From positions 1 to 33,068 of the forward strand of contig JAFRQK010000078.1 in NCBI GenBank assembly GCA_017428635.1: 33,068 nucleotides of DNA, read 5' to 3'. The position numbers were made by a program, and so were the translations under genes. This document shows, one piece after another, positions 1 through 33,068 of this stretch. Below the pieces are notes generated by a model. The model worked only from the letters and a program-made list of their open reading frames with translations, was not told the origin of the DNA and searched no databases. Position 1 is the first letter of the stretch. Each line of letters opens with the position of its first letter. This stretch comes from Clostridia bacterium. Its GTDB lineage: Bacteria > Bacillota > Clostridia > Oscillospirales > CAG-272.

Positions 1-98
1 CGTATACCAATTACCTTGATACACTTCGTCTTGTTGTTCAATTTTCAATGAGCGGCGCTGCGCCGAGAGGAGATCACCCCTCAAGGGGCAGCCTAACT
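1..98 (-). other. Leftward transcribed leader, possibly of an rRNA operon
   Basis: Downstream of the leftward promoter at 99-128 there is no open frame. On the minus strand the leader contains a CCCCTTGAGGGG palindrome, a second palindrome (CGGCGCAGCGCCG) and then ATTGAAAATTGAACAAC, which resembles the boxA-like TTTGAAAA-type sequence in Firmicutes rRNA leaders. This suggests the window begins just upstream of an rRNA operon read leftward. The 16S gene itself is not visible, so this is inference. A tRNA cluster or other stable RNA is an alternative. Confidence 0.4.
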
Positions 99-128
99 AT
101 AATATCACAGCGATATATCGGTTGTCAA
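99..128 (-). promoter_or_regulatory. Sigma-A promoter reading out of the left edge
   Basis: On the minus strand, TTGACA (123-128) and TATTAT (99-104) are separated by 18 bases. The strong -35 and lack of a following coding frame fit a stable-RNA promoter. It points away from the glycosyltransferase gene, whose terminator lies just to the right. Confidence 0.6.
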
Positions 129-179
129 TACCTTTTTTTCGATTTTTTAAAAAATTTTTTCGGGATTTTTCGCAAAAAG

Positions 180-201
180 AAAAAAGCCGTTTTTTACGGC
201 T
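180..201 (-). terminator. Terminator of the murJ-glycosyltransferase operon
   Basis: On the minus strand AGCCGT (196-201), a short A-rich loop and ACGGCT (185-190) are followed by a run of T. The stop codon of the glycosyltransferase (194-196) lies inside the hairpin. Confidence 0.7.
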
Positions 202-1333
202 CTTTTCCTATTCGTTTTGCTTCTTCAATGTAGATCTTTTCCATCTGCTCCGTCATGGAGCGGGCGGTGAACTTTTCGGAGTAGATCCTGTTCGCGCCCT
301 CACGCAATTCTCTCATCAAGCCGGGATCGGACGCCGCTTTCAGTATCTTCTCCGCCATGGCTTCCGCGTCTCTGGGCGGAACGGTGAGCCCGTTGACGCC
401 GTCCTCTATCACGTACGGGTTGCCTCCGAACGTGGTGACGAGCGCGGGAAGACCGATGCTCATCCCCTCGCAGAGCGATATCGAAGTCGCCTCCGTGCCG
501 TACGAGCAGTTGAGCTGGAGATCCATTATGAAGTAGTAGGGTGCGACGTCCTTGACGAGCCCCGTGAAAACGACGTTCGAAAGGCCCTCGTCGCGAACTC
601 TGTTTTTGAGCGTTTCCTCTTCGGACCCCGTTCCCATGATGACGAACCTGATCCTGTCGCCTGCCTCGGCGCCGGCGATCTTCTTCGCCGCGTCGAGCAG
701 ATACGCGTGGCCCTTGTACGGCTCGAGACGCGCGGAGATGCCGCAGACGAAATCGCCGGTCCTGATACCGAGCGACTCGCGCAGCGCCGCCTTTTCGTCT
801 TCCGTCACTTCGCGGAGGGGCGAGACGCCGTTCATTATGACGGTGATCTTCTTTTCGCTGACGCCGGTGTCGGTCAGGTTCTCCGCCGCGGAGTACGCGA
901 CGGCGATGATCCGGGTCGCCAGACGGTTGTTTACGAATCCGTTTATCTGTTTGCCGGGGAAAGATGTGAGTTTCTTCGGCATATCGAACGTGCAGTGGCG
1001 CGTGTAGATGCGGCTCTTGACGCCGGACGTGTACGCCGCGATGCGCGCCGACAGGGACGAGTGGGTGTGAACGACGTCGGGACGCTCTTGCCGGAAGATC
1101 TTCCGGTACTCGGCGACCGCGCCGCGGTCGAACGACTTGTCCCCGCCGTGTTCGGTCAGGATGACCGGCACGCCTTCCGCCTCGACGAGGGAGAGAAGCT
1201 CCGCGCCGCGCGGCAAAAGAACGGTGACGTCGAAGAGGTCCCGTCTGTAGCTTTTCAGAAACTGAATGAGCACGCGTCCCGCGCCGCCGATGTTCGTATC
1301 GGTCAGCACGTGGAATATTTTTATCTTACTCAT
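194..1333 (-). CDS. Family 4 glycosyltransferase
   Basis: This 379-residue cytoplasmic or membrane-peripheral GT-B enzyme would transfer a sugar from a nucleotide sugar to a lipid or saccharide acceptor; donor and acceptor cannot be read from sequence. The N-terminal half opens with the glycine-rich acceptor loop (TNIGGAGRVL) and has the VVHTHSS strand. The C-terminal half has the donor-binding block GISARLEPYKGH and the EX7E motif in EATSISLCEG, followed by GLPALVT, typical of GT4. Length is normal. Its ATG overlaps the 3' end of the murJ-type gene by 8 bases, so the two are translationally coupled. With a flippase as partner, a role in envelope polysaccharide or glycolipid synthesis is likely, but this is inference from context. 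Confidence 0.88.
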   Translation of the reverse strand: MSKIKIFHVLTDTNIGGAGRVLIQFLKSYRRDLFDVTVLLPRGAELLSLVEAEGVPVILTEHGGDKSFDRGAVAEYRKIFRQERPDVVHTHSSLSARIAAYTSGVKSRIYTRHCTFDMPKKLTSFPGKQINGFVNNRLATRIIAVAYSAAENLTDTGVSEKKITVIMNGVSPLREVTEDEKAALRESLGIRTGDFVCGISARLEPYKGHAYLLDAAKKIAGAEAGDRIRFVIMGTGSEEETLKNRVRDEGLSNVVFTGLVKDVAPYYFIMDLQLNCSYGTEATSISLCEGMSIGLPALVTTFGGNPYVIEDGVNGLTVPPRDAEAMAEKILKAASDPGLMRELREGANRIYSEKFTARSMTEQMEKIYIEEAKRIGKEP

Positions 1334-2915
1334 CTTCTCCCTCTTTTTCTTCCGCCCGTTCTTCTGTTTCCTCTTCGGGAGCGGCCTTCTTTTTACGGAG
1401 CGCCTTCAGGACGGTCCGCGGCTCTTCGGAGAAGAACAGAAGACTGACGAGTACGAATATGACGGCTCCGCCGCCCGCACCCGCGGCGAGCGTGGGGATA
1501 CTGCCCCATCCGCGGGAGGTTATGAACAGAAGATACGGTATCATCGCCGCAGCCGCGGCGGCAGATTTCAGCATATCGAAAATATCGCGCCACGGAAAAA
1601 CGCAGATCCTGTGCTTGCCGGCGAATATGAGGTTGATCGCAAGGTTGACGACCGTTGCGATCCCGGAGACGAGAGCGATCCCTCCGACGCCGAGATAAGG
1701 ACGGAGCACGGTGATGACGACGACGTTGACCGTCATCGAGATCAGGGACGAAACCATCGGCGCCTTCGGACGGTTCGCGGCGAACAGACTTTTAACGATG
1801 ACTTCGTTTATCGCCATGAACACCATGCCGATACAGTACGCGGCGAGCGCTTCGGACGTCAGGCCGGTGTCGGACGCGGTGAACTCGCCGCGCTGATAGA
1901 TGACTGCGATGAACGGCTTAGCCAGAAGCGCAACGCCGACCGCGATCGGCGCGATTATGTAGCTGAGCGCTTTGCTGGACGTTCGGATGAGGCGCGTCGT
2001 CTCCTCCCTGTCGCCGCTCGCCTCCGCTCTCGACATATACGGAAACAGAAGGTTCGTGGCGACGAACGAGAACACGCCGACGATTATGATGTAAAGACGG
2101 TTCGCGTAATCGAGCGCAGTGATCGCGCGGCCGTCGTTGAGCGACGACGCCACGCGGCTGTTTATGACGGCGCAGATCGGGGTCGTCCACGTTCCGATAA
2201 GGATCGGAACGGCGTTTTTGAGCGATCTTTTGAGAGACTCGTCGAATTTCGGCAGACACGGTCGGTACCTGTATCCGAACTTATGAAGCTTCGGCGCCTG
2301 AATCAACGCCTGCGCCGCCCAGCCGATGACCATCGCGACGGAGAGCCCGACGATGCCGAAGAATCTGTTCACCGTGAACAGATACCCGACCATGATGACG
2401 TTTGAGACGAGGCTGATCAGCGCGGGAATGTTGTACTCGCCCATCGACTGCAGGATCCCGACGAACGAGAACGCGAGCCCGGTGAAAATTATCATCGGGA
2501 ACATTATCCGCGACAGGTTCGCGGCGAGCGCCGCGGTCTCGGCGTCGATGTCGGGCGCCAGAAGGTTGACGAGCGGCCCGGCGAGGGCGATCCCGAGCGC
2601 GGCGATCACCGCCGTCGCGATCAGAATAAAGTTGACGTAGGAATTGGCGAACTTGAACGCTTCCTGCTTGCCCTTCTTGACGAGGATCGAGTTGAACACC
2701 GGTATGAACGCCGCCGTTACGACGCCGCCGATGACGAAATCAAATATATAGGTGGGAAGACGGGACGCCGTGACGTAAGCGACCGATTCCATATTCGTCC
2801 CGTAGCTGCGAGCCACGAGAACGTCGCGCAGCAGACCGAGCAGTTTCGACACGACCGTTATGACGCTCATTACGGCGGCGTATCCGAGCAGACCCGGTTT
2901 TTTCTTTTCGCTCAT
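1326..2915 (-). CDS. murJ: MurJ/MviN-type lipid II flippase
   Basis: A 529-residue polytopic membrane protein of the MATE-like MOP superfamily that flips undecaprenyl-linked precursors, lipid II in the case of MurJ. It starts with the family pattern SVITVVSKLLGLLRDVLVA and shows about 14 hydrophobic segments, including FDFVIGGVVTAAFIPVF and the GIVGLSVAMVIGWAAQ block, ending in a charged Glu/Lys tail. A longer reading from 2990 is rejected because that start lies upstream of the promoter at 2952-2980. ATG 2915 has AAGGAG a suitable distance upstream. It is first in an operon with a GT4 glycosyltransferase, so a polysaccharide flippase of the same superfamily remains possible; the murJ symbol is the best family match and not proof of substrate. 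Confidence 0.85.
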   Translation of the reverse strand: MSEKKKPGLLGYAAVMSVITVVSKLLGLLRDVLVARSYGTNMESVAYVTASRLPTYIFDFVIGGVVTAAFIPVFNSILVKKGKQEAFKFANSYVNFILIATAVIAALGIALAGPLVNLLAPDIDAETAALAANLSRIMFPMIIFTGLAFSFVGILQSMGEYNIPALISLVSNVIMVGYLFTVNRFFGIVGLSVAMVIGWAAQALIQAPKLHKFGYRYRPCLPKFDESLKRSLKNAVPILIGTWTTPICAVINSRVASSLNDGRAITALDYANRLYIIIVGVFSFVATNLLFPYMSRAEASGDREETTRLIRTSSKALSYIIAPIAVGVALLAKPFIAVIYQRGEFTASDTGLTSEALAAYCIGMVFMAINEVIVKSLFAANRPKAPMVSSLISMTVNVVVITVLRPYLGVGGIALVSGIATVVNLAINLIFAGKHRICVFPWRDIFDMLKSAAAAAAMIPYLLFITSRGWGSIPTLAAGAGGGAVIFVLVSLLFFSEEPRTVLKALRKKKAAPEEETEERAEEKEGEDE

Positions 2916-2951
2916 TGCGTCCGTCTCCTTTCCCTCTTCATTGCGTCCATT

Positions 2952-2980
2952 AGAATAACACAAAAACGCTTTTCTGTCAA
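2952..2980 (-). promoter_or_regulatory. Sigma-A promoter of the murJ operon
   Basis: On the minus strand TTGACA (2975-2980) and TATTCT (2952-2957) are 17 bases apart, about 35 bases upstream of the chosen start at 2915. Confidence 0.75.
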
Positions 2981-2988
2981 TGCGTACC

Positions 2989-3074
2989 ATGCGTCCGAAG
3001 GACGCAATTCACGGCTGCGAAGCGGCCGATTCATGATCGCAAAGCGATCAATTCATGCGGCGAAGCCGCAATTC
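2989..3074. repeat. Four tandem short palindromes with GAA/AAA triloops
   Basis: Four units of 22, 22, 22 and 20 bases (starting 2989, 3011, 3033, 3055) each consist of A, a 6-7 bp stem, a GAA or AAA triloop, the complementary stem arm and the linker ATTC. Stem sequences differ between units (TGCGTCC, CGGCTGC, TGATCGC, TGCGGC) but each remains self-complementary, with a single G-T pair in unit 2. The array sits between the divergent murJ and DUF421 genes. The same unit in reverse orientation occurs at 29983-30056. Confidence 0.85.
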
Positions 3075-3143
3075 ATCTATGCTTATTAAAGTTCAAACGG
3101 GATACAATAATCAGAGCGAAACGTCAAACCGGGGGTGGTTTCT

Positions 3144-3869
3144 TTGGTAACCGTGTTTCTCAGGACCGTTTTCATCTTTTTCGTCCTCATAGTTTCAATG
3201 CGGATAATGGGCAAGCGTCAGGTCGGGGAACTTCAGATCTCCGAACTCGTCGTGACGTTCATGCTGTCGGAACTCGCCGTGCTTCCCATCGCCGACCGCG
3301 CCGTCCCCGTCTCGCACGCGCTCGTCCCGATCCTCACGCTCCTCTCCGCAGAGGTAATCCTCTCGTTTCTCGAGACGAAGTCGAACAAACTCAAAAAGCT
3401 GCTCGGAGGGGAACCCGCTACTCTGATCCGCCGGGGCAAACTCGACGCGGACGAGCTGGCTCGTCACCGCATCGAGCTCGAGGAACTGCTCGCCGAGATG
3501 CGTCTGTGCGGCGTTTTCGATATCGCCGACGCGGAGTACGCGATCCTCGAGGAGAACGGGCGGATCTCCGTCAAGCCGAAAGCGGATAAAGTCCCCGCGA
3601 CGGCGGCAGACGCGGGGATCGCGGTCGCCGAGCGCGGCGTCGCCCGCGCTCTGATCGTCGACGGAGAACTGAACGAAAAAACGCTCCGCGCCTCCGGGTT
3701 CGGGAATGAAGCGATCGGGGACGCGATAGCGGAAAGCGGGACCGTACAAAAATCGGTCTTTCTGATGACGGCGGACGACGGCGGAAACTACACAGTATAT
3801 ATAAAGGAAGAAGACGGGTCGGTCAGCTCGTCTGCCGGACGGCTCAAACCGGGAGGATGCGATATATAA
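3144..3869 (+). CDS. DUF421 (YetF-type) membrane protein
   Basis: A roughly 241-residue protein of the DUF421/YetF family, function unknown. Three N-terminal membrane segments are visible (TVFLRTVFIFFVLIVSM, the LVVTFMLSELAVLPIA region and HALVPILTLLSAEVILSFL) with the family signature MRIMGKRQVGELQ. They are followed by a cytoplasmic alpha/beta domain with the family's LIRRGKLD and ELLAEMRLCGVFDI blocks. TTG at 3144 is preferred over GTG at 3135 because GGGGGTG lies 6 bases upstream of it and the resulting N terminus aligns with the family start. The gene is followed without a gap by a DUF4363 gene, a common pairing in Clostridia. The C-terminal tail after about residue 200 is low in family signal. 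Confidence 0.85.
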   Translation: MVTVFLRTVFIFFVLIVSMRIMGKRQVGELQISELVVTFMLSELAVLPIADRAVPVSHALVPILTLLSAEVILSFLETKSNKLKKLLGGEPATLIRRGKLDADELARHRIELEELLAEMRLCGVFDIADAEYAILEENGRISVKPKADKVPATAADAGIAVAERGVARALIVDGELNEKTLRASGFGNEAIGDAIAESGTVQKSVFLMTADDGGNYTVYIKEEDGSVSSSAGRLKPGGCDI

Positions 3870-4235
3870 ATGAAAGCGTTCATAGCGTCGCTCGCGGTCT
3901 TTCTCGCCGTCGCCGCGGCGGTGACTGCCTCAGCCGTCTTTGCAAACAAAGCGGCGGGTGAGCTGCTCGACCTGATCGGATCGCTGCCCGAGGAACCGGA
4001 AGGAGCCGTCGCCTCGATCGGAGCGGTCCGCGAGAAATGGAACGGGATGAAAGGCCCGCTCGCGCTGTTCGTCAGCCGCGCGGAAACGGACAGGACGGAC
4101 GCCGCGCTCTCTGCCGTTCTCGCCGCGGCGAAGTCGGGCGACAGGGGAGGATACGCCGTCGCTCTGTCCGCCCTTTACGACGCCGTTCTTTCCCTTAGAC
4201 GCGGCGCTGGAGCGCCTTTTGTACCGCGTGAATGA
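3870..4235 (+). CDS. DUF4363-like small secreted or membrane-anchored protein
   Basis: A 121-residue protein with one N-terminal hydrophobic segment (residues 2-25, AFIASLAVFLAVAAAVTASA) and a helical remainder containing the EKWNGMKGPLALFV core typical of DUF4363. Its start codon directly follows the stop of the DUF421 gene, so the two are co-translated; the pair recurs in Clostridia. Function is unknown. It is presumably anchored in the membrane with the helical part outside. A GGCGC-TGGA-GCGCC-TTTT hairpin (4203-4220) overlaps the last codons and may end transcription here. Confidence 0.7.
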   Translation: MKAFIASLAVFLAVAAAVTASAVFANKAAGELLDLIGSLPEEPEGAVASIGAVREKWNGMKGPLALFVSRAETDRTDAALSAVLAAAKSGDRGGYAVALSALYDAVLSLRRGAGAPFVPRE

Positions 4236-4284
4236 TCATCCTTTGAAAATTAACGCTCCTGTCAAATATTTCGGCGGTTTTTTC

Positions 4285-4313
4285 TTGCGTCTGCGGGACG
4301 GATGTGGTAGAAT
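4285..4313 (+). promoter_or_regulatory. Sigma-A promoter of the oxidoreductase gene
   Basis: TTGCGT (4285-4290), a 17-base spacer and TAGAAT (4308-4313), with an extended -10 TG at 4305. The coding start is at 4349. Confidence 0.65.
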
Positions 4314-4348
4314 TATTCCGTAATTTATCGACCCCGGAGGTATATATT

Positions 4349-5638
4349 ATGGAAAACAAACTGAAGATCGCCGTGATCGGTCTCGGCTCCCGAGGCAATT
4401 CGTACGCGGAGAGCGCCGCGCTTCTGCCGGACGACTGTGAGATCGTCGCGTGCGCGGATATTCTTCCCGACAGAGTTAAAAGATTCGGAGACAAATACGG
4501 CGTCGCCGAGGATATGAGATTCTCGTCCGGCGAAGAACTGCTCGAGCATGAAAAACTCGCCGACGTCGCGTTCATCTGCACGATGGACCGGCTCCACTAC
4601 GGCCACGCCATGGCGGCGCTGAACCGCGGATACCATCTTCTTCTCGAAAAGCCGGTCTCTCCGGTCCTTTCCGAGTGCATCGAGATCGCAGATCTCGCCG
4701 CAAAAAAGGGGCTCGAGGTCATCGTATGCCACGTTCTCAGATATACCAACTTCTACCGCAAACTCAAAGAACTCATCGACTCGGGCATCATCGGAGATAT
4801 CGTCTGCATCGAGGCGTACGAGCGCGTCGTCTACTGGCATCAGGCGCACTCTTTCGTCAGAGGCAACTGGAGCAACGCGGAGAGATCTTCGCCTATGATC
4901 CTCCAGAAGTGCTGCCACGACATGGATATCCTCTACTGGCTCGTCGGAAAGAAGAGCGTCGCCGTCTCGTCGTTCGGATCGCTCTCGCACTTCAAGGCGT
5001 CCGAAGCGCCGGAGGGAGCGACGGAAAGATGCGACGAGGGATGCCCGCATTATCATACGTGTCCGTACAGCGTCGATAAGAACTACCTCGAATGGGGACG
5101 CCGCGGCGTCTTCACCTGGCCGATCGACGTCGTCAGCCAGGTGCCGACGATGGAGGCGCTCGAAGAGGCGCTCCGCACCGGTCCCTACGGGAGATGCGTC
5201 TATCATTGCGACAACGACGTCGTAGACCATCAGGTCGTCAACGTGCTCTTCGAGGACGGGATCACCGCGAACTTCAATATGTGTCCGTTCACCGCCGAGG
5301 GCGGCAGAAAGATCGTCGTCATGGGTACGAAGGGCGACTTCGAGGGATTTGTCGACGACAGCAAGATCATATTCTCGCCCTTCATCGACCGTTTCTCCGA
5401 TCACAGCGTAACGTACATGACCGAGGGCGTCGAGGATAACTTCGGCCACGGCGGCGGCGACTACGCGATCGTCCGCGATCTGATCGCGCTTCTCACCGGC
5501 AAGTACGACGTCGGTTATTCGCTCACGCGCGTCGGCGACTCGATCGAGAGCCACGTGATCGCTCTGGCGGCGGAAGAGTCCCGTCTCGCGGGCGGCAAAC
5601 TCGTCAGATCCGAGGATTACATAAAAGAAAACAGCTGA
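4349..5638 (+). CDS. Gfo/Idh/MocA family NAD(P)-dependent oxidoreductase
   Basis: A 429-residue cytoplasmic sugar or inositol-type dehydrogenase. The N-terminal Rossmann fold has the GLGSRG dinucleotide loop (residues 11-16), and the family EKP motif is at 100-102, whose lysine is catalytic. The conserved CCHDMDIL block contains the probable catalytic histidine at about 190. A Cys/His-rich insert (residues 228-238, RCDEGCPHYHTCPYS) is seen in a recognisable subgroup and may be structural. ATG 4349 has GGAGG about 8 bases upstream; the upstream in-frame start at 4304 falls inside the promoter. The substrate is unknown. Although it directly precedes the proline genes by 34 bases, nothing suggests a role in proline synthesis. 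Confidence 0.88.
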   Translation: MENKLKIAVIGLGSRGNSYAESAALLPDDCEIVACADILPDRVKRFGDKYGVAEDMRFSSGEELLEHEKLADVAFICTMDRLHYGHAMAALNRGYHLLLEKPVSPVLSECIEIADLAAKKGLEVIVCHVLRYTNFYRKLKELIDSGIIGDIVCIEAYERVVYWHQAHSFVRGNWSNAERSSPMILQKCCHDMDILYWLVGKKSVAVSSFGSLSHFKASEAPEGATERCDEGCPHYHTCPYSVDKNYLEWGRRGVFTWPIDVVSQVPTMEALEEALRTGPYGRCVYHCDNDVVDHQVVNVLFEDGITANFNMCPFTAEGGRKIVVMGTKGDFEGFVDDSKIIFSPFIDRFSDHSVTYMTEGVEDNFGHGGGDYAIVRDLIALLTGKYDVGYSLTRVGDSIESHVIALAAEESRLAGGKLVRSEDYIKENS

Positions 5639-5672
5639 TATATCATCATAAACGGAAGGAGGCGCGATCCCC

Positions 5673-6740
5673 GTGAAAAAACTCATAATCGTCAAGGCAG
5701 GGACCACGTCTCTGACCGGTCCGTCGGGCGACATCGACAGAGAGAAGATAAAAGAGATCGTCCGTCAGCTCTCCGCGCTGAAGAAGGAGGGCCATCCCGT
5801 CGCGCTCGTATCGTCCGGCGCCATCGCCGCCGGGTTTCGCGCGCTCGGTTACCCGAAACGGCCCGCCGACCTCGCGGGCAAACAGGCGTCCGCCGCCGTC
5901 GGACAGGGGCTCCTCATGGAGGAGTACACCCGTTTCTTCGGGCAGGCGGGATACGTCACCGCGCAGCTTCTTCTGACCGCGGAGGACTTCACCGACCACA
6001 GACGGTATAAAAACGCTTTTTCCGCCGCGGAGATGCTGCTGTCGCGCGGCGCGATACCGATAATAAACGAAAACGACACCGTGTCGATCGACGAGATCAA
6101 ACTCGGCGACAACGACACGCTCGCCGCAAGGTTTGCGGCGATGATGCACGCGGACCTGCTCGTCCTCCTAACCGACGTCGACGGCCTTTACACGAAAGAC
6201 CCGTCGCGATACCCCGACGCCGAACTCATCCCCGTCGTCGAGACGGTGGACGAGACGACGGAGGCGCTCGCGGGCGGAGCGGGAAGCTCCGTCGGAACGG
6301 GCGGTATGGCGACGAAAGTGCGCGGCGCGAAACTCGCCACGCGCGCGGGAGTTCCCGTTTTCGTCTGCTCCTCGAAAGAGCCGGACGCCGTGATCCGCGC
6401 GGTAAAGGGCGAGGCGAAAGGCACGCTTTTCAAAGCGGACGAAAAACTCCGTACGAAAACGCAATGGCTGGCGTTTTACGCGCCCGCCGCCGGCGCGCTG
6501 ACGATCGACGGAGGAGCCGAACGCGCGATCACGGGCGGTACGGGAAGTCTTCTTCTCCCCGGCGTCGTCTCGGTCGACGGCGATTTTTCAAAGGGAGAAG
6601 CCGTCGAGATCCTGAACGCCGACGGCGAAAAGATAGGACGCGGGCTCGCATATTCGGACAGCGAAACGATGAGATCGGGCGAGGGCGGGATCGCCGTCCA
6701 CCGCGACGAACTCTTCGTTATCCGCAGAGAGGAACGATAA
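5673..6740 (+). CDS. proB: Glutamate 5-kinase
   Basis: A 355-residue enzyme that phosphorylates L-glutamate with ATP to gamma-glutamyl phosphate, the first step of proline synthesis. An amino-acid-kinase domain (about residues 1-250) carries VKAGTTSLTG at the phosphate-binding start, the VSSGAIAAGF block, IPIINENDTVS and LLTDVDGLYTKDP. A C-terminal PUA domain (about 265-350) matches the long bacterial form. The start is GTG with GGAAGGAGG upstream. It is followed directly by proA at 6741 and then proC, so the three pathway enzymes form one operon. Regulation by proline feedback is usual for the family, but the sequence gives no independent evidence for it. Confidence 0.95.
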   Translation: MKKLIIVKAGTTSLTGPSGDIDREKIKEIVRQLSALKKEGHPVALVSSGAIAAGFRALGYPKRPADLAGKQASAAVGQGLLMEEYTRFFGQAGYVTAQLLLTAEDFTDHRRYKNAFSAAEMLLSRGAIPIINENDTVSIDEIKLGDNDTLAARFAAMMHADLLVLLTDVDGLYTKDPSRYPDAELIPVVETVDETTEALAGGAGSSVGTGGMATKVRGAKLATRAGVPVFVCSSKEPDAVIRAVKGEAKGTLFKADEKLRTKTQWLAFYAPAAGALTIDGGAERAITGGTGSLLLPGVVSVDGDFSKGEAVEILNADGEKIGRGLAYSDSETMRSGEGGIAVHRDELFVIRREER

Positions 6741-7988
6741 ATGGAATACGTATCCGTAAAAGCAGCCGCTCTCGCGGCGAAAGAAGCCGAGGCGGCGCTC
6801 TGTATCGCAAGTACCGAGAAAAAAAACGCGGCGCTTGAGGCGATAGCCCGCGCGCTCTGTGCAAACCGCGCCGCGATCCTTGAGGCGAACCGTGAGGACG
6901 TCGACCGCGAGAGAGCGGGCGGCATGAGCGAAGCGCTTATCGACAGACTGACGCTGACCGATCGCCGGATCGACGGCATGGCGGAAGGCGTGCGGCAGGT
7001 CGCCGCGCTCCCCGACCCCGTGGGCGAGACGGTCGAAGAGTTCGAGCGCCCGAACGGTCTTTTGATCAAAAAAGTCAAAGTCCCGCTCGGAGTGATCGGG
7101 ATGATTTACGAGGCGCGCCCGAACGTAACGGTCGACGCCGCCGCGCTGACGCTCAAATCGGGCAACTGCGTTCTGCTCCGCGGCAGCCGAAGCGCGCGCC
7201 GCTCAAACGAAGCGCTGACCGAGATAATCAGAGGTGCGCTTGCGGGAACGGCGATCCCCGAGGACGCCGTGATCCTTCTTCCGTCCGACAGCCACGACAG
7301 CGTCGAGCAGCTTATGGGTCTGCGCTCGCTCGTCGATCTCATCATACCGAGAGGCGGCGCTGGACTGATAAAGAGCGTCGCAGAGAACTCGCGCGTCCCC
7401 GTTCTGGAGACGGGCGTCGGCAACTGCCACGTTTACGTCGACCGCGACGCGGACGGCGATATAGCCGAAAAAGTGTGCGTGAACGCGAAGATCTCGCGTC
7501 CCTCCGTCTGCAACGCCGCGGAATCGTTTCTGTTCCACAGAGACAGACCCGACCTTCTCGTCCGCGTCTGCACGGCGCTGCGCGACGCGGGGGTCACGCT
7601 CCGCGGATGTCCCGAGACGGTCGCGCTGTTCACCGACGCGATCCCCGCGACGGAGGACGACTACGGCCGCGAATATCTGTCCCTCGACGCCTCCGTCAAA
7701 GTCGTATCCGACGTCGGCGAGGCGATAGAGCATATCAGAAAATACGGCACGGGTCACACCGAGGCGATAATCACGGAAAACGACGGGGCGGCTCTCCGCT
7801 TCGAGCGCGAAGTCGACGCCTCGTGCGTCAACAGGAACGCCTCGACCCGTTTCACGGACGGCGGTGAATTCGGATTCGGCGCGGAGATCGGCATTTCGAC
7901 GCAGAAACTCCACGCGAGAGGTCCCGTAGGGCTCCGCGAACTCACCTCGTATAAGTACGTAGTGACCGGAAACGGTCAGATAAGATAG
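6741..7988 (+). CDS. proA: Gamma-glutamyl phosphate reductase
   Basis: A 415-residue aldehyde-dehydrogenase-superfamily enzyme that reduces gamma-glutamyl phosphate with NADPH to glutamate semialdehyde, the second step of proline synthesis. Visible are GVIGMIYEARPNVTVDAA (118-135), the family IPRGG and ETGVGNCHVYVD blocks, and the catalytic cysteine at about residue 257 in RPSVCNAAESFLFH. The C terminus has the family DASCVNRNASTRFTDGGEFGFGAE-type block, shown here in part. Length is normal. The ATG lies directly after the proB stop, and proC follows 12 bases downstream. Confidence 0.95.
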   Translation: MEYVSVKAAALAAKEAEAALCIASTEKKNAALEAIARALCANRAAILEANREDVDRERAGGMSEALIDRLTLTDRRIDGMAEGVRQVAALPDPVGETVEEFERPNGLLIKKVKVPLGVIGMIYEARPNVTVDAAALTLKSGNCVLLRGSRSARRSNEALTEIIRGALAGTAIPEDAVILLPSDSHDSVEQLMGLRSLVDLIIPRGGAGLIKSVAENSRVPVLETGVGNCHVYVDRDADGDIAEKVCVNAKISRPSVCNAAESFLFHRDRPDLLVRVCTALRDAGVTLRGCPETVALFTDAIPATEDDYGREYLSLDASVKVVSDVGEAIEHIRKYGTGHTEAIITENDGAALRFEREVDASCVNRNASTRFTDGGEFGFGAEIGISTQKLHARGPVGLRELTSYKYVVTGNGQIR

Positions 7989-8000
7989 GAAGGCAGCGCT

Positions 8001-8810
8001 ATGAAAAGAGGAAACAGAACGGCGTTTATCGGAACGGGTTTCATGGCGCGCGCCATGATCGGCGGGATCGTAGGCGCGGGAGTGCGCTCGCCCTCCGATA
8101 TCTTCACCGTAAACCCCGTCGACCGCAACAGCGCGGTAGAGGTCAGCTCGCTTTACGGCGTCAGGATGGGCGAGATCGGCGACCTGTCGGGAGCCGACGT
8201 CGTCGTTTTTGCGATAAAGCCGCAGCAGTTCGACGAGGCGATCGGTATGTACCGCGAATTTCTCACCCCCGATAAACTGTATCTCTCGATAATGGCGGGG
8301 ATCACGACCGGGCGGCTCGAGAGCGCGATCCCCGGCGCCGCCGTCGTTCGCCTTATGCCGAACCTTGCGCTGTCGGTAAAAAAGAGTTCCACCGCCTACG
8401 CGCCCGGGACTCTTGCGTCGGAAGACGACTGCGCGCTGGTGGAGGAGCTTTTCTCCGTTCTCGGGACTGTAATAAGGGTCGGCGAGGAGATGATCTCCTC
8501 CGTGACCGCCCTCTCGGGGAGCGGCCCCGCGTATTTCTGTCTTCTGACCGAAAAACTAGCCGAGGCCGCAAAAGCGGAAGGAATGGAACCCGAAACGGCG
8601 GACGCGCTCGCTCTTTCGACGCTGATCGGAACGGCGAAACTCCTGTCGGGCGGCGATACGACCCCCGAGGAGTTGAGACGGCGCGTGACTTCAAAAAAAG
8701 GAACGACGGAAGCGGGCGTTAACGCTATGCTCGCCGCGGGCTTTTCCGAGGCAGTAGTCGACGGTTTCAACGCCGCGCGTATAAGGAGCGACGAGCTGTC
8801 CTCGACCTGA
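8001..8810 (+). CDS. proC: Pyrroline-5-carboxylate reductase
   Basis: A 269-residue enzyme reducing pyrroline-5-carboxylate to L-proline, the last step after ProB and ProA. The N-terminal Rossmann loop is FIGTGFMARAMIGG. VVRLMPNLALSV, TALSGSGPAYFCLL and the C-terminal signature TSKKGTTEAGVNAML follow. The last differs from the common TSPGGTT form by KK but keeps the substrate-binding GTT. The start ATG has a GGAAGG about 8 bases upstream. It is the third gene of the proline operon. A weak palindrome (TTTTGCGG/CCGCAAAA, about 8819-8850) follows and could slow transcription, but it lacks a clear U tract. Confidence 0.95.
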   Translation: MKRGNRTAFIGTGFMARAMIGGIVGAGVRSPSDIFTVNPVDRNSAVEVSSLYGVRMGEIGDLSGADVVVFAIKPQQFDEAIGMYREFLTPDKLYLSIMAGITTGRLESAIPGAAVVRLMPNLALSVKKSSTAYAPGTLASEDDCALVEELFSVLGTVIRVGEEMISSVTALSGSGPAYFCLLTEKLAEAAKAEGMEPETADALALSTLIGTAKLLSGGDTTPEELRRRVTSKKGTTEAGVNAMLAAGFSEAVVDGFNAARIRSDELSST

Positions 8811-8877
8811 ATGGAATGATTTTGCGGTCAAAAGATACAAATTCCGCAAAAAATATCACATTTATTTTTGTATTCTA

Positions 8878-8907
8878 TTGACAAATTACGGGCTCTGATG
8901 GTATAAT
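8878..8907 (+). promoter_or_regulatory. Sigma-A promoter of the MinD-like to murI operon
   Basis: TTGACA (8878-8883) and TATAAT (8902-8907), both perfect, are separated by 18 bases with an extended -10 TGG. It lies 45 bases upstream of the MinD-like gene. Confidence 0.8.
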
Positions 8908-8952
8908 TTACCCGATTATGGGCGACCGATCTTGAGGAGGTGCGTTGCGGGT

Positions 8953-9744
8953 ATGAAGCACACCGAAAAAATACTTGTGACCTCCTTGAAGGGGGGCGTC
9001 GGAAAGTCGACCGTGTCTGCGGCTCTTGCCGCCGCGTTCGCGGGTTCCGGCTCGCGCGTTCTTCTGTGCGATCTCGATTTCCGGGCAAGAAGTCTTGAAC
9101 TTATGCTCGGCGCCTCAGAAAGGACCGCGTTCAATCTCTGCGATCTGATGACCGGCGTTTGCGACGCCGGAGCCGTTCTCGTCACCGTCCCGGTTCAAGC
9201 CGGACTGCTTCTGTTCTGCCCCGCCCCCGACGAAGACGCGTTCGGCGGCGAGGAGGGACCGTCTCTCGACGACGTCCCGTCGGCGATAGCGGATCTCGCA
9301 AAAGCGGTCGAAGCGGACGTCGTCATACTCGATACGGGCGCGGAGTCCGCAACTCCCGGAGTGCTCTGCCGTGATTATGCAGAAACGGTACTGATCGTAT
9401 CCGAACAAAGCAGAACGTCGATCCGCGCCGCGGAGATAACGGCGGGAAAACTCACGCGGATCAACGAAAACCTCGACGTTCGCCTCGTGATAAACGACTT
9501 CGACGTCAAACTCGCAAACAAAAAAGCAAGAGCCGGTCTGCTCGAGGTGATCGACGACGCCGCCGTCAGGTGCGTCGGGGTCATTCCTCACGACGACTCG
9601 ATCCCCCTGATCGCCGATTCGGGCATTTTGCCCACGTTCGGTCCCGTCGCCGCCGCCGCGGAGAACACGGCGAGGCGGATCAAGGGCGAAAACGTCCCTC
9701 TCTTCAAGGGAGTGGGAAATCTGAGAAGAAAGATCAGATTCTGA
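8953..9744 (+). CDS. MinD/ParA-type ATPase
   Basis: A 263-residue P-loop ATPase with the deviant Walker A KGGVGKST near the N terminus, LCDLDFRARSLELMLG (MinD switch I-type block), VVILDTGAESATPG in the Walker B position and VGVIPHDDSIPLIADSG near the end. The last dozen residues (GVGNLRRKIRF) are basic and amphipathic, as in the MinD membrane-targeting helix. ATG 8953 is used with GGAGG 12 bases upstream; the TTG at 8932 would overlap that site. In Clostridia minD often stands close to mgsA, and here an mgsA-like gene follows 28 bases later, which favours MinD over other ParA relatives. No minC or minE is visible nearby, so division-site placement is inference. Confidence 0.75.
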   Translation: MKHTEKILVTSLKGGVGKSTVSAALAAAFAGSGSRVLLCDLDFRARSLELMLGASERTAFNLCDLMTGVCDAGAVLVTVPVQAGLLLFCPAPDEDAFGGEEGPSLDDVPSAIADLAKAVEADVVILDTGAESATPGVLCRDYAETVLIVSEQSRTSIRAAEITAGKLTRINENLDVRLVINDFDVKLANKKARAGLLEVIDDAAVRCVGVIPHDDSIPLIADSGILPTFGPVAAAAENTARRIKGENVPLFKGVGNLRRKIRF

Positions 9745-9772
9745 GAAATACATACGGAAAGGAAATACGCAA

Positions 9773-10213
9773 ATGGATATTGCCCTTATTGCAGACGACA
9801 CGAAAAAGGAACTCATGACTCAGTTCTGTATCGCATACTGCGGTATCCTCTCCAAACATCATATATGCGCGACAAGTACGACCGGAAAATTCGTCTCCGA
9901 AGCGACCGGTCTCGAGATAGAAAAACTGCTCGCGGGCGAGCACGGAGGGGAACAGCAGATCGCTTCCCGCATTTCGTACAACGAAATAGACGTGCTCCTG
10001 TATTTCAGAAACACGACGCCGGATGAGAACGGCTGGAGCGAGACGGAATACAATCTGCTCCGCCTTTGCGACGTTCACAACGTCCCCGTTGCGACCAACA
10101 TCGCCACGGCGGAAGTGCTGATCTGCGCGCTCGACAGAGGCGACCTCGACTGGAGAGAGATCGTCAACCCCCGCTCGGATTACAACCGCCGCCGCAGGGG
10201 TGTAATAGGTTGA
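9773..10213 (+). CDS. Methylglyoxal-synthase-like protein with altered catalytic residues
   Basis: A 146-residue MGS-like-fold protein. The phosphate-binding loop TSTTGKFVSEATG and the LLRLCDV...VPVATNIATAE block match MgsA, which converts dihydroxyacetone phosphate to methylglyoxal. By alignment from memory with the E. coli and B. subtilis enzymes, the usual AHD is ADD (residues 7-9), GGDQQ is GGEQQ (E60 in place of the catalytic Asp), the Asp of the RDPL/WDPL motif is Asn80, and the PH(D/E)PD segment holding His98 and Asp101 is replaced by PDENGWSETE. Phosphate binding is kept but catalysis is doubtful. It follows the MinD-like gene, as mgsA often does in Clostridia. It may be an inactive sensor or an enzyme with another activity. 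Confidence 0.75.
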   Translation: MDIALIADDTKKELMTQFCIAYCGILSKHHICATSTTGKFVSEATGLEIEKLLAGEHGGEQQIASRISYNEIDVLLYFRNTTPDENGWSETEYNLLRLCDVHNVPVATNIATAEVLICALDRGDLDWREIVNPRSDYNRRRRGVIG

Positions 10214-10283
10214 AACTGATTCGAATATCCGGGGAGGGACGTCGTCTTTCGATCCCTCCCCTCTTTTCTCCCGGGAGTGTTTT

Positions 10284-11066
10284 ATGATATTGAAAATACT
10301 GTTTGTCGGCGACGCCGTGGGAACGCCCGGCGTCGAATACCTCTCGCGGGGCCGTCTGCTCTCCGAGACTAAGAAAAAACTCGGCGCTCATCTCGCCGTG
10401 GTAAACGGCGAGAACTCCGCCGACGGAAACGGGATGACCGCGGCGTCCGCGGAAGCGCTTCTGTTTGCGGGAGCGGACGTCGTGACCGGCGGGAATCACA
10501 CGGCGCGCCGCGCCGAGATCCTTTCTTATCTCGAGGACAGCGACCGCGTTCTTCGCCCCTCGAATCTGCCGGGGGACTTTCCGGGTTCCGGAGTCGCCTG
10601 CGTCACGGCGGACGGAGCGCGCGTCCTCGTCGTTAACCTGATCGGGCAAACGTATATGGACCCCGCGAACTCCCCGTTCGAGACGCTTTCGCGCATACTT
10701 GAGCGCGAGCGCGGCGAATACGATATCGCCGCCGTCGACTTCCACGCCGAAGCGACGAGCGAAAAGTACGCGTTGGCCCGAATGTTCGACGGCAAGGTAT
10801 CCGTCATTGTCGGAACGCACACGCACGTGCAGACCGCCGACTGTCAGATCTTGCCCGGCGGGACCGGGTATATCACGGATCTCGGGATGACCGGATCGCA
10901 CTCCGGAGTCCTCGGGGTAAAGACCGAGCGCGTTATCGATCGGCTCGTGAAGCATCTCCCCGCAAAGTTCGAAGGATCGACGGGCTGCGAAGCGGCGCAC
11001 GGTGCGCTCTTCGCGATCGACACGGAAAGCGGACGGTGTATCAGCGCCGAAAGCGTCGTTTTCTGA
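10284..11066 (+). CDS. YmdB-family metallophosphodiesterase
   Basis: A 260-residue cytoplasmic metallophosphoesterase of the YmdB family (TIGR00282). Metal-ligand motifs appear in order: FVGDAVG at the N terminus, VNGENSADGNGMT, TGGNHT, VDFHAEATSEK and VGTHTHVQTAD, followed by YITDLGMTG. YmdB of Bacillus hydrolyses cyclic nucleotides and affects biofilm and motility decisions; whether that holds here is inference. The start ATG has GGGAG upstream. It is third in the MinD-like operon, 70 bases after the methylglyoxal-synthase-like gene. Length is typical for the family. Confidence 0.9.
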   Translation: MILKILFVGDAVGTPGVEYLSRGRLLSETKKKLGAHLAVVNGENSADGNGMTAASAEALLFAGADVVTGGNHTARRAEILSYLEDSDRVLRPSNLPGDFPGSGVACVTADGARVLVVNLIGQTYMDPANSPFETLSRILERERGEYDIAAVDFHAEATSEKYALARMFDGKVSVIVGTHTHVQTADCQILPGGTGYITDLGMTGSHSGVLGVKTERVIDRLVKHLPAKFEGSTGCEAAHGALFAIDTESGRCISAESVVF

Positions 11067-11079
11067 AAGGAGCCATGAA

Positions 11080-11766
11080 ATGAAAGATAAACTGAGAGAC
11101 CATATCGAGCGGAATCTTATCAGGCGCGGCGCGTCGAAGGACGCCGGCGAGTTCCTCGGGATCGTAGACAGGCTCACCGCTGCCGCGGAGGAAGAATACG
11201 ACCGCATCGCCGCGTCGGGCAAGACCGACCTCGAGGCGTACCGCGGAGCCGTGGAGAAAGTGATGCCCGAGCTCAACAGATCCGCCGTCTTTCTGAATGG
11301 GACCGTCGGGGAGGCGGACGGATCCGCGAGCGAAGACGAAAAGGACGCGGAAAAGGATCCCGAAAAGGAAGCGATCTCCGCACTTGAATCAACGGCGCAC
11401 GCCGTTCTCTGGCTTATAACCGTCGCAGCCTATTTCGCGGTCAGTTTCATATTCGGCCACTGGAATATTACGTGGCTCATGTTCCTGTCCGCCGCGGCGG
11501 GATCGGTCGTCATAAATATGGTGTTCGCCCTGAACAGAGGGCGCACGATCGTCGACGAGTGGGACAATCTGAACGGGATCGTCTGGCTGGTGACGATAGG
11601 GATCTATTTCCTCGTCAGTTTCCTCACGGGAAAATGGGCGTTCACGTGGCTCATCTTCATCGCGGCGATCGCCGCGTCGGTCATCCTTGACGCGGTGAAA
11701 AAGACCATGGTCCGTTCGCAAGGCGGCGACAACTCGCAAGACGGCGGTGAAGGCAGTGACGAATAA
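11080..11766 (+). CDS. Four-helix membrane protein with a duplicated two-helix unit
   Basis: A 228-residue protein not assigned to a named family. Residues 1-75 are a charged helical region (MKDKLRDHIERNLIRRGAS) resembling the prefix domain seen before some Firmicutes permease and DUF1700-like proteins. Residues 85-105 are very acidic. Then two copies of a two-helix unit follow: LWLITVAAYFAVSFIFGHWN with its second helix, and VWLVTIGIYFLVSFLTGKWA with its second helix. Both share the pattern WL.T..YF.VSF..G.W..TWL. ATG 11080 has AGGAG 6 bases upstream, and the longer in-frame start at 11002 lies inside ymdB. It overlaps murI by 20 bases. Function is unknown. Confidence 0.7.
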   Translation: MKDKLRDHIERNLIRRGASKDAGEFLGIVDRLTAAAEEEYDRIAASGKTDLEAYRGAVEKVMPELNRSAVFLNGTVGEADGSASEDEKDAEKDPEKEAISALESTAHAVLWLITVAAYFAVSFIFGHWNITWLMFLSAAAGSVVINMVFALNRGRTIVDEWDNLNGIVWLVTIGIYFLVSFLTGKWAFTWLIFIAAIAASVILDAVKKTMVRSQGGDNSQDGGEGSDE

Positions 11767-12619
11767 AAGGAAAAAAAGCGGGTTCGTCGCGGTGATCGAC
11801 TCGGGAGTCGGAGGACTTTCCGTCGTCCCGGCGCTCCGCGCCGCTCTGCCGCGTGAGGATCTCGTCTACTTTGGCGACGCCGCCAACGCGCCGTACGGCG
11901 AAAAAACCGTCGACGAAGTGAAAAAGATCGTCGACGGGATCGTGGGATCGATGATCGAAGACGGCGCGAAAGCCGTCGTTCTCGCCTGCAATACGGCGAC
12001 GAGCGCCGCCGCATCTTTTCTGAGAGAAAAATATAAGGACGTTCCGATAATCGGGATGGAGCCGGCGCTGAAACCCGCCGCGGAAGCGAAAGAGCACCCG
12101 CGGGTACTCGTCATGGCGACGCCGCTGACGATCCGTGAGGACAAGCTCCATTCGCTCGCCGAAAAACTCGAAGGAGAGGCTGATTTCGTTCTCATTCCCT
12201 GCCACGGTCTCGTCGAATCGGTCGAACGGGGCGAAGTGAAGGGCGACAAAGTCAAAAAACTGATCTCGGATATCCTGTCGCCTTATCTCGACGGAGCCGA
12301 TTCTATCGTTCTCGGATGCACCCATTACGCTCACCTGAGAGGCGTCATCGAAGAGGTCGCCGATGGAGTCGCGATCTTCGACGGCGCGAAAGGGACCGCG
12401 CGCGAGACGAAAAGACGTCTTGCCGAGGCGAAAATCGCCAAGCGGTGCGGCAAAGGATCGCTGACGCTCAAAAACTCCTCCCTCGAGCCTGGATATGCGG
12501 AACTGTGTTTCCGCCTGCTTGAAAGACTGAAAGGAACTGAGCCGAAGCGTTCAGCGCGCACTGACCGGATTTGCAGGCGACGTTTCTGTACGACGGCGCG
12601 ATCGACGGGCAAACGCTGA
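11747..12619 (+). CDS. murI: Glutamate racemase
   Basis: A 290-residue cofactor-independent racemase that makes D-glutamate for peptidoglycan. Family motifs are IDSGVGGLSV near the N terminus, YFGDAANAPYG, the first catalytic cysteine in LACNTATSAA and the second in LGCTHYAHL. The start is uncertain: GTG 11747 or GTG 11756 both overlap the preceding gene and neither has a strong ribosome site, so coupling is likely. The last 25 or so residues (after RLLERLKG) are rich in Arg, Thr and Cys and unlike the family. They read over sequence that in the other two forward frames looks like a broken small protein, suggesting that an original stop was lost. A bidirectional terminator follows at 12710. 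Confidence 0.88.
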   Translation: MKAVTNKRKKSGFVAVIDSGVGGLSVVPALRAALPREDLVYFGDAANAPYGEKTVDEVKKIVDGIVGSMIEDGAKAVVLACNTATSAAASFLREKYKDVPIIGMEPALKPAAEAKEHPRVLVMATPLTIREDKLHSLAEKLEGEADFVLIPCHGLVESVERGEVKGDKVKKLISDILSPYLDGADSIVLGCTHYAHLRGVIEEVADGVAIFDGAKGTARETKRRLAEAKIAKRCGKGSLTLKNSSLEPGYAELCFRLLERLKGTEPKRSARTDRICRRRFCTTARSTGKR

Positions 12620-12699
12620 AAGACGCGATCACGGAGACCGGATACTTTTTCGTATCCGTTTCGGAAGAGCCGTACAAAAAGCGAGAGCTGTTCGGATAA
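12537..12699 (+). pseudogene. Possible remnant of a small HMA-like protein, frameshifted
   Basis: One frame over 12537-12593 reads ELSRSVQRALTGFAGDVSV, and the next frame over 12583-12699 reads YDGAIDGQTLKDAITETG and on to a stop at 12697. Joined by one frameshift, the order resembles the second half of a heavy-metal-associated (HMA) domain, which has helix-strand-YD-LKDAI-GY spacing. The CxxC metal site is absent. It overlaps the odd C terminus of murI. This is a weak, pattern-based call; chance coding potential is possible. Confidence 0.25.
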
Positions 12700-12709
12700 A
12701 AGTGAAAAT

Positions 12710-12731
12710 CCCGCCGGCTTATGCCGGCGGG
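12710..12731. terminator. Bidirectional terminator between murI and spoVM
   Basis: A perfect 9-bp stem, CCCGCCGGC (12710-12718) and GCCGGCGGG (12723-12731), with a 4-base loop. It lies between convergent murI (plus) and spoVM (minus). The minus side is followed by ATTTTC and the plus side by CCTTCTCTT. Confidence 0.7.
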
Positions 12732-12738
12732 CCTTCTC

Positions 12739-12810
12739 TTATACTTTGAATACCTTTTTGAGAACGGGTCTCAGTATTTTCGGGCTCTTTATGACGACTA
12801 CTTTTATCAT
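12739..12810 (-). CDS. spoVM: SpoVM, spore morphogenesis peptide
   Basis: A 23-codon gene on the minus strand. The product has the IKxPKxL core of SpoVM with the pivotal proline (here Pro10), then an amphipathic helix (ILRPVLKKVFKV). In Bacillus, SpoVM is a short peptide that binds the convex forespore membrane and anchors SpoIVA for coat assembly. An AGGAG lies about 12 bases upstream of the ATG, and a hairpin terminator follows the stop, so it forms a self-contained unit. A CATATAAT sequence about 35 bases upstream fits a sigma-E-like -10, though no clear -35 was found. It strongly suggests a spore-forming host. The main uncertainty is the small size. Confidence 0.8.
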   Translation of the reverse strand: MIKVVVIKSPKILRPVLKKVFKV

Positions 12811-12836
12811 GATGAAGATATCTCCTCTGAGCGGTC

Positions 12837-12864
12837 CGCCGTTGTCATTATATGACGGCGGGCA
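12837..12864 (-). other. Palindrome between the SGNH hydrolase gene and spoVM
   Basis: CCGCCGT and ACGGCGG arms surround the CATATAAT sequence. The hairpin could end transcription of the upstream hydrolase gene, and the same bases could form the spoVM -10. Neither role is shown. Confidence 0.35.
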
Positions 12865-12871
12865 GTTTTCG

Positions 12872-13939
12872 TCACGGTAATATCTTCTTCAGCTCCTCCC
12901 AGACGCGCATCGCCATGCGGTAGAACCCGAGCGCGTTCGGGTGGCACGAGTCGACCGTGCAGAGGTCCGCGTCGACGTCGCCGAAGAGTTCGGCTCCCTC
13001 GATATAGTAAACGTTCTTGTCGCCCGCGGCGACCGCGCGGTCGTACGTCGCCTTTATCTCGTCGCGCCTCGGCTGATACCACGTGTACCACGGAAGAATG
13101 TTCGGCGCGGTCATGAAGATCACCGGCAGATCCGGCTTTTTCTCTCTGATAAGGTCGAAGAACCGCCCGTGCGTCCGTCTCAGATGCTCGGCGTCCGGCG
13201 CGTTGTGGTCGTAGTCGATGACGAGCGCGCTCATGTCGAGTTCTCTTATATACTCCGCCATTGCGACCTCGCCGAGGCATCCGCCCGAGAAGCCGAGATT
13301 GACGAAGTCGACGCCGTAACGCGAGGCGATGATCGATTCGTAGGAGTTTCCGGGGAGCGGGGCGCATCCGCCCTGCGTTATCGACGAGCCGTAGTAGACG
13401 ACCGGCTTCGATATCATGTAGGGAGCGGCGGCCGACAGGGACGAGCCCTTTTTCAGGGCGATGAAAACGTCCTTTACCTCGGAGTAGAGCGGGAAGTGGA
13501 TCGTGTATTCGGCCTCTGCGCCGAAATCGGATCTGAAATGCGCCGTGACGTTTCCTTCCTTGCGGTCGGGCTCGAACGCGCCGATGAGCGTGCTTCTTTC
13601 GTCGCCGTCACGCTTGACATACAGGTCGAATCCCGCCTGCCCCGCGTCCGCCATGTGCGGCATCGGGAATCCCTCGAGATCCATCACCGCGCGGATACCG
13701 ATGAACTTTGAGTCGGTACGGAAGCGGACTCTGCCGCCGGTGGGACATCTTCTCATCCAGCCGACGCCCTCGGAGATCTTCTCCGCGCCTTTCGGCATTC
13801 GGACGAAGCAGCCGGATTCCTCCTCGTACCATATCCCGTGGAGGGAAAACGGATCGTCCCTCACGGACAGCCAGACGATATCCGGCTCGTCGATCGACGA
13901 GTCGACTTTCAGATTGCGGTCGAAATCCTCGATCTTCAT
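12872..13939 (-). CDS. SGNH/GDSL-type hydrolase with N-terminal GxDLY domain
   Basis: A 355-residue predicted esterase or carbohydrate deacetylase without a signal peptide. The N-terminal beta domain carries the GFDLY signature (residues 103-107) of the GxDLY domain. The C-terminal SGNH domain has YGSSITQGG (nucleophile Ser186), NLGFSGG (oxyanion glycine), DYDHNAP (Asn246) and DSCHPN (Asp330, His333), so all four catalytic blocks are present. The start is 4 bases after the stop of the flavodiiron gene, so it is the second gene of that transcript. The substrate is unknown; relatives act on acetylated or feruloylated sugars. The link to oxygen detoxification is probably only positional. Confidence 0.85.
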   Translation of the reverse strand: MKIEDFDRNLKVDSSIDEPDIVWLSVRDDPFSLHGIWYEEESGCFVRMPKGAEKISEGVGWMRRCPTGGRVRFRTDSKFIGIRAVMDLEGFPMPHMADAGQAGFDLYVKRDGDERSTLIGAFEPDRKEGNVTAHFRSDFGAEAEYTIHFPLYSEVKDVFIALKKGSSLSAAAPYMISKPVVYYGSSITQGGCAPLPGNSYESIIASRYGVDFVNLGFSGGCLGEVAMAEYIRELDMSALVIDYDHNAPDAEHLRRTHGRFFDLIREKKPDLPVIFMTAPNILPWYTWYQPRRDEIKATYDRAVAAGDKNVYYIEGAELFGDVDADLCTVDSCHPNALGFYRMAMRVWEELKKILP

Positions 13940-13943
13940 GAGG

Positions 13944-15731
13944 TCACCCTATCGGCTCGAAGTCGGCGGCGCCGTGCTTGCAAAGCGGGCAGACGAAATC
14001 GTCGGGCAGATCGCCCTCGTGGACGTATCCGCAGATCTTGCAGACCCATCCCTTCTTGCCTTCGGTCGCGGGCTTCGGCTTGACGTTATCCTGGTAGTAA
14101 GTATACGTCATCGTGTCGCGGTCACAGATCACGCGCGCCTCGGTCACGCTGCAGACGAACATCCCGTGCGTCCCGAGATCCACGTAGTCCTCGACCTTGA
14201 GCGACATGAACGCGTTGATGTATTTCGGCAGGAAACAGAGACCGTTGTCGGAGCGGAGTTTCTCCCATCCCTCGAATTTGTCGGTGTTCCGCCCGCTGCG
14301 GAATCCGAAGCACTCGAACACCGAGAACGGCGCCTCGGTCGACAGGCAGTTGACGTTCATGATCCCCGTCTCTTTTATGACGTGGTAAGAATAGTTGTCT
14401 TTATTGATCGTAACGGCGACGCGGTTCGGCGTGCTCGTGACCTGCGTCACGGTGTTGCAGATGAAGCCGTTGTCGCGACGGCCGTCGTTCGAGGTGACGA
14501 CGTACAGGCCGTATCCGATCTTGAAGAGCGCCTTCATATCGTGCTTGTCGACCGTCTCGCCCCGCTGCGCGATCCAGTCGCGGCAGAGTTCGTCGGCGAG
14601 CGCCTTTATCTCTTCCTTGTTTTTATCGTTCACCGCCGACGTGATATGAACAGCGTTCTCGCAGAACGTGAGATTTTTGCCGCTCTCAAGCATTCCCTTC
14701 ATCGTCTTGATCGCGAGCGGCGCCCACGAGCCGTTCTCGATGAGGCCGACCGTCTTGTTCTTGAAGCCCCTCTCGGTGAGGTGCTCGATGAATTCTCTCA
14801 TGAACGGGAAGATGCCCGCGTTATACGTCGTCGTCGCGAGGACGATCTTGCCGTACCTGAACGCGTCTTCGACCGCCTCCGCCATGTCGCATCTCGCGAG
14901 GTCGTTGACGGCGACCTTCGGGCATCCCCTGACGCGGAGCTCCTCAGCGAGCATGTCGACGGCTTTCTTCGTGTTGCCGTAAACGGAAGTGTAGGCGATG
15001 ACGACGCCGTCCGTCTCGACGCCGTAGGACGACCACGTTTTATAAAGGTCGACATAGTATCCGAGGTTCTCGGTGAGGATCGGCCCGTGCAGCGGGCAGA
15101 TCGTCGCGATATCGAGTCCTGCCGCTTTATTGAGGAGCGCCCCGACCTGCGCGCCGTACTTGCCTACGATGCCGAAATAATACCGTCTCGCCTCGCACGC
15201 CCAGTCCTCGTCGGCGTCGAGCGCGCCGAACTTGCCGAAGCCGTCGGCGGAGAAGAGGACGCGGTCCGCGTCGTCGTAAGTGACGATGACCTCAGGCCAG
15301 TGGACCATCGGCGCGGTATAGAAAGTGAGTGTGTGGCGGCCGAGCGGGAGCGTCGAGCCCTCGCCGACGACGATCCGTCTGTCCTCGAAGTCCGTGCCGA
15401 AGAAGTTGTTCATCATCCGGAACGCTTTTTCGGACGAAACGACCGTCGCTCCGGGATAGTTTTTCATGAAGTTTACGATATTCGCGGAGTGGTCGGGCTC
15501 CATATGCTGAACGACGAGATAGTCGGGCGAGCGCCCGCCGAGCGCCCCGTCGAGGTTGCTGAGCCATTCGTGAGTGAAGTTGCGGTCCACGGTGTCCATC
15601 ACGGCGATCTTGTCGTCGAGGATGAGGTAGGAGTTGTACGCCATCCCGTTCGGCACGTCGTACTGGCCCTCGAAAAGATCGATCTTTCTGTCGTTCACGC
15701 CGACGTAGATAATGTCGTTTGATATTTTCAT
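13944..15731 (-). CDS. Flavodiiron protein fused to flavin reductase and rubredoxin domains
   Basis: A 595-residue cytoplasmic O2 or NO reductase with four domains. The metallo-beta-lactamase diiron domain (1-240) has the ligands His76, Glu78, Asp80/His81 in HMEPDHS, His144, Asp163 and His215. A flavodoxin domain (243-390) has the FMN loop AYTSVYGNTKK. A flavin-reductase-like FMN domain (about 400-545) contains NGFICNTVTQVTSTPNRVAV. A short rubredoxin (562-595) has Cys564, 567, 581 and 584 with the rubrerythrin-like spacing CGYVHEGDLPDDFVCPLC. Electrons could pass from rubredoxin or flavin reductase to the diiron site within one chain. The start ATG has GGAG upstream and a promoter lies at 15765-15793. 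It is a typical oxygen defence enzyme of anaerobes. Confidence 0.93.
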   Translation of the reverse strand: MKISNDIIYVGVNDRKIDLFEGQYDVPNGMAYNSYLILDDKIAVMDTVDRNFTHEWLSNLDGALGGRSPDYLVVQHMEPDHSANIVNFMKNYPGATVVSSEKAFRMMNNFFGTDFEDRRIVVGEGSTLPLGRHTLTFYTAPMVHWPEVIVTYDDADRVLFSADGFGKFGALDADEDWACEARRYYFGIVGKYGAQVGALLNKAAGLDIATICPLHGPILTENLGYYVDLYKTWSSYGVETDGVVIAYTSVYGNTKKAVDMLAEELRVRGCPKVAVNDLARCDMAEAVEDAFRYGKIVLATTTYNAGIFPFMREFIEHLTERGFKNKTVGLIENGSWAPLAIKTMKGMLESGKNLTFCENAVHITSAVNDKNKEEIKALADELCRDWIAQRGETVDKHDMKALFKIGYGLYVVTSNDGRRDNGFICNTVTQVTSTPNRVAVTINKDNYSYHVIKETGIMNVNCLSTEAPFSVFECFGFRSGRNTDKFEGWEKLRSDNGLCFLPKYINAFMSLKVEDYVDLGTHGMFVCSVTEARVICDRDTMTYTYYQDNVKPKPATEGKKGWVCKICGYVHEGDLPDDFVCPLCKHGAADFEPIG

Positions 15732-15764
15732 GTCCGTTCTCCGTTTCTGTTTGTTGGTAAGTAA

Positions 15765-15793
15765 ATTTTAACATATCGAGGGGGAGTTTTCAA
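15765..15793 (-). promoter_or_regulatory. Sigma-A promoter of the flavodiiron gene
   Basis: On the minus strand TTGAAA (15788-15793) and TAAAAT (15765-15770) are 17 bases apart, with a TG one base upstream of the -10. Confidence 0.7.
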
Positions 15794-15802
15794 GTAAAAA
15801 AC

Positions 15803-15827
15803 GGGCGGCGGTAATAAACCGCCGCCC
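15803..15827 (-). terminator. Terminator of the phosphate carrier operon
   Basis: On the minus strand GGGCGGCGGT (from 15827) and ACCGCCGCCC (to 15803) form a perfect 10-bp stem with a 5-base loop, followed by a six-T run. It lies just past the small gene ending at 15834. Confidence 0.85.
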
Positions 15828-15833
15828 GCATCT

Positions 15834-16103
15834 TCACAGTTCTCCGACCGAAAACACACCGGGATGCATCGAAACTTCCGCAAGAAGCCGAAACGCGGGA
15901 TAATCACGCTTGAGACTAACTCTGAGCACGGTGTGCTCGCGTTTTATCCCCGAAGAAGGAAAAGATTCAAGGTCAACGTCCCTGTCGATCTCGACGCCTC
16001 GTATCCCTTTGGCAAGAAGCGCGCGGACAAGGGATTCGGATCGGTCGGTATCGTTCCATTCGACCCATAGGGACAGTCGTCTTTGTTTTCTTCTAATCAC
16101 CAT
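15834..16103 (-). CDS. Small protein downstream of Na/Pi carrier, possibly ACT-like
   Basis: An 89-residue soluble protein; ATG 16103 is one base past the stop of the Na/Pi carrier gene, and a TTG at 16112 would overlap it, so translation is coupled. No clear ribosome site is seen. It has alternating strand and helix predictions (RLSLWVEWND, SLVRALLAKGIRGVEID, HTVLRVSLKRD, LAEVSMHPGVFSVGEL). The ending resembles the hPGVxSV pattern of ACT-like domains such as the C terminus of MgtC. That suggests a small regulatory or ligand-binding role in phosphate uptake, which is only inference. A strong terminator follows. Confidence 0.55.
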   Translation of the reverse strand: MVIRRKQRRLSLWVEWNDTDRSESLVRALLAKGIRGVEIDRDVDLESFPSSGIKREHTVLRVSLKRDYPAFRLLAEVSMHPGVFSVGEL

Positions 16104-16104
16104 A

Positions 16105-17856
16105 TTATTCAAAATCGTATTTTTCTCTGTACGCCTGATAATAGCGTTCGAATTCTTCCGACCTCTTCTGCTTTACGGCGCCGAGATATCTGTGCGTGTC
16201 GAATTCGTCCGCCTCAAGTTCGATCATCGCCGCCGCAACGTTCGAGCAGTGGTCCGAAACGCGCTCGAAATCGGTCAGAAGGTCGTTCAGAACGAATCCG
16301 GGAACGATCGTGCATTCGCCGGTCTGAAGGCGTTCGATGTGACGAAGTTTAGATTTGTCGCATAACTCGTCGATCAACTCTTCGAGCGGCTCGACTTTCT
16401 TCGCCGTCTCGACGTCGCCGTCGAGAAACGCTCCGATCGCAAGATCGACGATCTCGAGTACCGCGTCTCTTATCACCGCCATTTCCTCGTGCGCGCCTTC
16501 GGAGAACGTGAGTTTTTTATCTTTTATCTCCTTGGCGCTCTCGGCGACGTTGAGCGCGTGGTCGGATATGCGCTCGAAGTCGGACAGCGTGTGTAAAAAC
16601 AGCGAAATATCCTTGTTCTGCCTGACCGACAGATCGCGCCCCGTCAGTTTCACGAGATAAGTCCCGAGCCCGTCCTCGTATTTGTCAACGCTCGCCTCGA
16701 GCTTGGCAACCTGATCGAACGTCTCCGAGGAGTACTCGTCGAGAAGACCCGTTGCCGAATGAAGGGCTTTCTTCGATCTGTCCGCCATCTCGGCTATCGC
16801 GCTGCGGCTCTGATCGACCGCAAGCGCCGGGTGGGATATAAACATCTCCTCCAAAAGCGGTGCGTCGTCCGCGTCGTCTTTCTTCTGCTTGACAAGGGAA
16901 GTTACAAGCGCCTCGATCACGTCCGTGAACGGGAACAGAACGATCACCATTGCAAACCTTATTATTGAGTTCAAAAGGGCTATGACGAACGGATCTGCCG
17001 CCATGTCCAGAAAACCGAAATCGAAGATCGCGTTACAAATATAGAAAACCGCACCGCACGCCGCCGCGCTGAGCGAAGTGATGATAGGGTAGATAAGGGA
17101 CGCTCTCTTTCCGTTGACGGTCGCGCCGAGCGCCGAAAGAAGCACCGGAACGGAGGCGCCTACCGCTACGCCGAGCAGCAGCGGGATCACGGTTTCCACG
17201 CTCATCGATCCCGATACTGAAAGCGCTTGAATGATACCGACCGCCGCCGACGCCGACTGAAGAACCGCGGTAAACACGATCCCGACGAGAACGCCGAGGG
17301 CAGGGTTTGAAAGAGACGTCAGCACCGCGCGAAAGCCCTCCGCTTCACCGAACGACGAAACCGCGGAGCTCATTGCGCTCAATCCGTACATGAGAACGGC
17401 GAACCCCATCAGTATCCCGCCGAGCTGCTTTGCCGTCTGCTTTTTGACGAACAGACTGAGAATGATCCCGACCGTGGCGACGACCCCCGTCAGGACGGCG
17501 GACGAGAACACGCTTCCCGCGCCCGACGCGCCGTCGATATAATTGAGACAGACGATCCATCCCGTGATGCTCGTGCCGAGTATCGCCCCGAGAATGACGC
17601 TGACCGCCTGACGCAGCTTCATCATCCCGGAATTGACGAAGCCCACGACCATAACGGACGTCGCGCTGGACGACTGGATCACAGCCGTCACTCCCGTTCC
17701 GAGAAGGACCCCTTTCGGGGTGGTGTTCGACAGGCGGTAGAGGATAAGTTCAAGCCGGTTGCCTGCGACCTTTTTCATCCCGTCGCCCATCAGTTTCATC
17801 CCGAACAGGAAAAGCGCGATCCCGCCGAGAAGATTTATCACTGTCAGAAAACTCAT
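16105..17856 (-). CDS. Na/Pi cotransporter family protein with C-terminal PhoU domain
   Basis: A 583-residue protein. The N-terminal membrane domain (about residues 1-310) shows the two NptA-type repeats, with QSSSATSVMVVGFVNSG in the first and LQSASAAVGIIQALSVSG in the second; the QSS signatures are the substrate/ion sites. The C-terminal cytoplasmic PhoU-like four-helix domain (about 340-560) contains DFERISDHALNVAESAKEIK and FERVSDHCSNVAAAMIELE, the two metal-binding motifs. It would import phosphate with sodium. It diverges from phoB-phoR across a region with TTAA repeats, consistent with phosphate control. The ATG has AGAGG about 8 bases upstream. Confidence 0.92.
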   Translation of the reverse strand: MSFLTVINLLGGIALFLFGMKLMGDGMKKVAGNRLELILYRLSNTTPKGVLLGTGVTAVIQSSSATSVMVVGFVNSGMMKLRQAVSVILGAILGTSITGWIVCLNYIDGASGAGSVFSSAVLTGVVATVGIILSLFVKKQTAKQLGGILMGFAVLMYGLSAMSSAVSSFGEAEGFRAVLTSLSNPALGVLVGIVFTAVLQSASAAVGIIQALSVSGSMSVETVIPLLLGVAVGASVPVLLSALGATVNGKRASLIYPIITSLSAAACGAVFYICNAIFDFGFLDMAADPFVIALLNSIIRFAMVIVLFPFTDVIEALVTSLVKQKKDDADDAPLLEEMFISHPALAVDQSRSAIAEMADRSKKALHSATGLLDEYSSETFDQVAKLEASVDKYEDGLGTYLVKLTGRDLSVRQNKDISLFLHTLSDFERISDHALNVAESAKEIKDKKLTFSEGAHEEMAVIRDAVLEIVDLAIGAFLDGDVETAKKVEPLEELIDELCDKSKLRHIERLQTGECTIVPGFVLNDLLTDFERVSDHCSNVAAAMIELEADEFDTHRYLGAVKQKRSEEFERYYQAYREKYDFE

Positions 17857-17896
17857 TTTTTGACCTCTTTTTTCGTTCTTGCCTATATTGTCGCCT

Positions 17897-17944
17897 GTTT
17901 AAGTTAAATCAAAAATCGCGTTAACGTTAAATCGAGGTTAAATC
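17897..17944. promoter_or_regulatory. Candidate PhoP/PhoB binding repeats
   Basis: GTTAAATC occurs at 17903, 17926 and 17937, with GTTAAC at 17920 and GTTTAAG at 17897. The last two GTTAAATC copies are 11 bases apart and the first is 23 bases before the second, near the 11-base periodicity of Bacillus PhoP boxes (TTAACA-like). The site lies between the divergent Na/Pi carrier and phoB genes. The role is inferred. Confidence 0.5.
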
Positions 17945-17968
17945 TATTTACTTTTCAAAAATTCATGT

Positions 17969-17974
17969 TATCAT
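17969..17974 (+). promoter_or_regulatory. Extended -10 of the phoB promoter
   Basis: TATCAT preceded by TG one base upstream, 36 bases before the phoB start. The -35 region is poor, as expected for an activated promoter next to the TTAA repeats. Confidence 0.45.
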
Positions 17975-18009
17975 TAAGGCAGAAAAGGATATCCGGGAGG
18001 AAAAACGGG

Positions 18010-18693
18010 ATGATCTATTTGCTTGAAGACGACGACAGCATCCGCAAGCTCGTCATTTACGCGCTCGAAAGTCAGGGCTTCGCCGCCGTCGGCTTCTCCG
18101 AACCGAAAGCGTTTTGGGAAAAGATGGGCGCTGCGGTCCCGGACCTTCTTCTGCTCGACATAATGCTCCCCGGGGAAGACGGCATAGCGATCCTCAAAAA
18201 ACTGCGCCGGGACAGCCGTACGCAGACCCTTCCCGTGATTATGCTTACGGCGAAAAACACCGAATTCGACCGCGTCGAGGGACTCGACTCGGGCGCGGAC
18301 GACTATATATCCAAACCGTTCGGTATGATGGAACTCATTGCGCGTATCCGCGCGGTACTGCGCCGCCTCGAGAAAGCGGAAAGTATAAAGGAATACCGCG
18401 TCGGCGCGCTGTACCTCTGCCCCGACCGTCACGAGATAAAGGTCGGAGATCGGCAGATCGACCTGACATACAAGGAATTTTCGCTTCTGTGCCTGTTCTG
18501 CGAGAACAGAGGGATCGTCCTGACGCGCGCCCAGCTTATGGATCGGGTGTGGGGACTTGAAGCGGAATATGAAAACCGTACGCTCGACGTTCATATCCGA
18601 ACCCTCCGGAGCAAACTCGGAGACGCAGGTTCGTATATCGAAACGGTTCGAGGCATCGGATACAGGATGATCGGAGAAGAAAATGACAGGTAA
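18010..18693 (+). CDS. phoB: OmpR/PhoB-family response regulator
   Basis: A 227-residue two-component regulator. The receiver domain (1-120) has acidic residues EDDD at 6-9, the phosphoacceptor Asp50 in LLLLDIMLPGEDG, and the switch Thr/Lys in MLTAKN and YISKPFG. The winged-helix DNA-binding domain (about 130-225) shows LTYKEFSLLCLF, RAQLMDRVWG and the VHIRTLRSKLGD recognition helix ending in VRGIGYRM. ATG 18010 has GGGAGG 9 bases upstream; the earlier in-frame ATG at 17965 overlaps the -10 region. It overlaps the kinase gene by 11 bases. The neighbouring phosphate carrier and TTAA repeats suggest a phosphate-limitation role. Orthology to PhoB/PhoP is inferred from context. Confidence 0.85.
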   Translation: MIYLLEDDDSIRKLVIYALESQGFAAVGFSEPKAFWEKMGAAVPDLLLLDIMLPGEDGIAILKKLRRDSRTQTLPVIMLTAKNTEFDRVEGLDSGADDYISKPFGMMELIARIRAVLRRLEKAESIKEYRVGALYLCPDRHEIKVGDRQIDLTYKEFSLLCLFCENRGIVLTRAQLMDRVWGLEAEYENRTLDVHIRTLRSKLGDAGSYIETVRGIGYRMIGEENDR

Positions 18694-20320
18694 GATATTC
18701 CGCTACGTGTTCGCGATGGGGCTGCTCGTGCTCATCCTCTGTTCCGTTCTGTTCGTCGGCCTTCAGTATTCACAGACTAAGGAAGAGACGTACTCCGCTC
18801 TTAAGCAGGAAGCGATCTACGCCGCGAACGGAGTGGGTTTTTCGGGTGCGGACTATCTCGATTCGCTCGAATCGCAAAACAGAATAACGTGGATCGCCGC
18901 AGACGGCCGTGTGCTTTACGACAGCGAATTCGGAACGGGGATCGCAAACCAGAGCGATTATACCGAGGTCGTCGACGCGTTCGAGGGCGGCGAGGGACAC
19001 GGCATCCGCAAGTCGGAGAGCAGCGGCAACGATACGATGTACTACGCGATAAGATGCGGCGACGGAACGGTGCTTCGTCTCTCGAAGCCGCTCTCCGCGG
19101 TGTGGAGCGCGTTTCTTGCGGTCAGTCCGGTTTTGTGGGTCGTCGTTCTCGTTCTCGTCCTCGCGGGGATCTTCGCGTTCCGCGCGGCGAGGCAGATAAC
19201 GAAACCGATCAACGCTATCAAATTGGACGGCGTAGAAAAAGTAAAGGTTTATCCGGAACTCGAGCCGCTCGTCGAGCGGATAAGGGAACAGAACCTCACG
19301 ATCCGCGAACAGATCGACGAGCTGACCCGCAGGCAGAAAGAGTTCTCGGTCCTCACGGACAATATGAGCGAGGGATTCGTCCTGACCGATAAAAACGGCG
19401 TCGTTCTGAGCGCGAATTCCTGCGCCGCGGCGGTCCTCTCGGGGTGCGAAGTCGGCGAATCGCTTGCGGAAAGCGAAAACCGGACGGTCTCGGAAACGAT
19501 CAAAAAAACGCTCGGAGGCGAGCGTGCGGAATCGTATTTCGAGCAAAAGGAAAGATGCTATCAGATCCTGTCAAATCCGGTAGTTTCAAACGAAAAGCCG
19601 GCGGGAGCCGTCGTGCTTGTCGTCGACGTCACGGAATCCGTACAGAGAGAACAACTCCGCCGCGAGTTTTCCGCGAACGTGTCGCACGAGCTGAAAACGC
19701 CCCTCACGTCGATCTCCGGATTTGCGGAACTTATGATGCAGGATCTCGTTCCGCCCGACAAATCGCGTGAGTTCGCGGGAGATATCTATCGCGAATCGAT
19801 GCGGTTGATCTCGCTGATAAACGACATCATCGAGCTGTCGCGCCTCGACGAACAGACCGTTCTGCCCGAAAAGGAGGACGTAGACCTGTGGGCGATCGCC
19901 GAGGACGTTCTCGACGGTCTTGAGAGCGCGGCGAAAAAGAAAAACGTCACGCTTTCGCTGACGGGAGAACACGCGATCATACGGGGCATCCCGAATTATA
20001 TCGACGAGATCGTTTTCAATCTCTGCGACAACGCGGTGAAATACAACCGTCCGGGCGGAAGCGTTACCGTCTGCGTGGAGAAGACGGAAAAAGCGGTCGC
20101 GCTCTCGGTCAAAGATACGGGGATCGGCATACCCGACGAATACCGCGAACGGATCTTCGAACGCTTTTACCGCGTAGACACCGCGCGCTCGAGCGAGATC
20201 CCCGGCACGGGGCTGGGACTGTCGATCGTCAAACACGCCGCGTCCCTTCACGGAGCGCGGATCTCGCTGAAAAGCGAACCCGACGTGGGTACGGAGATAA
20301 CGGTGGAGTTTGAGAGGTGA
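18683..20320 (+). CDS. phoR: PhoR-type sensor histidine kinase
   Basis: A 545-residue membrane kinase and the partner of the preceding regulator. TM1 is at about 6-28, an extracytoplasmic sensing region at 30-145 and TM2 at 147-167, followed by a short HAMP-like RQITKPINAI linker. A PAS domain (about 218-318) starts LTDNMSEGFVLTDKNG. The HisKA H box has His335 in ANVSHELKTPLTSISG. The ATPase has the N box DEIVFNLCDNAVKYN, the G1 box VKDTGIGIPDEY and the G2 box GTGLGLSIVKHAAS. All catalytic motifs are intact. The PAS plus HAMP layout matches PhoR of Firmicutes. The start overlaps the regulator gene, so the two are co-translated. Confidence 0.88.
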   Translation: MTGKIFRYVFAMGLLVLILCSVLFVGLQYSQTKEETYSALKQEAIYAANGVGFSGADYLDSLESQNRITWIAADGRVLYDSEFGTGIANQSDYTEVVDAFEGGEGHGIRKSESSGNDTMYYAIRCGDGTVLRLSKPLSAVWSAFLAVSPVLWVVVLVLVLAGIFAFRAARQITKPINAIKLDGVEKVKVYPELEPLVERIREQNLTIREQIDELTRRQKEFSVLTDNMSEGFVLTDKNGVVLSANSCAAAVLSGCEVGESLAESENRTVSETIKKTLGGERAESYFEQKERCYQILSNPVVSNEKPAGAVVLVVDVTESVQREQLRREFSANVSHELKTPLTSISGFAELMMQDLVPPDKSREFAGDIYRESMRLISLINDIIELSRLDEQTVLPEKEDVDLWAIAEDVLDGLESAAKKKNVTLSLTGEHAIIRGIPNYIDEIVFNLCDNAVKYNRPGGSVTVCVEKTEKAVALSVKDTGIGIPDEYRERIFERFYRVDTARSSEIPGTGLGLSIVKHAASLHGARISLKSEPDVGTEITVEFER

Positions 20321-20428
20321 GGAACGCAGAGCGTTCATCCCTGTTCAATACGCGAAGCGGGTTTATATCATTTTGCTTATTTCGGTTACCGCATTTTGTG
20401 CACGCTGTGCCTTCAGCGCAGGGACGGG

Positions 20429-20660
20429 CCTTCCCCTTGAGTGGAAGGTGTCAGCGAAGCTGACGGATGAGGTGAGGACCAAGACACTGTATGCCCAAAA
20501 TTCTGCGCCTTCGGCGCAGGGGGAATCGCTCTCGCTCCCGCGAGCCATTTTTCGCAAAATGCGAAAAATGCCGGTCGCTCGGTCAGGGCGCGGGAAAACA
20601 ATCCCCCGGATTGTTTTCTTACACGCGCCCGTTCGATTCCCCCTTTCAATACGGGCCGAA
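20429..20660 (-). repeat. Post-tRNA composite repeat element, copy A (tRNA-Glu)
   Basis: No gene is visible between the kinase stop (20320) and the tRNA. Reading on the minus strand away from tRNA-Glu, the order is: GGCCCGT matching the tRNA acceptor, ATTGAAA, an inverted T-arm copy GGGGGAATCGAAC (20631-20643), AGAAAACAATCCGG (20606-20619, here one arm of a palindrome), a hairpin with a CATTTTTCGC arm, GCGCCGAAGGCGC, ACAGTG, CTCACCTCATCCGTC (20461-20475) with a GCTTCGC palindrome, and CTCAAGGGGAAGG (20429-20441). Copy B downstream of tRNA-Gln has the same order. Confidence 0.8.
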
Positions 20661-20697
20661 AAGAAGAGCGGGAACGCTGTGCGTTCCCGCTCTTCTT
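20661..20697 (-). terminator. Terminator downstream of tRNA-Glu
   Basis: A perfect 17-bp stem (20661-20677 with 20681-20697) with a 3-base loop begins 3 bases after the tRNA discriminator. A short T-rich stretch follows on the minus strand. Confidence 0.85.
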
Positions 20698-20699
20698 TT

Positions 20700-20771
20700 T
20701 GACCCGTGGGGGAATCGAACCCCCGTTTCCGCCGTGAGAGGGCGGTGTCTTAGCCGCTTGACCAACGGGCC
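20700..20771 (-). tRNA. tRNA-Glu (anticodon CTC)
   Basis: A full cloverleaf on the minus strand: acceptor GGCCCGT with ACGGGTC (one G-U pair), a D arm, anticodon stem CCGCC/GGCGG with loop CTCTCAC giving anticodon CTC (reads GAG), and T arm GGGGG-TTCGATT-CCCCC. The discriminator is A and CCA is not encoded. A consensus promoter lies upstream and a strong hairpin downstream, so it is a single-gene transcript. Confidence 0.95.
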
Positions 20772-20812
20772 TTATTCGGTTTTTGCGGGGCTTCCCGTCC
20801 CGCGCAAGAGAT

Positions 20813-20841
20813 ATAATATCATAAATAACCCGGTGTGTCAA
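20813..20841 (-). promoter_or_regulatory. Sigma-A promoter of tRNA-Glu
   Basis: On the minus strand TTGACA (20836-20841) and TATTAT (20813-20818) are 17 bases apart, about 42 bases upstream of the tRNA. Confidence 0.8.
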
Positions 20842-20897
20842 TAGCGATTTTTTCTTTTTTTCGGGGCGGAAAAACAAGCGTACGCGCCCCGCCGTTA

Positions 20898-20926
20898 TTG
20901 CTCCGTCGGAATAAATATGGTATAAT
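20898..20926 (+). promoter_or_regulatory. Extended -10 promoter of the small peptide-rsuA-tex operon
   Basis: TGGTATAAT with the perfect -10 at 20921-20926. The -35 TTGCTC (20898-20903) is weak but at 17-base spacing. It diverges from the tRNA-Glu promoter. Confidence 0.65.
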
Positions 20927-20972
20927 CAAGATAGAATAAGGACGCCGAAAAACACCGTCGGAGGCGTCCGCT

Positions 20973-21101
20973 GTGAGAGTTCATTTTTTCATCGAAAGAT
21001 TCGTGAGATCGTTCCTCTTCGGCCTGCTCTGCGGAGGGGCCGTCGCCGTCCTGCTCGGCGCCGCGGCGGTGATCCTGATCTCGCCTCTGTTCGGTAACTG
21101 A
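20973..21101 (+). CDS. 42-residue single-span membrane peptide
   Basis: A short gene with GTG start and GGAGG 8 bases upstream, placed 47 bases after a TATAAT -10. The product has a basic N terminus (VRVHFFIERFVRS) and one hydrophobic helix (FLFGLLCGGAVAVLLGAAAV, then ILISPLF). The next gene starts 18 bases after its stop, so it is first in the rsuA-tex operon. No family is recognised. The good ribosome site, codon use like the neighbours and operon position support expression. Possible roles include a membrane regulator, but nothing specific can be said. Confidence 0.6.
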   Translation: MRVHFFIERFVRSFLFGLLCGGAVAVLLGAAAVILISPLFGN

Positions 21102-21119
21102 CGAAAGGAGACGGTCGCC

Positions 21120-21839
21120 GTGAGACTTGACAAACTGATCGCATCAAACGGAGCGTTCAGCCGCCGTCAGGCTGCCGACGCGATCCGGCGCGGACGCGTC
21201 GCGGTCAACGGCGAGCCCGCCGTAAAGCCGGACGCGGCGGTCACCCCCGGCGCCGACCGGATAACGGTCGACGGGGAACCGTTCTTATACTCTCCGAACG
21301 TATATTACATGCTCAACAAACCCGCGGGATACGTGAGCTCGACCGAGGGCCGCGACACGGTGATCGCGCTTCTGGGCGAGGACGGAAAACGGCCCGGTCT
21401 CTTCCCGTGCGGACGGCTCGATATCGACACCGTGGGACTTCTTCTCATCACGGACGACGGCCCTCTTTCCCATCTGCTCCTCTCCCCGCGCCGCCACGTT
21501 GAAAAAGAGTACTTTTTCACCTGCTCGCCCGCGCTGACGGACGAAGGTATAAAGATGATCGAAAACGGCGTCGATCTCGGCGACTTCACGGCGAAACCCG
21601 CGCGGATCGCGCCCTCACGCGACCGCCTCTCCGGCACGGTCGCCGTAACGGAAGGCAAATACCATCAGGTCAAGAGGATGCTCTCCCGGGCGGGCAGCGA
21701 GGTCACGACCCTGAAGCGCGTCCGGTTCGGGCCTCTTTCTCTCGACCCCGATCTCGCCCCGGGAGAATACCGCCCGCTGACGGAAGACGAAATATCGGCG
21801 CTGAGGCGCGCCGCGGATAAAGAAGGGATAAAGCCATGA
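21120..21839 (+). CDS. rsuA: RsuA-family 16S rRNA pseudouridine synthase
   Basis: A 239-residue enzyme converting a uridine in 16S rRNA (U516 in E. coli) to pseudouridine. It has an N-terminal S4 RNA-binding domain (RLDKLIASNGAFSRRQA, about 1-55) and a catalytic domain with YYMLNKPAGYVSS, the catalytic Asp101 in GRLDIDTVGLLL, and VTEGKYHQVKRML, typical of the RsuA/RluB/E/F group. The start GTG has AAGGAG 9 bases upstream. Its stop overlaps the tex start by 4 bases (ATGA), so the two are coupled. RsuA and its paralogues are hard to separate by eye, so the exact target is less certain than the family. Confidence 0.85.
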   Translation: MRLDKLIASNGAFSRRQAADAIRRGRVAVNGEPAVKPDAAVTPGADRITVDGEPFLYSPNVYYMLNKPAGYVSSTEGRDTVIALLGEDGKRPGLFPCGRLDIDTVGLLLITDDGPLSHLLLSPRRHVEKEYFFTCSPALTDEGIKMIENGVDLGDFTAKPARIAPSRDRLSGTVAVTEGKYHQVKRMLSRAGSEVTTLKRVRFGPLSLDPDLAPGEYRPLTEDEISALRRAADKEGIKP

Positions 21840-23983
21840 CAGTTAACGAAAGATTATCGGAAGAACTCGGTATAAGCGGCCGTCAGGTAAACGCCGCCGT
21901 CGAACTGCTCGACGGGGGAAACACCGTCCCGTTCATAGCCCGATACAGAAAAGAAGTTACCGGAGGTCTCGACGACGAGCAGCTCCGCCGTCTGTCCGAA
22001 AGGCTGAACTATCTGCGTTCGCTCGAAGAAAAGCGCGAGAGCGTGCTGAATCTCATAAACGAGCAGGGCAAGCTGACCGACGAGATCCGCGAGGCGCTCG
22101 CGAACGCTAAGACCGTGACGGAGATCGACGATATTTACCGTCCGTTCCGCCCGAAGAGAAAGACCCGCGCGTCCGTCGCGAAAGAGAGAGGACTGGAACC
22201 GCTCGCCGCTCTGATCTTCGAGCAGCGCGCGTCGTACTCCCCTTCGATCCCGGAATCCGCAGCGGAGTATATCAACGAGGAACTCGGCGTGCCCGACGCT
22301 GATTCGGCTGTCGCCGGGGCGCTCGATATAATTGCCGAGGATATCTCCGACAGCGCGGAATACCGCAAAGCGATAAGAAAGATCACCGCAGATTTCGGCT
22401 TCATCGAATCGAAAAAGGCGGAAGACGGTCCCGTCTACGAACAGTATTACGAGTACAGCGAACGCATCTCGAAGATCCCGCCTCACCGGATCCTCGCGAT
22501 CAACCGCGGCGAAAAAGAGGGCGTGCTGAAAGTCAGCGTATCGGTCGACCGCGACGCCGTCCTGAACTACCTGACGGGAGAAGTCGTCACCGACTTCTCG
22601 AGCCCCGCGTTCCCGCTGATCTCCCGAACGATATGCGACAGTTACGACCGCCTCATCGCGCCGTCGATCGAGCGCGAGATCCGCTCGGACATCTTCGACG
22701 AAGCGAGCGAATCGGCGATCGGCGTCTTCTCCTCGAACCTCAAGCATCTGCTGATGGGCGCGCCTCTCAAAGGAAAGACCGTCCTCGGCTACGACCCCGG
22801 CTACCGCACCGGCTGTAAACTCGCCGTCGTCACGGAGACCGGCAAGGTCGTCGCCACCGCCGTCATCTATCCGACGAAACCGCACGAGAAGATCGAAGAA
22901 TCGAAGAAAGTCGTCAAGCGTATCATCGAGCGGTTCGGCGTCGACGTCATCGCGATCGGGAACGGCACCGCGTCCGGCGAGAGCGAAATGTTCATCGCCG
23001 AGACACTGCGCGAGATCGGCGGCAAGACGAAATACGTCATCGTCTCCGAGGCGGGCGCGAGCGTCTACTCCGCCTCGAAACTCGGCGCGGAGGAATTCCC
23101 CGATTTCGACGTCACGCAGCGTTCCGCCGTATCGATCGCGCGGAGGCTCCAGGATCCGCTCGCGGAACTGGTCAAGATCGACCCGAAGTCGATCGGCGTC
23201 GGCCAGTATCAGCACGATATGAAGCCCGCCCGTCTCGACGAGGCGCTCTCAGGCGTCGTAGAGGACTGCGTGAACGCCGTCGGCGTCGACCTCAACACGG
23301 CGTCGTACTCTCTGCTTTCGTATATATCCGGAATCAACGCCGCTTCGGCGAAGAACATAGTCAAATACAGAGACGAAAAAGGCGGGTTCGCGTGTCGGTC
23401 CGACGTACTTAAAGTGCCGCGGTTCGGCGAAAAAGCGTACGAACAGGCGGCGGGATTCCTTCGCGTTCCCGGCTCCTCCGACGTGCTCGACAACACGGGC
23501 GTCCACCCCGAATCCTACGGCGCGGCGCGCGGTCTGCTTGAAAAATTCGGTATCACCGACGAGACGCTCGCCGGCGGTTCCGTCCCGGGACTGCTCGGGA
23601 AAGTCAAAGAGTACGGCGTAAAGAAACTCGCCGAGGAACTCGGGTGCGGCGAACCGTCGCTGCTCTACATCGCGTCGGAGCTCGAGAAGCCGGGCCGCGA
23701 CGTCCGCGACGAGGCCCCCGCTCCTATCCTTCGCGACAAGGTGCTGACGATAAACGATCTGACAGTCGGAATGAAACTTCGCGGTACCGTCCGCAACGTT
23801 ATCGACTTCGGCGCGTTCGTCGACATCGGCGTTCATCAGGACGGCCTCGTCCACATCTCCGAGATCTCCGACCGTTTCATCAAGCATCCGTCGGAGGTGC
23901 TGAGCGTAGGCGACGTGGTCGACGTTACGGTCAAATCGGTCGATACCGCAAGGGGCAGGATAGGGCTTACCATGAAGGGATGA
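21836..23983 (+). CDS. tex: Tex-family RNA-binding transcription accessory protein
   Basis: A 715-residue cytoplasmic nucleic-acid-binding protein. Order: N-terminal helical Tex domain with the conserved NTVPFIARYRKEVTGGLDDE block, YqgF/RNase H-like domain (GYDPGYRTGCKLAVV, about 320), helix-hairpin-helix region (DLNTASYSLLSYISGI, about 485), and a C-terminal S1 domain (GTVRNVIDFGAFVDIGVHQ) ending near the stop. Length matches the family. Tex affects transcription and RNA processing, and its exact role is unsettled. It is translationally coupled to the pseudouridine synthase gene, consistent with a small RNA-related operon. Confidence 0.93.
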   Translation: MTVNERLSEELGISGRQVNAAVELLDGGNTVPFIARYRKEVTGGLDDEQLRRLSERLNYLRSLEEKRESVLNLINEQGKLTDEIREALANAKTVTEIDDIYRPFRPKRKTRASVAKERGLEPLAALIFEQRASYSPSIPESAAEYINEELGVPDADSAVAGALDIIAEDISDSAEYRKAIRKITADFGFIESKKAEDGPVYEQYYEYSERISKIPPHRILAINRGEKEGVLKVSVSVDRDAVLNYLTGEVVTDFSSPAFPLISRTICDSYDRLIAPSIEREIRSDIFDEASESAIGVFSSNLKHLLMGAPLKGKTVLGYDPGYRTGCKLAVVTETGKVVATAVIYPTKPHEKIEESKKVVKRIIERFGVDVIAIGNGTASGESEMFIAETLREIGGKTKYVIVSEAGASVYSASKLGAEEFPDFDVTQRSAVSIARRLQDPLAELVKIDPKSIGVGQYQHDMKPARLDEALSGVVEDCVNAVGVDLNTASYSLLSYISGINAASAKNIVKYRDEKGGFACRSDVLKVPRFGEKAYEQAAGFLRVPGSSDVLDNTGVHPESYGAARGLLEKFGITDETLAGGSVPGLLGKVKEYGVKKLAEELGCGEPSLLYIASELEKPGRDVRDEAPAPILRDKVLTINDLTVGMKLRGTVRNVIDFGAFVDIGVHQDGLVHISEISDRFIKHPSEVLSVGDVVDVTVKSVDTARGRIGLTMKG

Positions 23984-24135
23984 CACGCTTCGACGCTTTT
24001 TGACGAAGTGTGCAACATATACAAAAAGCCTCAGTCATTTTTGGGTAAATGTTCTCTTCCCAAAAAAACGTTTATCTGATAAAATTATATGTGCCGATTT
24101 GTGCGATTTTCTAAATTCCATAAGGAGAATTCAAG

Positions 24136-25248
24136 ATGGCAAGCCTTTCACTGAAGCACATTTACAAGAAGTATCCCGGCGGTGTTACCGCCGTGTCGGA
24201 CTTTTGTCTCGATATCAAGGATAAAGAGTTTCTGATCCTCGTCGGTCCTTCCGGATGCGGTAAATCGACTACCCTCCGTATGATCGCGGGTCTTGAAGAG
24301 ATCACCGAAGGCGAACTCTTCATCGGCGACAAACTCGTCAACGACGTGGCGCCGAAGGACCGCGATATCGCGATGGTGTTCCAGAACTACGCTCTTTATC
24401 CGCATATGACCGTTTACGACAACATGGCGTTCGGACTCAAACTCCGCAAAACTCCGAAGGAAGAGACCAAGCGCCGCGTTGAAGAAGCCGCCCGCATCCT
24501 CGACATCTCCCACCTTCTCGAAAGAAAGCCGAAGGCTCTGTCCGGCGGTCAGAAACAGCGTGTCGCCCTCGGCCGCGCCATCGTGCGTAACCCGAAGGTG
24601 TTCCTGCTCGACGAGCCGCTCTCAAACCTCGACGCGAAACTCCGCGCGACGATGAGAACCGAGCTCACGAAGATCCACCAGAGAGTCGGCGTCACGTTCG
24701 TATACGTTACCCACGACCAGGTCGAGGCTATGACGATGGCTACGCGTATCGTCGTCATGAAGGACGGTATCATCCAGCAGGTCGATACTCCCCAGAGCCT
24801 GTACGACAACCCCGTCAACCTCTTCGTCGCCGGATTTATCGGCACGCCGCAGATGAACTTCATCACCTGCACGCTCGAGAAGAAGAACGGCGGCGCGTAT
24901 ATCACTTTCGGTTCCAACTCGCTGAAACTTCCCGAGGAAAAAGCGAACGCTCCCGAACTTCAGGAATACTTCGGCAAGGAAGTCGTCGTCGGTATCCGTC
25001 CGGAATGCATCCACGACGACGAGGAATTCTTCAAGATCATGCCCGACGCGATCATCGAGGCCGACGTCGAAGTCACCGAGCTTATGGGCGCAGAGATCTT
25101 CCTTTACCTCTCCACCGAGGACACCAACCTCATCGCGAGAGTATCGCCGAGATCGAAGACCCGCGCAGGAGACGTCTGCAACATCGCGTTCGATATGTCG
25201 AGGATCCATATATTCGACAAAGAGACCGAGAAGTGCATTCTCCACTAA
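24136..25248 (+). CDS. Sugar ABC transporter ATPase, MsmK/UgpC type
   Basis: A 370-residue nucleotide-binding subunit of CUT1-type sugar importers. Walker A is GPSGCGKST (37-45). The Q loop (MVFQNYALYPHMTV), signature LSGGQKQRVALGRAI, Walker B VFLLDEPLSNLDA and the H-loop THDQVEAMTM all match. C-terminal TOBE/MalK-type domains fill residues 240-370. AAGGAG lies about 10 bases upstream of the ATG. No permease genes are adjacent and a terminator follows, so it is probably a shared ATPase serving several sugar importers, as MsmK does in Firmicutes. Substrate cannot be predicted. The solute-binding lipoprotein 1.1 kb away is on the other strand. Confidence 0.92.
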   Translation: MASLSLKHIYKKYPGGVTAVSDFCLDIKDKEFLILVGPSGCGKSTTLRMIAGLEEITEGELFIGDKLVNDVAPKDRDIAMVFQNYALYPHMTVYDNMAFGLKLRKTPKEETKRRVEEAARILDISHLLERKPKALSGGQKQRVALGRAIVRNPKVFLLDEPLSNLDAKLRATMRTELTKIHQRVGVTFVYVTHDQVEAMTMATRIVVMKDGIIQQVDTPQSLYDNPVNLFVAGFIGTPQMNFITCTLEKKNGGAYITFGSNSLKLPEEKANAPELQEYFGKEVVVGIRPECIHDDEEFFKIMPDAIIEADVEVTELMGAEIFLYLSTEDTNLIARVSPRSKTRAGDVCNIAFDMSRIHIFDKETEKCILH

Positions 25249-25264
25249 AACAGTCAAAACATCC

Positions 25265-25298
25265 GAACTCCCCGGTACGCCGGGGAGTTCGTTTTTTT
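25265..25298 (+). terminator. Terminator of the MsmK-type gene
   Basis: A perfect 11-bp stem GAACTCCCCGG/CCGGGGAGTTC with loop TACG (25265-25290), followed by G and seven T. Confidence 0.92.
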
Positions 25299-25302
25299 CA
25301 TA

Positions 25303-25331
25303 TTGAAAAGCCCGATGATATATGATAAAAT
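25303..25331 (+). promoter_or_regulatory. Sigma-A promoter of coaW
   Basis: TTGAAA (25303-25308) and TAAAAT (25326-25331) at 17-base spacing with an extended -10 TG. The coaW start is 32 bases downstream. Confidence 0.7.
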
Positions 25332-25362
25332 AAACGCATCCACCCGAAGGAGGTAAAGAGTT

Positions 25363-26214
25363 ATGAAAAAAGCGGTGATCGGGATCGACGTCGGAGGCAG
25401 CACGACGAAGATCGTCGGATTCAGGGGCTCGTTCGACAGGGCGTCCCTCATCGAGCCGATCTTCGTGCGCGCCACGGACCCCGTGACGTCGACCTTCGGC
25501 GCCTTCGGAAAATTCCTGAACGACAATTCTCTCACGCTCGACGACGTCGAGCGGGTAATGATAACGGGCGCAGGTTCGTCGTTTATCACGAATCCGATCT
25601 ACGACCTCCCCTGTTCCAAAGTGGAAGAATTCCGCGCGATCGGTCTCGGCGGGCTTTACCTCTCGGGATACAAAACGGCGATCGTCGCGTCGCTCGGCAC
25701 CGGCACAGCTCTCGTTCACGCGGAGGAGGGGAAAGCGCCCCGACACCTCGGCGGCACGGGCATGGGAGGCGGCACTCTCGTCGGACTGTCGAAGAAACTG
25801 CTCGGGATGGATACGATCGAGCACATCGAAAAACTCGCGAAAGACGGTTCGCTCGACATGGTCGACCTCAAGATCGGCGATATCGTCAACCACGATATGA
25901 TCCCCGGTTTCACCGAAAACACGACCGCGTCCAATTTCGGAAAAATCAGCGATATAGCCACGCAGGCGGATATCGCTCTCGGCATCGTGAACATGGTGTT
26001 TGAAACGATCGGAATGGTCGCGATCTTCGCGGCGAGGACGTACGGTCTGCGCGACGTGGTGCTCACCGGGAACCTGTCCGGAATGGAACTCGCAAAGAGG
26101 ACGTTCGACGGGCTCAACAAGCTTTTCGGAATGAATTTCGTCATCCCGGAATATTCGCGGTTCGGGACGGTCATAGGGGCCGCCCTCGCCGCGCAGGACG
26201 AACCGGAGAAATGA
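25363..26214 (+). CDS. coaW: Type II pantothenate kinase
   Basis: A 283-residue acetate-kinase-fold enzyme that phosphorylates pantothenate, the first step of coenzyme A synthesis. Visible are the phosphate loop VIGIDVGGSTTKIVGF (residues 5-20), a VEEFRAIGLGGLYL block with the likely catalytic Glu, SLGTGTALVH, the glycine-rich GGTGMGGGTLVGLSKKLLG and a C-terminal FGTVIGAALAA typical of the fumble/CoaW family. The length matches CoaW of staphylococci. GGAGG lies 10 bases upstream of the ATG. It is a single-gene unit with its own promoter. Type II enzymes generally resist CoA feedback, a family property not tested here. Confidence 0.92.
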   Translation: MKKAVIGIDVGGSTTKIVGFRGSFDRASLIEPIFVRATDPVTSTFGAFGKFLNDNSLTLDDVERVMITGAGSSFITNPIYDLPCSKVEEFRAIGLGGLYLSGYKTAIVASLGTGTALVHAEEGKAPRHLGGTGMGGGTLVGLSKKLLGMDTIEHIEKLAKDGSLDMVDLKIGDIVNHDMIPGFTENTTASNFGKISDIATQADIALGIVNMVFETIGMVAIFAARTYGLRDVVLTGNLSGMELAKRTFDGLNKLFGMNFVIPEYSRFGTVIGAALAAQDEPEK

Positions 26215-26302
26215 TCCGCGGACCGTATACAAAAGCGAAAAGCGGCATATAATGATATTACCGTCGGACACTGACCACGCCGGGGTGACGGCGCCGAAAA
26301 AA

Positions 26303-26329
26303 CCGGAGCGGAATATATTTCCGCTCCGG
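26303..26329. terminator. Bidirectional terminator between coaW and solute-binding protein gene
   Basis: CCGGAGCGGAA (26303-26313) and TTCCGCTCCGG (26319-26329) form a perfect 11-bp stem. The minus side is followed by six T, and the plus side by a T-rich stretch (TGTTTTCTTTT). Confidence 0.85.
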
Positions 26330-26356
26330 CTGTTTTCTTTTATGAGAGGCGTCCGA

Positions 26357-27886
26357 TCAACCGTTCTCGAGAGTTTTCAGAAGCGCCTTGATATTGTACG
26401 AGACGGCTCTCGCGCTCGAGCGGTAACTCGACGCGAACGTCGACGAATCGTATTTGATCGCCTTGTCGATCACGTTGATGATCTCGCCCCAGTTGTTAAG
26501 GTCGCCGCCCGCGTAAAGGTCGACCATATCGTAGATCTTCGTCGAGTAGATTATATCGAGCATATCGCGCGACTCCAGATCGAAGATCGCCTGGCTCTTC
26601 AGAAGTTTCGTGTAGTATGCGTCCTTGACGTAGATCTGCGAAAGCGCCGCCATCGATTCGGCAACGGAGTCGGACATAGAGACGTTCTTCACCGTCTTCA
26701 GGAAGTAAACGGCGCTGCCTGCCCACGAGTTGGCGTATGAGTAATACTCTTTCTGGGATTCGGTCGCCTTGGGCATCGGAACGATACCGAAACTGACGTC
26801 GAATTTGCGCAGGTAAAGTGCGCCCGTGGCCTCGACGAAATAGAACAGCCCTCTGCCGTCCGCGAACACTTCATCCGAGGGGGCGCCGTATTTTTCGGTG
26901 AAATCCTTCTTTTCCTTGTCGTAGTTCGCAAACATCGACTGGCTCTCGTCGGCGAACGCGGCGCTGAGCTTGTCGGCGAGGTCGGAATACTCTTTCGGAA
27001 GAGAAGATTCGACGTAGGGAGTGTCCTCTTCGTCGAACTTTGTGATGGTCAGCCCCGACGAGAAGAGGAACGGGAATCCGACCGGCTCGACATAGCGGTA
27101 AACGCCGGTGCCGGAGGCGTTCTCCGGGATCTCCGACGCGACCTCGAACATCCTGTCGATCGTCCATTTTCCCTCTTTGACGGAATCGTATATCACGGAA
27201 TCGTCAATACCGAACATCGCGGTGACGTCCTTGTTGAAGAGGACGATATTCGTATCCGTATAACTGTTGACGACGATCGGACCGATCAGGAAGTAAAGAC
27301 GGTCTTTGATCGAGAAAGTGTCGCGCAGACTGGCGATCCACCATCTCTGGTCGAGGTCGACGCACTCAAGGTCGTTCGTCGCGCGGAGGATACCCGAATT
27401 GAGCATCGGCGTGCCCGCGGAACGGACTGAGCCGTAAACCAGATCGTAGGAGTCTCCTCCCGCCATGACTTCGTTTTCCGCTTTGTTCGCGACGTCTTCG
27501 CCGTTGTCGCCCCATTCGTTGTGCCAGTTTACGCCGTAGATCTCTTCGATATCTCTCTGGCGATAGTAAACGGCGTCGTTCTCGATCACCCCGGTCTCCT
27601 CGTCCTTTTCGGGCGCGTTGACCTCGACGTTGTTTGGCCCGAACCAGGTGAAATCAACGCCTTCGACGCTGATCTTCGACGCCAGATCGTTGACGTAAGC
27701 CATGATCTCGTTGATCTCCGCCTGAGACGCGGTAACGGAATCGTCATCCGTTTCGGCGTCCGCGGTCGAGGTGTCGGCCGCCTGCGAGCCGATCTGCCTT
27801 CCCGCTCCTTCGTTCTTGCTGCACGAGGCGGCAAAGGGCAAGATCATAAGGCACGCGAGGATCATAGCCGGAATTTTGATCTTCAT
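26357..27886 (-). CDS. Extracellular solute-binding lipoprotein
   Basis: A roughly 509-residue lipoprotein. The N-terminal signal sequence ends in the lipobox FAASC, so cleavage would leave an acylated cysteine near residue 22. An acidic linker follows (TSTADAETDDDSV). The mature part has the mixed alpha/beta pattern of large cluster-1 binding proteins (for example GGDSYDLVYGSV, NTDIVLFNKDV-like strands here as TNIVLFNKDV, and WTIDRMFEVASEI). The ATG at 27886 is preferred over GTG 27892 because GGAGG then lies 10 bases upstream. No permease is adjacent. Ligand unknown; oligosaccharides are likely. It may work with permeases elsewhere and the shared ATPase at 24136. Confidence 0.85.
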   Translation of the reverse strand: MKIKIPAMILACLMILPFAASCSKNEGAGRQIGSQAADTSTADAETDDDSVTASQAEINEIMAYVNDLASKISVEGVDFTWFGPNNVEVNAPEKDEETGVIENDAVYYRQRDIEEIYGVNWHNEWGDNGEDVANKAENEVMAGGDSYDLVYGSVRSAGTPMLNSGILRATNDLECVDLDQRWWIASLRDTFSIKDRLYFLIGPIVVNSYTDTNIVLFNKDVTAMFGIDDSVIYDSVKEGKWTIDRMFEVASEIPENASGTGVYRYVEPVGFPFLFSSGLTITKFDEEDTPYVESSLPKEYSDLADKLSAAFADESQSMFANYDKEKKDFTEKYGAPSDEVFADGRGLFYFVEATGALYLRKFDVSFGIVPMPKATESQKEYYSYANSWAGSAVYFLKTVKNVSMSDSVAESMAALSQIYVKDAYYTKLLKSQAIFDLESRDMLDIIYSTKIYDMVDLYAGGDLNNWGEIINVIDKAIKYDSSTFASSYRSSARAVSYNIKALLKTLENG

Positions 27887-27918
27887 AAACACGGTCCCTC
27901 CGTTTTATTTGATAATTT

Positions 27919-27947
27919 ATTATATCATCGCTCGCTTTTTTTCGCAA
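27919..27947 (-). promoter_or_regulatory. Sigma-A promoter of the solute-binding protein gene
   Basis: On the minus strand TTGCGA (27942-27947) and a perfect TATAAT (27919-27924) at 17-base spacing, about 33 bases before the start. Confidence 0.7.
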
Positions 27948-27965
27948 CCGTTATATGTAAACTTG

Positions 27966-27994
27966 CCGCCGCCCCGCGTTATGCGAGGCGGCGG
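27966..27994 (-). terminator. Hairpin after the LysM-CAP gene
   Basis: CCGCCGCC (27966-27973) and GGCGGCGG (27987-27994) pair, with partial extension in the loop. The U tract is weak, so terminator function is moderately supported. Confidence 0.5.
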
Positions 27995-27999
27995 TAAAG

Positions 28000-28614
28000 T
28001 TATCCGGCGGGTCTGATAAACATTTGCGTCCAGTACAGCACTCCGTTTGATTTGGCTGCGACTCCGACGCCGATCTCGGACACGTTTCCGCTCAGGATAT
28101 TCGACCGGTGGCCCGCCGAATTCATCCACGCGTTCATCACCTCGGCGGGCGACCGCTGACCGTAGGCGATGTTCTCCGCCGCGGCGGTGAACCGGAGCCC
28201 GAACGCTTCCATCATATCGAACGGCGAGCCGTAAGTCGGGGAATTGTGTGCGAAATAACCGTTCGCGACCATATCCTCCGATTTATACCGTGCGACGCGG
28301 CAGAGTTCCCAGTTTTTTGATAGCGGCTGAAGACCGCGTTTCGTCCTCTCTGCGTTGACGAGCGAGATCACCTCGTCCTCGTACGACGTATAAGAGGAGC
28401 GGGCGGGAATATTCACCCGGTCGCCGGGAAAGATTAAGGAAGGATCCTTTATCTGCGGGTTCGCGTCGATGATCTCGGAAAGGCCGATCTCGTACCGTCG
28501 CGATATCTTCCAGAGCGAATCGCCTTTTACGACCGTGTAAGTTTCCGCGGAGGCGCAAAGCGCCGCAAATGCGGCTAAAATCGCGGCACACAGCGCGGCT
28601 GTCAGTTTTTTCAT
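28000..28614 (-). CDS. Secreted LysM-CAP (YkwD-like) protein
   Basis: A 204-residue secreted protein. A signal peptide (1-23, ending ASA) is followed by one LysM peptidoglycan-binding domain (24-70, YTVVKGDSLWKISRRYEIG with the VNIP end) and a CAP/SCP-PR1 domain (about 78-204). The latter has INL-type start VISLVNAERTKRGL, YFAHNSP with His123, ENIAYG and SAGHRSNIL with His169; these are the conserved CAP residues. Length is typical. AGGAG lies about 8 bases upstream of the ATG. In spore formers, LysM-CAP proteins such as YkwD and SafA-linked proteins can belong to the coat or cell wall. Enzymatic activity of bacterial CAP domains is not established. Confidence 0.9.
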   Translation of the reverse strand: MKKLTAALCAAILAAFAALCASAETYTVVKGDSLWKISRRYEIGLSEIIDANPQIKDPSLIFPGDRVNIPARSSYTSYEDEVISLVNAERTKRGLQPLSKNWELCRVARYKSEDMVANGYFAHNSPTYGSPFDMMEAFGLRFTAAAENIAYGQRSPAEVMNAWMNSAGHRSNILSGNVSEIGVGVAAKSNGVLYWTQMFIRPAG

Positions 28615-28720
28615 TTTGTTTTCTCCTGTCGGTGATCGGTTCCCGATCTAGTATTCCCCGCGGCGCGGCGGGGCAAGGAGACAAAAACAGGAAGGAAACG
28701 AAAAAACTTGTTTTTTGGTA

Positions 28721-28749
28721 TTGACAACCCCGACCTTATTTGATATAAT
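28721..28749 (+). promoter_or_regulatory. Perfect consensus sigma-A promoter of tRNA-Gln
   Basis: TTGACA (28721-28726) and TATAAT (28744-28749) with the ideal 17-base spacer, 12 bases upstream of the mature tRNA 5' end. Confidence 0.9.
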
Positions 28750-28760
28750 GCCATTTGCAA

Positions 28761-28831
28761 AGCGGAATTGTGTAACGGTAGCACGACAGACTCTGACTCT
28801 GTTTGTTGGGGTTCGAATCCCTATTCCGCTG
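28761..28831 (+). tRNA. tRNA-Gln (anticodon CTG)
   Basis: A full cloverleaf: acceptor AGCGGAA with TTCCGCT, D arm GTG-TAACGGTAG-CAC, anticodon stem ACAGA/TCTGT with loop CTCTGAC giving anticodon CTG (reads CAG), and T arm TGGGG-TTCGAAT-CCCTA with one G-U pair. The discriminator is G and CCA is not encoded. A terminator hairpin begins immediately after. Confidence 0.95.
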
Positions 28832-28870
28832 AAAAAAGCACGGCGGGCATCAGCCCGGTCGTGCTTTTTT
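28832..28870 (+). terminator. Terminator of tRNA-Gln
   Basis: AAAAAAGCACG (28832-28842) pairs with CGTGCTTTTTT (28860-28870), with an inner CGGGC/GCCCG stem and a small bulge. It ends in six T. Confidence 0.9.
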
Positions 28871-29372
28871 AGCGGAATATTGAAAAGGGATTCGAACCGT
28901 GGCGTGTTAGAAAACAATCCGGTGCGGACAGACTGTCGCTTCCGTATTCGCTCGCCACCGCTGTCCGCCCGAATTTCGCGCAAAAACGCGAAATTCCTGA
29001 AGTTATCACAACACGACACTTCGAGCACCGTAAAATTCCGCGGGTTCGGACAATCCATGTTTTTCGTAAAGTTCTCGTCCCGTCGAAGACGGGTGAAATG
29101 GGTGGGGTCCAATTTCAAGAGAACTTTATCCTGTTCGCGATAGCGAACAGACATTTCACGCGGAATTTTATCCTGCTTGCGAAGCAAGCAGACGATTCCC
29201 TCCGCGCCGAAGGCGCGGCATGCCCATAATACAGTGACTATTTCTCACCTCATCCGTCGCCGTTCGGCGACACCTTGTCTCCCCTGTGGGGTCGGTCAGG
29301 ACGCGGCTCTGACAGCCCGGGGGGCTGTCATTCACTACCGCGTCCCGCGCTCCGCTACCCTCAAGGGGAAGG
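28871..29372 (+). repeat. Post-tRNA composite repeat element, copy B (tRNA-Gln)
   Basis: No gene is supported in the 540 bases from the tRNA terminator to 29409. In order: AGCGGAAT (28871-28878, inverted copy of the tRNA acceptor end), ATTGAAAA, GGGATTCGAACC (28887-28898, inverted T-arm copy), AGAAAACAATCCGG (28909-28922), a GAATTTCGCG hairpin, nested inverted repeats at 29031-29170, GCTTGCGAAGCAAGC, GCGCCGAAGGCGC, ACAGTG, CTCACCTCATCCGTC (29244-29258) with a GTTCGGC palindrome, and CTCAAGGGGAAGG (29360-29372). This is the copy A order with about 270 extra bases. Confidence 0.8.
29031..29170. repeat. Nested inverted repeats inside copy B
   Basis: TAAAATTCCGCG (29031-29042) is repeated inverted at 29159-29170, and TAAAGTTCTC (29067-29076) inverted at 29119-29128. 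GTGAAAT (29093) and ATTTCAC (29153) form a third pair. Copy A has no counterpart, so this looks like an insertion within the element. Confidence 0.7.
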
Positions 29373-29409
29373 CTTTTTTTGCTTAAATCGACGCTTCAAA
29401 ATAATACTT

Positions 29410-29892
29410 TTACAGTTCCTTCTTCATATACCCGCACGTGAACGGAAAGAAATCATATTTTTCAGTTCCGATATGAACGAATCCGAACTTCTCGTACCAT
29501 TTTTTCAAAACTGTGTTTTCTTCCACGATCCCGATATTCATAACGTCACATCCGAGGTCTCGTGCCAGACCAAAAGAGTATTCAAGCAACTCTTTTCCAA
29601 TTCCTTTGTGCCGAAACTCCGGCAGCACGGCGAGATTGTTCAGTTCACATTCACCGTTTCCCTGCACCAGCAAAGAACAGTACCCGCAAACGACTCCGTT
29701 TTTTTCAAACAAGAACATCGGCCGTTGCTCCTCATCCATATGCCATAGGAGTCTTTCTCCCGTCGTTGCAAAGGCGGTAAATCTCGGCGCGTTTTCAGGA
29801 GTGAAACCGAATTCGTCCGCAACTGTCTTAAAACTCTTTTTTATCAACTCAGCGCATTGAGGGATTTCCTCGCGTTTTACTTCTCTGATCAT
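29410..29892 (-). CDS. GNAT-family N-acetyltransferase
   Basis: A 160-residue acetyl-CoA-dependent transferase. The GNAT core is visible: strand GVVCGYCSLL, LNNLAVLPEFRHKGIGKELLEYS with the acetyl-CoA pyrophosphate loop R-x-x-G-I-G (motif A), and ENTVLKKWYEKFGFVHIGTEKY (motif B, split by 20 residues or fewer per motif). ATG 29892 is used; a longer in-frame reading from 30054 runs through the palindromic repeats and lacks family similarity. A weak GAGG lies about 11 bases upstream. Substrate is unknown (small molecule or protein amine). It stands alone between two repeat regions. Confidence 0.85.
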   Translation of the reverse strand: MIREVKREEIPQCAELIKKSFKTVADEFGFTPENAPRFTAFATTGERLLWHMDEEQRPMFLFEKNGVVCGYCSLLVQGNGECELNNLAVLPEFRHKGIGKELLEYSFGLARDLGCDVMNIGIVEENTVLKKWYEKFGFVHIGTEKYDFFPFTCGYMKKEL

Positions 29893-29982
29893 AAATACTT
29901 GACCTCGTTTGAAAGTGCATATCGTAAGATGAATTGAGCCCCGCGGGAGAACGAAGCGCCGCGGGGCTCGTGAATTGAAGGC

Positions 29983-30056
29983 TCCGCCTTCATGAATTCT
30001 CGCGTTCCGGCGCAGAGCGCCGTCCGCTCCGTGAATTGAACGCTTCGCGTTCATCC
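29983..30056 (-). repeat. GAA/GGA-triloop palindromes, reverse orientation
   Basis: Read on the minus strand, TGAACGC-GAA-GCGTTCA-ATTCA and TGAAGGC-GGA-GCCTTCA-ATTCA repeat the unit seen at 2989-3074: stem, triloop, stem, ATTC linker. Less regular palindromes lie between and on either side (29938-29975, 30010-30030). Located between the GNAT gene and the 3' end of the SLH-phosphatase gene. Confidence 0.75.
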
Positions 30057-30090
30057 TGCGCGCCTTTCAGGGCGCCTTTTCAGCGGTAGT

Positions 30091-31833
30091 TCAATCTATT
30101 ATCATATACTCCCTGAACGCTTCGATCTTCTCGCGAGCGATGCCGATCGAGACGAGGAATTCCTCGACGCGCTCCTGCGTCGTCGCTTTGTCGGGGTACA
30201 TCTCGGCGAGGCCGTCGACGAACTTCACGCGGCTGCCGTCCCTGTCTCTCGGCCAGAAGCGCGGCGAGCAGATCGTCAGGGACGTGACGTTGAAGTCGAA
30301 CTCGATATCCCTCATATCCATGCCGAGCAGGCACTCGAGGACCGCCGCGACGGTCCCGGTGCGGTCCGCGCCGGCGTAGCAGTGGAAGTACAGCGGGTAT
30401 TTCGTCGTGTCGAGCGCGGCCTCGAAGACCTCTTTCATCCACGCGCGGCCCTCTTCCTCGAAGCACTCCTCCCACTTCTTGCTCGGCCTGAGGCAGTACT
30501 CGATACCGTACCATTCTCCCTGATGATGGAGCCCCTCGAGCGACTCGACCTGAAGATCGAGGCGCGTCTTCACGCCGAGATCCTCGGCGAGCCTGCGTCT
30601 GCCTTCCGCCGTAAGGAAGTGATGCGGGTCCTCGAAAGAGTACGATTCCGGCTCCGCTCCGCGATAAATCGCGCCCTGCCTGATCCGCTTGCCCTCGGCG
30701 TTGACCCAACCGCCCAGGTCGCGGACGTTCGAGCCTCCCTCGAGATAGATCGGACGGTATCTGTCCGCGGCGGTGGTGAAACTCCGCGTATCGCTCTTTG
30801 TGGCGAAATCAGCTCTGACGCGCCAGTAGTAAGTCGTCCCGACCTTGAAATTCGTCACGTTGCACGAGTACATGCCCTCCGTCAGGGAGAACACCTCGCC
30901 GACGGATACTTCGGCGGGCTCCGAGAAATCCTCTTTCTCGGAGATCTCAAGTTTCATGATCCGGATGGGGTTGTCGCAGGTCCATCTGAAATTCACGGCG
31001 GCGGGATAAGTCAGATCGTGAGCGCCGCTCTTGAAAAACTCGCTGTCCTCAGTCGGAAGCCAGTTGTAGGCGTCTTCAAGGACTTCGAGATCGTCGAAAT
31101 CCCCGCTGTAGAACCGGTTTACGAACGTCTTCATCAGAGGATTGAGCACGGAGATCTCCTCGCCTTCCGCCGGATAAATGAGTTCGATCTTTCCGCGGAG
31201 GTTGGTGTATTCGAATTTCGCGCCGTCGTACCGTCTGAGGATCGCGGCAAACTGCTCGCGGGACGCGTGGTTCCGCGGCGAAAGGGTCTTCGGAGTTGTC
31301 CCCGAGATAATGCCGACTTTAACGGCCCACGCCACGGCGTCGGCCGCGTATGAAGATATCCCCGACGCGTCGGTATAACCCTTGAGATCGGCGCGTCCCT
31401 TCGTCGAGTAGTGAAGGAAACCCGTATACCTCATAAGCATTGCGGCAAGCTGTTCGCGCGTCACGTTAGCTTTCGGAGAAAACTCCTTGTCCGACGTTCC
31501 GTTGACGATGCCGTTGTTTTTAGCCCAGATAACGGCGGAGGCGTAGTAATCGTTCTCGGACACGTCGGTGAACACGGGAACGAAAGCCATCTTCGGGGAA
31601 CCCTCGCGCCGCCACAGGACCGTGACGATCATGGCGCGCGTCATCGGGTCACGGGGAGAGAACTTTCCGTTCCCCGTGCCGTTCATGTACCCTTTTTCGA
31701 CGACGTAAGCGACGTCCGCCGCGCTCCAGCGGCCGTCCTCAACGTCGGAGAACGACGAAGCGTACGCAGGCACTGCGAGGATGATCATCACCGCGGCCAG
31801 CAAGGCGGCTAAAAGGCGGAATCTCATTTTCAT
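30091..31833 (-). CDS. Surface SLH-domain protein with C-terminal tyrosine phosphatase
   Basis: A 580-residue exported protein. The signal peptide (1-26, ending AYA) is followed by three SLH repeats (about 27-70, 86-133, 152-200) that would anchor it to secondary wall polymer. A fibronectin-III-like region (about 280-355, with YYWRVRADF) comes next, and then an IphP-type tyrosine phosphatase domain: NVRDLGG at 369-375 and the catalytic P-loop HCYAGADRTG at 484-493 with nucleophile Cys485 and Arg491. All catalytic residues appear intact. GGAGG lies 8 bases before ATG 31833. The phosphatase would act outside the cell; substrates could be phosphoesters, phosphoinositides or phosphotyrosine. Single gene with a strong promoter. 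Confidence 0.9.
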   Translation of the reverse strand: MKMRFRLLAALLAAVMIILAVPAYASSFSDVEDGRWSAADVAYVVEKGYMNGTGNGKFSPRDPMTRAMIVTVLWRREGSPKMAFVPVFTDVSENDYYASAVIWAKNNGIVNGTSDKEFSPKANVTREQLAAMLMRYTGFLHYSTKGRADLKGYTDASGISSYAADAVAWAVKVGIISGTTPKTLSPRNHASREQFAAILRRYDGAKFEYTNLRGKIELIYPAEGEEISVLNPLMKTFVNRFYSGDFDDLEVLEDAYNWLPTEDSEFFKSGAHDLTYPAAVNFRWTCDNPIRIMKLEISEKEDFSEPAEVSVGEVFSLTEGMYSCNVTNFKVGTTYYWRVRADFATKSDTRSFTTAADRYRPIYLEGGSNVRDLGGWVNAEGKRIRQGAIYRGAEPESYSFEDPHHFLTAEGRRRLAEDLGVKTRLDLQVESLEGLHHQGEWYGIEYCLRPSKKWEECFEEEGRAWMKEVFEAALDTTKYPLYFHCYAGADRTGTVAAVLECLLGMDMRDIEFDFNVTSLTICSPRFWPRDRDGSRVKFVDGLAEMYPDKATTQERVEEFLVSIGIAREKIEAFREYMIID

Positions 31834-31865
31834 TTTTCGATCCTCCGATCATTTTCGGTAAGTCT

Positions 31866-31895
31866 ATTATAACCGCGGGACGCGCGGGTTGTCAA
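31866..31895 (-). promoter_or_regulatory. Sigma-A promoter of the SLH-phosphatase gene
   Basis: On the minus strand TTGACA (31890-31895) and TATAAT (31866-31871), both perfect, at 18-base spacing. Confidence 0.8.
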
Positions 31896-32010
31896 CAAGG
31901 AGAACGGCCGCCGGAACGGCGATGCGGCAGCGTTAATTTCCCTCTTCCCAAACGGAGCCCATTGTGATATACTTAATATGGTATATTATATTTATACAAG
32001 GTAATGAATA

Positions 32011-32106
32011 ATGGCTTCGTCACGATCGTATCTCGATTTCATAACGGATCAGCTGTCATCCCTTGACGGCGTGACCTTCAATGGACGAAGAAAAAGAACT
32101 TTTTAA
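32011..32106 (+). pseudogene. Truncated TfoX N-terminal-domain gene
   Basis: A 31-codon frame begins MASSRSYLDFITDQLSSLDG, matching the conserved start of TfoX N-terminal-domain proteins (MASSxxYLDFVLEQLS-LDGVT...). From about codon 24 it diverges (NGRRKRTF then stop), where the family normally continues with a MMGEY-type block. AAGG lies about 10 bases upstream and an AT-rich promoter-like stretch (31962-31989) precedes it. The DNA beyond is AT-rich and carries a Zot-type gene, so the host gene was probably cut by integration near 32080. The full protein would be about 110 residues of unknown function. Confidence 0.7.
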
Positions 32107-32800
32107 CCTTTTTCTCTTTAAGTGTCCCCTGTTCGTCAAGTACAGGTTTGTAAACAATTACAAAGGTCAGACAGCCGAGGAACGTATAAGGATAATACAT
32201 CAGATAAGTGTTTTTTCGGATAGGCTTTGCAACTCTCGTGAAAACCTGTGAAGTTGCCAGTATGCACCGTCTGACTTTTCGCTGTTGTGTTATGATTGTA
32301 AGCATATCGGGCGGAAAGTTCTTGCTTTGGTTACTGCTGAACCAGTTTTGAATCTCGTCTATGCAGTCGATTTCGCCATATATGCCGTTAGTGTCAAGTG
32401 TAAGCTCTTCCCAGCTTGTCAAAGAATAATCTTCCATACTGCATGAGAAGTTAGAACGGACTATAACTTTCGGATATTCTTTTTTGTACTTTCGGACAAG
32501 ATAAGCCATTAAAGTGGTCTTTCCGCTCCTCTGTTCCCCGCAAAGCAAATGCATACCATACTCGCCGAAAGTATTCGGGTCAATGGTAAGTTTGTCATAT
32601 GCAAGCTGCTTCGGGAAATCAATAAACAACCGTCTTAAAATTCCGTGCTGTTTGAATTTTCCTTTTTCGTTCGGTATCGGTCTTAACTTCTCAATGAAAC
32701 GCCAGTACAACCACCAGACAAACCACGCAGTAAAGAAAGGAGATAAACCAACAGCCAGAACATAAAGAACTTTAAGTGTTATATTTATGAAAGTATGCAT
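32078..32800 (-). CDS. Zot/pI-type ATPase (inovirus-like morphogenesis)
   Basis: A 240-residue P-loop protein of the Zot (filamentous phage pI) type. An N-terminal membrane helix (about 8-32) is followed by Walker A GEQRSGKT (88-95), Walker B in YGEIDCIDEIQ (141-151), the QQRKVRRCILATSQ block (172-185) and a C-terminal hydrophobic stretch. In filamentous phages this protein drives virion assembly and export. The reading frame runs to a stop (32078-32080) inside what appears to be host tfoX sequence, and the product is short for the family, so the 3' end may be cut. Base composition is AT-rich compared with the neighbours. It starts 4 bases after the upstream membrane gene. An ATPase from another integrative element is the main alternative. 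Confidence 0.7.
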   Translation of the reverse strand: MHTFINITLKVLYVLAVGLSPFFTAWFVWWLYWRFIEKLRPIPNEKGKFKQHGILRRLFIDFPKQLAYDKLTIDPNTFGEYGMHLLCGEQRSGKTTLMAYLVRKYKKEYPKVIVRSNFSCSMEDYSLTSWEELTLDTNGIYGEIDCIDEIQNWFSSNQSKNFPPDMLTIITQQRKVRRCILATSQVFTRVAKPIRKNTYLMYYPYTFLGCLTFVIVYKPVLDEQGTLKEKKVKKFFFFVH

Positions 32801-32804
32801 TAAT

Positions 32805-33068
32805 TCACCTCGTCCAGAATGAAGAAGAACTGAAAGACTTTAACCGACAGAACAAAGTCCAAATAATTTGGAAATGGTAAAGAGCAAAGGAGAAAGCCAG
32901 ACAGCCAAGAATTAAAGGTATCGGCAGGACATAACCAAGACCTGAACAGGTTTCAAGAAGAACGTCAAAAGCATGGTCGGGAATAGTCAAGTTGCCGACA
33001 ACAGGAATTGAAAGCAGTTCAAGAAGATATTCAATTGGTGCAACTATCATTTCCATTATTGTATCAAC
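32805..33068 (-). CDS. Small hydrophobic protein of the integrated element, start uncertain
   Basis: At least 83 residues; an ATG at 33056 is visible but no ribosome site precedes it and the frame stays open to the window edge, so the start may lie beyond. Two hydrophobic stretches are seen (residues about 5-25 and 38-70, with VLPIPLILGCLAFSFALYHF). In filamentous phages a small membrane protein (pVI-like) commonly precedes the pI/Zot gene; here the Zot start is 4 bases downstream, and its ribosome site overlaps this gene's end. That fits a minor virion protein, but sequence similarity alone does not show it. AT-rich like its neighbour. Confidence 0.55.
   Translation of the reverse strand, partial: VDTIMEMIVAPIEYLLELLSIPVVGNLTIPDHAFDVLLETCSGLGYVLPIPLILGCLAFSFALYHFQIIWTLFCRLKSFSSSSFWTR

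Follow-up and report, generated by a model that had tools for sequence, protein, structure and literature searches.

Several tRNA genes of this Clostridia bacterium and of its relatives are followed by a small hairpin unit, which begins with an inverted copy of the local T arm and closes by repeating the tRNA 3' end in direct orientation, and the system appears to work like an integron-like cassette array with the tRNA T arm as its entry site. The observed order is intact tRNA, terminator (together with any cargo), inverted T arm, a unit of two hairpins named P2 and P3, and a direct 3'-end copy that often extends to CCA. Such units belong to the tDNA-integrated elements in the broad sense; by length and integrase they are not Islander-type islands, and with no integrase match among the tested proteins and a deviating site consensus they are not integrons either. 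The reading that we hold to be somewhat better than even is that they are very small cassettes, site-specifically integrated in the T-arm part of tRNA and tmRNA genes, which carry a palindromic site and are served by a trans-acting recombinase.

Two such loci lie in the window, which is the whole analysed stretch of 33,068 nucleotides (contig JAFRQK010000078.1). The first belongs to tRNA-Glu(CTC) on the minus strand (20700..20771), the target with the regenerated 3' part, and all of its parts lie on this strand. Immediately 3' of the tRNA stands an intrinsic-terminator-like hairpin (20658..20699), which has 19 perfect pairs and not the 17 counted in the initial annotation, followed by an inverted acceptor copy (20651..20657), which reads GGCCCGT on the minus strand like the 5' acceptor strand of the tRNA, by a 7-nt linker ATTGAAA at the acceptor/T-stem junction (20644..20650), and by the inverted T arm (20631..20643; minus strand GGGGGAATCGAAC), which is the left arm of a stem named P1. 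Then come hairpin P2 (20586..20630), with the core AAACAATCCGGGGGATTGTTT and a variable outer stem, hairpin P3 (20544..20571) and a direct copy of T loop and T stem, CGATTCCCCC (20519..20528), which is the right arm of P1 and probably a remnant of a displaced tRNA 3' end. The entire unit was delimited to 20520..20644 by covariance model R1 (E 1.2e-27), it being one of the 11 sequences used to build that model. As the initial annotation had claimed, the inverted arm at 20631-20643 (GTTCGATTCCCCC) is reverse-complementary to 20708-20720 at every base, and TTTCAAT (20644-20650) and ACGGGCC (20651-20657) are present, the latter agreeing with the inverted 3' acceptor strand in 6 of 7 bases and with the tRNA's own 5' acceptor strand (GGCCCGT) in all 7. 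The T-arm 13-mer GTTCGATTCCCCC has one further exact site in the 2.27-Mb genome, within tRNA-Glu(TTC) (C38:45-57).

The second locus, that of tRNA-Gln(CTG) on the plus strand (28761..28831), was rightly described as having a layout like that of the Glu locus, with AGCGGAAT-ATTGAAA-AGGGATTCGAACC at 28871-28898. Here a terminator-like hairpin (28832..28870) precedes the inverted acceptor AGCGGAAT (28871..28878), the linker ATTGAAA (28879..28885) and the inverted T arm AGGGATTCGAACC (28886..28898), and a probable decayed right T-arm copy, CGATTCCCT, occurs with one mismatch at 29193..29201, all on the plus strand. The Gln unit is broken up by other palindromic repeats. As well, the intergenic stretches 20339-20560 and 28920-29390, beyond both units, are crowded with palindromic repeats, such as CTCACCTCATCCGTC...GACACCTTCCCCTCAAGGGGAAGG, some of which are inserted into the Gln unit.

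The inverted T arm recurs at other tRNA genes of this genome. Among 40 tRNA genes found, 37 had at least 90 nt downstream and could be tested, the local inverted arm being sought within 120 nt downstream over 12 compared positions. With at most one mismatch it was present at 8 of the 37 (1000 shuffles of the arms gave a mean of 0.92 and a maximum of 4), with at most two mismatches at 9 (shuffled mean 2.79, maximum 6, 1000 shuffles), and a control on the same 37 genes with the downstream sequence reversed gave no copy at all, so that the inverted T-arm copies are confirmed as real and above chance. The nine carriers are Leu(TAG), Gly(CCC), Leu(GAG), Ser(TGA), Glu(CTC), Ser(CGA), Gln(CTG), Ser(GGA) and Val(CAC), and in a tenth case, Leu(CAG), the inverted copy lies 9.65 kb off, beyond an element with a large serine recombinase gene. 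The check proposed with the initial annotation, recurrence at other tRNA genes, thus had a positive outcome, with 8 of 37 in this genome and units in 63 of 196 family genomes. Two outcomes had been set against the reading in advance, of which the lack of the element at other tRNA genes was seen at 28 of 37, where no copy lies within two mismatches and which means that the element is not universal, whereas the match to the local tRNA stood well above that of shuffled arms.

The same was seen in the retrieved loci, where 66 of 154 distinct tRNA and tmRNA genes possess an inverted T arm (shuffled arms: mean 7.0, maximum 13, 200 shuffles), a frequency biased upward by the choice of most loci for holding a unit or hairpin. 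The claim that the inverted piece varies by locus and matches the local tRNA is upheld by this count; when 83 distinct arms were compared, the own arm was strictly best in 39 of the 66 cases, tied in 13 and not best in 14. The inverted copy lies 33-68 nt downstream of the tRNA in 65 of 66 cases. At 83 loci with an inverted arm (at most two mismatches), a right partner was found at 75 and none at 8, and the inverted arm resembled the present tRNA more closely than it did the displaced right copy at 23 of the 75, the right copy more closely at 0 and both equally at 52, although similarity to the tRNA was itself the search criterion and favours such an outcome. This asymmetry is what the cassette model predicts, in which the present 3' end would have come in as one piece with the inverted arm.

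An inverted acceptor was recognised at 22 of the 66 inverted-arm loci (shuffled mean 2.7, maximum 8). At 17 of these 22 it is separated from the T arm by a linker of 5-7 nt with varied sequence and at 5 it is joined directly, and linkers of 1-4 or 8-10 nt never occur; the ATTGAAA of the window is consequently not the fixed spacer for which it had been taken. The acceptor copy and its 5-7 nt linker would probably be a palindrome extension at cassettes directly behind the terminator. Substitutions in the inverted arm were not skewed towards wobble pairs (11 fitted the RNA strand and 15 the other strand, and 36 were transversions), a test of low power because 49 of the 62 changes fall in two acceptor-side positions.

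The tRNA 3' end, whole or in part, appears again beyond the inverted arm and the structured unit, this time as a direct repeat. Most unit loci of this genome close with T loop and T stem repeated in this way, and several with the whole tRNA 3' end. In all retrieved loci, 63 direct right copies were listed, a number which includes a few rows (L225 Met, L146) that are probably other tRNA copies; in 49 the identity covers at least 16 nt and so reaches the CCA where this is encoded, and in 59 of 63 it begins 0-6 nt ahead of the 3' strand of the T stem. At Leu(TAG), 47 bp recur, including the terminator. The sequence after the displaced end is mostly unlike that after the tRNA, with at least 29 nt in common in 8 of 63. 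The absence of direct repeats, which the initial annotation had held against known tRNA-targeting integrases, is therefore not supported, and with their direct 3'-end copies the loci are built like a tDNA-integrated element that has an inverted arm inside. Moreover, direct 3'-end copies of 19 nt identity were observed 152 nt downstream of tRNA-Met (L007) and 262 nt downstream of tRNA-Asn (L009) in this genome, where no good inverted T arm accompanies them; these are possibly older, decayed units.

The piece between the inverted and the direct T arms, which mostly measures 83-146 nt with the arms counted, folds as a three-way junction. P1 is formed by the inverted T arm paired with the direct T arm, P2 is a hairpin with the loop CC-GGK-GG and stems that vary freely with compensation, and P3 is a second hairpin. 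In the window unit P1 has 10 pairs, and the DNA fold scores z -8.4, that is 8.4 standard deviations below shuffles. In 16 aligned units the inverted copy stops at one place (TYGAA), from which related P2/P3 modules follow. In an alignment that was fitted by an RNA model, 629 of 668 cells of the P1 pairs are Watson-Crick, with 15 G.T and 15 A.C, while P2 has 49 G.T against 9 A.C (34 of the G.T at one outer pair) and P3 has 40 G.T against 16 A.C (21 of the G.T at one pair). A DNA palindrome is favoured because folded RNA would favour G.U throughout, whereas P1 does not, so that the pairing pattern suggests a unit acting at the DNA level, with P2 and P3 remaining ambiguous.

The alternative of a role at the RNA level, in which the inverted copy pairs with the precursor tRNA and controls 3' processing, termination or degradation, with the complementarity under selection, would account for the inverted copy tracking the current tRNA and not the displaced copy, for its narrow range of downstream positions, for the excess of inverted acceptors over shuffles and for the G.T excess in P2 and P3, although much of that excess sits at two pairs. 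We consider it unlikely, as G.T and A.C are equal in P1, the changes of the inverted arm lack a wobble bias (with the low power given above), the copy sits beyond a strong hairpin terminator, 28 of 37 tRNA genes of this genome do without it, and direct repeats, arrays and gene cargo are left unexplained.

At E 1e-3, covariance model R1, built from 11 units, had 15 hits in this genome, and 63 of 196 family genomes had hits (15, 17 and 3 in genomes G000, G086 and G173), the units found spanning about 70-180 bp. At phylum level, with E 1e-4 and strict filters, 2 of 398 genomes matched, this one included, from which the R1 subtype seems to be nearly bound to the family. A scan of 11 loci against Rfam gave only tRNA and 6S above the gathering threshold, and the units match no known RNA family; sub-threshold matches to BASRCI153 (26-39 bits against a threshold of 137) overlap tRNA and unit at three loci. 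Phage and plasmid records contained only short partial unit matches, in 6 and 1 records, respectively.

The P2 hairpin was rejected as a specific signature, since among the matches listed it also occurs in Rhodobacterales, Treponema, Algoriphagus and others with no tRNA nearby. The palindrome AAACAGTCCGGKGGACTGTTT (L077, L112, L114, L127, L131 and others) is found in Paracoccus, Rhodobacter, Streptococcus sobrinus, Algoriphagus and Treponema in unrelated contexts, among them TGAGGAGGRTCAG-hairpin pieces that by eye are apparently within transposase genes. Outside the family, the hairpin was also seen behind tRNA-Ser in two records of Burkholderiales (Betaproteobacteria), namely L151 (Curvibacter sp. 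PAE-UM) with an inverted CCA-acceptor copy and L072 (a Burkholderiales MAG) with a displaced 3' end of 16 nt, suggesting that the phenomenon may cross phyla. As well, on the minus strand of L106 (CAMPAT010000115.1, around 2430-2650), a protein gene, which we take to be rubrerythrin-like, has at its 3' end a repeated 195-bp unit containing this type of hairpin; about 40 bp of the gene end are directly duplicated there, no inverted copy was seen by eye, and the same mechanism has perhaps acted on a protein gene.

Many isoacceptors and tmRNA (L232, L262, L268) serve as targets, and chained units occur at 14 candidate loci, the second unit of L045 being doubtful. The longest tandem comprises five units at a tRNA-Ala, and the tmRNA of L232 is followed by four direct copies, the last of which is the intact old 3' end. 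When 34 units in arrays were compared, the inverted arm fitted the start of its own cassette better in 6, the cassette end better in 1 and both equally in 27, and 3 of 20 later units fitted the tRNA better than their own start. Few cassettes carry genes, and most were seen without an ORF; the ORF-bearing cassettes measure 0.66-1.28 kb. At a tRNA-Ser(CGA), a 1.1-kb cassette holds a 306-aa ORF, which has no Pfam match, between two near-identical sites. A cassette at tRNA-Ala(GGC) possesses a 23S_rRNA_IVP-family gene, and one at tRNA-Glu(TTC), the inverted arm of which is not recognisable, possesses a second 23S_rRNA_IVP-family gene together with a GNAT gene, while the cassette with a 157-aa ORF at tRNA-Trp has an incomplete right side.

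Seven loci were compared with same-genus genomes. At Val and Gln, terminators and units are quite different, and at Glu and Gly they are diverged forms of a similar unit with re-paired terminator stems. At Ser(GGA), P2 is a different one while the terminator and flank are kept, and at Ser(CGA), the T stem and the inverted arm changed together beside the same downstream gene, the inverted arm persisting in this genome with the rest of the unit lost. At Leu(GAG), an extra unit of the sister species stands behind the common terminator and inverted acceptor and not in the tRNA T arm, which does not fit a simple insertion into the T arm.

In the favoured cassette reading, an incoming circular cassette would carry its own 3' strand of the T stem, acceptor strand and terminator; its integration would swap the tRNA 3' end as a block and push the old one downstream. 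The inverted T arm would be the inner arm of a palindromic recombination site belonging to the cassette, and it would follow the local tRNA because its pairing partner in the circle would be the T-arm half that later lies in the tRNA. The site may be active as folded or cruciform DNA, by a logic akin to that of the integron attC, with the tRNA as attI. The recombinase would act in trans and might be the core Xer, or an integrase that is encoded elsewhere or was lost. The cassette circle is proposed from sequence, no pair of empty and occupied strains having been seen, and no recombinase was found inside an array, the nearby Xer of a few genomes being a core gene.

Displaced 3' fragments are likewise found in Islander-type islands (PMC4383910), and the units could be what internal deletions left of ordinary integrase-bearing islands at the T loop, the inverted arm being an old attP arm. 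To this reading, too, we give little credence, for one unit type recurs at many tRNAs in one genome, with 15 model matches, and is present in 63 of 196 genomes, and intact tandem units, as well as a cargo cassette bounded by whole units, are unexpected from random deletion. Still less probable is a mutational origin, in which fold-back synthesis at the terminator hairpin copied acceptor and T arm in inverted orientation and slippage gave the tandems. The uninterrupted inverted acceptor and T arm at 5 of 66 loci and a long palindrome through the terminator at L173 are in its favour, but it does not explain the uniform end of the copy (TYGAA) leading into related P2/P3 modules, the linker confined to 5-7 nt at 17 of 66 loci, or the mostly different sequences after tRNA and displaced end.

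As regards the recombinase, four tyrosine recombinase matches were found in this genome, and a tblastn search with these four against the retrieved loci, which distant integrases could escape, found no integrase within units; it did give an Xer match next to the L206 array and, weakly, a hit in L324, both outside units. An orphan tyrosine recombinase of 286 aa was rejected as the mover, being present in 17 of 63 unit genomes versus 62 of 196 overall (Fisher p 0.41). An Xer-like protein of about 350 aa is the only tyrosine recombinase found in all of the unit-bearing G000, G086 and G173, and in G173 (86% complete) it is the only one found; it is also present in G023 and G130, where no unit was found. 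In G000, G173 and G201 its gene is 2.8-3.1 kb away from a tRNA that has an inverted arm, a synteny that is apparently shared, and in G100 of another genus it is 1.1 kb from a unit-bearing tRNA-Leu(GAG); six further same-genus stretches around the gene had no tRNA within reach. Against the integron integrase model TIGR02249, the tyrosine recombinases of this genome scored at most 86.8 bits (cut-off 265), and the 196 family genomes gave no match, but as 14 control genomes gave none either, this negative does not establish absence from the family.

A non-autonomous element moved by a RAYT/Y1 transposase or by the large serine recombinase (LSR) encoded directly before several units is very improbable, for although the array of L068 has a Y1_Tnp-like gene behind it (19.7 bits, cut-off 23) and LSR genes end directly before units at L051 and L319, by coordinates in G078 and by a look at reading frames only in L150 and L185, Y1_Tnp (PF01797) has no match at E 1e-5 in the unit-bearing G000, G086 and G173 with their 15, 17 and 3 units, G086 and G173 have no LSR match at E 1e-100, and seven joints of tRNA or tmRNA with LSR lie at the CCA end with no unit there. 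These joints come from 40 retrieved stretches, 39 with LSR and 7 also with a tRNA or tmRNA upstream in the right orientation, and they indicate that the LSR marks a separate element. Members of this LSR family lie at the distal end of elements situated at tRNA or tmRNA genes (L322, L324, L325, L337, L346, L348, L361; L051:11950-13419); a displaced ...CCA is seen where the LSR match stops, and the reading frame apparently continues into it. According to an earlier report, only tyrosine recombinases were known to target tDNAs (PMC4383910), and these LSR elements may merit separate study.

Among known systems, integron cassettes also end in an imperfect-palindromic, foldable site with pairing arms, carry small ORFs and form an array behind a fixed entry, and an array of cassettes with foldable palindromic ends, some with ORFs, was found here as well. 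In contrast to integrons, the units enter at the tRNA T arm and form a three-way junction and not a single hairpin with R and L boxes. The attC consensus comprises R'' RYYYAAC and R' GTTRRRY together with the L boxes, and the unit right ends (GAGAC-CGAAT, GAGAA-CAAGT, etc.) depart from it, mostly lacking GTT. REP/RAYT and MITE-type repeats are short, dispersed, palindromic and mostly non-coding, in all of which the units resemble them; unlike these, the unit ends copy the target tRNA, and Y1 transposase was unmatched in the three unit-bearing genomes.

tDNA islands consist of a regenerated tDNA upstream and a displaced 3' tDNA fragment in the same orientation (PMC4383910), and an intact tDNA with such a fragment downstream was found here. 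Islander-type islands share with the units the regenerated tDNA, the displaced 3' fragment, the T-arm target, tmRNA targets and tandems, whereas they measure at least 2 kb and carry an integrase and the units usually measure 0.1-0.2 kb with no integrase found; both units and ORF cassettes fall below the 2-kb minimum of the length filter. What further distinguishes them from these islands is the conserved hairpin structure with its inverted T arm. Tycheposons are tRNA-anchored cargo elements likewise, of 4-200 kbp and with a tyrosine recombinase, while the units here are tiny and none was found in them (PMC10872708). No description of such units was found in the literature covered, which included subscription journals in part.

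The length and integrase filters of island finders would discard such units by design. A wider possibility, which we put forward tentatively as clearly less probable than the cassette reading itself, is a second integron-like system, in which tRNA and tmRNA genes are fixed entry sites, three-way-junction DNA with the cognate inverted T arm forms the cassette sites, incoming cassettes resupply the 3' end and terminator, and Clostridia collect small genes behind many tRNAs by means of a trans recombinase, possibly the core Xer. If true, this would widen the range of gene-capture platforms, account both for duplicated tRNA 3' ends and for contigs that break at tRNA genes, and make the recombinase using the T-arm palindrome a clear target. 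Even if the units are mini-islands only, the joint changes of tRNA, inverted arm and terminator record repeated 3'-end replacement in a form that can be measured; if the cassette reading is true, the tRNA genes of a mostly uncultured family of Clostridia would host cassette arrays.
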